Assembly: GCF_030512175.1 (NCBI RefSeq)
Contig: NZ_JAULBL010000001.1
Coordinates: forward strand, 620,001 to 684,000
DNA length: 64,000 nucleotides
Origin: Paeniglutamicibacter sulfureus
GTDB lineage: Bacteria > Actinomycetota > Actinomycetes > Actinomycetales > Micrococcaceae
Direction: 5' to 3'
The number at the start of each line of letters is the position of its first letter. The stretch's first letter is position 1. A program made the translations under genes and the position numbers. Below the pieces are notes generated by a model, which was given only the letters and a program-made list of their open reading frames with translations, had not been told where the DNA came from and did no database searches. Positions 1 through 64,000 of this stretch are shown piece after piece.

Positions 1-2
1 CC

Positions 3-821
3 GTTGATGAGCTGGTGGCCTTCGGCCAGAAGATCGGCTGGCCGATCGTGCTGAAGACCCCTCGCGGCGGCTATGACGGCAAGGGCGTGCGCATGATCGA
101 GACGGAAGAAGATGCCCGCGCGGCGGCGGATTGGTTCGGCAACGGCGCACTGCTGGCCGAGGACAAGGTCGCCTTCACGCGCGAACTCTCCGCCCTTGTC
201 GCCCGCAACCCCGGCGGCGAGGCCAAGGCCTGGCCAGTGGTGCACACCATCCAGGTCGACGGCGTCTGCGACGAAGTCATTGCCCCCGCACCGGGCCTGG
301 ACCCGGCCGTCGAGGCGGCAGCCGAGCAGGCGGCACTGCGCATCGCCGAGGCCTTCGGCGTCACCGGCGTGATGGCCGCCGAACTCTTCGAGACCCCCGG
401 CTCCGGTGCCGGGTTCGTCATCAACGAACTTGCCATGCGCCCGCACAACACCGGACACTGGACCATGAACGGCTCGATCACCAGCCAGTTTGAACAGCAC
501 CTGCGCGCGGTCCTTGACCTGCCGCTGGGAGCCACCGACGCACTGGCCGAGACCACCGTGATGAAGAATTACCTCGGCGGGGCCAACCAGGACCTGTTCA
601 CCGCGTTCCAGGCCGCCTTGGCCGCGGAACCGCGCGTGAAGGTCCATGCCTACGGCAAGTCCGTGCGTCCGGGACGCAAGATCGGCCACGTCAACGTGGT
701 CTCCGAACCCGGGGAATCCGTTGACTCGCTGCGCGCCCGCGCCAACACCGTTGCCTCATTGATCCGTGACGGCGTGCCTTCCCCGGCCCCCGCATCCACC
801 ACCGAAGGACAAACTTCTTGA
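3..821 (+). CDS. purK: N5-carboxyaminoimidazole ribonucleotide synthase, C-terminal part (PurK)
   Basis: ATP-grasp enzyme that carboxylates aminoimidazole ribonucleotide with bicarbonate in de novo purine synthesis. The reading frame is open from the left edge, so the N-terminal ATP-grasp preface lies outside the window; about 272 residues remain. Visible are the ATP-grasp lysine segment ([17 protein letters not shown]), the metal-binding stretch [15 protein letters not shown] and the C-terminal lid domain. The stop TGA overlaps the TTG start of purE by 4 bases, the usual purKE translational coupling. Identity is certain from these motifs plus the neighbour. Confidence 0.96.
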
Positions 822-1351
822 GCACCCCCGCACCCCTGGTTTCCCTGGTCATGGGCTCCGACTCGGACTGGCCCGTCATGAAGCTGGCCGCCGAGGCGCT
901 GCGCGAATTCGGCATCCCCTTCGAAGCCGACGTCGTCTCCGCCCACCGCATGCCCGAGGACATGATCGCCTACGGCAAGGAAGCCCACACCCGCGGCATC
1001 CGCGTGATCATTGCCGGAGCCGGCGGCGCCGCCCACCTGCCGGGCATGCTCGCCTCGGTCACCCCGCTGCCGGTCATCGGCGTTCCGGTGCCGCTGAAGA
1101 CGCTCGACGGCATGGACTCGTTGCTCTCCATCGTCCAGATGCCCGCCGGTGTGCCGGTCGCCACCGTCTCCATCGGCGGGGCACGCAACGCCGGCCTGCT
1201 GGCAGTGCGGATGCTCGCCACCGGCACTGACGAGCTCGCCGCCGCACTGCAGGCAAAACTCATCGACTTCGCCGCCGAGCTGCGCCAGGTCGCAGCCGAC
1301 AAGGGCGCCGCCCTGCGGGCCGCCGTCGCCTCCGAAGCCCCCGGCGCGTAA
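818..1351 (+). CDS. purE: N5-carboxyaminoimidazole ribonucleotide mutase (PurE)
   Basis: Class I PurE, 177 residues, converts N5-CAIR to CAIR in purine synthesis, partner of PurK. The N-terminal GSDSDWPVM motif and the [10 protein letters not shown] loop are the family's active-site signatures. The start is TTG at 818, inside the purK stop, with GAAGGA about 8 nt upstream; the next in-frame start would remove the conserved N-terminal strand. An LCP-family gene follows after 8 nt, so the three genes are probably co-transcribed. Confidence 0.96.
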
Positions 1352-1359
1352 GGACCCCG

Positions 1360-2982
1360 ATGACATCGACCCGCCGCTCGTCCCACGACCCCGACCTGCT
1401 ACCGGACCCCGTCTCGGCCCCGGCACCGGTGCGCTCCAAGCGCGCACTGTTCCTGCTGCTGCTGACAACGTTCTTCCCCGGCAGCGCCCAATGGGTTTCC
1501 GGGAATCGCGCCCTTGGCGGGTTCGTCATGCGCGTCACCATCGCCTGCTGGGCTTTGCTCCTGGTGGTGCTGGCGCTCGCACTGCTCAAGCGCGACTGGC
1601 TGCTTGGATTCTTTGCCCAGGCCTGGGTGCAGCTGGGATCCTCGTTGCTGCTGGTGGTGCTGGCAGCCGGCTGGCTTTTGATGTTCCTGAACACGCTGGC
1701 GATCATCCGTCCCCGGTATCTGGCCCCCGGGGCCAGGATCGGGCTGACCGCCACGTTGCTGGTGGTGGCCCTGGCCATCACCGGGTCCCTGGGCTACGGC
1801 GCATTCGTCATGAACAAGGGCCGCGAGACCATCTCCAGCGTCTTTACCGCCGGACCTGCCTTCAAGCCGGTTGACGGACGCTACAACATCGCCGTGTTCG
1901 GCGCCGACTCGGCGGGCAACCGCGAGGGGGTGCGCACCGATTCCATGTCGCTGCTGTCCGTCGATGCCAAGACCGGCAAGTCGTTGCTGATCTCCATCCC
2001 GCGCAATATGCAGAACGCCCAGTTCTCCAAGGACTCCCCCATGCGCAAGATCTACCCCGAGGGGTACAACTGCGGGGACGAGTGCCTGTTCAATGCGATC
2101 TATCGCGACGCCACCGACAACCACGCCGACCTGTACCCGGATGCGGCCAACCCCGGTGCGGAAGCAACCATGGACGCCATCGAGGGCAGCACGGGTCTGA
2201 AGGTCCAGTCGTACGTGATGATCGACATGGCCGGGTTCGCCGGGTTCATCAACGCCATGGGCGGGGTCAAGGTCGACTCCGGCGGCTGGGTCCCCTACAA
2301 CGGCAAGAGCTGGCCCAACTCCTCGGTCAACACCCACTGGTTCGCCCCCGGCGAGCAGACGCTCACCGGGAAGCAGGCCCTCTGGTTTGCCCGCTCGCGC
2401 GACTTCACCTCCGATTACCACCGCATCGCGCGCCAGCAGTGCCTGCAACAGGCCATGATTTCCCAGTTCAGCCCCAAAACCATGCTCACGCGCTTCACCT
2501 CGATCATGGATGCCGGCGAGCAACTGGTGGAAACCGACATTCCGCAGCAGCAGCTCGGATCGTTCCTGAACCTGGCCGACAAGGCCCGCCAGACCCCGTT
2601 CAAGCGCCTGACCCTGGGTGCCCCCGACTTCGGGTCCGCGGGCGACAAATTCTCCACCTACCCGAAGTTCGACGAGATCCACTCGCGCATCGACGAACTC
2701 ATCGCCGCGCAAAACGAATCCCCGGCCAAGAAGTCCGCGGAGGCAACCAAGGAATCGGCCAAGGAGAAGGAATCCTCCGCGCCGGCAAAGTCGACCAAGG
2801 ATTCCGGGACCGAGCGGAATTCCGAGCCCGGCAAGATCAACACGGCACCCTCCGACGCACCCACGGCGCAGCCCGACGGGTCGGAGCTGACCGAGCGCTA
2901 CCTGGTCACCCTCGAGCAAATCGGCCGCACCGACCTGCTGGCAAAAATCGCAGCCAACAACAACGAATGCTCGGTGCCCTGA
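1360..2982 (+). CDS. LytR-CpsA-Psr (LCP) family cell-wall glycopolymer ligase
   Basis: 540 residues. LCP proteins transfer undecaprenyl-linked glycopolymers (teichoic-acid-like or arabinogalactan-type) onto peptidoglycan outside the membrane. The first ~155 residues hold about four hydrophobic segments, more than the single anchor of typical LCP proteins. The LCP catalytic domain follows, with VRTDSMSLLSVD, ISIPRN and the arginine-rich ARSRDFTSDYHRIARQQ segment that binds the polyprenyl pyrophosphate. The last ~90 residues are Lys/Glu/Ser/Ala-rich low complexity before a short conserved end. AAGGA lies 6 nt before the ATG and purE ends 8 nt upstream. The family call is firm; the polymer transferred is unknown. 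Confidence 0.93.
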   Translation: MTSTRRSSHDPDLLPDPVSAPAPVRSKRALFLLLLTTFFPGSAQWVSGNRALGGFVMRVTIACWALLLVVLALALLKRDWLLGFFAQAWVQLGSSLLLVVLAAGWLLMFLNTLAIIRPRYLAPGARIGLTATLLVVALAITGSLGYGAFVMNKGRETISSVFTAGPAFKPVDGRYNIAVFGADSAGNREGVRTDSMSLLSVDAKTGKSLLISIPRNMQNAQFSKDSPMRKIYPEGYNCGDECLFNAIYRDATDNHADLYPDAANPGAEATMDAIEGSTGLKVQSYVMIDMAGFAGFINAMGGVKVDSGGWVPYNGKSWPNSSVNTHWFAPGEQTLTGKQALWFARSRDFTSDYHRIARQQCLQQAMISQFSPKTMLTRFTSIMDAGEQLVETDIPQQQLGSFLNLADKARQTPFKRLTLGAPDFGSAGDKFSTYPKFDEIHSRIDELIAAQNESPAKKSAEATKESAKEKESSAPAKSTKDSGTERNSEPGKINTAPSDAPTAQPDGSELTERYLVTLEQIGRTDLLAKIAANNNECSVP

Positions 2983-3024
2983 CCCGTCCGGGCACATAAT
3001 TCCCCCATAGCCTGAAGGACAACG

Positions 3025-4281
3025 ATGTATCGCCTGACAAACACCATCCGTGACTATGCCTGGGGATCCACCGGCGCCATCAGCGGGCTTCTGGGCACCG
3101 ACCCCAGCGGCAAGCCGGAGGCAGAAATGTGGCTCGGAGCCCACCCTTCCGCTCCTTCGCTGGCCTCCGATGGACAGCCCGGTGGCGTGGACACCGGCCT
3201 GGACCGGCTGATAGCCGCCGACCCCCAGGGGTTGCTGGGTCCCGAGGTGGCCGGTGCATACGGCCGGCTGCCGTTCCTGATGAAGCTGCTGGCAGCGGGC
3301 AAGCCGCTGTCCATCCAGGTGCACCCCTCCGCCGAGCAGGCAGCCGCCGGGTACGCGGCGGAGAATGCCGCGGGCCTGGCCTCCGATGCTCCCCGGCGCA
3401 ACTACCGCGACGGCTCGCACAAGCCGGAAATGATCTACGCGCTGACCGATTTCGCCGCCCTGAGCGGCTTCCGCTCCCCCGCGGAGACCGCCGGTCTCTT
3501 TGGCACCCTGGGCGCGGCGTTGGAAGCCGAGCCGGCGGAAACCTGCGCCAAGATCGTCTCGCTGCTCTCGAACCCCGATGAGTCCGAGGCGCTGCGCTCG
3601 AGCTGCGAATACCTGCTCGGCGGATCCCCGGAGCTCGGGCGGCTTGGTGCCGCCGCGCTGCGCGCCGTGGAAGCGAACCCTGCACTGGCCGAACACCCCT
3701 CGCTGGCGGAGCTGCCACGGATCAACGAACACTACCCGGAAGACATTGGCGTGCTGGTCTCGCTGCTGCTGAACCTGGTGGTGCTGGAACCCGGGCAGGC
3801 CATCTACCTGGGTGCCGGAAACGTGCACGCCTACCTGCGCGGGCTCGGCGTGGAGGTCATGGCCAACTCGGACAACGTGCTGCGCGGCGGATTGACCCCC
3901 AAGCACATCGACGTGCCCGAGCTGCTGCGCGTCAGCAGCTTCGAGGCCCTGGGCGTCCCGCATCTGGAAGCCACCGAGACCATGTACGGCCAGCAGGTCT
4001 TCACCCCGCCCTTCGCCGAGTTCCAGCTCCAGCACATCGAGCTGGACGCCGTGGCCGATGCCGCCGACATGGGCGGCGGGGACGTGCCGGTGGCCGCCAA
4101 CGGCCCGGTCATCGTGCTCTGCATTGAAGGAGAGGTGCTCATCGACACACCGCGCGGGGACGAGCTCCTGCGCCGCGGCGATTCGCTGTTCATCGGCGCC
4201 AACGAGGCCCCGGCCATGGCTCGGCGCAGCGCCAATGCGGCGGGGCGTGCCTTCGCCGTGACGCCGCAGCCGCTCCCCTAG
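3025..4281 (+). CDS. manA: mannose-6-phosphate isomerase, class I (ManA)
   Basis: 418 residues. Interconverts fructose-6-phosphate and mannose-6-phosphate, feeding GDP-mannose supply together with manC near the other end of the window. Type I PMI motifs are visible: N-terminal RDYAWGS, the zinc-ligand region IQVHPS, HKPEMIYAL, and GNVHAYLRGLGVEVMANSDN near residue 275. GAAGGA sits 5 nt before ATG 3025, and a TAGCCT -10-like box at 3008-3013 fits a short leader. It converges on glpX across a strong hairpin. Confidence 0.96.
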   Translation: MYRLTNTIRDYAWGSTGAISGLLGTDPSGKPEAEMWLGAHPSAPSLASDGQPGGVDTGLDRLIAADPQGLLGPEVAGAYGRLPFLMKLLAAGKPLSIQVHPSAEQAAAGYAAENAAGLASDAPRRNYRDGSHKPEMIYALTDFAALSGFRSPAETAGLFGTLGAALEAEPAETCAKIVSLLSNPDESEALRSSCEYLLGGSPELGRLGAAALRAVEANPALAEHPSLAELPRINEHYPEDIGVLVSLLLNLVVLEPGQAIYLGAGNVHAYLRGLGVEVMANSDNVLRGGLTPKHIDVPELLRVSSFEALGVPHLEATETMYGQQVFTPPFAEFQLQHIELDAVADAADMGGGDVPVAANGPVIVLCIEGEVLIDTPRGDELLRRGDSLFIGANEAPAMARRSANAAGRAFAVTPQPLP

Positions 4282-4303
4282 GTCCCGCGGCAGCCAAGAC
4301 GCA

Positions 4304-4341
4304 GCGAGGCCCGGCAGGAATCAATTCCTGCCGGGCCTCGC
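4304..4341. terminator. bidirectional hairpin between convergent manA and glpX
   Basis: A perfect 17-bp inverted repeat (4304-4320 with 4325-4341) closed by a TCAA tetraloop. It lies 22 bases after the manA stop and 31 bases beyond the glpX stop, so it can end both transcripts. There is no clear T tract. Confidence 0.75.
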
Positions 4342-4372
4342 CACGTCCGGGCGGCACTGCCGCCGGTGTGGT

Positions 4373-5395
4373 CTAGCGCGTGTAGGCTTCCCACTTGTCG
4401 GACTGGTGCTCGCCGTCGACGATGCGGATGGTGCCCGACTTGGAGCGCATCACGATCGACTGGGTGTGGATGCGGTTGTTCTTGTACCGCACCCCGCGCA
4501 GCAGGTCGCCGTCGGTGATGCCGGTCGCGGCAAAGTAGCAGTTGTCGGAGGTGACCAGGTCGTTGGTGGTCAGCACCCGGTCCAGGTCGTGGCCGGCGTC
4601 GATGGCCCGCTGCTTCTCGTCGTCGTCCGTGGGCCACAGGCGGCCCTGGATGATGCCGCCGAGCGACTTGATGGCGCAGGCGGTGACGATGCCTTCGGGA
4701 GTTCCGCCGATGCCCATCAGCACATCCACACCGGTGTTCTCGCGGGTGGCTGCAATGGCGCCGGCAACATCGCCGTCCATGATGAACTTGGTGCGTGCGC
4801 CGGCGGCGCGGATCTCGTCGACCAGGCCCGCGTGGCGCGGGCGGTCAAGGATGCACACGGTGATCTGGTTGATCTTCTTGCCCTTGGCCTTGGCAATCAG
4901 GTGCAGGTTCTGCTTGACCGGCAGACGCAGGTCAACCAGCTCGGCAGCCTCGGGCCCGGTGACAAGCTTTTCCATGTAGAAGACCGCGGAGGGATCGAAC
5001 ATGGAACCGCGGTCGGCAACGGCCAGCACCGAGAGTGCGTTGTTGATGCCCAGGGCGGTCAGGCGGGTGCCGTCGATCGGGTCAACTGCGACGTCGCATT
5101 CGGCGCCGGTTCCGTCGCCCACGCGTTCGCCATTGAACAGCATCGGGGCTTCGTCTTTTTCGCCTTCGCCGATGACGACAACGCCATTGAAGGACACGGT
5201 GGAGAGCAGCGAGCGCATGGCGTCGACGGCAGCGCCGTCGGCGGCGTTCTTGTCGCCGAAACCAACCCAGGGGCTGGAGGCGATGGCGGCGGCCTCGGTG
5301 GCACGCACCAGCTCAAGGGCAAGGTTGCGGTCCGGTTCAGCGTCGCCGACTGAAAGTCGTGGGGACAGGTGGGCAAAATTCGTGGCTTCAGTCAC
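4373..5395 (-). CDS. glpX: class II fructose-1,6-bisphosphatase (GlpX)
   Basis: 340 residues. Hydrolyses fructose-1,6-bisphosphate to fructose-6-phosphate, the committed gluconeogenic step; GlpX is the usual and often sole FBPase of actinobacteria. Visible are the metal-binding motifs [10 protein letters not shown] and VDPIDGTRL, and the [15 protein letters not shown] segment. The start is GTG at 5395, preceded by GAGGAAG at 6 nt spacing. It is divergent from the DUF4245 gene, and fumC follows nearby as in mycobacteria. Confidence 0.96.
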
Positions 5396-5533
5396 GGTCT
5401 TCCTCGTCGTTGAGATCTGTTAGTTTGCCGAGGGGCCAACAGCTCCCATCATATCTCCCGTCGCCGCTTACTCCCCGCTGGCTACGACTTGTGCGACGCA
5501 TCCGGCAGCCTGCGGAGCCCGGGGCCGCCCGTT

Positions 5534-5539
5534 TAGATT
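5534..5539 (+). promoter_or_regulatory. -10-like box (TAGATT) upstream of DUF4245 gene
   Basis: A TANNNT hexamer 12 nt before an in-frame ATG at 5551 and 30 nt before the GTG at 5569. No convincing -35 element was identified. Confidence 0.4.
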
Positions 5540-5568
5540 CTGCGCGGCGGATGCGCGAGAATGGAGGG

Positions 5569-6252
5569 GTGAGTGAACACCCCGAAGGCCCAGCCGTACC
5601 CGCCGACACCCCTGCATCCGCCAACACCCCGGCGTCCGCGGACACGGCCGTGCCGTCGCACGGGCTTGGTTCGGCACCTGACGATGCGCAGCAGCCCGTC
5701 AAGCCGGTGCTGACTCCCAAGCAGGCCAAGCGCGCCAACCAAACACTCAAGGGCATGATCATTTCGGTGTTGCTCACCGTGGCGGTGGCGGTCCCGGTCA
5801 TCCTCATCAACCCGGCGGACAAGGCCGAGACCTTCCGCGCGCCGGTGGATGTCGCCGATGTTGCCTCGCAGGCCGCGGCGGATGCGGATTTCACGCCCTG
5901 GGCACCGAACCTTCCCGAGGGCGACTACGTGAACTTCGCGCGTTGGATCACCGGGAATGTCGACGGAATCAAGTACTGGGAATTCGGGGTCGTCACCAAG
6001 GACGACGAGTTCGTGTGGGTCAAGCAGACAGCCGGGGCCAACCCGTCATGGCTGGCAGCGGCCACCGAAAACGCCACCCCCGCCGGCACCCACACCGTAG
6101 ACGGGACCGACTGGGAACTGCGCACCAAGGACAACGACCAAATACTGGTCTCGACGCGCGGGGCCTCCACCATCGTGCTGACCAGTGACAGCGGCTTGGA
6201 CACCCTCGACAAGCTGGCCCGCCTGGCCCAGCAAGAGATCCCCGCCAACTAG
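5569..6252 (+). CDS. DUF4245 domain-containing membrane-anchored protein
   Basis: About 227 residues of unknown function. The first 55 residues are Pro/Ala/Thr-rich and cytoplasmic, one hydrophobic segment follows (about residues 62-80, GMIISVLLTVAVAVPVIL), and the rest is a soluble extracytoplasmic domain of the DUF4245 type. Starts are uncertain: GTG 5569 has GGAGGGG overlapping it, while the in-frame ATG at 5551 lies close to a TAGATT box and could be read from a near-leaderless mRNA. A DUF4245 gene beside glpX is a conserved actinobacterial arrangement. The role is not known. Confidence 0.8.
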   Translation: MSEHPEGPAVPADTPASANTPASADTAVPSHGLGSAPDDAQQPVKPVLTPKQAKRANQTLKGMIISVLLTVAVAVPVILINPADKAETFRAPVDVADVASQAAADADFTPWAPNLPEGDYVNFARWITGNVDGIKYWEFGVVTKDDEFVWVKQTAGANPSWLAAATENATPAGTHTVDGTDWELRTKDNDQILVSTRGASTIVLTSDSGLDTLDKLARLAQQEIPAN

Positions 6253-6337
6253 CTCCCGCCCCCACAGCATCCGGCCACGGCGCCCGGATGAGATATTCGA
6301 CACAATGCATTCACCGGCGTGCCCTGCCTCGGGCGTC

Positions 6338-6343
6338 TAAGCT
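6338..6343 (+). promoter_or_regulatory. -10 box (TAAGCT) of leaderless carbonic anhydrase gene
   Basis: A TANNNT hexamer ending 7 nt before ATG 6351. No Shine-Dalgarno sequence lies between, so transcription should begin at or next to the start codon. Confidence 0.6.
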
Positions 6344-6350
6344 AAAAAAC

Positions 6351-6989
6351 ATGAATGATTCCGACGTCTCCGTCGACCACCTTGAGCTGACTCCCGCAGA
6401 AGCCTGGCGCAAACTGCGCGAGGGCAACTCCCGCTTCGTGGCCGGCCAAACCGACCATCCCAACCAGGACGCGCTGCGCCGCCAGTTCCTGGTGGACAAG
6501 CAGCACCCCTTTGCCGTCATCTTCGGCTGCTCGGATTCGCGTCTCGCTGCAGAAATCATTTTCGACCTGGGCCTGGGCGACGTCTTCGTGGTGCGCACCG
6601 CAGGGCACGTGATCGACTCGGCGGCCCTGGGCTCCCTGGAGTACTCGGTCGCCATGCTGAACGTCCCGTTGATCGTGGTGTTGGGCCACGACTCCTGCGG
6701 CGCCGTGACGGCAACGATCGACTCGGTGGAAAGCGGAACCATGCCCCCTGGCTTCATCCGCGACCTCGTCGAGCACATCACCCCGTCGGTGATCACCGCC
6801 CGGCGCAACGGCATCCGCGACGTCAACACCACCGTCGTCGAGCACGTCCAGCAGACCAGCCACCGCCTGGTGGAACAGTCGCGCATCGTTTCCTCCGCCG
6901 TGGAGGAGGGCCGCACCGCGGTGATCGGGGTGACCTACCGCCTGGCCGAGGGCAAGGCGGAAATGGTCTCCGGCTTCGGCGTCCTCTAG
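6351..6989 (+). CDS. beta-class carbonic anhydrase
   Basis: 212 residues. Interconverts CO2 and bicarbonate in the cytoplasm, supplying bicarbonate to carboxylases, PurK among them. Zinc ligands and the catalytic dyad are all present: C60-x-D62-x-R64 (GCSDSR) and H113-xx-C116 (GHDSCG). The ATG at 6351 is preferred over upstream starts because it matches the family N-terminus and sits 7 nt after a -10 box. An intrinsic terminator follows. Confidence 0.94.
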
Positions 6990-7000
6990 CCGGCACCTCC

Positions 7001-7051
7001 GCGCCCGCGGCCGGACCGGTTTCCCGGGACCTGCCGCGGGCGCTTTTTATT
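7001..7051 (+). terminator. intrinsic terminator of carbonic anhydrase gene
   Basis: Inverted repeat GCGCCCGCGG (7001-7010) with CCGCGGGCGC (7034-7043), followed at once by TTTTTATT. It begins 11 bases after the stop codon. Confidence 0.85.
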
Positions 7052-7113
7052 CCCGCGTTCGCCATTGGGGTGAACTGTGCGCCCGGCCACTGCCGAACCG
7101 GGTGCATGCGGCG

Positions 7114-7119
7114 TAGCGT
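7114..7119 (+). promoter_or_regulatory. -10 box (TAGCGT) of leaderless fumC
   Basis: TANNNT hexamer ending 7 nt before ATG 7127, with TGCCGA as a weak -35 match 17 bp upstream (7091-7096). No ribosome binding site is seen. Confidence 0.6.
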
Positions 7120-7126
7120 GTCTGGC

Positions 7127-8539
7127 ATGGACACTTCTGCAGACTTCCGCATTGAACACGACACCATGGGCGAGGTCCGCGTACCGGCCGCAGCCCTCTA
7201 CCGGGCCCAGACCCAGCGGGCCGTGGAGAACTTCCCGATCTCCGGCAAGAAGCTCGAGGCCACGCACATCCGCGCGCTGGCCCAGGTGAAGAAGGCCGCG
7301 GCAGGCGCCAACCTGGAATTGGGCGTGCTGGATGCCGAGCGGGCGAACGCGATCATGGCGGCCGCCGACGAGGTCGCCGCCAACAAGTACGACGAACACT
7401 TTCCCATCGACGTGTTCCAGACCGGTTCGGGCACCTCGAGCAACATGAACATGAACGAGGTGCTGGCCGAGCTGGCCACCCGCGCACTGGCCGCGGCCGA
7501 CTCGGACACCGTGGTGCACCCCAACGACCACGTCAATGCCTCGCAGTCCTCCAACGACGTATTCCCCACCTCGGTGCACGTTGCCGCGACCGCCGGGCTG
7601 TTGGGCGACGTCGTCCCGGGCCTCGAAGTGCTGGCAGCATCCCTGGAGGCCAAGGCAGTCGAGTTCAAGGACGTGGTGAAGTCCGGGCGCACCCACCTGA
7701 TGGACGCGACCCCGGTGACCCTCGGCCAGGAATTCGGCGGCTACGCCGCCCAGATGCGCTACGGCGTCGAGCGCATCCTGGCCTCGCTTCCGCGGGTGGC
7801 CGAGGTGCCCTTGGGCGGCACCGCGGTGGGCACCGGCATCAACACCCCCGAGGGGTTCCCCGAACGCGTCATCGAGCTGCTCGCCGCGGACACCGGTCTG
7901 CCGCTGACCGAGGCCCGCAACCACTTCGAGGCCCAAGCCAACCGCGACGGACTCATCGAGGCCTCGGCCCAGCTGCGCAACATCGCGATCTCGCTGATGA
8001 AGATCAACAACGACCTGCGCTGGATGGGATCAGGACCGAACACCGGACTGGGCGAGATCGCGATCCCCGACCTGCAGCCGGGCTCATCGATCATGCCGGG
8101 CAAGGTCAACCCGGTGATCTCCGAGGCAGCGATCATGGTCGCCGCCCAGGTGATCGGCAACGACACCGCGATCGCATGGTCAGGGACCAACGGGGCGTTC
8201 GAGTTGAACGTCGGCATTCCGGTGATGGCCTCGAACCTGCTCGAGTCAATCCGCCTGCTGGGCAACACCACCCGGGTCATGGCGACGAAGATGGTCGACG
8301 GGATCACCGCGAACGTGGAACGCGCCCGCTTCCTGGCCGAGGCCTCCCCCTCCATCGTCACCCCGTTGAACAAGCTCATCGGCTACGAGAGCGCCGCGAA
8401 GATCGCCAAGAAGGCAGTTGCCGATTCGCTCACGGTCCGCGAGGCCACGGTGGCGCTGGGCTTCGTCGAGCGTGGCGATCTCACCGAGGCCCAGCTCGAT
8501 GAACTGCTCGATGTCACCACCATGACCGGCAAGCACTGA
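7127..8539 (+). CDS. fumC: class II fumarate hydratase (FumC)
   Basis: 470 residues, tetrameric iron-independent fumarase interconverting fumarate and malate in the TCA cycle. The superfamily signature [11 protein letters not shown] lies near residue 318, and [14 protein letters not shown] and [16 protein letters not shown] are conserved active-site segments. The start at 7127 follows a TAGCGT box by 7 nt, while the longer reading frame upstream adds an unconserved leader. sdhCD at the far right of the window supplies its substrate pathway. Confidence 0.97.
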
Positions 8540-8569
8540 CAGGCAGCCCCACGGGGAATTCCTGTTGGC

Positions 8570-8608
8570 GGGGCGGTGTACCGGGTTTGCTCCCCGGGAC
8601 ACCGCCCC
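8570..8608 (+). terminator. hairpin downstream of fumC
   Basis: GGGGCGGTGT (8570-8579) pairs with ACACCGCCCC (8599-8608), and a smaller CCGGG/CCCGG stem can form within the loop. It starts 31 bases after the fumC stop. No T tract follows, so termination is likely but not certain. Confidence 0.55.
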
Positions 8609-8740
8609 CGGCGTGTCTGCGCCGCCGAACCACAAAGGAGGATCTTTGAATCCCGCGGCACTCTGTCGGCTCCCAGGGGTAGGCTCGTTCTGTGCTTTCC
8701 AAGGGGGCAGGCACGAAGTGATCAATGGGGGTTGGTTCAA

Positions 8741-10522
8741 GTGGGCACCGGGCAAGCATGCACAACTGAAGGCTGCACTAACGAGGCAGCCAACAAGACG
8801 CGGACCAAACCAGCGTGGTGCCGGGACTGCCTCGAGGGCATCCTCAACGGGATGGATCTGGAGTCGGCCGAGCCATTCCTCGGCCCACGTGAACAGTGGC
8901 TGATCCGCTGTCGGGTGTGCAAAGCCGAATGCCACTATGTCCTGAAGTACCTGCTGGAGCTCAGGGAGAGGGATGAACCCGCATGCCGGCGTTGTTTCTG
9001 GATTCAGTGGTCAGCCAACTTCCCGATGGGCGCGGTATCCGGACCCCCCGTAGACATCGGGACGCAGGCCGCCCATCTGGCGGAGAACAGTTACGTGCCC
9101 GTCGAAGAACTCTTCACACTCCCCTGGGGTGAATACCCCATCCTCACCAGATGCCGATACTGCGGACGCCAGAAAGCTCAGCGCATGGGAGACATCGGGT
9201 GGGGCTGTTCGTGCGTCTCAAATCCCAACTCCGGGGCCAAGCAGGTGCCTGGAGGTCCGAAAAAGAAAAACCTGCTCATCGACTCCGATTCCCCTGCGCT
9301 CGCTTGGTGGGACGCAGAAGCTAACGATAAGTTCCTCCTGAACACGGTGACAGTACTGGCCCACCGAATCTGCGACTGGGCCTGCCCCCAATGCGGGCAC
9401 CACTTCAAAGCCAAAGTGCGGGACATGGCCGAGAGACCCACATGTCCGCCATGCAAAGACGAGAGGCTTGCCGCCTGGAGGGCAGAATACGAGCGGTTGA
9501 AAACCACACCAATCTCCGAGATCCCCGAGCTACTGATGGCTTGGGATGACGACGCCAACCCCTGGACTGAAGTGGTAGCAGGCTCCAGTCTGCGCAAGTT
9601 CAAGTGTCAGAACGGCCACCACCCGCGCGTCCGACCGTACTCGTATTACACCTCGGGCTGTCCGTCTTGCCGAGGCGCGGTAACTCTTGCCGCGGACAAA
9701 CCCATGCTGTCCGACGCCCTTCCAGAGATTGCCGGCCAATGGCACCCGACTCTGAATGGCAAATGGACACCGGCCAAGGTGGGACCCGACTCCAAGCGAT
9801 TGGTTTGGTGGCTCGCATCATGCTGCGGCCACGAATGTCAGGAGGAGGTGCACCAGCGAAACAAACGCCCCCGGTATCTGTGCCCGAGTTGCAACACCAT
9901 TCTGGATTCGCTCGCACGGTCCGACCCGGGTATGGCAGCAGAATGGAGCCCTGCGAACCCTGCCACGGCATGGCAGGTCCGTCCAACGGGTGCCACCGAT
10001 TTCATGCCGGCCTGGAACTGCTCCGTGAATCCCGAACACCAGTGGGAAGCGTCCCTTGCCTCACGTTACGCCGGGTCGGACTGCCCCGAATGCCGCCAAG
10101 CAGGCAAGTCGAAGGTCGAGCTGGACTACTTTGAGGCCGCCCGAAAAACATTCGGATCCGCCAAGTCCGGCCCGAAGCTGCGGCATAAGGCCTTTGCCCT
10201 GCGCAAGCATTGGACCGCAGACATCGTGGTCGAATCAAACGACGCCACGGTGGCCATCGAATACGACGGCGCCTACTGGCACGCACCCGAAGCCAAGAAA
10301 CTTGTCGATGAGGCCAAGAGCCGAGACTTGCTCGCCGCCGGTTATGTGGTGGTGCGCCTGCGCGAGGACAACCTGCCCTGTCTCGGCATCGATGACGCCA
10401 ACTACCTCGAGTTGCAGGTCTACTCGGTTGCCCCGCGTCCCGAGGAGACGCTGGCGGAGGTAATGCAGTGGCTGGCGACCGTATCCAGGTCAGGAATGAA
10501 GACGACTACGGAAGGACTTTGA
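8741..10522 (+). CDS. multi-zinc-ribbon protein with C-terminal PD-(D/E)XK (Vsr/DUF559-like) nuclease domain
   Basis: About 593 residues. The first ~455 carry repeated zinc-ribbon or treble-clef cysteine pairs, including C27/C30, C57/C60, C82/C85, C138/C141, C215/C218, C235/C238, C307/C310, C381/C384 and C448/C451, with intervening tryptophan-rich W...P motifs as in DUF4379-type repeats. The end (about 455-550) resembles very-short-patch-repair/DUF559 nucleases: TADIVV with D494, IEYDGAYWH with E507, D509 and H514, then the GYVVVRLRE strand. I infer a zinc-dependent nucleic-acid-binding nuclease. GTG 8741 has GGGGG upstream at about 9 nt; TTG 8732 is an alternative. The next gene starts 2 nt after the stop. 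G+C is lower than in the flanking housekeeping genes, suggesting acquisition. Confidence 0.78.
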   Translation: MGTGQACTTEGCTNEAANKTRTKPAWCRDCLEGILNGMDLESAEPFLGPREQWLIRCRVCKAECHYVLKYLLELRERDEPACRRCFWIQWSANFPMGAVSGPPVDIGTQAAHLAENSYVPVEELFTLPWGEYPILTRCRYCGRQKAQRMGDIGWGCSCVSNPNSGAKQVPGGPKKKNLLIDSDSPALAWWDAEANDKFLLNTVTVLAHRICDWACPQCGHHFKAKVRDMAERPTCPPCKDERLAAWRAEYERLKTTPISEIPELLMAWDDDANPWTEVVAGSSLRKFKCQNGHHPRVRPYSYYTSGCPSCRGAVTLAADKPMLSDALPEIAGQWHPTLNGKWTPAKVGPDSKRLVWWLASCCGHECQEEVHQRNKRPRYLCPSCNTILDSLARSDPGMAAEWSPANPATAWQVRPTGATDFMPAWNCSVNPEHQWEASLASRYAGSDCPECRQAGKSKVELDYFEAARKTFGSAKSGPKLRHKAFALRKHWTADIVVESNDATVAIEYDGAYWHAPEAKKLVDEAKSRDLLAAGYVVVRLREDNLPCLGIDDANYLELQVYSVAPRPEETLAEVMQWLATVSRSGMKTTTEGL

Positions 10523-10524
10523 AA

Positions 10525-11526
10525 ATGGGATTGGGCAAGAAACTGAAAGCGTGGCTCGGGCAAGGCAAAACGGTGGTGGAAGCCGAAAAGGCAGACACCG
10601 CATTGGCGCCCGTCGAACCCGTCCCGGCCAGACGTGGCGACGGTGATCCCGGGTCTTCCGACAACCAAGAGGCGAGGGCGTCCAATGGGGCCACCATCAA
10701 GCTGAGCATCACCATGGAGATGCCCCTGTGTGTGGAGCTTGCAGTGACCACGACTTTTGCCAAAAAAGCGGTTCGGTCCTTGGCTGACCATCGTGGGCTC
10801 AAGGAACGCGACGTGCTCGAATGCCAAGCCATGTTGCAGCGCGACCCATCCAACACAGCGGATAGGAACGCCGTGGATGTCGTTGTCGACGGAACCCGTG
10901 TCGGGTGCCTTCCCGGATACCTGGCCGCCCATTTCGTCTTGGACGCAGGGACCGCGGTACCTGTCCAATACCAGCTGCACATTTTGCGTGGGGAGGACAA
11001 ACTTCGAGCCAAAGCCTATGTATGGATGGGTGACGGCCAGCCGGAGTGGTCCCACGACCGGCAGAATCCCCCTGCGCTGACCGCGAGGGAACGAGTGCTG
11101 GAAACAGCGCGCGGCCAATCCGACCTGGTCAAGGAGGCACTGGCCGAAGGAGGCAGCCGAGCCGCGGAATTCCAGAAAGCCATGGTTAACGGTGTGCACT
11201 ACCTCCAACTGGCGGAGCCCATCAAACAACTCAAACGTGAAGGCCGCTTGAAGGAGGCTTTGCATTGGTGCTACGTTGCCATCGAGAGCGCTGAGAAAGG
11301 CCGTCAAGGTAGTATTCCGGCACCGGCATACACGCGAGAAGCCGCCATCGTCCACCGCAAGCTAGGTGAACGCAAAGAGGAAATAGCGGTCCTGAAACGG
11401 TGGCTGGAGTTTTGCCCGCCAGAATCCCGCGCCGGCAGCGACATCGGAATTCGTCTGGCCAACCTCGAGGCAAAGTCAGCGCCCCGAACCAAGCCAAAAG
11501 ATCAAACGAATCCCAAGGCCACATAG
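10525..11526 (+). CDS. HIRAN-like domain plus TPR-like repeat protein, partner of the upstream nuclease
   Basis: 333 residues. The N-terminal ~55 residues are charged and probably disordered. A central region (about 72-165) holds the HIRAN-like pattern RDPSNTADRNAVDVVV followed by VGCLPGYLA; HIRAN domains bind DNA ends or single-stranded 3' termini and are usually fused to helicases or nucleases. Residues ~225-300 form helical, TPR-like pairs (EPIKQLKREGRLKEALHWCYVAIE; GERKEEIAVLKRWLEF). GAAGGA lies 8 nt before ATG 10525, only 2 nt after the previous stop, so the two genes form one transcription unit. No catalytic residues are recognised. The HIRAN assignment is by motif only. Confidence 0.7.
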   Translation: MGLGKKLKAWLGQGKTVVEAEKADTALAPVEPVPARRGDGDPGSSDNQEARASNGATIKLSITMEMPLCVELAVTTTFAKKAVRSLADHRGLKERDVLECQAMLQRDPSNTADRNAVDVVVDGTRVGCLPGYLAAHFVLDAGTAVPVQYQLHILRGEDKLRAKAYVWMGDGQPEWSHDRQNPPALTARERVLETARGQSDLVKEALAEGGSRAAEFQKAMVNGVHYLQLAEPIKQLKREGRLKEALHWCYVAIESAEKGRQGSIPAPAYTREAAIVHRKLGERKEEIAVLKRWLEFCPPESRAGSDIGIRLANLEAKSAPRTKPKDQTNPKAT

Positions 11527-12252
11527 CGGCGCAACTCTTCCCGAAGGGCACCATCATCTGAGCCGCCACCAAGCCCAGTGGGGCCACAATCTAAGGCCGA
11601 GAGCACCCTCGACGTTGAGATATGCGCACCACCGCGTGTTGGTTCCCGCTCTGCGCCCTCACAGGCCGACGCCCGGTTCCCGACCAGCGCCATTGGAGTC
11701 TCCAGCAGCAAAGAGCGGCCGGGCGCTAGTTTGGTAGTCTTCTCTTCCACGCCTTTCCCAAGCAGGTCGTAGACGGTCAGGGACGTGCAGCTTTCTCAGC
11801 AGCCAAGTAGTCACATTCACTTGAGTCGTGTGAACCGGCGTGACCGGCCGGGGCCACTGGAACCATCCTAATCAGGGCGGTCTCCGGGTGCCGCCCCACC
11901 ACGGGCAATCCCTCCAAATGATGCCGGAAGCTACCTTGAGGAATTCCCGTGGGTCCACGCCCTGAGTCGTTGGTGCGCGCCTACGCGCCATGAGGGCTGG
12001 TTGGCAAAACAGCCCGGTGCGGTCCTCTTAGCGGCAAAGTAGACCTCGTTGACCCGGCGGTCCAGGAATTCTCTCGATGCCTCGGCGAAGCACAATTGGT
12101 CATAGTTTTGTGTGAACAAGAACGACAAAACCTTGAGACTGCCCCATCGATTTTTTACGCCAAGAACTTCCAGCATTTGCTCATCTTGTTATTTTCGACT
12201 TGCGACAAGTTGCGCGTTTTCGCATTATTCCCGGTGACTCGAAACACTTAAG
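11527..12252. other. gene-poor, lower-G+C stretch at the end of the accessory islet
   Basis: No convincing complete gene. G+C falls clearly below the flanks, especially around 12110-12240. A minus-strand frame (11931-12176, annotated separately) looks protein-like at its N-terminus. No transposase, tRNA or direct repeat marking an insertion boundary was seen. Confidence 0.6.
11931..12176 (-). pseudogene. possible gene remnant, 81-codon frame of unknown family
   Basis: Reads MLEVLGVKNRWGSL and continues with protein-like composition for about 55 residues before degenerating into an arginine-rich tail. Only a weak AAGATGAG precedes the ATG. I do not recognise the family. It could be the N-terminal stub of a deleted gene or a chance frame in low-G+C DNA. 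Confidence 0.25.
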
Positions 12253-12270
12253 TTGCACCTAACAACCAAT

Positions 12271-12286
12271 AGTGCAAAACTGCACT
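12271..12286 (+). promoter_or_regulatory. probable TetR operator (AGTGCA-N4-TGCACT)
   Basis: A perfect 6-4-6 palindrome, AGTGCAAAACTGCACT, ending 2 nt before the tetR ATG. A third half-site ATAGTGCA recurs at about 12296-12303, inside the first codons. The position over the promoter/start region fits autorepression of tetR and the downstream exporter. Confidence 0.65.
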
Positions 12287-12288
12287 CT

Positions 12289-14701
<2,413 letters not shown>

Positions 14702-14732
14702 GGTTCTTTCCCCGCCAAACAATGGTGCCCCG

Positions 14733-14789
14733 CAAGATCCTGCATTCCTTCCCGCGCGGGGGGATGCAGGGTCTTGCTGGGCGCTTTTT
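14733..14789. terminator. hairpin with T run between MFS exporter and convergent NUDIX gene
   Basis: A 16-bp near-perfect stem (14733-14748 with 14761-14776, two mismatches) in the gap between convergent genes, with GCGCTTTTTG following 10 bases later. Likely ends the tetR-MFS transcript. Confidence 0.7.
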
Positions 14790-14812
14790 GCGTTCGTCGG
14801 GACGGCAGTGGA

Positions 14813-15298
14813 TCAGGCGGTGCCCTGGGTGCCGGTGATGAAGTGGCCGGCTTCCTTCGGCTCGAGGGTCCAGTCGATGGCACGTTGGTGCTTGGGCGGC
14901 AGTGCCGGCAGCTGGCCCAGCACGAACCATCCGACCTCGAGGTTCTCGTCGTCGTTGACCTTTGCCTCCCCGCCCAGGTACTCGCCGGCCAGGATGATGT
15001 CCAGGTATTGGGCGCGGTCCCCGTTGGGATACACCGCCTCGTCGGTGGTTGCCACCCCGACCAGCCGGATGACGGCGCAGTGCACCGCGGTCTCCTCAAG
15101 CACCTCGCGCACCGCCGCGATGGCGGGCTCCTCGCCCGGCTCCAGGATGCCGGCCGGAAGCGTCCAGCGCCCGTTGTCGGCCCGGCGGACCAACAGCACG
15201 CGGCCCTCGTGGATCACCACGACCTTGACTCCGGGCAGCCACAGCGGATCGTTTCCGATCTTCCGACGCATTTGGACGATGAATTCTGGTGTGGGCAT
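14813..15298 (-). CDS. NUDIX hydrolase
   Basis: 161 residues. NUDIX enzymes hydrolyse nucleoside diphosphates linked to another moiety. The Nudix box runs from G50 through E56 to R64-E65-xx-E68-E69; the final glycine of the consensus is alanine here (A71). The N-terminal LPGVKVVVI and the loop beyond the box suggest an ADP-ribose or (d)NTP-type pyrophosphatase, but the substrate cannot be read from sequence. The prepilin peptidase gene lies 51 bases upstream on the same strand. Confidence 0.9.
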   Translation of the reverse strand: MPTPEFIVQMRRKIGNDPLWLPGVKVVVIHEGRVLLVRRADNGRWTLPAGILEPGEEPAIAAVREVLEETAVHCAVIRLVGVATTDEAVYPNGDRAQYLDIILAGEYLGGEAKVNDDENLEVGWFVLGQLPALPPKHQRAIDWTLEPKEAGHFITGTQGTA

Positions 15299-15349
15299 GG
15301 CGGTGTTCCGGTGTCTTTCGTGTCTCGTGGATTCCGGGCGCGGGCCTGG

Positions 15350-15868
15350 CTAGCCCGCCACGGCCAGGGCAAGGGCCGCGCCCGCCAGCATGAAGGGGCC
15401 GAAGGCAACGGAGGACCGCAGCGTGACCTTGCGCGCCAATAGCAACACCATCGACCAGAGGGCCCCGATGATAAAGGCAAAGGCGGTGGCCCACAACAGG
15501 TGGGTGTAGGAGAGGAAACCGAGGTAGAGTCCCAGCACGGCGGCGAGCTTCACGTCCCCCAGCCCCATGCCCGCGGGCGCAATCAGGTGCAGCACCAGGT
15601 AACCGGCGAACAGGATCACCGCTCCCAGCACCATGCGCAGCAGGATCATGGGTTCCCCGGCCAACAATGCGGCAGCGCCCAGCAGCGCCAGGGCGGCGAT
15701 GAACCACGGGCCCAGGATGCGGTTGGGCAGCAGGTGCGACTTGAAGTCGATGATGGTCAGGCGCACGGCGTTGAACAGGTACAGCGCCAGGGCCAGCGTT
15801 GCCAGGATTCCCGCCACCGTGGCCAGGGCCGGGTCGGCGGCAAACCACTGCAGGATGAGTTGCGGCAT
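15350..15868 (-). CDS. A24 family prepilin peptidase (TadV/CpaA-like)
   Basis: 172 residues, membrane aspartic protease that cleaves type IV-pilin-like leader peptides. The two catalytic aspartates are seen at D41 (TIIDFKSHLLPNR) and D105 (GMGLGDVKLA, the GxGD motif). The N-terminal methylase domain of full-length PilD is absent, as in the TadV class. No pilin or Tad/Flp assembly genes lie in the window, so its substrates are elsewhere. ATG 15868 is favoured over the longer frame because upstream residues are arginine-rich; TAAGGT lies 7 nt upstream, serving either as an SD core or a leaderless -10. Confidence 0.87.
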   Translation of the reverse strand: MPQLILQWFAADPALATVAGILATLALALYLFNAVRLTIIDFKSHLLPNRILGPWFIAALALLGAAALLAGEPMILLRMVLGAVILFAGYLVLHLIAPAGMGLGDVKLAAVLGLYLGFLSYTHLLWATAFAFIIGALWSMVLLLARKVTLRSSVAFGPFMLAGAALALAVAG

Positions 15869-15953
15869 GGGCCAAACCTTACGCGGTGCCCGCCGCCGCC
15901 GTCCGCGGCGGCACGCCACCGGCGGGACAATCCCCCGCAATGTGACTCCTCGC

Positions 15954-15959
15954 TACACT
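15954..15959 (+). promoter_or_regulatory. -10 box (TACACT) of leaderless gene at 15966
   Basis: TANNNT hexamer ending 6 nt before ATG 15966, in the gap to the divergent prepilin peptidase gene. Confidence 0.55.
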
Positions 15960-15965
15960 GAAGGC

Positions 15966-16841
15966 ATGGACCAGCACCGTGGCGCCGACGTATTCCCCGA
16001 CCCCGACAGGGCCCCGGGCAAGGAGCTCATGGGCCATTTTCGTCGGCTCGCCCGGTCCTCCCCCTGGCTGTGGAACACCCTCCAAATCCGGATCGGCGTC
16101 ACCGACAAGGAACGGCATGCGCTGGCCTTTGCCGCCCCGAGCCTGCCCACGCACCTCACGGTGCTGATCAGGCGCCCCGACGCCATCCGTGTCGAGGACG
16201 CGGACGGTGCGGTGCTCTTCCGCACCGAGCACATCTACGATTCGCGCGATGCCGGCTTCGTGGCGGCCACCCGCAAAAGCTGGTTGTTGCCGCCTCAACT
16301 ATTGGCCCCGGTATACGGGGACGACGGCCTGGTCTCCCGGCGGCCGGAGGCCGCCTATGGCAACGCATTGATGCCCGTGGGCCTGTGGAGTGCATTCCTC
16401 GATCCAGTCGAGATCGCCGGCTTCGCACCCGGTCCTGCCGACGTGGCCTTCCCCCATCCCAGCACCATCCACTCGCTGCGGGTGTTCAAGGACGAATCGG
16501 GCCGCGAATGCCTTGAGGCAGAACTCTCCCGCGGCCATTCCTACGCCCCGGTCATCGACGATGCGCCGCTGCTGGGCACCGGCCTCACGCTGATCCGCCT
16601 CGACCGGGCCACCGGCGTCTGCGTGCTGCGCCGGGTGCTCGACGGGCCGGATGCCGGGCTCGAACACCGGGCGGTCATCATCGCCGTGGACGAGTACATG
16701 ATCGACGGGCTTTTCACCCAGCCACTGGCCTCGCTCAGCGACGTGCGGCATGCACCGGTGTGGCCCATCCCGGGGCTGGCCGACACCCCCGGGCCGCAGA
16801 CTCCGGGCAGCGCACGGCACCGGGGCGGGCCGGCGGTCTAG
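15966..16841 (+). CDS. hypothetical protein, 291 residues
   Basis: I do not recognise the family. The composition is soluble and no signal peptide or membrane segment is seen. It begins MDQHRGADVF with charged helices (GKELMGHFRRLARSSPWLW), then a mixed beta-rich body, and ends in a Pro/Gly-rich tail. The start is supported by TACACT 6 nt upstream (leaderless). It converges on the phoH gene with a 31-nt gap. G+C and codon use match the chromosome, so it is probably a conserved lineage gene. Confidence 0.75.
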   Translation: MDQHRGADVFPDPDRAPGKELMGHFRRLARSSPWLWNTLQIRIGVTDKERHALAFAAPSLPTHLTVLIRRPDAIRVEDADGAVLFRTEHIYDSRDAGFVAATRKSWLLPPQLLAPVYGDDGLVSRRPEAAYGNALMPVGLWSAFLDPVEIAGFAPGPADVAFPHPSTIHSLRVFKDESGRECLEAELSRGHSYAPVIDDAPLLGTGLTLIRLDRATGVCVLRRVLDGPDAGLEHRAVIIAVDEYMIDGLFTQPLASLSDVRHAPVWPIPGLADTPGPQTPGSARHRGGPAV

Positions 16842-16872
16842 GACCGCGGGCCCGCCCCGGAGTTGCACCCGG

Positions 16873-18240
16873 CTAGTGGATGCGGTCCTCAAGCAGCTCG
16901 GTGACCAGCGCGGCGATCTCGGAGCGCTCGGAGCGGGTCAGGGTCACGTGCCCGAAGAGGTGGTGGCCCTTGAGCTGCTCGACCACTGCCGCGACGCCGT
17001 CGTGCCGTCCCACCCGCAGGTTGTCGCGCTGGGCCACGTCGTGGGTGAGGATGACCTTGGAGTTCTGCCCGATGCGCGAGAGCACCGTGAGCAGCACGTT
17101 GCGCTCCAGCGATTGCGCCTCGTCGACGATCACGAACGCGTCGTGCAGCGAGCGCCCGCGGATGTGGGTCAGCGGCAGCACTTCGAGCATGCCCCGGCTC
17201 ATGACCTCGTCGATGGCGTTCTTGGAGACGACCGAGCCCAGGGTGTCGAACACGGCCTGCGCCCAGGGGTTCATCTTCTCCGCCTCGGCGCCGGGGAGGT
17301 AGCCCAGCTCCTGGCCGCCGACCGCGTAGAGCGGGCGGAAGACCATGATCTTGCGGTGCTCGCGGCGTTCCATCACCGCTTCGAGCCCTGCACACAGTGC
17401 GAGCGCCGATTTGCCGGTGCCGGCGCGGCCGCCGAGCGAGACGATGCCGACTTCCTTGTCGAGCAGCAGGTCCAGGGCCAGGCGCTGTTCGGCGGAGCGG
17501 CCGCGCAGCCCGAAGGCCTCGCGGTCTCCTCGCACCAGGCGCACCAGGTGGTTGCGGTCAACCCTGCCCAGCGCCGAGCCGCGCGGGGAGTGCAGGATCA
17601 GCCCGGTGTTCACCGGCTGCTCGGCTGCTTCCTCAAGCTCAAGGGATTCATCGGAGTAGAGCGCGGACATGTCCTCCTGGCTCACGTCCATCTCGTGCAC
17701 GCCGGTCCAACCGGAATCGGCGATCAGCTCATTGCGGTATTCCTCGGCGGTCAGGCCCATGGCCGAGGCCTTGATGCGCATGGGAGTGTCCTTGGACACC
17801 AGCGTGACGTCCAGGCCGCCGTCGAGCATGGCCTTGGCGACAGAGAGGATGCGGGTGTCGTTGTCCGCGTTGCGGAACCCCACCGGCAAGACGTTGGACG
17901 CAATGTGGTTCAGTTCGACCCGCAGGGTGCCACCCTGCTTGCCAACCTCCATGTCATTGGCCAGCCCGCCGTTCTTGCGGCCCAGCTCCTCAAGGGTCCG
18001 CAGTGCCTCGCGGGCAAAATAGCCCAGCGTGGGGTCGTTGCGCTTGTGCTCGAGTTCGGTGATCACTGTCAACGGCAGGACCACATGGTGTTCGGCAAAG
18101 CGCAACATGGCGTGGGGGTCTGCGATCAACACCGAGGTGTCCAGGACGAATGTCCGGGTACCTGCCGCCGATGCCGCCTGGGTGGCAGTCTCTGCCGAGA
18201 CGGCGGGGGCGGTTGATGGGATTTCCTGTTTCGCTACCAC
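16873..18240 (-). CDS. phoH: PhoH family ATPase with N-terminal PIN domain (PhoH2 type)
   Basis: 455 residues. The N-terminal PIN RNase domain begins [12 protein letters not shown] (D34, D41) and carries further acidic residues around 66-72 and 126-128. The C-terminal PhoH ATPase has Walker [10 protein letters not shown] at 270-278 and Walker B VIVDEAQ near 370. Mycobacterial PhoH2 is a sequence-specific RNA helicase and RNase, usually paired with a PhoAT antitoxin upstream; no such small gene is evident here. GTG start at 18240. It forms a minus-strand pair with uppS. Confidence 0.93.
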
Positions 18241-18423
18241 TGTGGCTCCTCGCGGGGAGTGCTGCCCCGTTCAGCGGGCAATGACGGCTTCATCACCCGT
18301 TACGCTCAACATACGCCGAATGCTTCGGCCATACCTACGGTTTGGACAGTGCCGCGGTGAAGAGAAGATGAAGATTTGGCATCGCCCGGATGTCAGCGTG
18401 GGACGCGCCCCGGAAACCACGGA

Positions 18424-19185
18424 TCAGGAGCCGAAGCGGCGTTGCCTGTCGGCGAAGTCGCGCAGGGCGCGCAGGAAGTCCACGCGCCTGAAATCGGGCC
18501 ACAGCGCCTCGCAGAAGTAGAACTCGCTGTAGGCACTCTGCCAGGTCAGGAACCCTGAAAGGCGCTGTTCGCCCGAGGTGCGAATGACCAGGTCAGGGTC
18601 CGGCTGGCCCTTGGTGTAGAGGTGGGTGGCCAGTTGGTCGGGATCCAGGTCCGCGGCGATCTGCGCGGCGTCCAGCCCGTTGGCATGTCCCTGGAGCAGC
18701 AGCGCCTTGACGGCATCGACGATCTCCTGCCGGCCGCCGTAGCCGACGGCGACGTTGACGTGGATCCCGGTGACACCGGCGGTGGAGGCTTCCAGCTCGC
18801 GCAGTTTGTTGGCCAGGTAGTCCGGCAACAGGTCCAGCGCGCCCACCGGCTTTACGCGAACGGTCTTGGTCTCGCCCAACCGGTCCAGGGTGTTGGCAAT
18901 GATCCCCATCAGGGCATCGAGTTCATCGCTGGAGCGGCTCATGTTGTCCGTGGAAAGCATGTAGAGCGTGACCAGGTTGATGTCCAGCTCCTGGCACCAG
19001 CCCAGGAATTCCAGGATCTTGTCCGCGCCGGCCTGGTGCCCGCTGGCCGTGGTTTGCCCTGACAGCTTGGCCCAGCGCCGGTTCCCGTCCACGAGCACGC
19101 CAATATGTGCCGGCAGTTTTTCCGGGGTCAACATACCCCGCAACTGCCGCTCATAGAGCCGGTAGACGAATCCCGGAAGTTCCAC
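18424..19185 (-). CDS. uppS: isoprenyl transferase (cis-prenyl, UppS family)
   Basis: 253 residues. Condenses isopentenyl diphosphate in cis onto allylic diphosphates, making the lipid carrier for cell wall synthesis or its short Z-farnesyl precursor. The signature VDGNRRWAK (D33) and the C-terminal RTSGEQRLSGF stretch with the YSEFYF end are present. The GTG start at 19185 has AGGAG 7 nt upstream; the longer upstream frame is not conserved. Actinobacteria often carry two such enzymes, and this position beside hemolysin III matches the mycobacterial Z-farnesyl-diphosphate synthase gene, so product length is uncertain. Confidence 0.93.
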   Translation of the reverse strand: MELPGFVYRLYERQLRGMLTPEKLPAHIGVLVDGNRRWAKLSGQTTASGHQAGADKILEFLGWCQELDINLVTLYMLSTDNMSRSSDELDALMGIIANTLDRLGETKTVRVKPVGALDLLPDYLANKLRELEASTAGVTGIHVNVAVGYGGRQEIVDAVKALLLQGHANGLDAAQIAADLDPDQLATHLYTKGQPDPDLVIRTSGEQRLSGFLTWQSAYSEFYFCEALWPDFRRVDFLRALRDFADRQRRFGS

Positions 19186-19777
19186 GGCGATACTCCTGCA
19201 TAAAAATAGGGGGCCAACATGCGACCGCCCTCGGGTCGCGTGCATGGCTTAACGCTACCGGGTTCCGTCCCCGGTGGTGCGCCAAGACGCGGGCATGGCA
19301 CGGTGCAATACCCCATACAACGGCCCGGTCCCCGGCGATCCCTGCGTTTTCCTCGGCACTCCGGCCACCGCTGCCACCTTGGCCTCGATCCATCGATGGT
19401 GATCACGGCAGGCGCCGGGGGGATTGAACCGGGAATGCCCGTCTTGTCAGCAAGGTGGGGCTTGCCACAGGGGCTATTCGCCTCTGCCACGAAGGGCACG
19501 ACGCCCCGGCGAGCGCTGCCTCCGCAGGGGCGTCTGGTGAGGATGCGGGTTAGTTCTCCTGCATTTTTACCGTAGTCGCGGTTCCCAATGCGTTGACCTG
19601 GAAGACGATGGTGTCACCGGCATGCGCGAACCCTTTATTGTCGTCGGTTGATGCCAGAATCGCGGAACCAGCCGACGCAGCATCCCGCTGTGAAGTCCAC
19701 GTGTACGACCTATTCTCTTCGGTCGGAGCCTCGAAGGTCCCGCCCAATAGATAGACGCCGTATCGCCGCCGCCAAAG
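19186..19777. other. gap between uppS and hemolysin III gene
   Basis: About 590 bases without a confident gene. It contains the uppS promoter side, a possible protein remnant on the minus strand (annotated separately), and a stretch near 19411-19500 that superficially resembles a tRNA 3' half but does not fold as one. Nothing else was recognised. Confidence 0.5.
19550..19774 (-). pseudogene. possible C-terminal fragment of an unknown protein
   Basis: A minus-strand frame bounded upstream by a TAG and read from about 19774 or TTG 19747 to TAA at 19550. It has ordinary protein composition (YTWTSQRDAASAGSAI; GFAHAGDTIVFQVNALG). No initiation signal is visible and the family is not recognised. 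It may be the tail of a truncated gene or a small real gene. Confidence 0.3.
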
Positions 19778-19791
19778 CTACCGCGCGGTAG
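19778..19791 (+). promoter_or_regulatory. 14-bp perfect palindrome upstream of hemolysin III promoter
   Basis: CTACCGCGCGGTAG reads the same on both strands and ends 2 nt before the TAGGCT -10 box. The position suits a repressor or activator site; the protein is unknown. Confidence 0.45.
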
Positions 19792-19793
19792 TT

Positions 19794-19799
19794 TAGGCT
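19794..19799 (+). promoter_or_regulatory. -10 box (TAGGCT) of leaderless hemolysin III gene
   Basis: TANNNT hexamer ending 6 nt before ATG 19806; no SD sequence. Confidence 0.6.
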
Positions 19800-19805
19800 G
19801 GGGTC

Positions 19806-20486
19806 ATGAGCCAAGCATCCGGGACCCCGTCACATCCCATGGTTCCAGCGCACCCGGCCAAGCCGTTGCTGCGCGGCTGGATCCATGCAGTCACCGCACC
19901 ACTGGCCCTGGTCGCCGGTATCGTGCTGATCGTTCTGGCCCCTGCGGGCGCCGGCAAGATCGCCAGTGCCGTGTTCGCGTTCACCGGGGTTCTGCTCTTC
20001 ACGGTTTCGGCTTTCTACCATCGCGGAAATTGGTCGCCGACCACCACTCGCGTGCTCAAGCGGATCGACCACACCAACATCATGCTGCTGATCGCCGGCT
20101 CCTACACGCCGCTGGCCTGGGCCCTGCTTCCGGCCAAGTCGGCCACCATTCTGTTGGTCTCGATCTGGATCGGGGCCCTTGCAGGGGTCGGCTTCCGGGT
20201 GTTCTACACCGACGCACCGCGTTGGCTTTACACCCCCGTCTACGTATTGCTCGGCCTGGCGTCCCTGCTGTTCATCGGGGAATTCTTCACCGCCAGCCCG
20301 GCCGCGGCAATCCTCATATGCGCCGGCGGTGCCTTTTACATTGCCGGTGCGGTGTTCTACGCGTTGAAGGCCCCGAACCCCATTCCGGAAATCCTGGGAT
20401 TCCACGAGCTGTTCCATGCCTTCACGCTGATCGGTTTCTCCTGCCACTTCGCAGCCATTGCCATCGCGGTGCTCGGCGCCACCTAG
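19806..20486 (+). CDS. hemolysin III family (TrhA/PAQR-like) membrane protein
   Basis: 226 residues with seven hydrophobic segments. The conserved polar residues of the family are visible: SAFYHRGNW in helix 2, DHTNIMLLIAGSYTP in helix 3 and FHELFHAFTLIGFSCHF near the end, which carry the putative metal-binding histidines. The family is linked to membrane lipid homeostasis; the hemolysin name is historical. Leaderless start at 19806. Its stop codon overlaps the convergent yyaL stop by 4 bases. Confidence 0.93.
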   Translation: MSQASGTPSHPMVPAHPAKPLLRGWIHAVTAPLALVAGIVLIVLAPAGAGKIASAVFAFTGVLLFTVSAFYHRGNWSPTTTRVLKRIDHTNIMLLIAGSYTPLAWALLPAKSATILLVSIWIGALAGVGFRVFYTDAPRWLYTPVYVLLGLASLLFIGEFFTASPAAAILICAGGAFYIAGAVFYALKAPNPIPEILGFHELFHAFTLIGFSCHFAAIAIAVLGAT

Positions 20487-22696
20487 TTCACCGGTCCGCT
20501 CACCGAAAGTCCCGGTGCGATGAGCGCGGCCAGCGCCGGCAGGTTACCGACCGGTGCGTGGCAAACCCCTCCGCGGCACACATAGAGCCGCAATTGCCCC
20601 TCGGGTCCCGCCGGGTAGACAGTGTCCCTGGTGCCCGCGTCGCCGGTCGGGCCCAGTTGGGCCACTGCCGCCAATACGCCGAGACGCACCGCTTCCCGGC
20701 GCTCGGGCTCGGTTCCTCCCGCCACGACCAGCTCCGTCGTGGAACCGTGGACGAATCGGGCAACCACTCCCAAGGCGCTCCCGGTGCCATGGGGTGCGCG
20801 CTCGGCAAGGGCCGGCACGAATCCCAGCAACATGCGCACCAACCCGAGGTCTTCTTCGCTGCTTTCGAACGCCGCCTCGGGGGCGCCCGCTCCCATGTCC
20901 AGCTGCTTGCGTCCGGCCCGGTTCAGCAGCGCGGCGGCCAGCAGCGAGGTCGCCGAGGGCACCGCGTCATCCAGTGCCTCGGCGCTGCCCATTCCCCCGC
21001 GCATGGCCTGGACTCGGGGGTCGTTCGCTGCGCTGTCCAGTGGCAATCCGCCGTCAAGGAAAAGTTCCAGGGCCGCGCTGAGCACTTCGTCGGCTCTGGC
21101 GAACCAGACCTGGTCCCCCGAGGCGGTACCCAGCTGCTGGAATCCCAGTGCCACGCCCGCATAGTCCTCAAGCACCGCGGAGATGGATGTGCTGGCCCGG
21201 CCCTGGTGGCTGATGCGGTGGAGCATTGCCCCGGCGCCACCGCTCGCCGTCACCCAATGCACCCGGTACAGGTACTCGGCCGTCTTCGTGGCGAGGTCAA
21301 GCATGAGCGGTTCGCGCACAAGCACCGCGGCCTCGGCCAGCGAGGCAATGGCCAGGCCGTTCCACCCGGCGACGACCTTCTCGTCGCGGCCCGGCTGCAC
21401 CCGCGTCGCACGCTCGGCGGCCAGTTTCCCCAGGGCATCTGCGAGCCCCGGCCATTCGGCGAGCGTCGGGGTGCGGGACAGCGCAACGGTCATCGGCACG
21501 TCCCGCGGAAGGAGATCACCTTGCCCGGCGCCCTCGCCCGGCAGCGATGCGCCTGCCCACAATTGCAGGAAAACATTGCCGGAGGCCCGAAGCCCTTCCG
21601 TTCCCTGTTCCCCCAGGATCCTAGCGACCTCGCCCCGGCTAAAGGTGTAGGTGGCGCCCTCGTGGTGGGATCCGTCCGGCATGACGGTGTCGGCGTCAAG
21701 GGATGAGGCGAATCCCCCGCCGGGAAGCTGCATGTCTTCCTCCAGCCACTTGTGGATGCCGCGGGCGGATACGCGGCAGAGTTCGGCGACGTCCGCATCG
21801 GGCAACTGCACCGCCGCGCGGGCGTACAGTCCCAGCAGCTGTGCGTTGTCGTAGAGCATCTTTTCAAAGTGCGGGATCTTCCATTCAGGATCCACGCAAT
21901 AACGCGCAAAGCCGCCGCCCACGTGGTCTGCCAGTGCACTGCAGGCCATGATCCGCAGCGTCTCCGATGCCAGCGCGGTGGCCTGCGACGCCTCGGGCCC
22001 CGAGCCCAGTGAAGCCCGCAGAAGGAAGTCCAACACGGAACTCGGCGGGAACTTGGGTGCCGGTGAAAAGCCTCCGGTGGGATCCTCCATGGCCGCCAAC
22101 TTTCGCACGGCGGTGCCGATCACCTCGGCCAGCCCCGGTTCATTGCCGGCAGTGGGCAACGGCAGGGACCGGGAGAACATCTTGGCCTGTCCGCCGGCGA
22201 CCGAACCCAGGTGGTCGGCGAGCGTCGCTGCCTGCAGTTCCAAGGCGTCTCGGCGGTTGTCCCAGGCGTCGGTGACGGCTTCGAGCACTTGCATGAAGGC
22301 GGGCATGCCCGGCCGGGGCACCGGCGGGAAATAGGTCCCGGCATGGATGGCGCGGCCGTCGGGGAGCGTGAATACGCTCATGGGCCAGCCACCGGCACCG
22401 GTGAGTGTTTGGGTTGCGGCCATGTAGGCACTGTCGACGGCAGGATGTTCCTCGCGGTCGACCTTGATCGGCACGAAGTGTTCGTTGAGGTAGGCGGCGA
22501 TCCCGGGGTCGTCGAAGGATTCGCGGGCCATCACGTGGCACCAGTGGCAGGCTGCGTATCCGATGGACAGGAAGACCGGGACGTCGCGGGACGCGGCCTC
22601 GGCGAATGCCTCGTCCCCGTAGGGCCACCAGTCAACCTGCTGGTGGGCATGCTGCCTGAGGTAGGCGGAGGCGCTCGAGGCGATTCGTTGTCCCAT
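20483..22696 (-). CDS. YyaL-type thioredoxin-domain protein (DUF255, six-hairpin fold)
   Basis: 737 residues. The N-terminal DUF255 thioredoxin-like domain opens with LRQHAHQQVDWWPYGDEAF and carries the CxxC motif C50-HW-C53 (GYAACHWCHVM); the remainder is an alpha/alpha six-hairpin glycosidase-like domain. Homologues include human SPATA20; function is unsettled. Start ATG 22696 matches the family N-terminus. A decayed copy of the first ~30 codons and the upstream region sits at 27801-27890. In mycobacteria this gene follows mca and the small membrane protein gene; here about 7 kb of accessory DNA separates them. Confidence 0.92.
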   Translation of the reverse strand: MGQRIASSASAYLRQHAHQQVDWWPYGDEAFAEAASRDVPVFLSIGYAACHWCHVMARESFDDPGIAAYLNEHFVPIKVDREEHPAVDSAYMAATQTLTGAGGWPMSVFTLPDGRAIHAGTYFPPVPRPGMPAFMQVLEAVTDAWDNRRDALELQAATLADHLGSVAGGQAKMFSRSLPLPTAGNEPGLAEVIGTAVRKLAAMEDPTGGFSPAPKFPPSSVLDFLLRASLGSGPEASQATALASETLRIMACSALADHVGGGFARYCVDPEWKIPHFEKMLYDNAQLLGLYARAAVQLPDADVAELCRVSARGIHKWLEEDMQLPGGGFASSLDADTVMPDGSHHEGATYTFSRGEVARILGEQGTEGLRASGNVFLQLWAGASLPGEGAGQGDLLPRDVPMTVALSRTPTLAEWPGLADALGKLAAERATRVQPGRDEKVVAGWNGLAIASLAEAAVLVREPLMLDLATKTAEYLYRVHWVTASGGAGAMLHRISHQGRASTSISAVLEDYAGVALGFQQLGTASGDQVWFARADEVLSAALELFLDGGLPLDSAANDPRVQAMRGGMGSAEALDDAVPSATSLLAAALLNRAGRKQLDMGAGAPEAAFESSEEDLGLVRMLLGFVPALAERAPHGTGSALGVVARFVHGSTTELVVAGGTEPERREAVRLGVLAAVAQLGPTGDAGTRDTVYPAGPEGQLRLYVCRGGVCHAPVGNLPALAALIAPGLSVSGPVN

Positions 22697-22866
22697 GTTT
22701 CCAGTCTCCCCCACGAGCGTCCTTCATGGCAGAGCCCGGGACATCGAGCGCAGGCCAATCCCGACGACCGTCGTGTCTGGAGGTTCCAAGGCGGAGACAT
22801 GTGGAACGTAGACATCGAGCTGACTGCCCAGTGGTTCGCTTCGTGGGACGCCAGCAGCAGCCGACT

Positions 22867-23658
22867 TCAGCTGTCCCGGCCCCGCAATGCCACATACCCG
22901 GCACCGAGGAACACCGTCGTCCAGGCTGCCAGAACGGCAACCGCGGTGACCGGGCCGTAGGGATGTTCCACTGCGGTGCCCAACACCGCCGCGGCATTGG
23001 TCGGCAGATAGGAGGCGGCTTCCTGCACCGCCTCCGCGGCGAACAGCGGCAGGATCTGCGGCAGCCCGAAGAGCAGCACGAACGCCGCGGTCACGGCCCC
23101 GGCGCTGCTACGCAGCACCGATCCGAGGCCCACCATCATCATGGCCAGCAGCCCCAGGTAGGCGCCGGCGCCGAGCATGGCCGTGGCCAGCTGGCCGGGC
23201 GTGAACTCTCCGTAGGATCCCGCGGCCGGTGCCGCCACCAGAGTGCCGACCCCCACCAGGGCGGCCCCGGAAACGAATCCGACCGCACCCAGCACCGCGG
23301 CCTTGGACCCCAGGAAGCTCAAGCGCACCGGGACCGCCTGCAGGGAGGTGGTGATGGTGCCGGAACCGTACTCGGAGGTGACGGACAGCGCCGCAAGAAC
23401 GGCGATGAACAGCTGGGACAGCTGCAATGACACGAAGGCGACGAAAGGTGCCGGCATCGTCGTGTCATAGCCGTTCTCCCCGCTGGCCTGCGCCGAGGCG
23501 CCCAGCAGCCAGGCCAGGCCGACCTGCCCGAGCAGCGCCAGTGACAGGATGATCCAGGTGGAGCGCAGGGAGGCCAGCTTGGTGGCCTCAAAGGCCGCGG
23601 CCCGGCGGCCGCGGCCGCGGCGGATGGCGGCGGGCGGGGTTCCCTGGATGGCTCTCAT
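22867..23658 (-). CDS. ABC-2 type transporter permease
   Basis: 263 residues with about six hydrophobic segments after a positively charged N-terminus (IRRGRGRRAAAFEATKLASL). The GSGTITTSLQAVP motif is typical of ABC-2 permeases that pair with drug, lantibiotic or lipid-type ATPases. The start ATG at 23658 overlaps the stop of the ATPase gene by 4 bases, so both are co-translated. Probable exporter; substrate unknown. Likely controlled by the divergently encoded two-component system. Confidence 0.9.
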   Translation of the reverse strand: MRAIQGTPPAAIRRGRGRRAAAFEATKLASLRSTWIILSLALLGQVGLAWLLGASAQASGENGYDTTMPAPFVAFVSLQLSQLFIAVLAALSVTSEYGSGTITTSLQAVPVRLSFLGSKAAVLGAVGFVSGAALVGVGTLVAAPAAGSYGEFTPGQLATAMLGAGAYLGLLAMMMVGLGSVLRSSAGAVTAAFVLLFGLPQILPLFAAEAVQEAASYLPTNAAAVLGTAVEHPYGPVTAVAVLAAWTTVFLGAGYVALRGRDS

Positions 23659-24578
23659 GATGCTTTCCTTTCATTTTCGGTTGGCACGTATTCGAGGCTG
23701 GAGGAAGTCAATTCGGCGTAGGCCTGTTCCAGCGAGGCCTTGCGCAGGCTCAGTTCGTTGATCCTCAGCCCCAGCCCGTGGGCAATTCCCCCGACATCCT
23801 CCAGCGAGGCGCCGGTGACCCGCAGCGTCCCGGAATCCGTCAAGGTGACAGGGTACCCGGCGCGGGACAGCGCCTCGGCGAGCAGCGCGGCATCGGGGGT
23901 GGCGACGGTGATGGAGTTCAGCGCGCTTTCGGCGATGACGTTGTCGATGGAATCATCCGCGATCAGCCTGCCCCGCCCGATGACCACCAGGTGGTCGGCC
24001 GTGGACTGCATCTCGCTCATCAGGTGGCTGGAGACGAACACCGTCGCCCCGGCGGCCGCCTTGGCACGCATGAGCTCTCGGATCCACACCACCCCGTCGG
24101 CGTCCAGGCCGTTGACCGGCTCGTCGAAGATGAGCACCTGCGGATCGCCCAGCAGCGCACCGGCAATGCCCAGACGTTGGCGCATGCCCAGCGAAAAGGT
24201 GCCGATGCGTTGGTGCCCCGCCTCGGCGAGCCCGACCTCCTCCAGCACCGTCCCCACCCGGCGGGCGGGGATGGAGTTGCTGCGGGCCAGGCCCAGCAGG
24301 TGGGATGCGGCACGCTGCCCCGGATGCCCGATGCGCGAGTCGACCACGGCCCCCACGGTGCGCAGCGGGGTGTGCAGGGCCGCATAGGGTTTCCCGTTGA
24401 TCAGCGCTGCCCCGGAGTCGGGGGTGTCGAGCCCCAGCAGCATGCGCATGGTGGTGGTCTTCCCTGCCCCGTTGGGACCCAGGAAGCCGGTGACTTTCCC
24501 CGCTTCGATGGCCACCGACAGCCCGTCCACCGCCCGCTTGCGTCCAAAGTCCTTGGTGAGATCCTCAAGCACGATCAT
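23655..24578 (-). CDS. ABC transporter ATP-binding protein (drug/antibiotic exporter type)
   Basis: 307 residues. Walker A GPNGAGKTTTMRML at about 35-48, the signature region FSLGMRQRLGIAGALLGDP, Walker B LIFDEPVNGLD and the switch histidine in SSHLMSEM are intact. The C-terminal ~90 residues form the extra domain common in bacitracin/BcrA-like ATPases. It is first in the minus-strand pair with the permease and is divergent from the histidine kinase gene, an arrangement typical of cell-envelope or peptide-stress modules. Confidence 0.93.
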   Translation of the reverse strand: MIVLEDLTKDFGRKRAVDGLSVAIEAGKVTGFLGPNGAGKTTTMRMLLGLDTPDSGAALINGKPYAALHTPLRTVGAVVDSRIGHPGQRAASHLLGLARSNSIPARRVGTVLEEVGLAEAGHQRIGTFSLGMRQRLGIAGALLGDPQVLIFDEPVNGLDADGVVWIRELMRAKAAAGATVFVSSHLMSEMQSTADHLVVIGRGRLIADDSIDNVIAESALNSITVATPDAALLAEALSRAGYPVTLTDSGTLRVTGASLEDVGGIAHGLGLRINELSLRKASLEQAYAELTSSSLEYVPTENERKAS

Positions 24579-24721
24579 GGTCCTGCTCCTTGCCCGGTTG
24601 GTGTTGCTTCCTTGCCTTCAACGCTAGGTTGGGTCCCGGGCCCACCGACACCGGCGTTCGTCGGGTCTTGGGCAGCGAACACCCCTGACTTTCGTCGGTG
24701 TTCCGGCGGGCGGCGGCTCGG

Positions 24722-24727
24722 TAGCAT
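24722..24727 (+). promoter_or_regulatory. -10 box (TAGCAT) of leaderless histidine kinase gene
   Basis: TANNNT hexamer ending 7 nt before ATG 24735, in the 156-nt divergent gap to the ABC operon. No SD motif. Confidence 0.6.
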
Positions 24728-24734
24728 GGGGTGA

Positions 24735-26171
24735 ATGAGGATCCGTTCCGGAGTCCGTTTCCGTCCGCAGCAGGCCGGCTGGGCCGTCGTGCTGTTGCTG
24801 GCCGCGCTCGTGATGCCTGCCCTGGGCCCGGGCAATGCCCTGGCCGCGGCGCTGGCGGTGGTTGCCGCCTATCTGGCCGGGCGCAGGCTGGATTCCCTCT
24901 CCGGTTCGGTGTCCATGTTGGGGGCCGGGATCCTGGTCGCCGGTGCGCTGCGGCTTGCCGCCGATCCTTCCGGGGCCGCCTCGAGGTGGCTGTTGGACGT
25001 GCTGCTGGTCTTTGCCGCGGTGGTGCTGCCATGGTGGTGGGGCCGCTACCGTATGCTGCGCACCGCCCAACGCCGACGCGAACACGAGGTCGTTGCCGCC
25101 AACGCCAGGCTGCTCGAACGCACCCGCATTGCCCAGGACATGCACGATGAGCTCGGGCACGAGCTGGCGCTCATTGCCCTGGGCGCCGGCGCGCTGGAGG
25201 TCGACGCAAACTCCACGGAGCACGGACGCCGCGCGGCGGCCGACATCCGCGAGCGAGCTGCCCAGGCCATCGATTCGCTGCACGCGATCGTGGCGATGTT
25301 GCGCCAGGACACGTCCAACGGCGCTGCCCCGCTGGTACCTGCCGGCGAATCGATCCAGGCACTGGTTGCCCGGGTGCGAACCTCCGGGCTTCAGACGGAC
25401 CTCGAACAGGTGCCGGCCCCGCCCGGAACACCGAATCCTCCACGGGAGGTGCAGGCCGCCATGCACCGGGTGGTCCAGGAGGGGCTGACCAATGCGGCCA
25501 GGCATGCCCCCGGCGCCGAGGTGCACATCGGGATCGACGAAGGCAAGGACCCGGTGACCATCAAGATCGAAAACCGACGCACCTCACCGGCCCCGGCCGT
25601 GGGCACCGGAGGTTCCGGGCTCGCCGGGGTCGCCGAACGGCTGCGCATGCTCGGCGGCACCCTGGAGGCCGGAGTTCACGGGCAGGATTTTCGCCTGGTC
25701 GCACGCATCCCCCGGTCATCCCGGCTTCCCGAACCCGGACCCGGCACGCTGGCGCTCGGTCCTGCGCCGGTGGATGGGTCGGTGGCCACGGAGCTTGCCG
25801 ATGTTCGTCGCACCACGCGCTCGCGGCAATGGGCCACCGCGTTGCTGCCGCTGGGGCTGGCGACGCTGTTGGCCGGCATCCTGGTGACGGTGCAGGTGCT
25901 CACGGTGGTGGACAACGCCCTGGCGCCGTCCGCCTACGCGCAGCTGCGGGTGGGGCAGGCCCGCGCAGAGATCGTACCGTTGCTGCCCGCCGGCGGCCTG
26001 GACGGCCCCACCCCGATGATTGCCGAGACCCCGGCACCAGGGAACACGACATGCATCTACTACCAGGCACGCAACGGCTTCCTGGATTTCAGCACCGACA
26101 TGTACCGGCTGTGTTTCGGCCACGGGGTGCTCGTGTCCAAGGACCATCTGTTGCCGCGAAACGAAGGATGA
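24735..26171 (+). CDS. NarL-family sensor histidine kinase with extra C-terminal extracellular domain
   Basis: 478 residues. Two to four hydrophobic segments precede residue 103; the HisKA_3 dimerisation helix carries the phospho-accepting H137 (AQDMHDELGHE); the HATPase domain has HRVVQEGLTNAARHAP (254-269) and GSGLAGVAERL (303-313). Unusually, the protein continues for ~150 residues: a further membrane segment at about 375-396 and a ~80-residue outer domain containing C440 and C460. The stop overlaps the response regulator start (ATGA). It probably senses the substrate of, or the stress relieved by, the divergent ABC exporter. Confidence 0.92.
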   Translation: MRIRSGVRFRPQQAGWAVVLLLAALVMPALGPGNALAAALAVVAAYLAGRRLDSLSGSVSMLGAGILVAGALRLAADPSGAASRWLLDVLLVFAAVVLPWWWGRYRMLRTAQRRREHEVVAANARLLERTRIAQDMHDELGHELALIALGAGALEVDANSTEHGRRAAADIRERAAQAIDSLHAIVAMLRQDTSNGAAPLVPAGESIQALVARVRTSGLQTDLEQVPAPPGTPNPPREVQAAMHRVVQEGLTNAARHAPGAEVHIGIDEGKDPVTIKIENRRTSPAPAVGTGGSGLAGVAERLRMLGGTLEAGVHGQDFRLVARIPRSSRLPEPGPGTLALGPAPVDGSVATELADVRRTTRSRQWATALLPLGLATLLAGILVTVQVLTVVDNALAPSAYAQLRVGQARAEIVPLLPAGGLDGPTPMIAETPAPGNTTCIYYQARNGFLDFSTDMYRLCFGHGVLVSKDHLLPRNEG

Positions 26172-26884
26172 GCCCTGTGCCCCTGCCCGAAGTTCCACGA
26201 CCCGCCTCCGGCCCCGGGGACAGGCCCATCACGGTGTTGTTGGCCGATGACGAGGCGCTGGTCCGCGCCGGGGTCCGGGCGATCCTGTCCTCGGATCCGG
26301 GCATCGAAGTAGTGGCCGAGGCGGCCGACGGGCGCCAGGCCCTGGAACTTGCCGCCAGGTTCCGGCCTTCGGTGGCGCTACTGGATATCCGCATGCCGGT
26401 GCTCGACGGGCTCGCCGCGGCCCGCGAACTGGCCGTGCGCCTGCCCGGCACCGCCGTCGCCATGCTCACGGTCTTCGGCGAAGACGAGTACATCGACGCG
26501 GCGCTGAAGGTGGGAGTCAGCGGCTTTTTACTCAAGGCCTCGGCGCCGCAGGAGCTGATTGCCGGGGTCAAGGCGGTTGCCTCGGGCGCCGCCTATCTTT
26601 CACCGCGCGTGGCACGGCGGGTGGTGGACCGGCTGCGCGCCGTCGACGTCGGTGCCCCTCAGGTGGCCCGCGCGGCCGTGGCGCAGCTAAGTGCCAGGGA
26701 AACGGATGTGCTCATCCTGCTGGGGGCCGGTTATTCAAATGCACAGATCGGTGCTCGGCTGCACCTGACAGAGGGAACCGTCAAGGGGCATGTCTCGGCA
26801 ATCCTGCTCAAGCTGGGGGCAGTGAACCGGGTGCAGGCCGCGGTGTTGGCCCACCATGCCGGGTTGGTTCCGCCCGGTTCCTGA
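26168..26884 (+). CDS. NarL/FixJ-family response regulator
   Basis: 238 residues. The receiver domain has acidic pocket residues D27/D28 (LLADDEA), phospho-acceptor D73 (VALLDIRMPV) and the conserved lysine in GFLLKASAP; a LuxR-type helix-turn-helix lies in the last ~60 residues (LSARETDVLILLGAGYSNAQIGARLHL). ATG 26168 overlaps the kinase stop and GAAGG precedes it, so the pair is translationally coupled. Probably activates the divergent ABC operon. Confidence 0.95.
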   Translation: MSPVPLPEVPRPASGPGDRPITVLLADDEALVRAGVRAILSSDPGIEVVAEAADGRQALELAARFRPSVALLDIRMPVLDGLAAARELAVRLPGTAVAMLTVFGEDEYIDAALKVGVSGFLLKASAPQELIAGVKAVASGAAYLSPRVARRVVDRLRAVDVGAPQVARAAVAQLSARETDVLILLGAGYSNAQIGARLHLTEGTVKGHVSAILLKLGAVNRVQAAVLAHHAGLVPPGS

Positions 26885-26905
26885 ACCCAGGGCCGCGGTC
26901 ACTTC

Positions 26906-26947
26906 AAAGGCCCCCGTGAAGAAATTCTCAATTTCACGGGGGCCTTT
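26906..26947 (+). terminator. intrinsic terminator of the two-component operon
   Basis: A perfect 15-bp stem, AAAGGCCCCCGTGAA (26906-26920) with its complement at 26933-26947, a 12-nt loop and a terminal TTT. It begins 22 bases after the response regulator stop. Confidence 0.85.
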
Positions 26948-26964
26948 GCAGGATGATGGTGAGC

Positions 26965-27201
26965 CTAACGCGCGGGCTTGTCGCCCGGCTCGTCGGGCTG
27001 GATGTCTTTACCCTTGTCCACCAGCTCCTGCTGACGTGCCTCGGGTCATGTCACGGATCAGGAAGATGGTCACAATGACGAGCACCGCCGTGGCCACAAA
27101 CCCACGAATCCCCGGCCAATGCTCTGTGCCGCATCTCCGACGGGCGCTCCGTGAACCGGCGATGGACTAACGGAGGCGGTGTAAAGCAGGAACGAATACA
27201 C
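26965..27201 (-). pseudogene. decayed copy of the small membrane protein gene (29827-30099)
   Basis: Nearly collinear with the intact gene at 29827-30099, from the GTG start equivalent (27201) to the stop equivalent (26965, TAG instead of TAA). It carries an internal deletion of roughly 35 bases around 27040 (the intact gene's QGEAQARQQ coding stretch is missing) plus other small changes, so the frame is broken. It lies directly downstream of the mca fragment, preserving the intact pair's order. Confidence 0.85.
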
Positions 27202-27248
27202 GCGCGGGGCGCATTCTGAAAAAGTTGGCGGCCGGAATCATCGGCACA

Positions 27249-27800
27249 TTACACCGGCAAACTGGTCGGCCTCTGGGAGTGTGGTGGGAACCGCGGATTC
27301 GATCAGGGTGCAGTCCTCCCATGGCCATGCCTTGGCGTAGATCGCCTCGGGCACGGCAAAGAAGAGTCCTGTCGGATCGATTTGGGTCCGGTGGGCCAGC
27401 AGCGCCCGGTCTCGGTGCTTGAAGAAGTCTGCGCAGTGGACCTGCGTGGTGGTTTCGTGCGGCGAAACCCGCCCGAATCGCTATTCGTCCGGGTGTTGCT
27501 CCCAGGCGGCAATTCGTTCGGCATAGGGCGATTCGATGCCGCCGTCCACCATGGCGTAGTGCAGTGTCTTGAATCGCTCGTCGGCAAAGGCGCGATCGTA
27601 GTAGAGCTTGGAGGTTTCCCAGGGCTCGCCAAGTTCCGGAGAGCTGGTGGACTTGGCAACTTCTGCAACGGCGTGCATGGCGATCTTGTGCGCCTAGACG
27701 TGGTCTGGGTGCGGGTAGCCGCCGTTTTCGTCGTACGCAATGATCACGTGCGGCTTGAATTCGCGGATCAACTTGATCAACGGGGCTGCTGCCCGGTCAA
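27249..27800 (-). pseudogene. decayed 3' part of a second mca copy
   Basis: Matches intact mca (30151-31068) from about residue 122 (DRAAAPLIKLIREFKPHVI) to the C-terminus, close to 85-90 percent identical by eye. The frame is broken by TAG codons at 27694-27696 (after PHPDHV) and 27481-27483 (after EQHPDE), and the 3' end is diverged. The 5' third of mca is absent; at 27800/27801 the sequence switches to the 5' end of yyaL. No function expected. Confidence 0.9.
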
Positions 27801-27890
27801 GGCCTCGTCCCCATAGGGCCACCAGTCCACCTGCTGGTGGGCATGCTGGCGCAAGTAGGCGGAAGCGCTTGAGGCGATTCGTTGTCCCAT
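27801..27890 (-). pseudogene. decayed 5' end of a second yyaL copy, fused to the mca fragment
   Basis: Codons 1-30 of yyaL (MGQRIASSASAYLRQHA through WWPYGDEA) are preserved almost exactly, then the frame runs into mca sequence and stops after a few codons. Homology with the yyaL upstream region also continues to about 27970. The junction marks a rearrangement breakpoint. Confidence 0.88.
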
Positions 27891-27983
27891 GTTTGCGGTC
27901 TCCCCCAAGATGGTTCTTTGGGTCACGGCCTGGGAATTTCGCGCATGCCAGCCCCTCCTGGTGACTCACGGGAGCATCCGCAC

Positions 27984-27989
27984 TAGAAT
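27984..27989 (+). promoter_or_regulatory. -10 box (TAGAAT) ahead of degenerate frame at 27996
   Basis: TANNNT hexamer ending 6 nt before ATG 27996, matching the leaderless pattern of intact genes in the window. Confidence 0.45.
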
Positions 27990-27995
27990 GCGGAC

Positions 27996-28530
27996 ATGAG
28001 CGGCTTGCATGTTTCGGTGCGGGCGTCAGCGGGCTCGCCGGCGGTGAGCGAATTCGTCATGGCGGTCGGATTTCCATGGCATGCCAGTACCGAAAACCCT
28101 CCCGTAGACAGGATGGTACGAGGCCGCGGGGCCGTGGACCGCGCTTCACGCACGTCTCGTCTTGATACTCATCCCGGTTCCCGACACTGCCGACCAAGTT
28201 GCTCTCCACGGGAGTTGACTCGTGCGCGTTGGTCAGGCCGCGCGGATCGTGACGCTCGCCGGAGCGGTCGGTACGCACGGACCATTTCTACCCGACATCG
28301 TGTTCCCTGCGCTTGCGGACAGAGCTCCGGGGCCTCTTGCGCCGGACAGTTCATTGGCGACTTGACCGCGGAACGACGCGGGCATCGTCGTGTTCGACTT
28401 GTGTTCGACTGCCGGCGTATCTGCCTGGCAATACCGGGTGCCGCTGGTGGACGCGGGGGCGCCTTCGGCCGTGCTCCCTGAAACTTGCTCGCGGTCAGTA
28501 GGCCGGCGTTCCCTCGAGCTACTTCTAACG
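27996..28530 (+). pseudogene. degenerate gene of unknown family
   Basis: It starts like a leaderless gene (MSGLHVSVRASAG...), but after about 30-50 codons the protein-like signal moves to another frame, which reads sensibly (LVLILIPVPDTADQVAL; IVTLAGAVGTHGPFLPDIVFPALAD; GIVVFDLCSTAGVSAWQY) across two in-frame TGA codons and ends at a TGA near 28530. This suggests a frameshifted, stop-containing remnant of one protein. No family was recognised. It lies in the decayed zone between the duplicated segments. Confidence 0.4.
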
Positions 28531-28568
28531 TGAACCGACTCCAATTCCGAGCGAGAAAAGAAAAAGTC

Positions 28569-29321
28569 ATGAAGACAACCAAAGGCAGGCCACCTATCGC
28601 CGGCAACCGAATGGCCTTGGCGGGCGCCGTGCTCTACCTCTTGGAGTGGGTCGCCATTTTTGGATCTGGTCTGGTGGGGGTAGAGATGATCGGCGGCGAG
28701 ATCGGCGCCTCACCGCAAGAGGTCGTGGCCACCTATGCCGGATCCGAGAACGGAATGGCACTCATCGCCGGTTGGATGTGCCTCGTGCTCACCGGCCGGG
28801 TGTTGCTGCTCGTCGGCCTTCGGGCCGGCCTCCGAGACTCCGGCCGGGACCACCCCTTGATGGGATTTGCAGTATCGATCATGACCATCAGCGTCGCGCT
28901 GGAAATCGCAATCACCGCGATTTATGCCGGCGCCGCAACACTTGCAGCCGATTCGTCCGAGCAAGCGGTCCTGGCTCTGGACCGAGCCGGTACCGCCTTG
29001 TACCCTATGGTTTACGGCTCTGCAGGTCTGTCAGTCCTCTGCGCTGCTTGGTGTCTGTCGCGCTCAGGCCTCTTCCCCGTCGCACTGAATGTCCTCGGGT
29101 TCATAGGCGGTGCCGGCATGGTTCTGATACCGTTCTTTGCTGCTCCGGCCTTCAATGCGGTACTAATAGTCCTGGGTTTCATCCCGCTTTTCGTCTGGGT
29201 CTGGATGATCTGGGCCGGCATCCTCTTCTGGCGGAACGCACCCAGCCGGGCCGTCGAACCAGTCGACGCCGTGAACATGTCGGGCGGGCGACGAAACCGC
29301 TCGAAGCCTCCACTTTTGTGA
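28569..29321 (+). CDS. polytopic membrane protein, DUF4386-like
   Basis: 250 residues with about six or seven hydrophobic segments; an Asn/Arg-containing first helix (GNRMALAGAVLYLLEW) and the segment SPQEVVATYAGSENGMALIAGW resemble the DUF4386 group, whose function is unknown. A TAACGT -10-like box at 28526-28531 and a weak GAGAAAAG leader precede ATG 28569. Base composition is lower in G+C than the housekeeping genes and the neighbours are degenerate, so it may be an acquired gene. The reading frame appears intact. Confidence 0.75.
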   Translation: MKTTKGRPPIAGNRMALAGAVLYLLEWVAIFGSGLVGVEMIGGEIGASPQEVVATYAGSENGMALIAGWMCLVLTGRVLLLVGLRAGLRDSGRDHPLMGFAVSIMTISVALEIAITAIYAGAATLAADSSEQAVLALDRAGTALYPMVYGSAGLSVLCAAWCLSRSGLFPVALNVLGFIGGAGMVLIPFFAAPAFNAVLIVLGFIPLFVWVWMIWAGILFWRNAPSRAVEPVDAVNMSGGRRNRSKPPLL

Positions 29322-29826
29322 AGTAGCTGCCGGAGCGCTCTTCCAACCGGTGTCTCGCGAGGTCTCGCAGATGGTAGGCGGAACGAGACGACGCACAACG
29401 CGGGACAATTCTGTGCTTCATCCCAACACGGTCCCGCTTAACCGATAAGCCCCGGTGCTGTTTCCCGATCCCAGTCTCACGACAGATATCCTTTGCACCG
29501 GACATCCTCGTCATCCGACACTCCGGCTCTCCGTCGCACGTTCAGAACAGATCTGTTCCACGAAGAGTACTCGACAGCGAGCTAGTGGAGTCCCATTGCC
29601 TGGGACCGTCGATCAAGGTCCGCCCGTGAATGCGGCCCGGGTCCAGGTCCGCCGATCAGACCGACCTGCCGACAGGGCACAGGGACACCTACGCTCAAGG
29701 CGACTTCAGGGTGCGGATTCACGCCAAGCGCCGAGTCCCAATGGCCAAGCCCACGGCGGCGGAGCCCCGAAAGCGACACCTGACACAAGAATCCATCCAA
29801 GCCATACTTTCAGGAGTCCGAGACGA
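29322..29826. other. gap with no supported gene
   Basis: About 500 bases between the DUF4386-like gene and the small membrane protein gene. A short plus-strand frame ends at 29830 with MAKPTAAEPRKRHLTQESIQ..., which looks protein-like over its last ~45 residues, but it has no start signal and overlaps the end of the next gene. Probably decayed DNA. Confidence 0.5.
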
Positions 29827-30099
29827 TTAACGCGCGGGCTTGTCGCCCGGCTCGTCGGGCTGGATGTCTTTGCCCTTTTCCACCAGCTCCTGCTGGCGGG
29901 CTTGGGCCTCGCCCTGGTAACGGACCCGGCGGATGCGGCGGGTCATGTCACGGATCAGGAAGATGGTCACAATGACGAGCGCCGCGGTGGCCACAAAACC
30001 CACGAATCCCGGGCCAATGGATTGTGCCGCGTCACCGACGGGCGCGCCGGGAACCGGCGAAGGACTAACTGATGCTGCGTACAGCAGGAACGAATACAC
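29827..30099 (-). CDS. small single-pass membrane protein (actinobacterial, next to mca)
   Basis: 90 residues: short N-terminal segment, one membrane helix at about 32-54 (FVGFVATAALVIVTIFLI), then a charged cytoplasmic tail (RDMTRRIRRVRYQGEA...). The same kind of gene follows mca in mycobacteria (Rv1083 position), function unknown. GTG start at 30099, weak purine-rich leader, 51 nt after the mca stop and on the same strand, so co-transcription with mca is likely. A decayed duplicate lies at 26965-27201. Confidence 0.85.
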   Translation of the reverse strand: MYSFLLYAASVSPSPVPGAPVGDAAQSIGPGFVGFVATAALVIVTIFLIRDMTRRIRRVRYQGEAQARQQELVEKGKDIQPDEPGDKPAR

Positions 30100-30150
30100 G
30101 CGCGGGGCTCTTTCTGAAAAAGTTGGCGGCCGGTTTCACCGGCACGTTAC

Positions 30151-31068
30151 CTATCTTAGACCGGCAAACAGGTCGGTCTCTGGGAGTGTGGTGGGAACCG
30201 AGGATTCGATCAGCGTGAAGTCCTCCCACGGCCATGACTTGGCGTAGATCGCCTCGGGCACCGCAAAGAAGAAACCGGCCGGATCGATCTGGGTCCGGTG
30301 GGCCAGCAGCGCCCGGTCGCGGTGCTTGAAGAAGACGGCGCAGTGGATCTGCGTGGTGGTCTCGTGCGGGGAGACCCAACCGAAGAGCTGCTCGTCAGGG
30401 TGTTGCTCCCAGGCGGCAATTCGTTCGGCATACGGCGACTCGATGCCGGCGTCCACCATCGCATAGTGCAGTGTCTTGAAACGCTCGGGGGCGAAGGCGC
30501 GGTCGTAGTACAGCTTGGAGGTTTCCCAGGGCTCGCCGAGTTCCGGGGAGCTGTCGGCCTTGGCCGCTTCCGTAAAGGCGTGCACCGCGACCTTGTGAGC
30601 CTGGATGTGGTCCGGGTGCGGGTAGCCGCCGTTTTCGTCGTACGCGATGATCACGTGGGGCTTGAACTCGCGGATCAACTTGATCAACGGTGCAGCTGCC
30701 CGGTCCAGCGGCTGCAGGGCGAAGGCGCCGAAGGGAAGTTCCGGCAGCGGGTCGCCCTCGGGCAGGCCGGAATCCACGAAACCCAGCCAGCGGTGCTCGA
30801 TGCCCAGCACGGCAGCGGCCTCGGCCATTTCCGTGCGCCGCACCCCGGCCAGGTCCCGGTGTGCGTGGGCAAGTTCACCAACGGCCGCGTTGAGGATGTC
30901 TCCGCGTTCCCCCCCGGTGCAGGTTGCCACCATCACCGAAGCGCCGGCCGCAATGTACGCGGCCATCGTGGCCGAGCCCTTCGATGATTCGTCGTCGGGG
31001 TGTGCATGGACCGCCAGCAAACGCAGCCCCGTTGAATCAGCGATCTGCTCCACGTTTCGTTCTTCCAC
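30151..31068 (-). CDS. mca: mycothiol S-conjugate amidase (Mca)
   Basis: 305 residues. Zinc amidase that cleaves mycothiol S-conjugates of toxins, releasing mercapturic acids for export; it works in mycothiol-based detoxification. LmbE/PIG-L fold motifs: AHPDDE (H23, D25, D26) and YPHPDH (H151, H154). GTG start at 31068 with GGAG 8 nt upstream. Length and the C-terminal half match Mca rather than MshB. A 3' fragment is duplicated at 27249-27800. DUF4307 and greA lie divergently upstream, as in mycobacteria. Confidence 0.95.
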   Translation of the reverse strand: MEERNVEQIADSTGLRLLAVHAHPDDESSKGSATMAAYIAAGASVMVATCTGGERGDILNAAVGELAHAHRDLAGVRRTEMAEAAAVLGIEHRWLGFVDSGLPEGDPLPELPFGAFALQPLDRAAAPLIKLIREFKPHVIIAYDENGGYPHPDHIQAHKVAVHAFTEAAKADSSPELGEPWETSKLYYDRAFAPERFKTLHYAMVDAGIESPYAERIAAWEQHPDEQLFGWVSPHETTTQIHCAVFFKHRDRALLAHRTQIDPAGFFFAVPEAIYAKSWPWEDFTLIESSVPTTLPETDLFAGLR

Positions 31069-31176
31069 CTAGGTAGCTCCAACTTCTCATGCTCGGTGAA
31101 GGGTTCCCCTTGCCAAGGCTTAGACTGGTAGGGATGATTTCCCGGCCGCGACGCCCACGAATCGAAAGAGGCGCCA

Positions 31177-31578
31177 ATGTCCAGCTTAACTAATAGGTAC
31201 GGTTCGCCCAAGCGGGCCCTTCCCAAAAAGACCCGCAAGACGTTGATCATCGGGTCCCTGGGCGTTGGCATGCTGGCCGCACTCTACTTGGCCACGGCAA
31301 CTCATTCGAACGTGCAGTTCAAGGACAATTCGTTCATCGTCCACTCACCCACGATGGCGACCGCGATTGTGGACATTTCCAAGGAGGCCAGCGCGACCGT
31401 GCAGTGCGAGGTGCGCGCCATGAGCGATTCCTACGCCATTGTCGGATGGAAGACGCTGACCGTGGGACCCAGCGAGGGCCAGGGCATGACAACCACGCGC
31501 TTTGATGTCGATCTGCGCACCGAATCGTTGGCGACCACCGCCGGCATCGAGGAATGCAGAGTCCTCAAGACCGCCTAG
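31177..31578 (+). CDS. DUF4307 domain-containing membrane protein
   Basis: 133 residues: basic N-terminus (PKRALPKKTRKT), one membrane helix at about 24-43, then an extracytoplasmic beta-rich DUF4307 domain with two cysteines (VQCEVRA and EECRVL). Function unknown; conserved beside mca and greA in actinobacteria. It is divergent from mca and upstream of greA on the same strand. Confidence 0.88.
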   Translation: MSSLTNRYGSPKRALPKKTRKTLIIGSLGVGMLAALYLATATHSNVQFKDNSFIVHSPTMATAIVDISKEASATVQCEVRAMSDSYAIVGWKTLTVGPSEGQGMTTTRFDVDLRTESLATTAGIEECRVLKTA

Positions 31579-31844
31579 ATTCCACACGCCCCGAGTGTCT
31601 CGGCCATTGTGAAGTCTCCGAGACGCGCCGATACGCCAAAAGCTCAAACCTTGGGCAATTAGCCAAATGACGGCTAATATCTTTCTAATACGTTAATGCC
31701 CCGCTACAGAACGTGACGGACAAAGTTCTTCACCCACTGTGCGGGGTCTTTGCTTGCAAGTTGTTCGTCGCATCATCGGGCGGGACCATCTCGGCCTGTT
31801 GTTCCCCTGGGGAGCAGCGGCCCTGATTACACAAGGAGTACCAC

Positions 31845-32339
31845 GTGACCACGACCAATCATGAACCAGTAATCTGGCTGACCCAAGAGGCGTTTGACCG
31901 CCTGACCGTCGAGCTTGAGCACCTCGCTGGGCCGGGCCGCGCGGAAATCGTGGACCGCATTGAACAGGCACGTTCCGAGGGCGACCTCAAGGAAAACGGC
32001 GGCTACCACGCAGCCAAGGAAGAACAGGGCAAGGCCGAGGCACGCATCGCGTACCTCAAGGACCTTTTGCGCCGAGCCCACGTGGGCGAGGCACCTGCCG
32101 ATGACGGAGTCGTCGAGCCGGGCATGCTGGTTCAGGCCATCATCGCAGGCGACAAGACCACCTTCCTGTTTGGCAGCCGCGAGGTTGCCGGGGACACCGA
32201 CCTGGAGGTCTACTCCGAGCGGTCCCCGATTGGTGCCGCCGTGCACGGCGCAAAGTCCGGTGACACGATTAGCTACACCGCACCCAACGGCAAGGAAATC
32301 ACCGTCGAAATCGTTTCCTGCAAGCCGTACAGCGCATAG
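31845..32339 (+). CDS. greA: transcription elongation factor GreA
   Basis: 164 residues. Enters the RNA polymerase secondary channel and stimulates cleavage of backtracked RNA. The N-terminal coiled coil carries the acidic tip in SEGDLKENGGYHAAKEEQ near residues 43-60; the C-terminal FKBP-like domain follows. GTG start at 31845 with AAGGAG 7 nt upstream. Length and motifs are standard for the family. It converges on ilvA across two large hairpins. Confidence 0.96.
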   Translation: MTTTNHEPVIWLTQEAFDRLTVELEHLAGPGRAEIVDRIEQARSEGDLKENGGYHAAKEEQGKAEARIAYLKDLLRRAHVGEAPADDGVVEPGMLVQAIIAGDKTTFLFGSREVAGDTDLEVYSERSPIGAAVHGAKSGDTISYTAPNGKEITVEIVSCKPYSA

Positions 32340-32378
32340 TTACCTTCACCCGCGCCTTGGCGTGATCGGTGGCCCGGT

Positions 32379-32457
32379 GGCCGCCAATGCTTCACCCGTT
32401 TGGATGCCCATCTCCCCCTCGGGGGCGATGGCCCGGCGGGTTTCAGCATTGGCGGCC
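32379..32457. repeat. imperfect long inverted repeat downstream of greA
   Basis: Outer arms GGCCGCCAATGCT (32379-32391) and AGCATTGGCGGCC (32445-32457) are perfect complements, with partial complementarity inside (CACCCG/CGGGTT, CCCATC/GATGGC). It lies 40 bases after the greA stop and precedes a second, stronger hairpin. Confidence 0.7.
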
Positions 32458-32498
32458 ATCTGCTTTTGGCCAGTGTTTCCCGTTCGCCCGGGCAAAGG

Positions 32499-32551
32499 CA
32501 AGGCCCCCTTGTTCCATCCACCGCGCCGGTGGATGGAACAAGGGGGCCTTG
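32499..32551. terminator. 24-bp perfect hairpin between convergent greA and ilvA
   Basis: Arms 32499-32522 and 32528-32551 are exact complements with a 5-nt loop. The right arm ends 16 bases beyond the ilvA stop. It is the strongest hairpin in the window and probably a bidirectional terminator; the T run is weak. Confidence 0.8.
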
Positions 32552-32567
32552 ATGCGGGGGTGTGGAG

Positions 32568-33818
32568 TTAGCCGATGATCATCGGCTGGAAGCCCTCGGC
32601 CCGCAAGTTGTTCAGCACGTATTCCGAATGCGCGTGCCCCTTGGTTTCCATGTCGATGGTGATCGCCACGTCGCCCATGGACAGTGAACCGCCGACGCGG
32701 GTGTGGTCCAGTCGGGTGACGTTGGCATCGGATTCGGCGATGACACGGGAGATCGTTGCGAGCTCGCCGGGACGGTCGTCCAGCATCATCCGCACGGTGA
32801 GGTAGCGTCCCGCCGCGGAAAGGCCGCGTTGGATGACCTTGAGCATCAGCAACGGGTCGATGTTGCCGCCGGAGAGGATCACCGCGGTCTTCGTCGGCTT
32901 CAGCCCCAGCTCCTCCAGCTTCCCTTCCAGCAGCGCCGCCACGCCCACCGCACCGGCAGGCTCGACGACCAGCTTTGAGCGTTCCATGAGGAACACCAGG
33001 GCGCGCGCCAGCGCGTCCTCGGAGACTGTGACGACCTCGTCGACGAGTTCACGGATGATCTGGAAGGGAAGTTGGCCGGGTCGTCCCACGGCAATTCCGT
33101 CGGCGATGGTGCGCACGGTGTCCAACGGGACCAGCGCGTCGGCGGCCAGCGAGGGCGGATAGGCGGCGGCATTCTCGGCCTGCACGCCGATGATCTTGAT
33201 GTCGCGTCCCAGCTCCTTGGCGCGTGACTTGATGGCCACCGCGACCCCGGCCAGCAGTCCCCCGCCGCCCACGCCCATCAACACGGTGTCGACGTCTGGC
33301 AGCTGATCGAGGATTTCCAGGCCGATGGTTCCCTGGCCGGCAATGATGTCGGGGTTGTCGAAGGGATGAACGAAGACGGCACCGGTTGCGGTGGCGTAGC
33401 GTTCGGCCTCGGCAAGCGCCTCGTCGACGTTGTGACCGTGCAGGATGACCTCGGCGCCGTGGTCGCGAGTGGCGGTGAGCTTGGGCAGCGCCACTCCCAG
33501 CGGCATATAGATGCGGGCCTTGATGCCGAGCCGGCGGGCTGCCTGGGCGACGCCCTGGGCGTGGTTTCCGGCAGAGGCCGCGACGACGCCGCGGGCACGT
33601 TCCTCCGCGGTCAGCTTCGCCATCCGGACGTAGGCGCCGCGGACCTTGAAGGACCCGGCACGTTGCAGGTTCTCACACTTGAGGTAGACCTCGGAGCCGA
33701 TGTCCAGCGACAGTGCGCGCGAGTGCTCCATCGGGGTTTGGACGCTGACGCCCTCAAGCAGGGTCCGGGCCTCTTCGATGTCGGACAGGCTCACCGGGAG
33801 TGTGGTCTTCTGGATCAT
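32568..33818 (-). CDS. ilvA: threonine ammonia-lyase (threonine dehydratase) with ACT domain
   Basis: 416 residues. PLP enzyme deaminating threonine to 2-oxobutyrate for isoleucine synthesis. Schiff-base lysine K58 in GSFKVRGAY, the glycine-rich phosphate loop GVGGGGLLAGV near 190, and one C-terminal ACT domain (from YLTVRMMLDDRPGEL) that usually binds an effector. The single ACT domain and length match the short actinobacterial type. ATG 33818 is preferred; a GTG at 33851 is in frame. GAAGAAAG lies ~8 nt upstream. Minus strand, downstream of an AI-2E-family permease gene. Confidence 0.95.
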   Translation of the reverse strand: MIQKTTLPVSLSDIEEARTLLEGVSVQTPMEHSRALSLDIGSEVYLKCENLQRAGSFKVRGAYVRMAKLTAEERARGVVAASAGNHAQGVAQAARRLGIKARIYMPLGVALPKLTATRDHGAEVILHGHNVDEALAEAERYATATGAVFVHPFDNPDIIAGQGTIGLEILDQLPDVDTVLMGVGGGGLLAGVAVAIKSRAKELGRDIKIIGVQAENAAAYPPSLAADALVPLDTVRTIADGIAVGRPGQLPFQIIRELVDEVVTVSEDALARALVFLMERSKLVVEPAGAVGVAALLEGKLEELGLKPTKTAVILSGGNIDPLLMLKVIQRGLSAAGRYLTVRMMLDDRPGELATISRVIAESDANVTRLDHTRVGGSLSMGDVAITIDMETKGHAHSEYVLNNLRAEGFQPMIIG

Positions 33819-33922
33819 GGGAGCGGCTTTCTTCTGGGCGTGTATGGACACGCAAATGCAATCGGGTCGGGAAGTCTTTCGGGCCAGGACCTTGTGCCGG
33901 GCAACTTGGGCGGCGTGCGGGA

Positions 33923-35239
33923 TCAGGAACCTGGGTCTGGTTCTTCTCCGTCAAGGTCTGCGGGAGCCGGTTCCGTGGTGCGGACCGGCTTGGTAATTCG
34001 GGATTCTCCCACCGCGGCCATGGCCGCTGTCTGGGCACCGAACGGGTTCTCGTGTTCCCAGCCCCGGTTGGCGATGTACTTGACCACGGTGTTGGCCACT
34101 GCCAGCACGGGAACCGCGAAGAGCGCCCCGGCGATGCCGGCGACGATGGAACCGCCGGCCACGGCCATGACGACAGCCAGCGGGTGGAGGCTCACCGCCT
34201 TGCCCATGATCAGCGGCTGCAGGATGTGGGATTCGGCCTGCTGCACGAACAGCACCACCAGGAGCATGATCAGGGCATTGACCGGGCCGTTGGCCACCAG
34301 TGCCAGCAGCACGGCAACCGCGCCGGTGACCAAGGCGCCCACGACCGGGATGAAGGACCCGATGAAGACGAGCACGCCCAGCGGCAGTGCCAGCGGCACT
34401 CCGAGGATCAGCGCGCCGACGCCGATGCCCACTGCGTCGATGAAGGCGACGAAGAGCTGGACGCGAACGTACACGACCATCGAGGCCCAGCCCCGTCGGC
34501 CGGCTCCGTGGGCGGCCGCGCGGGCACGGCGCGGCAGGATGTTCACGAAGAAGCGCCCGATCCGCTGCCCGTCGAGCAACAGGAAAATCAGCGAGAAGAG
34601 CACCAGCAGCACACCGGTAATCAGGTGTCCCACCGTGGTGCCCCAGGACAGCGCGCCGGAAAGGATCGAGGAGGAATTGCTCCTGAGCTCGTTCAGGGCG
34701 TCCTGGACCAGCTGGTCGACATCCTGGTTGCTCAGGGCCAGCGGGCCGGTGGAGAGCCAATGCTGGATCTGGCCGATGCCGGTGAGGGCCTGGGACCACA
34801 GCGAGGCGAATCCAGTGGCCAGGCGCCGCCCGACGATCGACAGGCCGCCGACGACCAGGCCCAGGAACGCGATCATGGTCACCCCGACGGAAAGCCCCTT
34901 GGGGAAGCGCAGGGTGCGGTTCAGGAAGTTCACCACGGGACTCAGCAGCCCCGCCAGCAGGGCCGCGATCATCAGCGGGATCAGCAGCAGGGACACATGG
35001 GACAGCAGCCAGACGGCGATGCCCACGGCGATCACGATGACGATCAGCCGCCAAGACCACGACGCCGCAATCCGCACGCCGTAGGGCAGGTCGTCGGCGT
35101 GGGCATGTTCGGCGTAGGAGAGTGCGCTGGCCTCATCGATCACGGGATCGGCGGCCAGGCGATGGCGCGTGGCCTGGGCACTCTGTTGAACAGCTTCGGT
35201 GGCGTCAGCCAGGCGCTTGAGGGCACGCGACAGCTTCAT
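33923..35239 (-). CDS. AI-2E family transporter (PerM-like permease)
   Basis: 438 residues with about eight hydrophobic segments; the family includes autoinducer-2 exporters and the mycobacterial PerM division protein, so the real substrate or role is open. Characteristic stretches are LLIPLMIAALLAGLLSPVVNFL at the start and VGALVTGAVAVLLALVANG, IMLLVVLFVQQAESHILQP and GALFAVPVLAVANTVVKYIANR near the end. ATG 35239 has GGAG just upstream; the longer upstream frame is not conserved. The acidic C-terminal tail ends in DGEEPDPGS. Confidence 0.92.
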   Translation of the reverse strand: MKLSRALKRLADATEAVQQSAQATRHRLAADPVIDEASALSYAEHAHADDLPYGVRIAASWSWRLIVIVIAVGIAVWLLSHVSLLLIPLMIAALLAGLLSPVVNFLNRTLRFPKGLSVGVTMIAFLGLVVGGLSIVGRRLATGFASLWSQALTGIGQIQHWLSTGPLALSNQDVDQLVQDALNELRSNSSSILSGALSWGTTVGHLITGVLLVLFSLIFLLLDGQRIGRFFVNILPRRARAAAHGAGRRGWASMVVYVRVQLFVAFIDAVGIGVGALILGVPLALPLGVLVFIGSFIPVVGALVTGAVAVLLALVANGPVNALIMLLVVLFVQQAESHILQPLIMGKAVSLHPLAVVMAVAGGSIVAGIAGALFAVPVLAVANTVVKYIANRGWEHENPFGAQTAAMAAVGESRITKPVRTTEPAPADLDGEEPDPGS

Positions 35240-35387
35240 GCCGCTCCCCCGCGGGAACCGGACCGGGGCTTCGCGTCCAAGCACGCATGCTTTCCGGTCA
35301 AATCCATGCTGCCTGAAAATGCCATGAACATACGTTATCCCTTGAGAGTTGCCTGTGCGGAATAGATGACGCACATATTGCAGAAAA

Positions 35388-35428
35388 ACCGCGGGGCAGT
35401 ACCCAAATCATAGGTACTGCCCCGCGGT
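35388..35428 (-). terminator. intrinsic terminator of the Bax-inhibitor-1 gene
   Basis: Perfect 16-bp stem (35388-35403 with 35413-35428). On the minus strand it is followed by a run of five T (35384-35388). It starts 15 bases after the stop at 35444. Confidence 0.88.
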
Positions 35429-35443
35429 CACACAGCAGATTGA

Positions 35444-36256
35444 CTAGTCGTCGCCACGCAGGATGGCCAGAATGCGCAGAATCTCCACGTAGAGCCAGAT
35501 GAGCGTCACTGTCAGGCCGAATGCAGCTGCCCACGCCATCTTGGCCGGTGCGCCCTGGCGCACGCCCTCGCTAATGTTGGTGAAGTCCAATACCAGCGCG
35601 TAAGTGGCCAGCAGCACGGCAAGCACGCCAATGCCCAGGCCGAGCAGGCCGCTGCGCATGCCGAACATGCCGTCAATGACGCCGAACATCATCAGGCCGA
35701 AGTTAAGCAGCGAGAACAGGCCGTAGCCGATCATCGCAATCATGAACATGCGGGTCATCTTCGGGGTGGCACGGTACTTGCCGGAGCGGTACAGCATCAG
35801 GGTCACGCCGAAGACCGAGAAGGTCGCAAGCACGGCCTGGACGGCGATGCCCGGGTACATGTTCTCAAAGACGCCCGACAGGCCGCCGAGGAAGATGCCC
35901 TCGAAGCCCGCGTAGAGCATGATCAGGATCGGCGAAGGCTGGCGCTTGAAGGCATTGACCAACCCCAGGACCAGGCCGACAAGTGCGCCGACAAGCATGA
36001 GCCCCGGGAACTGCCAGCCAATTGCGGCACCGATGACGACAAGGCCCAGCGTCAGCATGGTCTTGTTGATGACATCGGCATAGGTCATGCGGCCGGTGTC
36101 CTGCGGCGATGCGGACGGCTGCGTGTACAGGTCCTGCAGGGCTTGAGCGCTCATCGGCTGAGCATAGGTCGCGGACGCGGCACCCGTTGCGCCGGCCGCA
36201 CGGGTCTGCTCGCGGTAGTTCTTGGACTTGAAGACCGGGTTTCCGCCCAGGGCCAT
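35444..36256 (-). CDS. Bax inhibitor-1/YccA family membrane protein
   Basis: 270 residues: a ~75-residue soluble N-terminus (NPVFKSKNYREQTRAAG...), then seven hydrophobic segments (from MLTLGLVVIGAAIGW to YVEILRILAIL). The actinobacterial members of this family have this long N-terminus; the family includes pH-sensitive calcium channels such as YetJ, but activity here is inferred. ATG 36256 has an excellent GGAGGAG 7 nt upstream. It is divergent from livH and followed by a strong terminator. Confidence 0.93.
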   Translation of the reverse strand: MALGGNPVFKSKNYREQTRAAGATGAASATYAQPMSAQALQDLYTQPSASPQDTGRMTYADVINKTMLTLGLVVIGAAIGWQFPGLMLVGALVGLVLGLVNAFKRQPSPILIMLYAGFEGIFLGGLSGVFENMYPGIAVQAVLATFSVFGVTLMLYRSGKYRATPKMTRMFMIAMIGYGLFSLLNFGLMMFGVIDGMFGMRSGLLGLGIGVLAVLLATYALVLDFTNISEGVRQGAPAKMAWAAAFGLTVTLIWLYVEILRILAILRGDD

Positions 36257-36507
36257 GGTGTTTCTCCTCCGTAGGGTTGTTAGTAAATAGCCTACGTTGG
36301 TAGAACGCTCGATGCGGACCAATAAATCCCCAATTCACCACCTTTTTGCCGCAAAACGAGTGGTTTCAGATTTTTTGCCCGGAAAGCGGCAGCTCAGTTC
36401 ATGCGCGCCGCCGCAATCCGTTAACCAGACCGTTATCAAATCCGGCAATCGGGGGAAGCCCAGTCATAGGACTTCAACCTGTCATGGCACTACGATGAGC
36501 ACACGTG
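36257..36507. promoter_or_regulatory. intergenic region between divergent Bax-inhibitor-1 and livH genes
   Basis: About 320 bases to the livH start. It holds promoters for both directions. A TACGAT -10-like box for livH is at 36491-36496; no clean -35 element was found. A CRP/GlxR-like site follows (annotated next). Nothing else was recognised. Confidence 0.5.
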
Positions 36508-36523
36508 AGTGACATGTATCACA
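36508..36523 (+). promoter_or_regulatory. CRP/GlxR-like binding site upstream of livH operon
   Basis: AGTGACATGTATCACA matches the CRP/GlxR pattern TGTGA-N6-TCACA at 9 of 10 defined positions. It lies 54 nt before the livH GTG and just downstream of the TACGAT box, a position more consistent with repression; activation cannot be excluded. Confidence 0.6.
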
Positions 36524-36577
36524 CGCGGGCCCGGCGCTGGTGGTCGCGGGGCGGATAGCGACGAGAGGGCTCGTAAC

Positions 36578-37909
36578 GTGCTTCGTCAAGGCAACGCAGC
36601 GTTGACCCACTTGGTGGGGGTCGCCGGATTCATCGTCTTTTTTGCGTGGCTGGCCATGGGCTCCGCAGCGCCCGCGCTGGCACAGTACGCGGCCCAGCCC
36701 GCCGGTCACATCCAGGTACCGCTGCAGCAACAGGAACTGACCATCCGCGGCACCCTCCGTGCCGCGTCTGAGCCGATCGCCGGCGTGCGCATTGTGGCCA
36801 CCACCTCCGACGGATTCAGCGCCGAGGTGACCAGCGACGAGAATGGCCGCTGGGTCATCGTGGTTCCGGAAAAGGGAACCTACGAGGTCCTGCTGGATGT
36901 CGCCACGCTGCCGGCGGACAAGCCATTGGGCGAGGGAGAAGAGAATCCGCGCATCGTGGAGTTCGGCACCTCCTCGAATATGGGAGTCATTTTCAAGGTC
37001 GGTGAGAGCGCCGCGGTTGAAACCGCTAGCTTTGGTTCGATCCTGGCCGAGCGTGCCGTGGCCGGCCTGAGCTTCGGCCTGCTTCTGGCCCTGACCGCGG
37101 TCGGCTTGTCCCTGGTCTTCGGCACCACCGGCCTGACGAACTTTGCCCACGGTGAAATGGTCACCTTTGGTGCCGTCGCCACGTTCGCGCTCGCTGCGTG
37201 GGGGTTTCCGCTCTGGGCCGCGCTGGCGGTTGCCGTCCTGTTGGGCGGCGCGCTTGGATGGGTACAGGATTGGGGCCTCTGGAAACCGCTGCGGCACCGC
37301 GGCTCGGCGCTGGTGCCCATGATGATCGTCTCCATCGGGCTTGCCCTGGCCATGCGGTACATCATCCTGTTCTTCTTTGGCGGAACCACCGAGCAGCTGC
37401 CCTCGGCGCAAAGCCCGATCGTTGAGGTGCTGGGCGTCTCCACCTCCCGCAATACCCTGGTGTCCCTGGTGGTCTCGCTGGCGGTCATCATCGTGGTCGC
37501 GTTGCTGTTGCTCAAGACCCGGTTCGGCAAGGCGACCCGTGCCGTCGCGGACAATCCGGCGCTGGCCTCCGCCTCCGGCATCGACGTCGACCACGTCATT
37601 CGCATGGTGTGGGTGGTCGGCAGCATGCTTGCGGCGCTGGGCGGGATCCTGTGGGCCTACTACCGCCCCGGCGTCGCCTTCAACATGGGCCAGCAGATCC
37701 TGCTGATGATCTTCGCGGGCGTCACCCTGGGCGGCCTCGGCACGGTGTTCGGGGCGCTGCTTGGATCGGTGCTGGTCGGGCTCATGGTGGAGATCTCGAC
37801 GATCTGGCTGGAAGCTGACCTGAAATACGTCGGAGCCCTGGCCGTCATGATCCTGGTGCTGCTGTTCAAGCCCCAGGGACTGCTGGGACGCCGCGAGCGT
37901 GTGGGCTAG
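36578..37909 (+). CDS. livH: branched-chain amino-acid ABC permease LivH with N-terminal extracellular domain
   Basis: 443 residues. The C-terminal ~290 residues are a LivH-type permease (LTAVGLSLVFGTTGLTNFAHGE; RAVADNPALASASGID). Before it stands a signal-peptide-like helix ending APALAQ, then ~110 residues resembling a carboxypeptidase-regulatory-like beta sandwich (LTIRGTLRAASEPIAGVRIVATTSDGFSAEVTSDENGRWVI). This extension is absent from standard LivH. GTG 36578 has GAGAGGG about 8 nt upstream. First gene of livHMGF; the next starts 15 nt after the stop. Confidence 0.92.
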   Translation: MLRQGNAALTHLVGVAGFIVFFAWLAMGSAAPALAQYAAQPAGHIQVPLQQQELTIRGTLRAASEPIAGVRIVATTSDGFSAEVTSDENGRWVIVVPEKGTYEVLLDVATLPADKPLGEGEENPRIVEFGTSSNMGVIFKVGESAAVETASFGSILAERAVAGLSFGLLLALTAVGLSLVFGTTGLTNFAHGEMVTFGAVATFALAAWGFPLWAALAVAVLLGGALGWVQDWGLWKPLRHRGSALVPMMIVSIGLALAMRYIILFFFGGTTEQLPSAQSPIVEVLGVSTSRNTLVSLVVSLAVIIVVALLLLKTRFGKATRAVADNPALASASGIDVDHVIRMVWVVGSMLAALGGILWAYYRPGVAFNMGQQILLMIFAGVTLGGLGTVFGALLGSVLVGLMVEISTIWLEADLKYVGALAVMILVLLFKPQGLLGRRERVG

Positions 37910-37924
37910 GGGAAGGAACGAATC

Positions 37925-38905
37925 ATGGACTTCGCCGCGATCTTCACCAATGCGCTGACGGAAATCGTCAGCCCAATCACCGCGTCCTACGCGCTGGCCG
38001 CGCTGGGGCTCGCCGTCCATTTTGGCTATTCGGGGCTGCTGAACTTCGGCCAGGCCGGCTTCATGGCGGTCGGCGCCTACGGCTTCTCGATCTCGACCCT
38101 GAGCTTTGGGGCCCCCTTGCCGGTTGCCGTGCTGACGGCGCTCGTGGCCTCGGTGCTGTTCGCCCTGCTGCTGGGCATACCCACGCTGCGCCTGCGCGCC
38201 GACTACCTGGCCATCGTGACGATCGCGGCAGCCGAGATCGTGCGCTACATCGTCACCACGAACTCGCTAACCAGCGTCACCGGTTCGGCCAACGGCCTGG
38301 CCACGTTCGAGCGCGGATTCTACGAGCTGAACCCCTTCCCGCCGGGCGACTACCCGATCGGCCCGCTGAACTTCAACGACCGCAGCCTTTGGGTGACGAT
38401 CGTTGCCTGGTGCCTCGTGGTGCTCTGCGCCCTGATCGTGTGGGCGCTCATGCGAAGCCCGTGGGGCCGGGTGCTCAAGGGCATCCGCGAGGACGAGAAC
38501 GCGGTCCTCTCGCTGGGCAAAAATGTCTTCGTGTACAAGATGCAGGCACTGATCATCGGCGGCCTGTTCGGTTCGCTCGCCGGCATCCTGTTCACCCTGC
38601 CCACGGGGGCGGTCCAGCCGGCCAACTACGGTTCCGAATTGACCTTCTTCTTGTGGACGGTGCTGCTGCTGGGCGGCATGGCCACGGTCTTCGGCTCGGT
38701 GCTCGGAGCCATGATCTTCTGGGTCGTGCTCTCGCTGACGCAGGGCATCCTGCTCGGACTCATCGAGTCCGGATACATCACCATCCTCTCAAGCGCCCAG
38801 GCCGGGCAATTGCGCTACATCCTGGTGGGGGTGGCCCTCATGCTGCTCATGATCTTCCGCCCGCAGGGAATCCTGGGCAACAAGAAGGAGCTGGCGTTCT
38901 CATGA
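37925..38905 (+). CDS. livM: branched-chain amino-acid ABC permease LivM
   Basis: 326 residues, about nine or ten hydrophobic segments. The second membrane subunit of the importer. LivM hallmarks: GLAVHFGYSGLLNFGQAGFMAVGAYG, LRADYLAIVTIAAAEIVRY and GRVLKGIREDENAVLSLGKNVF (the EAA-like coupling loop). GGGGAAGGAA precedes ATG 37925. The stop overlaps the livG ATG (ATGA). Confidence 0.95.
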   Translation: MDFAAIFTNALTEIVSPITASYALAALGLAVHFGYSGLLNFGQAGFMAVGAYGFSISTLSFGAPLPVAVLTALVASVLFALLLGIPTLRLRADYLAIVTIAAAEIVRYIVTTNSLTSVTGSANGLATFERGFYELNPFPPGDYPIGPLNFNDRSLWVTIVAWCLVVLCALIVWALMRSPWGRVLKGIREDENAVLSLGKNVFVYKMQALIIGGLFGSLAGILFTLPTGAVQPANYGSELTFFLWTVLLLGGMATVFGSVLGAMIFWVVLSLTQGILLGLIESGYITILSSAQAGQLRYILVGVALMLLMIFRPQGILGNKKELAFS

Positions 38906-39930
38906 ATGATCCGCAGCAAATTCCGCCGGTGCAGGTCACCGGCCAGGGACCCGGATCCGTCCCGGCCACCATTGAAGGGCCCATCTCCGTGGGTGCGGCC
39001 ACGCCCGGCTGCAAGAAGGTCGACCCCATCGTCGTCGCCGACGGCGTGCGCCGCACCTATGGAGCGCTCAAGGCGGTGGATGTGGACCATGTCGAGATCC
39101 CGCGACACCGGATCACCGCCCTCATCGGCCCCAACGGCGCGGGAAAAACCACGTTCTTCAACCTTCTCACGGGCTTCGACACCCCCGATTCGGGATCCTG
39201 GACCTTTGACGGGCATGCCCTCGCCGGCGTCAGGTCCCACCGGGTGGCCAGGATGGGCATGGTGCGCACCTTCCAGCTCACCAAGGTCATGGGCAAGCTC
39301 ACCGTCCTGGAAAACATGCGCCTCGGCGGTGCCGAACAGCCCGGCGAGGCGCTGTGGCGGGCCATGTTCCCGTGGCTGTGGCGGACGCGCGAGGCCGAAC
39401 TCACCCGCACCGCCGATTCCTTGTTGGCCATGTTCAAGCTGGGCGAGAAGCGTGAAGACTACGCGGCATCGCTCTCCGGCGGCCAGCGCAAGCTCCTGGA
39501 AATGGCCAGGGCGCTGATGGCGGACCCGAAACTCATCATGCTCGACGAACCCATGGCGGGGGTCAACCCCGCGCTGACCCAGTCGCTGCTCGACCACATC
39601 AAGAACCTCAAGTCCACGGGCATGAGCGTCCTGTTCGTGGAACACGACATGCACATGGTCAGGCACATCGCCGACTGGGTCATCGTGATGGCCGAGGGCC
39701 GCGTCGTGGCCGAGGGGCCGCCGCACGAGGTCATGCAGGACCAGGCCGTCATCGATGCCTACCTGGGGGCGCACCACGATGTCGACCTGGGATCGCCCGA
39801 GGGAGCCGCACGGCTGGAGGACGTCCTGAGCGAGGACGCCGAGTCCGTGGTGGGCACCGCGGACGCCGGGGAGCTTCTGACGGTGCACGAGGAACCGGAC
39901 ACCCCGGAACCGGGCGGGAGGGAATCATGA
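38902..39930 (+). CDS. livG: branched-chain amino-acid ABC ATPase LivG
   Basis: 342 residues, longer than the usual ~255-300 because of a ~45-residue Pro/Gly-rich N-terminus and a ~55-residue acidic C-terminal tail. Walker A GPNGAGKTTFF, signature LSGGQRKLLEMARALM, Walker B LIMLDEPMAGVNP and the switch region VLFVEHDM are intact. Start and stop both overlap neighbours by 4 bases, so livMGF are translationally coupled. Confidence 0.95.
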   Translation: MNDPQQIPPVQVTGQGPGSVPATIEGPISVGAATPGCKKVDPIVVADGVRRTYGALKAVDVDHVEIPRHRITALIGPNGAGKTTFFNLLTGFDTPDSGSWTFDGHALAGVRSHRVARMGMVRTFQLTKVMGKLTVLENMRLGGAEQPGEALWRAMFPWLWRTREAELTRTADSLLAMFKLGEKREDYAASLSGGQRKLLEMARALMADPKLIMLDEPMAGVNPALTQSLLDHIKNLKSTGMSVLFVEHDMHMVRHIADWVIVMAEGRVVAEGPPHEVMQDQAVIDAYLGAHHDVDLGSPEGAARLEDVLSEDAESVVGTADAGELLTVHEEPDTPEPGGRES

Positions 39931-40709
39931 GTGTCGAGGCGGAGGTCGCGGTAGTCAGCGTCACCGATCTGGTCGCGGGCTACTTGCCCGGGGTCAACAT
40001 CCTCAATGGCTGTAACCTGGAGGCGCGCCCGGGCGAACTCATCGGCATTATCGGCCCCAACGGGGCGGGTAAGTCGACGCTGCTCAAGGCAATGTTCGGC
40101 CTGGTGAAGGTCCATTCCGGACGCGTGGTCGTCCACGGGGCGGACTTGACCGGGCTGAAGGCCAACAAGCTGGTCTCCCGTGGGTTGGGTTTCGTGCCGC
40201 AGAACGACAACGTCTTCCCGACGCTGAGCGTGCAGGAAAACCTCGAGATGGGCATCTTCCAGCGACCCAAGGACTTCGCGTCGCGGTTCGAGTTTGTCAC
40301 CTCTCTCTTTCCGGAACTGGGCAAGCGTCGGGGCCAACGTGCGGGTTCCCTTTCCGGCGGCGAGCGGCAAATGGTGGCCATGGGACGGGCGCTGATGATG
40401 GAGCCGGCAGTGCTGCTGCTCGACGAGCCGTCCGCCGGCCTATCCCCCGTGCGCCAGGATGAGACGTTCCTGCGCGTGCACGAGATCAACCGCGCCGGCG
40501 TGTGCGTGATCATGGTTGAGCAGAACGCCCGGCGCTGCCTGCAGATCTGCGACCGCGCCTACGTCCTGGACCAGGGCAGGAACGCGCACACGGGAACCGG
40601 ACGCGAATTGCTGCACGACCCGAAGGTCATCCAGCTCTATCTGGGGAACCTGGCCGAAACCGTGGAACGCGAGGAAGCGGACCGCGAGACGCCGCCGCCG
40701 GCGGTATAG
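39927..40709 (+). CDS. livF: branched-chain amino-acid ABC ATPase LivF
   Basis: 260 residues. Second ATPase of the importer. Walker A GPNGAGKSTLLKAMFG, signature LSGGERQMVAMGRALM, Walker B LLLDEPSAGLSP, switch histidine position replaced as usual in LivF by VEQNARRCL. Last gene of the operon; the binding-protein gene faces it on the other strand with a hairpin between. Confidence 0.95.
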   Translation: MSVEAEVAVVSVTDLVAGYLPGVNILNGCNLEARPGELIGIIGPNGAGKSTLLKAMFGLVKVHSGRVVVHGADLTGLKANKLVSRGLGFVPQNDNVFPTLSVQENLEMGIFQRPKDFASRFEFVTSLFPELGKRRGQRAGSLSGGERQMVAMGRALMMEPAVLLLDEPSAGLSPVRQDETFLRVHEINRAGVCVIMVEQNARRCLQICDRAYVLDQGRNAHTGTGRELLHDPKVIQLYLGNLAETVEREEADRETPPPAV

Positions 40710-40734
40710 CGTGCTCCCTGCAAGGTTCCGGCAT

Positions 40735-40777
40735 GGAAGAGGACCGGAGCGGGCGTCTTGCCGGCTTCGGTCCTCTT
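40735..40777. terminator. hairpin between livF and convergent binding-protein gene
   Basis: GAAGAGGACCG (40735-40745) pairs with CGGTCCTCTTC (40767-40777), 11 bp with a 21-nt loop that may fold further. No T run. Confidence 0.6.
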
Positions 40778-40801
40778 CACGATCCCTGCCGGGGCGGGTC
40801 G

Positions 40802-42076
40802 CTAGACGGCCCCGGACTCCTCGCGCAGCGGCTTGGGAACGTTGTTGCCGTCGTACTGGTAGACGCCCATGATCCCCTCGGTGATGTCACCCTTCTCGTC
40901 GTAGGTCACCGGACCGGCAATGCCGTCGTAGTCGATGTCCTTGCCTTCGTCGAGCAGCTTCTTGCACGCGGCAAAGTCGGCGCACTTCTCGCCGTCGCGG
41001 GAGACCGCCTGCAATTGCGCGGCGATTGCCGCGCCGTCATTCGACTTCGCTACCGTGGAGGCCAGCGCGATCAAGGTGGCGGCGTCGTAGGATTCCGCCG
41101 CGTAGTTCCAGTCCTTGAGCGAGTCGTTCACGGATTCAAGGCGACCCTTGAAGTCGTCCTTCGCGAAGGAGCCCGGTTGGGTTCCCATGGCGCCCTCGAG
41201 GGTTCCCTTGTCGAAGTCCTTCGAGTAATCAAGGATGTTGCCGTCCACGAAGTACACCGTGGAGGGATCCACGCCCTTTTGGATCAACAAGGGAATGATG
41301 GAACGCGCCTGGTCGAAACTGAGGACGGCGATGGCATCGGGATTGGCGCCCACCACCTCGTCGACCTGGGATGAGAACTGAGAGTCCCCTTCGTTGAACA
41401 TCGATTCCGCGACGATTTCCCCGTTTGCCCCTTCGACGGCCGTCCGGATGTTCTTGGCCAGGCCGGTGCCGTAGGCATCGTTGAGTACGATCATCCCCAC
41501 CGTTGCGGCGCCCTGGCCCACCATGACGTTGCCGAGGATCCTGCCCTGCATGACATCCGAGGGAGCGGTGCGCCAGTACAGGCCCTTGTCGTCCCAGGTG
41601 CTGAAGTCCGGGGAGGTGTTGGCCGGAGACATCATGAGTGTTCCGGATCCGGTGACCTGGTTGATGACCGTCTTGGTGACGCCGGAGGAAGCCGCGCCAA
41701 TGATCGCGGCGACGTCCTGGCCGAGCATTTCATTGACCGATTGAGTGGCGATGTTGGTCGTGGTGTCGCCGGAGTCGCGGTGAATGACGGTGACGTCCTC
41801 GCCGTTCACTCCGCCGGCCTCGTTGATTTCCTTGACGGCAAGGTCAACGCCGGCGGTCATGGGCGGACCAAAGAAGGAGAGGTTGCCGGTGTTGGGCAGC
41901 AGCGTTCCCAGCTTGAGCGGCCCCTCCGCGGCGGGCGCCGCTCCGGTGGCCGTGGGCGAAGCGCTGGGCGCGTCGCCGCCCCCGCCGGCGCATGCGGTGG
42001 CGGTCAGTGCCAGCGCTGCTCCGACGGCCAGATATCGGCTTCCTCGAGTAAAACGCGACCGTGCAAGTGCGATCAT
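40802..42076 (-). CDS. branched-chain amino-acid ABC substrate-binding lipoprotein (LivK type)
   Basis: 424 residues. N-terminal signal peptide with lipobox before C29 (LALTATAC), then a Gly/Ser/Ala linker and a type I periplasmic-binding fold (LKLGTLLPNTGNLSFFGPPM; NEAGGVNGEDVTVIHRDSGDT). Supplies ligand to LivHMGF. It is transcribed toward the operon rather than with it, so its level may be set independently. ATG 42076 has GAGGAG 7 nt upstream. Ligand could be another amino acid or amide, since this family is broad. Confidence 0.93.
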   Translation of the reverse strand: MIALARSRFTRGSRYLAVGAALALTATACAGGGGDAPSASPTATGAAPAAEGPLKLGTLLPNTGNLSFFGPPMTAGVDLAVKEINEAGGVNGEDVTVIHRDSGDTTTNIATQSVNEMLGQDVAAIIGAASSGVTKTVINQVTGSGTLMMSPANTSPDFSTWDDKGLYWRTAPSDVMQGRILGNVMVGQGAATVGMIVLNDAYGTGLAKNIRTAVEGANGEIVAESMFNEGDSQFSSQVDEVVGANPDAIAVLSFDQARSIIPLLIQKGVDPSTVYFVDGNILDYSKDFDKGTLEGAMGTQPGSFAKDDFKGRLESVNDSLKDWNYAAESYDAATLIALASTVAKSNDGAAIAAQLQAVSRDGEKCADFAACKKLLDEGKDIDYDGIAGPVTYDEKGDITEGIMGVYQYDGNNVPKPLREESGAV

Positions 42077-42233
42077 GTTAATTCTCCTCAAAAGTGTGCC
42101 CGCAAGGCAGCGGCCCGATGGGCGGCCAAGGTACCTCGGCTATTAAGGAACGTAGCCCAAAAGACCCGAGAATATAAGGAGAAAACCATTACATCAAGAT
42201 AACGGAGGCACCGGGAAGGCCACCCGATTAACG

Positions 42234-42279
42234 ACCGAGGGGTGTGCCCGGACCTTCCGGTCCGGGCACACCCCTCGGT
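42234..42279 (-). terminator. 21-bp perfect hairpin downstream of tRNA-Leu
   Basis: Arms 42234-42254 and 42259-42279 are exact complements with a TTCC/GGAA tetraloop. It begins 12 bases beyond the tRNA 3' end and lies upstream of the binding-protein gene. Probable terminator of the tRNA transcript; the T run is poor. Confidence 0.75.
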
Positions 42280-42290
42280 GTCATTTGTTG

Positions 42291-42372
42291 TACCCCCAGT
42301 GGGACTCGAACCCACAAGCCTTTCGGCAGCTGATTTTAAGTCAGCCGTGTATGCCAATTCCACCATGGGGGC
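42291..42372 (-). tRNA. tRNA-Leu (anticodon TAA)
   Basis: On the minus strand the sequence starts GCCCCCATGG and ends TGGGGGTA, giving an acceptor stem of seven pairs (one G-U) and discriminator A. The D arm, a CTGAC/GTCAG-type anticodon arm with loop CTTAAAA (anticodon TAA), a long class II variable arm and the T loop GGTTCGAGTCC are visible. CCA is not encoded. It reads UUA codons, rare in this genome. Confidence 0.93.
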
Positions 42373-42541
42373 CTACTGGACCAAGCGTACAAGATCGTTC
42401 CCTCGGTTGAGAAACGACTGGGTACGCGCCCCGGCATGAGGAAGGGCGGCGACATCGACATTCTCGGTTCCCGGGCCGTGGGCCTATCACTTCTGCGGCC
42501 CGGATCCGCGACGCGTTGTCACCGCCCCCCACTCGCTGTTG

Positions 42542-43915
42542 CTAGGCGCGCGGCTTTGGCGTGGCTGCCTCGACGAAGGTGGCGCGCGGGGTTTCGAGGT
42601 TGCTCAGCTGCAGGGTGTCGCGCTGGAAGAACAGTGCCACCATCCAATCACCCAGGACGCGGAACTTGCGCTCGAAGGTCGGCATGGCCATGCCGTGGTA
42701 GCCACGGTGTGCCATCCATGCCGGCCAGCCCTTGAGCTTGATGCCCATGACCTTGGCGACGCCCTTGTTGGCACCGAACCCGGCAACCGCGCCGAGGTTC
42801 TTGTGCTTGTAGTTCTTGACCTGGCCCACGCCGTAGCGGGTGGAGTACAGGTTGTGTGCCAGCAACTTGGCTTGGCGAACGGCGTGCTGGGCGTTGGGCA
42901 CGCAGGTGCCGTCTGGCAGTCCACCGGTTACGTCGGGCACGGCCGAGACGTCACCCGCGGCCCAGGCGCCCTCGATGGCGATTCCGTCTTCACCGGTGAT
43001 GCGCAGGTCGGTGCCGGTCATGACACGGCCGCGGGGCTCGATCGGGAAGTCGGTGGAGCGCACCATCGGGTTGGCCATGACGCCTGCGGTCCAGATCAGC
43101 GTGTCGGTCTCGAAGGTCCCGGCGTCGGACTTGTCCGGCATGTTGATCAGCGCCATGACACCTTCTTCGGCGTTGGCCAGCGAGGTGTTCAGCAGGACCT
43201 CAATGCCGCGGCTGCGCAGGTGGTCGACAACCCACAGCGCCTGGTCCTCGGTGACCTCGGGCATGATGCGGCCCATCGCCTCGACCAGCACGAAGCGCAG
43301 CTCGTCCTTGCCGATGCGGCCGTTCAGGTCCGCGGCGTGGCGGGCCATGTCCTCGATCTCGGCGATGGTCTCAATGCCGGCGAAGCCGCCACCGACCACA
43401 ACAAAGGTCAAGGCGCGCTTGCGCTGAGTGGCGTTGGTCATCAGCGATGCGGATTCGATGCGCTCGAGGATCTTGTTGCGCAGGGCGACGGCTTCCTCGA
43501 TGGACTTCAGGCCGATGCCGGAATCGGCAAGGCCCGGGATCGGGAAGGTGCGGGTGACGGCACCGGCGGCCAAGACGACGTCGCGGTACTCGAGCTCGAA
43601 CGGCTCACCAACAGCCGGCACGACGACGGCCTTGTTGTTCTTGTGGTCAATGGCCGAGACACGGCCGGTGATCAGTTCGGCGTGCTTGAGGTGCTGGCGG
43701 TGCGAGACCACGGCATGGCGCGGTTCGATCTGGCCGCCGGCAACCTCGGGAAGGAAGGGCTGGTAGGTCATGTAGGGAAGCGGGTCCACCACGGTGACGA
43801 TGCCGCCATGGTCCTTGACCTTCTTCTGCAGCTTCATTGCGACGTAAAGTCCAACGTAGCCGCCACCCACGACAAGGATGCGCGGGCGATCGGAAAATTG
43901 TTCAGTGATAGGCAT
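42542..43915 (-). CDS. ndh: type II NADH dehydrogenase (NAD(P)/FAD-dependent oxidoreductase)
   Basis: 457 residues. Single-subunit, non-proton-pumping NADH:menaquinone oxidoreductase on the inner face of the membrane. FAD-binding VVGGGYVG near residue 16, NADH-binding VVVGGGFAGIE near 190, AAGDVSAVPD near 320, and a C-terminal membrane-association region with GWPAWMAHRGYH. ATG 43915 lies 7 nt after a TAGGAT box, i.e. leaderless; the ATG 9 nt upstream overlaps that box. A CRP/GlxR-like site lies at the -35 position. Confidence 0.94.
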   Translation of the reverse strand: MPITEQFSDRPRILVVGGGYVGLYVAMKLQKKVKDHGGIVTVVDPLPYMTYQPFLPEVAGGQIEPRHAVVSHRQHLKHAELITGRVSAIDHKNNKAVVVPAVGEPFELEYRDVVLAAGAVTRTFPIPGLADSGIGLKSIEEAVALRNKILERIESASLMTNATQRKRALTFVVVGGGFAGIETIAEIEDMARHAADLNGRIGKDELRFVLVEAMGRIMPEVTEDQALWVVDHLRSRGIEVLLNTSLANAEEGVMALINMPDKSDAGTFETDTLIWTAGVMANPMVRSTDFPIEPRGRVMTGTDLRITGEDGIAIEGAWAAGDVSAVPDVTGGLPDGTCVPNAQHAVRQAKLLAHNLYSTRYGVGQVKNYKHKNLGAVAGFGANKGVAKVMGIKLKGWPAWMAHRGYHGMAMPTFERKFRVLGDWMVALFFQRDTLQLSNLETPRATFVEAATPKPRA

Positions 43916-43922
43916 GTAACCC

Positions 43923-43928
43923 ATCCTA
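43923..43928 (-). promoter_or_regulatory. -10 box (TAGGAT) of leaderless ndh
   Basis: TANNNT on the minus strand, 7 nt from ATG 43915. Confidence 0.6.
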
Positions 43929-43945
43929 TCCCCAGAAACGCTGTT

Positions 43946-43961
43946 TGTGAAAGTCTTCACT
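43946..43961 (-). promoter_or_regulatory. CRP/GlxR-like binding site in the ndh promoter
   Basis: TGTGAAAGTCTTCACT matches TGTGA-N6-TCACA at 9 of 10 positions. Its centre is about 38 nt upstream of the leaderless ndh start, i.e. over the -35 region, typical of class II CRP activation or of repression. Confidence 0.6.
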
Positions 43962-44004
43962 AGCTCGAAACGGGGTGGCAATTGCCACTTTTTGCCGGGA
44001 GTTG

Positions 44005-45498
44005 CTAGACGTCCCTGCCCGACTCCGGGAGCTCATCGAAAATATCCTTGGCCCCCGAGCGGTCATTGAGTTTCAGCGCCGCAACGGGTGCGCTCTTGGC
44101 CGATTCCGCCATTGCCGCGCGGTTCCGGATGCGGGTGACGTGCATGATCCCGCCCAGTATCGTGAGCACCAGCAAACCGCCGAAGCCAAGCACCAACAAC
44201 GGGGGCAAGAAGCCGGCCTCGTCACCCGGAGCCACCGGAGCAGGTGCGGCAATGGGCTTGATGCTGGATTTCTCCGTGGAGATGCCGGGGTCCGCGGTGG
44301 GCCCGGTGAGGACCTCGGGGCCGCGGCGGTGCACCCGGATCCATTCGGTGATGGTGTTCATGGGGTTGGCCTTGACCTCGGAAACCGGTGCCGTGAGCGC
44401 CGCGTAAGCATCGAGGATGCCATGTCCGTACAGGTTGTCGACGCCAGCTGGCCCGGCGGGGCGCGCGGTGGACAGGATCCGGTTGATGACCTGTGGCGCC
44501 TTCATCTCCGGGTACTTGGAGCGGATCATTGCCGCGACGCCGGCAACCAGCGGCGCTGCGCCGGAAGTGCCCGACCAGTCGGCATATCCGCCGCCGGGCA
44601 GTCCACCCACCAGCGGGTCCGCGGGTGCGGCAACACCGATGCTGATGCCCTCTGTCGAGGAATCGACGCTTGCCTTGCCGTTGCGGTCGATTCCTGCCAC
44701 CGTGAGCACGCCGGGGATTGTTGCCGGTGCCCCGACCTGCTTCATGCCGCCGGCACGGTTGCCGGCCGCCGCGACCACGACCACGTCGTTGTCCTCCGCG
44801 TACTTGAACGCGGTGTCCCAGCTGACCGGCCAGTCCGGCTGGGTGGAGCCCAGGGAGATGTTGATGACCGAGGCGCCGCTGTCCACCGCCCACTTCACGG
44901 CCGCGGGAACCTGGTCCTCCACGGAGATCCCCGCGGGGTTTTCGGTGCCCATCCACAACGACACCGAGAGCACCTCGGCCTCCGGTGCGACTCCCAGCAC
45001 GCCGTCGGGCCCGGGACCCGGCTTCGGGATCTCGATCGCCTCCGGTGCCTTGGGCGGATCCTCCTTGGCCTCCTTCGCCGACTTGACTGCCCTGTCATAG
45101 GCGATCTTCTGGGCCGCCGCATCGGCCTTGGCCGCGGCGATCGCCGCCTTGTTGTTTCCGCGGCCGGCCAGCAGCGTTGCCACGAGGGTGCCGTGCTCGG
45201 GCAGGGTTCCCAGCGGCTTCGAACCGTCCGGATTTCCGGAACCGGAAACGTCCTTGCCGCCGGTCACCACGCCGCGCAAATCCGGGTGGCTGGTGTCAAT
45301 GCCGGTGTCAATGACGGCGACCTTGACCCCCGCGCCCTTGGAAACCTCCCAGGCATTGGAAATGCCGGAGGCCTTGAGCCACCATTCCCCGTCGCGGGCC
45401 GCATCGGCCTGCGCGGCCCCGGCGGTGCCCAACACCGCGGAGAAGCAGAGTGCCAGGCTCAGGAGCATGGCGGCGGCGCGGCGCAGTCTGTGGCTCAA
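44005..45498 (-). CDS. S8 family serine protease, secreted and membrane-anchored (mycosin-like)
   Basis: 497 residues. A signal peptide (MLLSLALCFSAVLGTAGAAQA) precedes the subtilisin domain with catalytic D64 (AVIDTGID), H102 (PEHGTLVA) and S312 (SGTSGAAP), oxyanion N246 (AAAGNRAG). Between H102 and the next core strand lies an Ala/Lys-rich, probably helical insert (about 113-160). A C-terminal helix at about 440-465 anchors it. The layout resembles mycosins of type VII secretion, but no ESX genes are in the window. TTG start 45498 with AGGAG 5 nt upstream. Confidence 0.9.
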   Translation of the reverse strand: MSHRLRRAAAMLLSLALCFSAVLGTAGAAQADAARDGEWWLKASGISNAWEVSKGAGVKVAVIDTGIDTSHPDLRGVVTGGKDVSGSGNPDGSKPLGTLPEHGTLVATLLAGRGNNKAAIAAAKADAAAQKIAYDRAVKSAKEAKEDPPKAPEAIEIPKPGPGPDGVLGVAPEAEVLSVSLWMGTENPAGISVEDQVPAAVKWAVDSGASVINISLGSTQPDWPVSWDTAFKYAEDNDVVVVAAAGNRAGGMKQVGAPATIPGVLTVAGIDRNGKASVDSSTEGISIGVAAPADPLVGGLPGGGYADWSGTSGAAPLVAGVAAMIRSKYPEMKAPQVINRILSTARPAGPAGVDNLYGHGILDAYAALTAPVSEVKANPMNTITEWIRVHRRGPEVLTGPTADPGISTEKSSIKPIAAPAPVAPGDEAGFLPPLLVLGFGGLLVLTILGGIMHVTRIRNRAAMAESAKSAPVAALKLNDRSGAKDIFDELPESGRDV

Positions 45499-45543
45499 GT
45501 GTTCTCCTAGCGTGGTGCGTTCAGGGGGGTCCGGCGGTGGTTC

Positions 45544-46500
45544 TCAGTGGCCGGTGCCAAGCCCCAGGGCAATTCCGTCAAGAATATCGTGTTCAGAGGC
45601 CGTGGCGGTGGTGATCCGTCCCGAGCTCGCCTGCGCGACGCGTTCCAGGATGCATCCGTAGATGAGCGCCCCCGCGGCAATGACGTCCACCCGACCCGGG
45701 TGCATGAACCCAAGTGAAGCGCGGGTTTCCCGTTCAGCCTCGAGCATGAACGCGACGGTGGATTCGAGTTTGTCGATGTCGACCTCGGAACCGTGGATGA
45801 GTGTCGAGTCATACTTGTCCAGGCCCAGCGCGGCGGCGGTGAGCGTGGTGATGGTTCCGGCGACACCCACGATCCGGTCCACCAGTGAAAAGTCGACGTC
45901 TCGTTGGACCTCGTCGAGCACCGCGTTGACCTGGGCGCGGGCAGCTGCGATCGATTCGGGTGTCGGCTTTTCCAGGCGCCAGAACCGCTCGGTCAGCCTG
46001 ACGCAACCCATGTCCATGCTGCGCGAGGCCACCGGGCCAAGCCCGTTGCCCAGGACGAACTCGGTGGATCCCCCACCCAGGTCAACGACCAGGATGTGGG
46101 TTCCGGGGGCTGCCGGTGCCACGGAGGAGGCACCGGCATAGGACAGCGCAGCCTCGACCTCGCCGGGCACGACCTCCGGGTCGACGCCCAGGCGCTGACG
46201 CACGCCGGCGGCAAATTCGTTCCTGTTTTTCGCATCCCGCGTCGCGGAGGTGGCAACGAAGCGGATCGAGGTGGCCCCGTGTTCGCGGATCAGCTGCGCG
46301 TATTCGTCGATGGCGGCGAAGGTGCGCGTCAGTGCCTCCGGCGCAAATTCACCGGTGGCGTCGACGTCCTGGCCCAGGCGCACCACGCGCATCTGGCGCA
46401 GCACGTCGGTGAGCGACGGCCCGTTGGGGGTTTCCACCAGGTCGGCAATGAGCAGGCGGATGGAGTTGGTTCCGCAGTCGATGGCGGCGACGCGTGTCAT
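45544..46500 (-). CDS. ppx: Ppx/GppA family exopolyphosphatase
   Basis: 318 residues, the short actinobacterial form. Hydrolyses polyphosphate and/or (p)ppGpp-related pyrophosphate. ASKHA-fold motifs AAIDCGTNSIRLLIAD at the N-terminus, DLGGGSTEFVLG near 145 and GVAGTITTL near 225 are present. ATG 46500 overlaps the stop of the DUF501 gene (ATGA); longer upstream frames run through that gene. Part of the conserved eno-ftsB-DUF501-ppx order. Confidence 0.93.
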   Translation of the reverse strand: MTRVAAIDCGTNSIRLLIADLVETPNGPSLTDVLRQMRVVRLGQDVDATGEFAPEALTRTFAAIDEYAQLIREHGATSIRFVATSATRDAKNRNEFAAGVRQRLGVDPEVVPGEVEAALSYAGASSVAPAAPGTHILVVDLGGGSTEFVLGNGLGPVASRSMDMGCVRLTERFWRLEKPTPESIAAARAQVNAVLDEVQRDVDFSLVDRIVGVAGTITTLTAAALGLDKYDSTLIHGSEVDIDKLESTVAFMLEAERETRASLGFMHPGRVDVIAAGALIYGCILERVAQASSGRITTATASEHDILDGIALGLGTGH

Positions 46501-47228
46501 GCTCCCGGGGCTTCCTTCGTGTCGGCGGAACCGTCGTTTGCTGCGGCCTCGCGGGCGGCACGGGCGGCTGCGCGTTCGGCCTTCTTGATGGCCGGGTCCA
46601 CGGCCTGGGTCTTCACGTGCCGCGAGCGGTCCTGGCTCGGCGCCGGGGCCTGCGTGTCCCAGGCTCCGGCGCAACGGCAGGTGTCCTTGGTCCACCATTC
46701 GGCGATGGCTTCCAGTGCCCTGTCCCCCAGCGGGTTCACGCCCGGGCCGGCGGCCAGCGAGTGGCCGACCAGCACGTGCAGGCACTTGACGCGGGTGGGC
46801 ATGCCGCCGGCGGAGACACCGGCGATTTCCGGCACAGCGCCGGTCCCGGAGCGCTCGCCAATGGCGTCGCGCACGGCAAGGTAGTGTTCGTGGGCCTGGA
46901 CGTACTCGGCGGCCAGCGCCGGGTCCTGCTCCAGTTCGGCGTTCATCTCATTCATCACGCCGCCGGCCTCGAGGCGCGACACCGCGGCGGTGATCACCGG
47001 GTGGGTCAGGTAGTACGTGGTCGGGAACGGGATGCCCGAGGACAGCCGCGGCGCGGTGGTGGCCACAAGCGGGTTCCCGCAGACGCAGCGCGCGCCGATT
47101 TCCACGACATCGCGCACCGGGCGGTTCAGTTGGCGGGAAAGCGTCTCCAGGTCGGCGGCGCTGGGCACCCGGGCGGCAGCATCGAGTGCTTCGTGGTTTT
47201 GGTTCGCGGCGTCCACGGTTGGGAGCAT
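46497..47228 (-). CDS. DUF501 domain-containing protein
   Basis: 243 residues, function unknown. Conserved segments include ARCVCGNPLVATTAPRL, PFPTTYYLTHP, GGMPTRVKCLHVLVGHSLAAGPGVNPLGD and a C-terminal CRCAG, giving cysteines suited to metal binding. A ~45-residue Ala/Glu/Lys-rich tail follows. The start is uncertain: ATG 47228 has GAGGAG directly adjacent, GTG 47216 is 12 nt away. It sits between ftsB/divIC and ppx, overlapping ppx by 4 bases, in one minus-strand operon. Confidence 0.88.
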   Translation of the reverse strand: MLPTVDAANQNHEALDAAARVPSAADLETLSRQLNRPVRDVVEIGARCVCGNPLVATTAPRLSSGIPFPTTYYLTHPVITAAVSRLEAGGVMNEMNAELEQDPALAAEYVQAHEHYLAVRDAIGERSGTGAVPEIAGVSAGGMPTRVKCLHVLVGHSLAAGPGVNPLGDRALEAIAEWWTKDTCRCAGAWDTQAPAPSQDRSRHVKTQAVDPAIKKAERAAARAAREAAANDGSADTKEAPGA

Positions 47229-47269
47229 CTCCTCGCGTCGGTGGGTCAGGTGGTGTGTGTGGAGCAGGC

Positions 47270-48163
47270 TCAGTCGGTGGCGGCGCGCTGCACCGAGTCA
47301 AAGAGTGCATCGACCCAGGGAAGGTCCGTGCGGACTTCCTCGGGGCTTTGGTTGGCCTCGCCGGGAGCTTCTTCGTCGGGCCGTTCGCCGACGACCATGT
47401 AGTTGCGTTCGCCGGGCATGACCAAGTTTATCCGGTCGCGGGCCTGCTGCTTGATGTACAGCGGATCGTCCCAGCGGGCGATCTGGTCCTTGAGCGCTTC
47501 CTGTTCCGCTTCCATGGCCGCGATCGAGGTGCGCAGGTCCGAAATTTCGTCGCGCTGGCGCGCATAGGTGCCAATGCTGGGGATCAGCAGGACGGCGAAC
47601 ACCGACAGCGCAATGCTCAGGGCCAACAGGCGGCCCGAAAAGCTGCGCGCCGGAATCGGCACCTTGGGCCCGTCATCGCCCTTGCGCGGGGTTTTGCGTG
47701 CTGCCGTTTCACCCTTGCGCACCGCTCCGGAAAGGAGATTCCGGTCTTCGATGCGCCGCTGCGAGGCGGTGGCCTTGGACGTGGGCTTGGGCTTCGCGCT
47801 GCCGCTGGCGTTCGCCTTGGACTTGGGTGAGGCCTTGGAAGGCGAGGCCTTTGCTGTGCTTGCCTTGGAGGCGGCAGGCTTTGGCTTGGCGGTGCCGGAC
47901 ACGGGCTTGCCCGAGGCGTTCACCTCACCCAGCGGCACGACCTTGGCGCGCGGTGCCGCGGGGCGCACTGGTCCGCGCGGGGCCGCGGTGCGGTGTGCCG
48001 CGGGAGCGGCTTCGGGCGGGGATTCGCGGTATGGGCGCGGTCGCTTGGGCGCTTCGTCGGGTGCCGGCAAATCGGCGCCGTGGCGGGAATTCGCCGTGCC
48101 ATTGCGCGCGGGGTCATTGGCGGAGGACCCGGAGCGCGGCATGGGGGGACGTCGCGTGGCCAT
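47270..48163 (-). CDS. septum formation initiator family protein (FtsB/DivIC) with long N-terminal extension
   Basis: 297 residues. The conserved part is the C-terminal ~120 residues: membrane helix LLALSIALSVFAVLLIPSIG, coiled coil RDEISDLRTSIAAMEAEQEALKDQI, and WDDPLYIKQQARDRINLVMPGE. FtsB joins FtsL and FtsQ in the divisome. The N-terminal ~175 residues are disordered, rich in Pro, Ala, Lys and Ser, with KASPSK-type repeats. AAGGAG lies just before ATG 48163. Lies between eno and DUF501 as in other actinobacteria. Confidence 0.9.
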   Translation of the reverse strand: MATRRPPMPRSGSSANDPARNGTANSRHGADLPAPDEAPKRPRPYRESPPEAAPAAHRTAAPRGPVRPAAPRAKVVPLGEVNASGKPVSGTAKPKPAASKASTAKASPSKASPKSKANASGSAKPKPTSKATASQRRIEDRNLLSGAVRKGETAARKTPRKGDDGPKVPIPARSFSGRLLALSIALSVFAVLLIPSIGTYARQRDEISDLRTSIAAMEAEQEALKDQIARWDDPLYIKQQARDRINLVMPGERNYMVVGERPDEEAPGEANQSPEEVRTDLPWVDALFDSVQRAATD

Positions 48164-48245
48164 CTGACTCCTTGCCCGGTCATGCCGGAGCCCTTTTCAG
48201 ATGGCCCCGGAAGGTTCGTGGTGGCGAGCTTTCGGGGGTTAACAC

Positions 48246-48284
48246 AAAAACTCGTGGGGGAACCAAGAATAGTTCCCCCACGAG
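48246..48284 (-). terminator. intrinsic terminator of eno
   Basis: Perfect 13-bp stem CTCGTGGGGGAAC (48251-48263) with its complement (48272-48284), 8-nt loop, and a TTTTT run on the minus strand (48246-48250). 22 bases after the eno stop. Confidence 0.9.
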
Positions 48285-48305
48285 CCTACGTGTAATTACG
48301 GCTTG

Positions 48306-50406
<2,101 letters not shown>

Positions 50407-50606
50407 TGCTGCTTCTCCCCCTGGTCGGCGAAGGGCCCGGTGCAACCCGTGCCGGCGACGGCACGGTGCGTGTAAGACCCCTGGGCGGCGTTGCCCGCAT
50501 CCAACGATATCCGAATCCCGGGTACCCCCTTCGCGCGGCAGGAACCGGTGTCGGTCACATCCGCGCCACGAAGGCGGATGTCCGATTGAAGCCTTAAACG
50601 CCAAGA

Positions 50607-50646
50607 CCGGTGCATCAATGCTCCAAGACGAGCATTGATGCACCGG
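50607..50646 (-). terminator. hairpin downstream of add
   Basis: Perfect 16-bp stem (50607-50622 with 50631-50646), 8-nt loop, 51 bases after the add stop. The minus strand continues GGTCTTGGCGTTTAAGG, so the T tract is weak. Confidence 0.7.
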
Positions 50647-50696
50647 CGTTCGGTGGCGGGGTCCGGCCGCTGCCGGACCCCGCGTGGGGTTCTCCC

Positions 50697-51902
50697 TTAG
50701 TCTTCGTCCTCGTCGTCAAGGTCCTCGTACTCGAGGTCATCGTCGTCGTCTTCGTCGTTGAGCGCGTCGTAGGCCTCATTGATGAAGTCGACCAGGGCCT
50801 CGCGCTCCTCCAGGGGAAGGAAGGCGGCCTCGGCGGCGTTCAGCGTGAGGTCCATCAGGTCCTCGAGGTCGTAGTCGAAGGCCTCGACGAGCAGTTCGAA
50901 CTCGTCCGAGAGGGTGGTGCCGCTCATCAGCCGGTTGTCCGGGGAGATGGTGACGTTGAAGCCGGTCTGGATCAGCAGGTCCACCGGGTGGGACTCGATG
51001 CCCTCGCCAAATGCTGCGGTGGCGCCGGTCTGCAGGTTGGAGGACGGGCAGATTTCCAGGGCAATGCCGCGGTCGCGCACCCAGTTGGCCACCGGACCCA
51101 GGTTCACCAGGCCGGTGTCCTCACCGACTTCCTCGCCGTCGTCGTCGAGTCCGCCGTACTGGATTTCGATGTCCTCGGCAATGCGCACGCCGTGGCCCAG
51201 GCGCTGTGCACGTCCGGTGATCAGTGCGTCGCGAATGGATTCCAGGCCCGCTGCCTCTCCTGCATGCACGGTGGCGGGGAAGAAGTTTTCGGCCAACAGG
51301 TCGAACGCCTTCTTCATGCGCGAGGGTGGGAAGCCTTCCTCAGCACCGGCGATGTCGAAGCCGACGACGCCGCGGCTGCGGTGGCGCAGTGCGAGTTCGG
51401 CGATTTCGACGCCGCGGTCGGCGTGGCGCATGGCGGTGAGAATCTGGCCGACCTGGATCGGGGTGCCTGCCTCGGTCAGCCGGGTGCTGGCCTCCTCGAT
51501 TCCCGCCTGCACGGCCTCGACGGCGTCGTCCAGGGACAGGCCCTCGCGCTGGTGTTGTTCGGGTGCCCAGCGCACCTCGCCGTAGACCACGCCGTCGGCG
51601 ACGAGGTCCTCGACGAATTCGATGGCCACGCGCTTGAGCGCGTCCTTGGTCTGCATCACGGCAATGGTGTGGTCAAAGGTTTCCAGGTAGCGATCCAGCG
51701 AACCGGAATCGGCCGAGGCCCGGAACCAGGCTCCGAGCTCCTCTGCGTTGGTGGAGGGAAGCGCGTGGCCGGCCTCTGCCGCCAACTCGATGATGGTTTG
51801 CGGACGCAAGCCCCCGTCGAGGTGGTCGTGCAGCGATACCTTGGGCAGGGCCCGGAAGTCGAAGGAAGGGTCATAGGCAATGTGGATCATCTCGTCAGTC
51901 AC
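50697..51902 (-). CDS. add: adenosine deaminase
   Basis: 401 residues. Deaminates adenosine and deoxyadenosine to inosine forms in purine salvage. Zinc ligands in SLHDHLDGG (H25, H27), VHAGEAAG and the SPDNRLMSGTTLSDE aspartate motif are present. An uncommon acidic tail closes the protein (DEDDDDDLEYEDLDDEDED). GTG 51902 lies 6 nt after a TAGGCT box (leaderless); ATG 51890 is an alternative. It stands near deoA and cdd, consistent with a nucleoside-use locus. Confidence 0.94.
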   Translation of the reverse strand: MTDEMIHIAYDPSFDFRALPKVSLHDHLDGGLRPQTIIELAAEAGHALPSTNAEELGAWFRASADSGSLDRYLETFDHTIAVMQTKDALKRVAIEFVEDLVADGVVYGEVRWAPEQHQREGLSLDDAVEAVQAGIEEASTRLTEAGTPIQVGQILTAMRHADRGVEIAELALRHRSRGVVGFDIAGAEEGFPPSRMKKAFDLLAENFFPATVHAGEAAGLESIRDALITGRAQRLGHGVRIAEDIEIQYGGLDDDGEEVGEDTGLVNLGPVANWVRDRGIALEICPSSNLQTGATAAFGEGIESHPVDLLIQTGFNVTISPDNRLMSGTTLSDEFELLVEAFDYDLEDLMDLTLNAAEAAFLPLEEREALVDFINEAYDALNDEDDDDDLEYEDLDDEDED

Positions 51903-51908
51903 CTGCCC

Positions 51909-51914
51909 AGCCTA
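51909..51914 (-). promoter_or_regulatory. -10 box (TAGGCT) of leaderless add
   Basis: TANNNT on the minus strand, 6 nt from GTG 51902. Confidence 0.55.
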
Positions 51915-51989
51915 GCGGTGTGCCGCAGGTTCCAACAGTGGGTGCAGGTGACGTGGGGGCAAATGTTCACCCAACGCTTCCAAGGAGTT

Positions 51990-52736
51990 CTAGTTGCCGT
52001 CCGACGCCATTGGTTCGGGCTCCGGTTCCTGCCCGGGAACGCGCACCGGGCGAGGCGCATCGATGGCGATTGCCTGGGCATTGGCACCGCGCATTTCACG
52101 TTCGGAAATGCGGCGCCCGGTCCGCACCAAGATGGCGTGGGAGAGCTTGTCGATCAGGTAGCCCATGATGATGGCCAGGGCGACAGAGAGGACGATCCCC
52201 AGCAGCTGGTTGTCGTGGAACCAGGCACCGGCAACCACGCCGATGGCCACCGAATAGCTGGACCAGGTCAAACACCCGGCGACATCCAGCACGGTGAAGC
52301 GCCGGTGCGAGAAGCCGGTCGCTCCGGAACTGAGGTTCACCACCACCCTGCCAATGGGAACGTAGCGGGCGGTGAAGATCAGCATGGCCCCGCGCATATT
52401 CAGTTCGCGGCGGGCAAAGGCAAATAGCTTCTGCATGCGCGGGCGCCTCATCCAGCCGAACCGCTCGGTGCCGATGCGCCTGCCCAGCAGGTAGGCCATC
52501 TGGTCCCCGGTGATCGCCCCCACGGCCCCGGCAAGGATCAACAGGTAGACGTTGGGGATCCCGGTGCCTGCAGCCACGACGCCCAGGGCGACGAGCAGCG
52601 TCTCCGAGGGAAGGATGGGCAGGAAGCCGTCGATGAAGCAGAAAAGGCAAACGATCGGCAGGATCCACCACGCGTTTGCCGCGTGAACGATGGCCTCGTT
52701 GATCAGGTCCACTGGGAAACCGTCTTTCATTTGCAT
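51990..52736 (-). CDS. DedA family membrane protein
   Basis: 248 residues with four to six hydrophobic segments. DedA/SNARE-associated proteins act in membrane lipid flipping and proton-motive-force homeostasis. Family motifs include FCFIDGFLPILPSETLLVALG and the basic loop FTARYVPIGRVVVNLSSGATG, which carries the conserved FxRxxPxxR-type arginines. The start is ATG 52736 or 52730; neither has a strong ribosome site. Gln/Pro/Glu-rich short tail. Confidence 0.9.
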   Translation of the reverse strand: MQMKDGFPVDLINEAIVHAANAWWILPIVCLFCFIDGFLPILPSETLLVALGVVAAGTGIPNVYLLILAGAVGAITGDQMAYLLGRRIGTERFGWMRRPRMQKLFAFARRELNMRGAMLIFTARYVPIGRVVVNLSSGATGFSHRRFTVLDVAGCLTWSSYSVAIGVVAGAWFHDNQLLGIVLSVALAIIMGYLIDKLSHAILVRTGRRISEREMRGANAQAIAIDAPRPVRVPGQEPEPEPMASDGN

Positions 52737-52902
52737 TGGCGGCGCACCGCTGGAAACCCCAAGGCGCGGCAACTCGTGGCCCCAAGAACCACTTGGCTCC
52801 CATTCTCCCGCATTTCACCGGCCACGTGAATCATTCCCCGGGTTGAATACTGGGTTCCGCGCATCGTCCGTTCGGACCATGCGCGCCCGGGACGGGGACG
52901 CC

Positions 52903-54216
52903 TCAGGAAGCGGTGATCTTGTCGATGACCAGTGCCATGTCCGGACGGCTTCCGGCCGGTGCGATGGTTGCCGCTCCCTCGAGCAGGGCGCGTGCGCGCT
53001 CGAAGCGTTCGGGGGTGTCGGTGAGCATGGTGGCCAGCGGGGCACCCCGGCGCACGAGGTCGCCGGGCTTGGCATGCAGGCGCACGCCGGCTCCTGCCTG
53101 CACCGGGTCCTGGCGGCGGGCCCGTCCGGCACCCAGGCGCCAGGCGGCAACTCCCACATCCATCGCGTCGAGTGAGGTGAGGACGCCGTCTGCTTGCGCG
53201 TAGAGGGTCTCCGACTCCTTCGCCACCGGCAACGGCGCGTCGTTGTCCCCGCCCTGCGCGGCGATCATGGCGCGCCACTTGTCCATCGCCCTGCCGTCCT
53301 TCAGCGCAGCCGCGACGTCCACGTCGCGGACACCCGCCCCGGCAAGCATCTCGGTGGCGAGCGCGAGGGTCAGCTCCACCACGTCGGCGGGCCCGCCCCC
53401 GGAGAGCACCTCGATGGATTCCTCCACCTCGATCGCATTGCCGGCGGTGAGCCCCAGCGGGGTGTCCATGTTGGTCAGCAGCGCCACGGTGTGCACCCCG
53501 GCGTCGGTGCCCAGGTTCACCATGGTGGCGGCAAGTTCCCGGGCATCGGCGAGGTTCTTCATGAACGCACCGGATCCCACCTTCACGTCCAGCACCAGCG
53601 CCCCGGTGCCCTCGGCGATCTTCTTGCTCATGATCGAGGAGGCAATCAGCGGGATCGACTCGACGGTGCCGGTGACGTCGCGCAGCGCGTAGAGCTTCTT
53701 GTCTGCCGGGGCCAGGGAAGCGCCGGCGGCGCAGATCACCGCGCCGACCTCCGAGAGCTGGCGCATCATGGCCTCGTTGCCCAGCTCGGCCCGCCACCCG
53801 GAAATCGCCTCGAGCTTGTCCAGTGTGCCGCCGGTGTGCCCCAGCCCGCGGCCCGAGAGTTGCGGGACGGCAACGCCGAAAACGGCTACGAGCGGTGCCA
53901 GCGGCAGGGTGATCTTGTCCCCCACCCCGCCGGTGGAGTGCTTGTCCGTGGTGGCCATCGCCAGTCCGGCGGGGGTGCGGAGCGTGGAGAAGTCCATGCG
54001 CTGCCCCGAGTTGATCATCGCGGTGGTCCAGCGGGAGATCTCCGCCCGGTCCATGCCGTTGAGCAGGATCGCCATGTTCAGCGCCGCCATCTGTTCCTCG
54101 GCGATCACCCCGCGGGTGTAGGCGTCGATGGTCCAGTCGATCTGCTCCCCGGACAGGGTGCCGCGGTCGCGCTTGATGCGGATGATGTCAACGGCGTCAA
54201 AGTTCTCGGTGCTCAT
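52903..54216 (-). CDS. deoA: thymidine phosphorylase
   Basis: 437 residues. Phosphorolysis of thymidine and deoxyuridine to base and deoxyribose-1-phosphate. The signature SGRGLGHTGGTLDKLE lies near residue 120 and the phosphate-binding DKHSTGGVGDK near 90. Standard length. It is downstream of cdd with a 49-nt gap in the minus-strand nucleoside operon: uptake genes first, then cdd and deoA. Confidence 0.95.
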   Translation of the reverse strand: MSTENFDAVDIIRIKRDRGTLSGEQIDWTIDAYTRGVIAEEQMAALNMAILLNGMDRAEISRWTTAMINSGQRMDFSTLRTPAGLAMATTDKHSTGGVGDKITLPLAPLVAVFGVAVPQLSGRGLGHTGGTLDKLEAISGWRAELGNEAMMRQLSEVGAVICAAGASLAPADKKLYALRDVTGTVESIPLIASSIMSKKIAEGTGALVLDVKVGSGAFMKNLADARELAATMVNLGTDAGVHTVALLTNMDTPLGLTAGNAIEVEESIEVLSGGGPADVVELTLALATEMLAGAGVRDVDVAAALKDGRAMDKWRAMIAAQGGDNDAPLPVAKESETLYAQADGVLTSLDAMDVGVAAWRLGAGRARRQDPVQAGAGVRLHAKPGDLVRRGAPLATMLTDTPERFERARALLEGAATIAPAGSRPDMALVIDKITAS

Positions 54217-54265
54217 CTGTCTTCCTTGATCCGGACGCCGGCCCCGCGGGTGCGGGGTTCGCGGC

Positions 54266-54682
54266 CTAGAGGTTGTGCTTGCCGAAAGCGTCCGGCAGCA
54301 CCTGGTCCATGGTCTGGATGCCGCGCGGGGTCATCAACTGCATCCGCTCCCCGCTGTGCTCGAAGAGCAGCTGCCGGCAGCGCCCGCAGGGCATCAGCGG
54401 GGTGCCGGAGGCATCCACGCAGTAGAAGGCATGCAGCTTGCCGCCGCCGGTGGCAAAGAGTTCGCCGACCATATTGCATTCGGCGCACAAGGTGACCCCG
54501 TAGGCGGCGTTTTCCACGTTGCAGCCCGAGACGATGCGCCCGTCCTCGGTCAGCGCCGCGGCGCCGACCTTGAAGTTCGAGTACGGCGCGTAGGCCCGTT
54601 CCATGGCGGCGACGGCGGCCAGCCGCAGGGCCTCCCAATCGGCCTGGCCCACCACGGGCAGGGCAGCGGGGGAATCAATCAT
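54266..54682 (-). CDS. cdd: cytidine deaminase
   Basis: 138 residues, homotetrameric short type. Deaminates cytidine and deoxycytidine. Zinc and catalytic residues: C66-A-E68 (LCAECN) and C99-xx-C102 (MPCGRCRQLL). ATG 54682 follows a GGAGG-rich leader; the gene starts 14 nt after the upstream permease stop, so it is in the same transcription unit as the transporter and deoA. Confidence 0.95.
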   Translation of the reverse strand: MIDSPAALPVVGQADWEALRLAAVAAMERAYAPYSNFKVGAAALTEDGRIVSGCNVENAAYGVTLCAECNMVGELFATGGGKLHAFYCVDASGTPLMPCGRCRQLLFEHSGERMQLMTPRGIQTMDQVLPDAFGKHNL

Positions 54683-54696
54683 CGTTTCCCCCCTCC

Positions 54697-55980
54697 CTAG
54701 CCCTTCACGTAGGGCTGGCCGGTGGCAGCCGGTGCCCGTGACTTGCCGACCAGGCCGGCCACGGCAAAGACCGTGACCACGTAGGGCAGCATCGCCATGA
54801 ACTGGCTGGGCACCGGGGTGCCGATGATGGTGAGGATCGACTGCAGATTGTCGGCGAAGCCGAAGAGCAGTGCGGCGAAGAAGGCCCCGATGGGGTTCCA
54901 GCGTCCGAAGATCACCGCGGCCAGGGCGATGAAGCCGCGCCCGCCGGAGATTTCCTTGGTGAAGGAGTCGATGGCCACCAGCGTGAAGAAGGAACCGCCG
55001 ATGCCGGCGATCGCCCCGCCCATGATCACGTTGACGAAACGCGTGGCGTTGACCTTGATGCCCAGGGTGTCTGCGGCCTTGGGGTGTTCGCCCACGGCGC
55101 GCACGCGCAGCCCCCAGCGGGTCTTGAAGAGCCCGATCCACACCGCCGCCACGGCGATGTACATCAGGTAGCCCACGATGGACTGGCGGAAAAGGATCGG
55201 GCCGATGATCGGGATGGCCGAGAGCACGGGGATCTCGATGACCGTCAGGCGGCCCGGGGAGTTGTAGAGTTCCGGGTCGGTCTGCATCACGGTGGTGAAC
55301 AGGAACCCGGTAATGCCCGAGACCAGCACATTGAGCACCACGCCGACGATGATCTGGTTGACCACGTACTTGATGGAGAAGATGGCCAGCACCACCGAGA
55401 CCAGGGCGCCTGCCACCGCTGCGGCGAGCAGGCCGAGCAAGGGGCTGCCCGTCACCGAGGCGATGATCGCGGCGCTGAAGGCGCCGCCGAGCAGCTGGCC
55501 CTCGATGGCGATGTTGACCACGCCGGCGCGCTCACACAGGACCCCGGAAAGCGAACCGAAGACCAATGGCACCGCCAGGGTCACCGACCCTGCAATCAGC
55601 CCGGCCAGGGAGATCTGCGGGGTGCGGGCGCCGGAGACGACCCAGACCAGGAACGCGAAGATGAACAGCGCCGCGAAGACCATGGGCACCCAGCCCGGGG
55701 TGGGTCGGTGCTCGCGCGTCATGAAGATCGAGTACCCGGCCAGCACGCACATGGCCAGGCCCAGCACGATTCCGGTGGCAATGCCAGGGACCACCACGTT
55801 TGGCAGGGTGAACACGTCGCCGCCGGTGGAGATCCCGAAGGTGGCGGTTTGCGCGGAGCCGCCGAAGCCGAAGAACACCAGTGAGAGTAGTCCGATGACC
55901 GAGAGCATGATGGGGGTCTTCCAGCCCACCGGCGCATGTACCAGGGACTTGGCGGACAGGGTTGGGGCCGGCGCGCTCAT
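54697..55980 (-). CDS. nucleoside ABC transporter permease (second permease)
   Basis: 427 residues, around ten hydrophobic segments, of the BmpC/RbsC-type permease family. LCERAGVVNIAIEGQLLGGAF and GEHPKAADTLGIKVNATRFVNV are the family's coupling-loop signatures. A strong AAGGAGG lies 5 nt before ATG 55980, which overlaps the upstream permease stop. Compared with other members it has an extended N-terminal half (about 110 residues before the conserved core). Confidence 0.93.
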   Translation of the reverse strand: MSAPAPTLSAKSLVHAPVGWKTPIMLSVIGLLSLVFFGFGGSAQTATFGISTGGDVFTLPNVVVPGIATGIVLGLAMCVLAGYSIFMTREHRPTPGWVPMVFAALFIFAFLVWVVSGARTPQISLAGLIAGSVTLAVPLVFGSLSGVLCERAGVVNIAIEGQLLGGAFSAAIIASVTGSPLLGLLAAAVAGALVSVVLAIFSIKYVVNQIIVGVVLNVLVSGITGFLFTTVMQTDPELYNSPGRLTVIEIPVLSAIPIIGPILFRQSIVGYLMYIAVAAVWIGLFKTRWGLRVRAVGEHPKAADTLGIKVNATRFVNVIMGGAIAGIGGSFFTLVAIDSFTKEISGGRGFIALAAVIFGRWNPIGAFFAALLFGFADNLQSILTIIGTPVPSQFMAMLPYVVTVFAVAGLVGKSRAPAATGQPYVKG

Positions 55981-57239
55981 GCGCCACCTCCTTGGCTGGC
56001 AGGTGCAGCGGGCGCTGGCGCCTCGTGCCTGGGTTTCTTCGGTGTCTGGTGCTTCGACTTGCGGTTCAGCCCGAACATGGCGCGAACCAGGGGCGGTGCG
56101 GCAATGAAGAGCACGATCAGCGACTGGACCACCAGGACGATGTCGATGGGGGTCCCGGTGGAAATCTGCATGGTCACCGCCCCGGCACGGAAGGCGCCGA
56201 AGAGCAGGCCGGCAAAGAAGGTGCCCCACGGGGTGGAGCGTCCCAGCAGCGCCACCGTGATCGCGTCAAAGCCCAGGGATGCGGCGATGCCGGCGGTGAG
56301 CACCTTTTCGGTGCCCGCCACCTGGGCCACGCCAGCGGCTCCGGCCAGGGCGCCGGCGATGGCCATCACCAGGATGGTGGAACGCGCGACGTTGACCCCG
56401 GCGGTGCGAGCGGCAGCGGCATTGGCTCCCACGGCGCGGAACTCGAAGCCGATGGTGGAGCGCTTCAGGATCCAGGCAACCAGGACTGTCAAGGCGATGG
56501 CCATGACGAAGCCCAGGTGCAGGCGGGATCCGGGCAGCGCCGGGAAGACGGCGCTGGGATCCAGGATGGGGGAAATCGGGTTGGTCTCCCCCGGGCGCTG
56601 GAAGGCCTCGGTGTTCAGCAGGAAGTCAAGGAAGTACAGGGCCACGTAGTTGAACATGATCGTGAGGATCACTTCGTGGGCACCGGTGCGTGCCTTGAGC
56701 AGGCCCACCAGACCGCCCCAGACCGCTCCGCCGAGGATGCCCATGAGGATCACCAACAGCAGGTGCAGGCCGAAGGGCAGGTGCCAGGCAAAACCTGCAT
56801 AGGAGGCCATGACGGAACCAATGATGATCTGGCCCTGGGCACCGATGTTGAACAGCCCGGCGCGGAACGCCAAGGCAACGCCCAGGCCGGCGCAGATCAG
56901 CGGGGTGGAAACCGTGAGGGTTTCCAGGAAGGGAGCAAAGCCCTGGCGCGAATTGTAGATCGAGCCCTGGAAGAGCGAGACGTAGGAGTCGGTTCCCGCC
57001 GCCCACAACGCCTGGAAAAAGTCCGAGGGACGCGAGAAGAGGTAGCCGGCGGTGGTGGCGACCTTGGGGTCGGTAACGGCAATCAGCAGCCCGCCGAGCA
57101 CCAGTGCCACGATGACCGCCAGGATCGAGACGAGGCCCGGGCCCTGGGTGATTCGCTCCCAGGTGCTGCGCTGCTTCACTTCGGTGGTTTTGGCGTGCAG
57201 CGGTGGAGGGCTGCCGGGGGAAAGTTCGCTCTGGCTCAC
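55977..57239 (-). CDS. nucleoside ABC transporter permease (first permease)
   Basis: 420 residues, about nine or ten hydrophobic segments. Core motifs LAFRAGLFNIGAQGQIIIGSVMA and LLKARTGAHEVILTIMFNYVALYF match the BMP-associated permease that pairs with the gene at 54697. GTG 57239 has GGAG 7 nt upstream and overlaps the ATPase stop by 4 bases. Basic Lys/His-rich C-terminal tail (RKSKHQTPKKPRHE). Confidence 0.93.
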   Translation of the reverse strand: MSQSELSPGSPPPLHAKTTEVKQRSTWERITQGPGLVSILAVIVALVLGGLLIAVTDPKVATTAGYLFSRPSDFFQALWAAGTDSYVSLFQGSIYNSRQGFAPFLETLTVSTPLICAGLGVALAFRAGLFNIGAQGQIIIGSVMASYAGFAWHLPFGLHLLLVILMGILGGAVWGGLVGLLKARTGAHEVILTIMFNYVALYFLDFLLNTEAFQRPGETNPISPILDPSAVFPALPGSRLHLGFVMAIALTVLVAWILKRSTIGFEFRAVGANAAAARTAGVNVARSTILVMAIAGALAGAAGVAQVAGTEKVLTAGIAASLGFDAITVALLGRSTPWGTFFAGLLFGAFRAGAVTMQISTGTPIDIVLVVQSLIVLFIAAPPLVRAMFGLNRKSKHQTPKKPRHEAPAPAAPASQGGGA

Positions 57240-58792
57240 GCGAAGTCTCCTTCCATGTCGTCGGGGGAATCCTTGTGGGCGCTTTCGGCTTCGGTCGGCG
57301 AGACGCCGGCCATCATCAGGCCCAGGACATCTCGCGGGGTGTCCGCATCCACGATGCCGATGAGCCTGCCCTTGTAGATCACGGCGATGCGGTCGGCGAG
57401 CTGGAGCACCTCGTCGAGTTCGGTGGACACGATCATCACCGGGGTGCCGCCGTCGCGTTCGGCAAGGATGCGCCGGTGCAGGAATTCGATGGAGCCCACG
57501 TCGACACCGCGGGTGGGCTGGGAGGCGATGAAAAGACGCAGCGGGCGGGAGAGCTCGCGGGCCATCACGACCTTTTGCTGGTTGCCGCCCGAGAGGGAGG
57601 AAGCCAGGTTCTCGGCCGATGGGGTGCGCACATCGAACTCGGCGACCCGGGACGCCGCATTCTTCGCGACCTGGGCCGGGCGCATCGAGATGCCCTTGGC
57701 GAAGGGTGCCTTGTCGTAGAGGTCCAGGACCAGGTTTTCGGCAATGCTGAAATCCGAAACCAACCCATCGGCGGTGCGGTCCTCGGGAACGAAGCCGATG
57801 CCCGCGCCCAGGACCTGCTTGACGCTGCGACCCAGCAGTTCCTTGCCCTCCAGGGTGATGGAGCCGGAGACCCGGTCCTGGATGCCAAGGATCGCCTCGG
57901 TGAGTTCGGTTTGTCCGTTGCCCTGGACCCCGGCGATGGCCAGAATCTCGCCGCGGCGGATCTCGAAGCTCAGGTCATCGACCACGTGTTGGCCGGTGAT
58001 GGAGGTGACGGTGAGGTTCTTGACCTTGAAGGTCGCCTCGCCCGGGTTGGCCGGGTCCTTGTCCATGGTGAGCTTGACCTCGCGGCCGACCATCATCGAG
58101 GCCAGCTCGGTGGTCTCGGCATCCGGTGCGGCATCGCCCACGACGCGGCCGCGGCGGATCACGGTGATGACGTCCGAGACGGCCTTGACCTCGCGCAGCT
58201 TGTGCGAGATGAAGACGATGGAGGTGCCGTTGGCCTTGAGCTGGCGCATGATGTCCAGCAGCTCGTCCGTTTCCTGCGGGGTCAGCACGGCCGTGGGCTC
58301 GTCGAGGATCAGCACCTCGGCGTTGCGCACCAGGGCCTTGATGATCTCCACGCGCTGCTGCACGCCCACCGGCAGGTCCTCGACCAGCGCGTCGGGGTCG
58401 ACGTGGAATCCGTATTTGTCGGAAATTTCCCGGATCTTTTTCCGGGTGACCTCCAGGTCAAGGAAGCCGCCGCCCTTGGTGGACTCTGCCCCCAGGGCGA
58501 CGTTTTCGGCCACGGTGAAGACAGGGACCAGCATGAAGTGCTGGTGCACCATGCCGATGCCCGCGGCCATGGCATCGCCGGGGCCGCGGAAGGTCACCGG
58601 TTTGCCGTCCACCAGGATGCGTCCGGCCGTCGGTTCGTAGAGGCCGTAGAGCACGTTCATCAACGTCGACTTGCCGGCACCGTTTTCGCCGAGCAGGCAG
58701 TGGATCTGCCCTTCGTCGACGACGAGGTCGATGTCCTCGTTGGCGTAGAACGATCCAAAAGCCTTTGAAATTCCTTGGAGTTCGAGTTTCAC
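57236..58792 (-). CDS. nucleoside ABC transporter ATP-binding protein (two ATPase domains)
   Basis: 518 residues: two ABC domains in one chain, as in RbsA/BmpB-type importers. Domain 1 has Walker A GENGAGKSTLMN, signature LPVGVQQRVEIIKALV and Walker B LILDEPTAVLTP. Domain 2 has the usual degenerate Walker A of this family (GVQGNGQTEL) and signature LSGGNQQKVVMARE. GTG 58792 is the likely start, with a weak site. It follows the BMP lipoprotein gene in the same direction. Confidence 0.93.
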   Translation of the reverse strand: MKLELQGISKAFGSFYANEDIDLVVDEGQIHCLLGENGAGKSTLMNVLYGLYEPTAGRILVDGKPVTFRGPGDAMAAGIGMVHQHFMLVPVFTVAENVALGAESTKGGGFLDLEVTRKKIREISDKYGFHVDPDALVEDLPVGVQQRVEIIKALVRNAEVLILDEPTAVLTPQETDELLDIMRQLKANGTSIVFISHKLREVKAVSDVITVIRRGRVVGDAAPDAETTELASMMVGREVKLTMDKDPANPGEATFKVKNLTVTSITGQHVVDDLSFEIRRGEILAIAGVQGNGQTELTEAILGIQDRVSGSITLEGKELLGRSVKQVLGAGIGFVPEDRTADGLVSDFSIAENLVLDLYDKAPFAKGISMRPAQVAKNAASRVAEFDVRTPSAENLASSLSGGNQQKVVMARELSRPLRLFIASQPTRGVDVGSIEFLHRRILAERDGGTPVMIVSTELDEVLQLADRIAVIYKGRLIGIVDADTPRDVLGLMMAGVSPTEAESAHKDSPDDMEGDFA

Positions 58793-59000
58793 GACACCAC
58801 CATTCTTGCTTGTCAGATAGCGGTGGTGGCCCCAATGGGGCCATCCCTCCGCATTGCCCGTGCCAGCTGGTTCCAAGACTATGCAGGCCAACGGCGCACC
58901 GCCAGCCCCCACTGCCACCTCCACGTGTTGCGGGAGGTGCAAGGGGGCAGGCAGCGCGCCGTGTGGTGCGGTGTCCGGAACCCGCCGGATATGCGGGGTG

Positions 59001-60095
59001 CTAGGCCTTCGGGCTGGCCTGCGATTCGACCTTGATCGAACCGTCGATGATTCCGGCCTTCAGGGCCTCGAGCTCGGCCTTGGTCTCGGCCGAGACCTCG
59101 GAGTCGAAGTCGTGGAACGGAGCCAGCGCGACGCCGGTGTTCTCCAGGGTGCCCACGTATGCCTCAGAATCGAAGGTGCCGGCCTGGTCCTCGGTGATGA
59201 CCTGCTCCACCGCGGTGTCCATGGTCTTGATGACCGAGGTCAGCATGATGTCCTTGTAGTCCGGTGCGGTGAGGTAGCCGTCGGAGTCGACCCACACCAG
59301 CAGGGCGTCCTTGCCCGCTGCGTTGGCTTCCTTCACGGCCGCACCGGCGCCCTTGCCGACCGGGCCTGCCACGGGCATGACGATGTCGGCGCCCTGGTCG
59401 AGGAAGTTCTTGGTGACCTGCTTGCCCTTGTCCTGCTTCTCGAAGTCGCCGGTGAAGGTGCCGTCCTGCTTGTCCTTGTCCCAGCCCAGCAGCTTCACGT
59501 TCTCGTTCTTGTCGGCGTTGAACTTGTCGACGCCGTCGGCAAATCCGTCCATGAAGATGGTCACGGTCGGGATCTTGATGCCGCCGAAGGTGGCGACGGT
59601 TCCGGTCTTGGACTGGGCCGCAGCCACGTAGCCGGCCAGGTAGGCAGCCTGGGCCGTGTCGTAAATAATCGGCTTCACGTTTTCGATCGGCTCGTCGTAG
59701 GCGAAGTCGACGATAGCGAAGTGCTTGTCGGGGTTGGCCTCGGCAGCTGCCTTGGTGGCATCGCCGAGCAGGAAGCCAACCGTGATGGTGAGGTTGCAGC
59801 CCGCCCCCATCATGCCGTTGAGGTTGGTGGCGAAGTCGGAGTTGGCCTTGGACTCGGCGGTCTTCGGCGTGAAGCCCAGCGCCTCAGCGGCCTTGCTCAG
59901 GCCGCGGAAGGAAGATTCGTTGAAGGACTGGTCGTCGAATCCGCCGGAGTCGGAAACGATGCAGCCCAAGTAGTCCGATGCCGCGTCCGGGCCGCCGTTG
60001 CCTTCCTCGGGGGCAGCGCCACAGGCCGTCAGGACGAGTGCAGAAATGCCGAGCACGGCAGCAGCCATACCGGTCTTGCGCTTGATGTTGCGCAT
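59001..60095 (-). CDS. BMP family nucleoside-binding lipoprotein
   Basis: 364 residues. N-terminal signal peptide with lipobox before C25 (ALVLTAC). The BMP fold carries DSGGFDDQSFNESSFRGL, characteristic of purine-nucleoside receptors such as PnrA/TmpC, and GFLLGDATKAAAEANP. Feeds the downstream ABC permeases. GGAGG lies 8 nt before ATG 60095. It is the first gene of the nucleoside uptake-salvage operon, with a leader of about 200 nt. Confidence 0.93.
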   Translation of the reverse strand: MRNIKRKTGMAAAVLGISALVLTACGAAPEEGNGGPDAASDYLGCIVSDSGGFDDQSFNESSFRGLSKAAEALGFTPKTAESKANSDFATNLNGMMGAGCNLTITVGFLLGDATKAAAEANPDKHFAIVDFAYDEPIENVKPIIYDTAQAAYLAGYVAAAQSKTGTVATFGGIKIPTVTIFMDGFADGVDKFNADKNENVKLLGWDKDKQDGTFTGDFEKQDKGKQVTKNFLDQGADIVMPVAGPVGKGAGAAVKEANAAGKDALLVWVDSDGYLTAPDYKDIMLTSVIKTMDTAVEQVITEDQAGTFDSEAYVGTLENTGVALAPFHDFDSEVSAETKAELEALKAGIIDGSIKVESQASPKA

Positions 60096-60370
60096 AGGGA
60101 GTTCCTCCATATAGTTACGAGCTACAAGTACCGTGGCCCGGATTCCCGGGGCTACCCGGCAAAGAATCCATGCCCACGATTGGTGGGGCACTGCCGCCGG
60201 CAACTTGCCGCGCCGGCATGAATCCACTGCTTCCCACGACGACCCGGGCCCCCACGATTGTGAGCGGGACGCGTTCGGAAGGAACGGCTTCACAACCACA
60301 TAGCCTAACCTGTAAAACGCTTGACGCATTATGGAAGAAGGTTACAACCAGATAACGCTACGGATCGGAC
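60096..60370. promoter_or_regulatory. leader and promoter region of the nucleoside operon
   Basis: About 275 bases. A minus-strand TAGGCT -10-like box lies at 60302-60307, giving a leader of roughly 200 nt. The decamer CAATCGTGGG occurs twice in it. No recognised purine or preQ1 riboswitch consensus was found. Confidence 0.4.
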
Positions 60371-61576
60371 CTACTCCTCGGTAGCCAACCTCAGCTGTTC
60401 GATGGCCCGGAGGGCTGCCGAGGCCATGACCGTCACGCCCACCTCGATGGCCGATTCGTCGGGAATGTAGTCCCCGCGGTGCAGGTCGTAGTTTTCCCCG
60501 CCCCGGGTTCGCGTGCCCAGGCGCATCATGGCGCCGGGCACCTTGCTGGTCATCCAGGCGAAATCCTCCCCTCCCATGGATTGCGGGGTGAGCACGATGG
60601 ATCCGGAACCGAACTCGGCGCGCGCCGAATCCTCAATGAGATCGGTCTCCTCTTCGGTGTTGATCACCGGGGGGACGCCGCGGATGTGCTCGAGCTTGAC
60701 CTCGACCCCGTAGGGGCTGGCCACCTGGCGCACCACTTCGTCCAGTAGGTCCCCGGCACCCTTCCACGCTTCCCCGTCGAGGCAGCGCATTGTTCCGGCC
60801 AAATAGCCGGTGGCAGGGATCGCGTTGGGAGCGCTGCCGGCATGGATTTGGCCCCAGACCACGGAGACCGCGCTGCGCACGTCGATGCGCCGGCCCAGGA
60901 CAGCTGGCACGTTCGTGGCGATCTGGCTCATCGCGAAGACCAGGTCCTCGGTCAGGTGCGGGCGGGAGGTGTGCCCGCCGCGGCCGACGAGTTCGATCTT
61001 GATGGTGTCGGACGCGCTGGTGATCGCGCCGATTCGGGTGCCGATCTTTCCGGCGTCGATGCGCGGCTCGCAGTGCAAGGCCACGATGCGCGGGACGTCG
61101 TCCAAGACGCCGGCGGCAATAACGTTCAGTGCGCCGCCTGGCATCTTTTCCTCGGCGGGCTGGAAGATCACGCGGATCCTCGCGCCCAGCGGCGACTGGT
61201 CGTCGATGGCCTTGAGCACTTTGGCAACCCCGAGCATCACGGTGGTGTGGATGTCGTGGCCGCAGGCATGCGCAACCCCGTCCACCACCGAGGCGTAGTC
61301 CAGGCCCGTCTCCTCCAGGATCGGCAGCGCATCGATGTCCGCGCGCAGCGCCAGGGCGATGGGCCCCTCGCCGATGTCTACGTACGCGCCGGTGTCCTCC
61401 AGTGCGACAGGGGCCAAGCCCACCTCGCGCAGCCGGGTGAGGATCCGTTCGGTCGTCTTGTATTCCACGAACGAGAGCTCCGGATTCGCATGGACCTCTC
61501 GACGGAATGCCACCAGCTCGCCAACCATGGGCTTCACCCAGGGCTTGACGGAGGGGATCTTCAGGTCTTCATTCAT
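60371..61576 (-). CDS. M20 family metallo-amidohydrolase (hippurate hydrolase/IAA-amino acid hydrolase type)
   Basis: 401 residues. Dinuclear metal peptidase/amidase cleaving N-acyl amino acids. Metal-ligand motifs AHACGHDIHT near residue 105 and IFQPAEEKMPGG near 143, substrate-loop GGHTSRP and the C-terminal MGGEDFAWM are seen. ATG 61576 is chosen; GTG 61588 is in frame. It is on the same strand as the nucleoside operon but upstream of it, with no functional link evident. Confidence 0.92.
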   Translation of the reverse strand: MNEDLKIPSVKPWVKPMVGELVAFRREVHANPELSFVEYKTTERILTRLREVGLAPVALEDTGAYVDIGEGPIALALRADIDALPILEETGLDYASVVDGVAHACGHDIHTTVMLGVAKVLKAIDDQSPLGARIRVIFQPAEEKMPGGALNVIAAGVLDDVPRIVALHCEPRIDAGKIGTRIGAITSASDTIKIELVGRGGHTSRPHLTEDLVFAMSQIATNVPAVLGRRIDVRSAVSVVWGQIHAGSAPNAIPATGYLAGTMRCLDGEAWKGAGDLLDEVVRQVASPYGVEVKLEHIRGVPPVINTEEETDLIEDSARAEFGSGSIVLTPQSMGGEDFAWMTSKVPGAMMRLGTRTRGGENYDLHRGDYIPDESAIEVGVTVMASAALRAIEQLRLATEE

Positions 61577-61704
61577 ACTCGTGCGCACCTTACCGACAAT
61601 ACGCGCTGGGACCTGAGCTTGCGCTGTTCGCTTCCAATTGTTGCCTCGCTCACTTTCGCCTCCTTTTCAATGCGGACGCTGATGCGCAACCGTTTTCGCC
61701 GAAT

Positions 61705-61750
61705 GAAAATGCCCCGCGGCAAACGCTTCTTCAGCACTGCCGCGGGGCAT
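61705..61750 (-). terminator. intrinsic terminator of manC
   Basis: Perfect 13-bp stem ATGCCCCGCGGCA (61709-61721) with its complement at 61738-61750, followed on the minus strand by TTTTC. 32 bases after the manC stop. Confidence 0.85.
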
Positions 61751-61782
61751 CGGAAGGTGCCGGTGGCTTCCGGCCCCTGCAC

Positions 61783-62895
61783 CTACAGCACGTCGACGGC
61801 GCCCTCGGCCTTGAGCTTTTCCACGGTGCCCTTCACCGACTGGGCATGTTCCTTGGTGGTGACCAGCAGCGCGTCGGGAGTGTCCACCACGACCACGTCG
61901 TGGATGCCGATCAGGGCAATCACGCGCTTGGAGTCGGTGACCACCACGCCGGTCGCGTTGTCCGAGTACACGCGCGGGTTCGCGCCCACCACGGTGACGC
62001 CTGTCTTCTCGCTGGCCGGATTCAGCCGGCCGATGGCGGCAAAGTCTCCGACGTCGTCCCAGTTGAACACCCCGGGAATCACGGCCACGTCCCCGGCCGC
62101 GGCGGCAGGCTCGGCCACTGCGTAGTCGATGGCGATCTTGGGCAGCGTTGGCCAGATCCGGTCCATGGTCGCCACGCGATCGCCGGTTTCCCAGGCGGCT
62201 GCGATTTCCATGAGGCCGGCGTGCAGCTCCGGCTGGCTGCGCTGCAGGTGCTCGAGCATCAGAGACACCGGGGCCACGAACATTCCTGCGTTCCACAGGT
62301 AGCCGCCGTCGGCGAGGTAGCGGCGGGCGGTGTCCTCGTCGGGCTTCTCCACGAACTCGACCACGTCGCGCGCGGTGGGTGCGCCGGAGATGTCCATGCG
62401 CTCCCCGGCCCGGATGTAGCCGAAGCCGGTGGACGGCAGGGTCGGACGGATGCCGATGGTGACGATCTTGCCGGTGGCAGCGGTGTGGATCGCCTCGCGC
62501 ACGGCCTCCTGGAAGACCTCCACCGGGACGATGACCTGGTCCGCGGCGAAGGAACCCATGATGGTTTCCGGGTTGCGCAGGTACAGGATCGCCGCGGCCA
62601 GGCCGATGGCTGCCGCGGAGTCCTTGGGATCCGGCTCAAGGACCAGGTTCAGGTCGCCGAGCTCCGGCAATTGCGCCAGCACCGCGGTGCGGTGCGCGCG
62701 ACCGGTGACCACCATGATGTTGTCGCCCGCCAGCGGGATCAACCGCTCGTAGGTGGCCCGAATCAGTGTTGATCCGGAGCCGGTCAGGTCGTGGAGGAAT
62801 TTCGGGGCGGCGGCGCGCGAGAGCGGCCACAGACGGGTGCCGACACCACCTGCAGGGATGACCCCGTGGAATCGTGCCATGAGTTCAGCGTTCAT
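61783..62895 (-). CDS. manC: mannose-1-phosphate guanylyltransferase
   Basis: 370 residues, the short form without the isomerase domain. Makes GDP-mannose for glycolipids and glycans, using product of manA plus phosphomannomutase. Nucleotide-binding GGVGTRLWPLSR at the N-terminus and FVEKPDEDTARRYL near 185 are present. ATG 62895 lies 7 nt after a TAGCCT box, so leaderless. Divergent from sdhC. Confidence 0.94.
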   Translation of the reverse strand: MNAELMARFHGVIPAGGVGTRLWPLSRAAAPKFLHDLTGSGSTLIRATYERLIPLAGDNIMVVTGRAHRTAVLAQLPELGDLNLVLEPDPKDSAAAIGLAAAILYLRNPETIMGSFAADQVIVPVEVFQEAVREAIHTAATGKIVTIGIRPTLPSTGFGYIRAGERMDISGAPTARDVVEFVEKPDEDTARRYLADGGYLWNAGMFVAPVSLMLEHLQRSQPELHAGLMEIAAAWETGDRVATMDRIWPTLPKIAIDYAVAEPAAAAGDVAVIPGVFNWDDVGDFAAIGRLNPASEKTGVTVVGANPRVYSDNATGVVVTDSKRVIALIGIHDVVVVDTPDALLVTTKEHAQSVKGTVEKLKAEGAVDVL

Positions 62896-62902
62896 CCGAC
62901 TA

Positions 62903-62908
62903 AGGCTA
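62903..62908 (-). promoter_or_regulatory. -10 box (TAGCCT) of leaderless manC
   Basis: TANNNT on the minus strand, 7 nt from ATG 62895. Confidence 0.55.
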
Positions 62909-63014
62909 ATGGATGAACCTCGGGAAAGCGGTGCCGGCCCCCATGAAATACAGCATTGGAATCTAATGTATTTCGCGCATTTCCCGGATGTTTAGCCGAT
63001 CAGCCCCGTGTTCC

Positions 63015-63030
63015 GGTGAGGCTACTCACA
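63015..63030 (+). promoter_or_regulatory. CRP/GlxR-like binding site upstream of sdhC
   Basis: GGTGAGGCTACTCACA fits TGTGA-N6-TCACA at 9 of 10 positions. It lies about 130 nt before the sdhC start and 40 nt before a TAAGAT -10-like box (63071-63076), a position compatible with activation. Corynebacterial sdhCAB is a known GlxR target. Confidence 0.6.
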
Positions 63031-63160
63031 CGGATAGCCGAAAGAATGGGCACCCTTGTCGATGGTGGTCTAAGATCGGGCAAGGAACGCTCGCACCAAG
63101 GCGTCAATTTATTGTGTGGAAAATACACATGCGCCCTTGCGAGTCATGGAGGTTAATTCA

Positions 63161-63541
63161 GTGTCGAAGGCTTCGTCAGGCACCCTCTACCGCGGCCATG
63201 AAGGCATGTGGTCTTGGGTGGGGCACCGCGTAACGGGTGTCGTAATATTCTTATTCCTTTTGGTACACGTGCTCGATACGTCCCTGGTCCGGGTCTCCCC
63301 CGGCGCCTACGACGCGGTCATGTCCACGTACAAGAACCCGCTGATGGCCCTGGGTGAAACCGCCCTCGTCGCTGCCATCGTCTTCCACGCGTTCAACGGC
63401 TTGCGCCTGATCCTGGTCGACTTCTGGAAGTCGGGAACCAAGTACCACCGCCAGATGCTCTGGGGCGTTTTGGCCCTCTGGGTCATCACCATGGTGGCAT
63501 TCTCCATCCGCCACCTGTCACTCGCCTTTGGAGGTCACTAA
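63161..63541 (+). CDS. sdhC: succinate dehydrogenase cytochrome b556 subunit (SdhC)
   Basis: 126 residues with three membrane helices. Anchors the SdhAB catalytic dimer and binds heme and quinone. The RGHEGMWSWVGHRVTGVVIF motif, FLLVHVLDTSLV with the heme-ligand histidine region, and VFHAFNGLRLILVDF are the family's signatures. GTG 63161 is chosen because GGAGG lies 8 nt upstream (63148-63152); the ATG at 63146 is itself part of that site. The sdhD start follows 3 nt after the stop. Confidence 0.94.
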   Translation: MSKASSGTLYRGHEGMWSWVGHRVTGVVIFLFLLVHVLDTSLVRVSPGAYDAVMSTYKNPLMALGETALVAAIVFHAFNGLRLILVDFWKSGTKYHRQMLWGVLALWVITMVAFSIRHLSLAFGGH

Positions 63542-63544
63542 CCC

Positions 63545-63991
63545 ATGTCGGCAGAAATCGCTGCACCCCGCAGCCAACGCATCGATCCGAAGTACAACCG
63601 CGCCCGCAAGTCGCGCGGCAGCTTCGAAATGGTCGCATGGCTCTTCATGCGCCTCTCCGGCGTCGCACTGGTCGTCTTGATCTTCGGACACCTCTTTGCG
63701 AACCTCATGGTCGGCGACGGCATCAACGCCATCGACTTCGGCTTCGTCGCCGGCAAGTGGGCCGATCCGGTCTGGCAGTTCTGGGACCTGGCAATGCTCT
63801 GGCTGGCCATGCTCCACGGCACCAACGGCGTGCGCACCATCATCAATGACTACGCCGAGAAGCCTGCCACCCGCGTGTGGCTCAAGGGCATCCTCTACGT
63901 TGCGACCATTGTCATCGTCGTCATGGGCACCCTGGTGATCTTCACCTTCGATCCCTGCATCGCCGGTAACACCATCGCGGCTTGCCAGTAA
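63545..63991 (+). CDS. sdhD: succinate dehydrogenase hydrophobic membrane anchor subunit (SdhD)
   Basis: 148 residues, complete, with three membrane helices (WLFMRLSGVALVVLIFGHLF; FWDLAMLWLAMLHGTNGVR; ILYVATIVIVVMGTLVIF). Second cytochrome b-type anchor of complex II; the FGHL and HGTNGV histidines fit heme and quinone sites. It directly follows sdhC. The catalytic sdhA and sdhB should lie beyond the right edge of the window. Confidence 0.93.
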   Translation: MSAEIAAPRSQRIDPKYNRARKSRGSFEMVAWLFMRLSGVALVVLIFGHLFANLMVGDGINAIDFGFVAGKWADPVWQFWDLAMLWLAMLHGTNGVRTIINDYAEKPATRVWLKGILYVATIVIVVMGTLVIFTFDPCIAGNTIAACQ

Positions 63992-64000
63992 TCTTCGGCT

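Follow-up and report, generated by a model that had tools for sequence, protein, structure and literature searches.

A gene for a probable multi-zinc EDxHD/Vsr-type nuclease inserted between two core genes of Paeniglutamicibacter sulfureus: a candidate for mobile defence cargo

The 64,000-nucleotide stretch of Paeniglutamicibacter sulfureus DNA analysed here (the window) carries a lineage-specific insertion between two core genes, and the first gene in it, gene A, encodes a protein that, from its sequence, is probably a DNA-cutting enzyme. We favour, with a probability of about one half, the reading that A is a stand-alone endonuclease with homing-endonuclease architecture, carried as defence cargo. 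Its array of treble-clef/zinc-ribbon modules would read a long stretch of DNA, which its C-terminal EDxHD/Vsr-type PD-(D/E)XK domain would cut with metal ions, and its most likely use would be the cutting of incoming phage or plasmid DNA bearing its site. Since such a site would be both long and rare, we propose that a protecting methylase is unneeded. The gene lying 2 nt behind, gene B, may assist A or act to a similar end by itself. The features are the following:

8628 to 12240, no strand: inserted segment of ~3.6 kb with fumC on one side and the tetR promoter region on the other (genus comparison, G+C)
8741 to 10522, plus strand: gene A, 593-aa multi-zinc EDxHD/Vsr-type endonuclease of predicted activity (ORF, Pfam, alignment, fold)
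8741 to 10093, plus strand: N-terminal zinc-module array of A, residues 1-451 (nine CxxC pairs, further Cys, DUF4379, Foldseek)
10100 to 10492, plus strand: C-terminal PD-(D/E)XK nuclease domain of A, residues 454-584 (invariant residues)
10525 to 11526, plus strand: gene B, 333-aa HIRAN plus TPR-like protein (ORF, Pfam, family profile, Foldseek)
10729 to 11025, plus strand: HIRAN-fold domain of B, about residues 69-167 (Foldseek, family profile)
11185 to 11490, plus strand: TPR-like helical domain of B, residues 221-322 (most conserved stretch of the B family)
11527 to 12240, no strand: 3′ part of the insert, 58.7% G+C, no recognisable gene

The open frame of gene A starts with GTG, in agreement with the starts chosen for its relatives. 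A preliminary description of this DNA had counted at least nine CxxC pairs in a 593-residue protein, and there are exactly nine, among 30 cysteines (mean 1.5 and maximum 7 in 2000 shuffles of the protein). Pfam finds DUF4379 in four stretches (E 1.8e-26, the best at residues 330-385), and the predicted fold is matched by Foldseek to the DUF4379 proteins 6yxx and 6sga, so that tandem modules of a putative DNA-binding type precede the nuclease. The latter has the invariant residues E460, D494, E507, D509, H514, K519, D523 and K526; the four proposed earlier as a Vsr/DUF559-like site (D494, E507, D509, H514) are all present and, together with 16 cysteines, do not vary in any of the 31 aligned sequences, the window's own included (partial relatives were excluded and the 259-aa fragment from locus L022 was dropped beforehand). 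The Vsr-type family MTES_1575 is matched at E 1.6e-4, under its cut-off, the catalytic domain matches the structure of I-Bth0305I (3r3p), and PHROG 559, an endonuclease, is matched at E 1.6e-12, and PADLOC gives a single, weak match, named ‘homing endonuclease’, at E 0.013. The nuclease assignment is thus supported by Pfam, alignment and fold matches.

The nearest described architectures come from phages. According to the sections available from the source (PMC12350094), four phage group II introns encode 3-5 CapR/DUF4379/DUF723-like repeats plus an EDxHD/Vsr domain, and these proteins form a large new outgroup of homing endonucleases. In both these proteins and A, repeated modules of ~60 aa are followed by a C-terminal EDxHD/Vsr nuclease of ~100 aa; A differs in being free-standing, bacterial and 593 aa long, with a Cys-rich N-terminal part conserved in its lineage, and in that some of its relatives sit in defence islands. 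The EDxHD enzyme I-Bth0305I, in the available part of its description, is multi-domain, with a target almost 60 bp long (PMC3943268); its structure is labelled as a mobile intron protein, whereas A has a zinc array and lies outside any intron. With REase_MTES_1575/DUF559 the likeness is in the nuclease core, at the sub-threshold level given above, and in the portion of the source at hand MTES_1575, unlike A, shares a very large polypeptide with helicase, HEPN, transglutaminase and wHTH domains (PMC3710099).

Gene B opens with an ATG 2 nt after the stop codon of A, and its frame of 333 residues is confirmed. The HIRAN-like pattern ascribed to it is weak when B is taken alone (E 0.0033, scoring 17.7 bits where the cut-off is 24.7), but holds for its family: PF08797 is matched by all but one of its ten members within E 0.1, the best at 6.3e-5, and the family profile matches the HLTF HIRAN domain at E 0.0046. 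The predicted fold has the same HLTF domain (4xzg) as its top Foldseek match, at E 5.9e-4, and the helical repeats noted before correspond to the TPR-like domain. In the alignments, B keeps the Asn and the Asp, and not the Tyr, of the HLTF ‘NPYD’ stretch, whose residues have known roles. B is thus a probable binder of DNA ends or of single-stranded DNA. As far as the consulted portions of the literature go, its HIRAN fold is common to HLTF, HipN/HipL and HipA-HIRAN clusters (PMC8262856, PMC11706625), from which B differs in its C-terminal TPR domain and in having no kinase partner in the insert. A phage origin of B was rejected, with no match at E 0.01 in 50,697 phage records and no confirmed match in viral contigs.

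The insert begins after fumC and its terminator hairpin, which end at ~8627. In a comparison with 13 relatives from the genus, the same-species genome G013 aligned up to 8541 and again from 12245, with ~125 bp in between, and the alignment of G007 ran through 8627; the gap between fumC and tetR measured 50-259 bp in 11 of the 13 relatives fetched, the other 2 having other genes there. The earlier placement in a core-gene spot therefore stands as far as core genes flank the insert, but what it replaces is a short intergenic stretch, not genes. The lower G+C content also claimed for it was borne out (60.1% against 65.5% for the window), and none of 1064 same-size windows, those touching the insert excluded, was as low. 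No direct repeat of the target-site-duplication type was found at the two ends, and there is no integrase in the insert. Its 714-bp tail has no plasmid match, and an 81-aa minus-strand ORF in this tail occurs in its own genome only (1 of 120) and has no Pfam match; a scan for promoters and terminators gave signals no higher than in shuffles.

As the preliminary description had noted, neither a methylase nor a toxin-antitoxin partner is present, the insert holding only two recognisable genes. A restriction-modification pair was rejected, as there is no methyltransferase gene, and so was a HipA-HIRAN toxin-antitoxin system of the HipIN type, as the insert has no HipA-like kinase gene; the neighbours of other B genes were inspected by eye only. 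Ordinary DNA repair, where A would nick DNA at mismatches or lesions in a Vsr-like manner, helped by the HIRAN protein, would suit the Vsr-type fold, and the available part of one source knows HIRAN from replication-fork repair (PMC8262856). We consider it very improbable for a gene that is patchy, horizontally moved and, at E 1e-40, absent from all 14 other genomes of the genus, with the methylase missing from the insert. The zinc array of Vsr, moreover, is far smaller than that of A.

In the gene tree of A, orders and families are intermixed, and in Actinobacteria A travels as a lone accessory gene, its relatives being located on plasmids, on elements with an integrase and in defence islands. 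The annotated full-length relatives on the plasmid records examined are named ‘zinc-ribbon domain-containing protein’ only. Phages hold few of them, with partial matches in 2 of 50,697 records and three weak partial loci in viral contigs. Defence-type genes were neighbours at 7 of 41 other loci read, a minority. At one of these (L014), the Wadjet II genes JetD-A-B-C, of which JetD is cut by the locus end, lie beside the nuclease, the stop codon of JetC overlaps its ATG, and a Cas3 gene follows further along. Elsewhere there are a CBASS effector and cyclase (L007), a type IV restriction-type protein (L016; PADLOC mREase_IV E 4e-52, Orf5 E 9e-86), the C-terminal part of DRT UG33 (L012), AbiD (L142), a type II methylase ~2 kb away (L018) and a GmrSD_N-HNH protein (L143); an integrase adjoins the nuclease at L145, and L021 has a sub-threshold integrase match.

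In a set of 19 loci, defence genes among the families listed occur at 4 (L007, L012, L014, L016) against 0 of 19 controls (one-sided Fisher P 0.05), a marginal excess that counts the best 25 of 196 PADLOC families at nuclease loci and the best 25 of 69 at controls, so that weaker control matches (single-member, worse than E 2.5e-40) are hidden, and that compares accessory genes, which cluster anyway, with random, mostly core-like loci. PADLOC matches to UzuA and PDC-S39 were not tied to a locus and were left out of the counts, and in the locus assignments and in all checks beyond the 19 loci the proteins were chosen by eye. PADLOC or Pfam supplied the Jet, CBASS, Orf5/mREase_IV, AbiD, DRT, MTase and GmrSD_N labels, whereas the remaining neighbours were named by reading the raw sequence; the codon-usage gene caller is home-made, failed to pick out gene A in the window and may give wrong starts. 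The scan of genome contigs reaches close relatives only, and the VIA-align lists consist mostly of rows of one domain, so the absence of a family from them proves nothing. No neighbour family is common to more than 5 of 40 loci. The neighbourhood of A is thus recurrent accessory DNA with defence genes, integrases and plasmids, and the suggested defence-island location holds in part, as a defence-like context for the nuclease at a minority of loci.

The preliminary description had seen in the pair a division of recognition and cutting between two proteins. A, however, has its own long zinc-module array, and in the family and order samples only 1 of 15 other A-bearing genomes (G044) has a B-type gene, so a fixed two-gene cassette was rejected as a general rule. 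We regard as unlikely a true two-protein module, in which the HIRAN-TPR protein B would detect ends or single-stranded stretches in DNA that is invading or broken, and recruit or license A. The 2-nt gap in the window speaks for it, as do HIRAN genes near A in three other genomes: in G044 B adjoins A, 170 bp apart and convergent, and G259 and G340 have another HIRAN gene at 1.3 kb and 5 kb from A, respectively (distances taken by hand from coordinates). Such proximity exceeds random expectation, with three genes observed within 6 kb where 0.076 would be expected (P 7e-5), and two observed versus 0.025 expected for a 2-kb limit (P 3e-4), in a Poisson test that assumes random placement, ignores the clustering of accessory genes and uses a 6-kb limit chosen after G340 was seen. 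But among 40 other genomes or records that have a relative of A, these are just three, each arranged differently; the HIRAN protein of G259 was missed by the B search, and B fits the HIRAN model far less well than the protein of G340. The nucleases with a HIRAN gene nearby that are in the tree (window, G044, G259) form no clade: the tree needs three label changes, each of them required by starred branches. The B of G044 is most closely related to one from G284, where no A was matched at 1e-40. Across genomes, the co-occurrence of A and B is not significant (P 0.29). Adjacency elsewhere, whose complete absence the preliminary description had named as refuting its reading, does exist and is commoner than random placement gives, although the cases are few and their gene order differs. 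The A-B pairing is loose and was probably assembled more than once, and B, a HIRAN-TPR protein that moves separately, is not an obligatory partner of A.

The main rival of defence cargo is a selfish, free-standing homing endonuclease, with A cutting the empty fumC-tetR allele and copying itself and B by recombination repair, which we deem possible, though at odds well short of even. A shares the architecture of phage HEGs, has the I-Bth0305I and PHROG 559 matches, and lies in an intergenic insertion whose empty allele exists in the same species, with no integrase or duplicated ends. Moreover, the nucleases of L078 and L079 (54.5% identical; G064 and G256, from different genera) lie 5′ of the same core operon, with six neighbours matching at 67-88%, which hints at a preferred site, and among the 41 loci flanking genes are also shared by L139/L141, L021/L022 and the Rhodococcus group L015/L112/L113. 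However, with respect to the operon the G064 and G256 nucleases point in opposite directions, and they also differ in their distance from it, a pattern not predicted by direct homing; other pairs of loci with at least two neighbours in common seem to owe them to IS or paralogue matches. The insert is intergenic and has no Rfam match, so that A lies outside any intron or intein and an intron-borne gene was rejected; free-standing HEGs exist, and the intergenic location is therefore compatible with homing. The rarity in phages also counts against homing, and the position of a relative in the Wadjet operon is not what would be expected of an HEG. For defence cargo we counted the domains and fold, the invariant site, the phage HEG architecture, the defence neighbours, the integrases and the mixed gene tree; against it, the minority of defence neighbours and their marginal excess, the homing endonucleases as nearest described architectures, the weak PADLOC homing match, the lack of a common neighbour family and the operon shared by L078 and L079.

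More tentatively, within the defence-cargo reading, an actinobacterial homing-like lineage might have turned into a methylase-free, single-protein restriction enzyme whose zinc array reads a site too long and rare to need self-protection, carried alone or as an add-on to known systems (a fifth Wadjet gene) and sometimes coupled to a HIRAN sensor of DNA ends. If the relatives of A are defence enzymes, homing endonucleases would be linked to bacterial immunity, and a one-gene restriction mechanism without a methylase would be available, as well as a natural modular zinc-finger nuclease scaffold. Treating the HIRAN partner as optional avoids naming a false two-gene system, and the Wadjet operon offers a direct, testable entry point.

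The preliminary description had presented genes A and B as a two-gene cassette, possibly a defence or DNA-processing module, and both open frames lie where it had placed them, within a segment inserted between fumC and a tetR gene:

8741-10522, plus strand, gene A, open frame of 593 amino acids
10525-11526, plus strand, gene B, open frame of 333 amino acids
about 8628-12240, no strand, insert as delimited by the alignments of relatives

The protein encoded by A has 30 cysteines in total and exactly nine CxxC pairs, where at least nine had been announced, and shuffling it 2000 times gives 1.5 such pairs on average and never more than 7. Its Pfam match to DUF4379, which we take to be a probable treble-clef zinc finger, covers four stretches (E 1.8e-26), and residues 490-543 give a sub-threshold match to the Vsr-type family MTES_1575, in agreement with the nuclease assignment proposed earlier. 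Gene B alone shows a weak Pfam match to HIRAN and a weaker one still to TPR. Of ten aligned family members, a HIRAN match at E up to 0.1 is present in nine (the best at 6.3e-5) and a TPR_14 match in six, and the family profile reaches the HIRAN domain of HLTF at E 0.0046. The same domain is the top Foldseek match (E 5.9e-4) of a model of B built from 8 sequences (pLDDT 71.7), in which residues 221-322 are predicted to resemble TPR domains, so that the HIRAN-like pattern first read in B is borne out. Ahead of a disordered linker, B (residues 1-12) and its relatives also carry a short common N-terminal motif, MG-F-L-x-R-x-F in form, which may be a helix for targeting or docking.

A nuclease match at E 1e-40 was absent from all 14 other genomes of the genus searched. 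The fumC region could be compared in 13 of them, and in 11 the alignments at the end of fumC and on the tetR side are separated by just 50-259 bp (around 125 bp in the same-species genome, G013). The other two, G004 (L108) and G002 (L110), carry other genes there, which indicates that the spot (window 8541-12245) tolerates insertions and suggests a small insertion hot spot. Since one relative, G007, is alignable past the fumC terminator as far as 8627, the insert would begin at about 8628; no target-site duplication was seen at its ends. Its lower G+C, already remarked upon, is confirmed at 60.1% versus 65.5% for the window, all 1064 windows of equal length outside the insert are higher, and GC3 is 0.72 in A and 0.67 in B versus 0.90 in fumC. 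The 714 bp after B (11527-12240; 58.7% G+C), in which no recognisable gene or relative was found, may be what is left of a third gene.

The claim that A and B form a cassette holds only in part. Of the 295 genomes in the family sample, 8 have A and 15 have B; of the 396 in the order sample, 10 have A and 7 have B. The co-occurrence of A and B genomes is not significant (P 0.29). The two samples together contain 15 genomes with A besides that of the window, and only one of these, G044, has both genes, convergent and 170 bp apart. Searching 52 loci with B by tblastn gave, apart from the genome of the window and L003, a locus with B alone, only matches to the C-terminal module (L044, L046). When 40 other genomes and records containing a relative of A, a few of them partial, were searched with a HIRAN profile at E up to 1, three had a HIRAN gene no more than 6 kb from A: G044; G259, where a different HIRAN protein is encoded 1.3 kb upstream on a plasmid; and G340, at 5 kb. 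Under random placement 0.076 such genes would be expected within 6 kb (P 7e-5), a limit picked after G340 had been seen, and 0.025 versus two observed within 2 kb (P 3e-4); accessory genes, however, cluster in any case. The association is real enough to record, yet loose, and it has probably been assembled more than once. In the gene tree, three label changes are required to account for the three HIRAN-near nucleases (window, G044, G259), and the B closest to that of G044 (75.8% identical) comes from G284, a genome with no A match at 1e-40.

The neighbours of B-type genes differ from locus to locus, and such genes are also found in 17 plasmid records, 13 of them from Clavibacter. Several of the 15 family genomes hold them as pieces only, and the tblastn pieces at L089, L093, L094 and L095, apparently broken or fragmentary, fit an accessory gene that is being gained and lost. 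The C-terminal TPR-like module is also found within a protein annotated as a restriction endonuclease, beside CRISPR genes, in Halomontanus (L118), and in Rhodococcus (L044, L046), where other partial relatives of the nuclease lie some 2.5 kb away.

The proposed role in defence was examined through the seven genes closest to the nuclease at 19 loci (132 proteins) and through 132 proteins of 19 random loci from the same genomes. Among the matches listed, defence genes occur in 4 of 19 nuclease loci and no control locus, a marginal difference (one-sided Fisher P 0.05). The strongest PADLOC families at nuclease loci (best 25 of 196) are JetA/B/C/D, a CBASS cyclase and endonuclease effector, Cas3, Orf5, UzuA and PDC-S39. 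Those in controls (best 25 of 69) are SspA, DndA, PD-T4-6 and mad6 as single-member families, and mad3, mad8, AriA and a few others with two to four members, the named ones being presumably housekeeping-type matches. Overall, defence genes picked by eye occur in 7 of 41 other A loci examined. In Allokutzneria sp. NRRL B-24872 (L014, 1-9794) A is the overlapping fifth gene of a Wadjet II operon, JetD-A-B-C, where the stop of JetC overlaps its ATG (TGATG), JetD is cut by the locus end and a Cas3 gene lies about 4 kb beyond, downstream. Arthrobacter sp. ATA002 (L007) has CBASS 0.3 kb upstream of A, and in Ornithinimicrobium (L016) 0.5 kb separates A from a type IV restriction-type gene. L012 has the C-terminal part of a UG33-type DRT reverse transcriptase, and L142, L018 and L143 have AbiD, type II methylase and GmrSD_N-HNH genes, respectively.

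The chief rival explanation, that A is a selfish free-standing homing endonuclease, is favoured by its architecture, by its intergenic insertion and by the insertion sites common to some loci. Across 40 loci, no family of neighbours recurred in more than 5, and closer comparison of 41 loci gave four groups with shared flanks. L078 and L079, from different genera (G064, G256), have six common neighbours (67-88%) and nucleases 54.5% identical, 5' of the same operon in opposite orientation, with no gene in common on the side away from this core operon. In L139 and L141 (G340, G603), from two congeneric species, the nuclease has the same position within a common element, with a gene encoding a small membrane-type protein beside it. 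The common flanks of L021 and L022 include an integrase-like gene (a sub-threshold match in L021), and the fourth group consists of the Rhodococcus plasmid-type loci L015, L112 and L113. Remaining pairs with two or more common neighbours look like IS or paralogue matches. These groups count partly against the defence reading, and a preferred site or hot spot would fit them. Homing is disfavoured by the scarcity of A relatives in phages, by the opposite orientations at the only core site in common, and by the position in an operon after the Wadjet genes. On the linear plasmids pRHL2 and pRHL3 of Rhodococcus jostii RHA1 (L112, L113) zinc-ribbon nucleases lie near phosphoadenosine phosphosulfate reductase-family genes, with a second zinc-ribbon protein on pRHL2.

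A tyrosine integrase adjoins A in L145, and the A gene tree unites different orders, such as Ornithinimicrobium with Nocardioides (77% identical). Among the matches listed from the open-access PMC literature, no title or abstract beginning concerned a stand-alone DUF4379-EDxHD nuclease of bacteria located in defence islands. The best-supported reading is that A would be an endonuclease of homing-endonuclease architecture that moves as an accessory gene and is probably retained for defence. A recognition site that is long and rare would account for the missing methylase. B may assist A, but is dispensable in most relatives.
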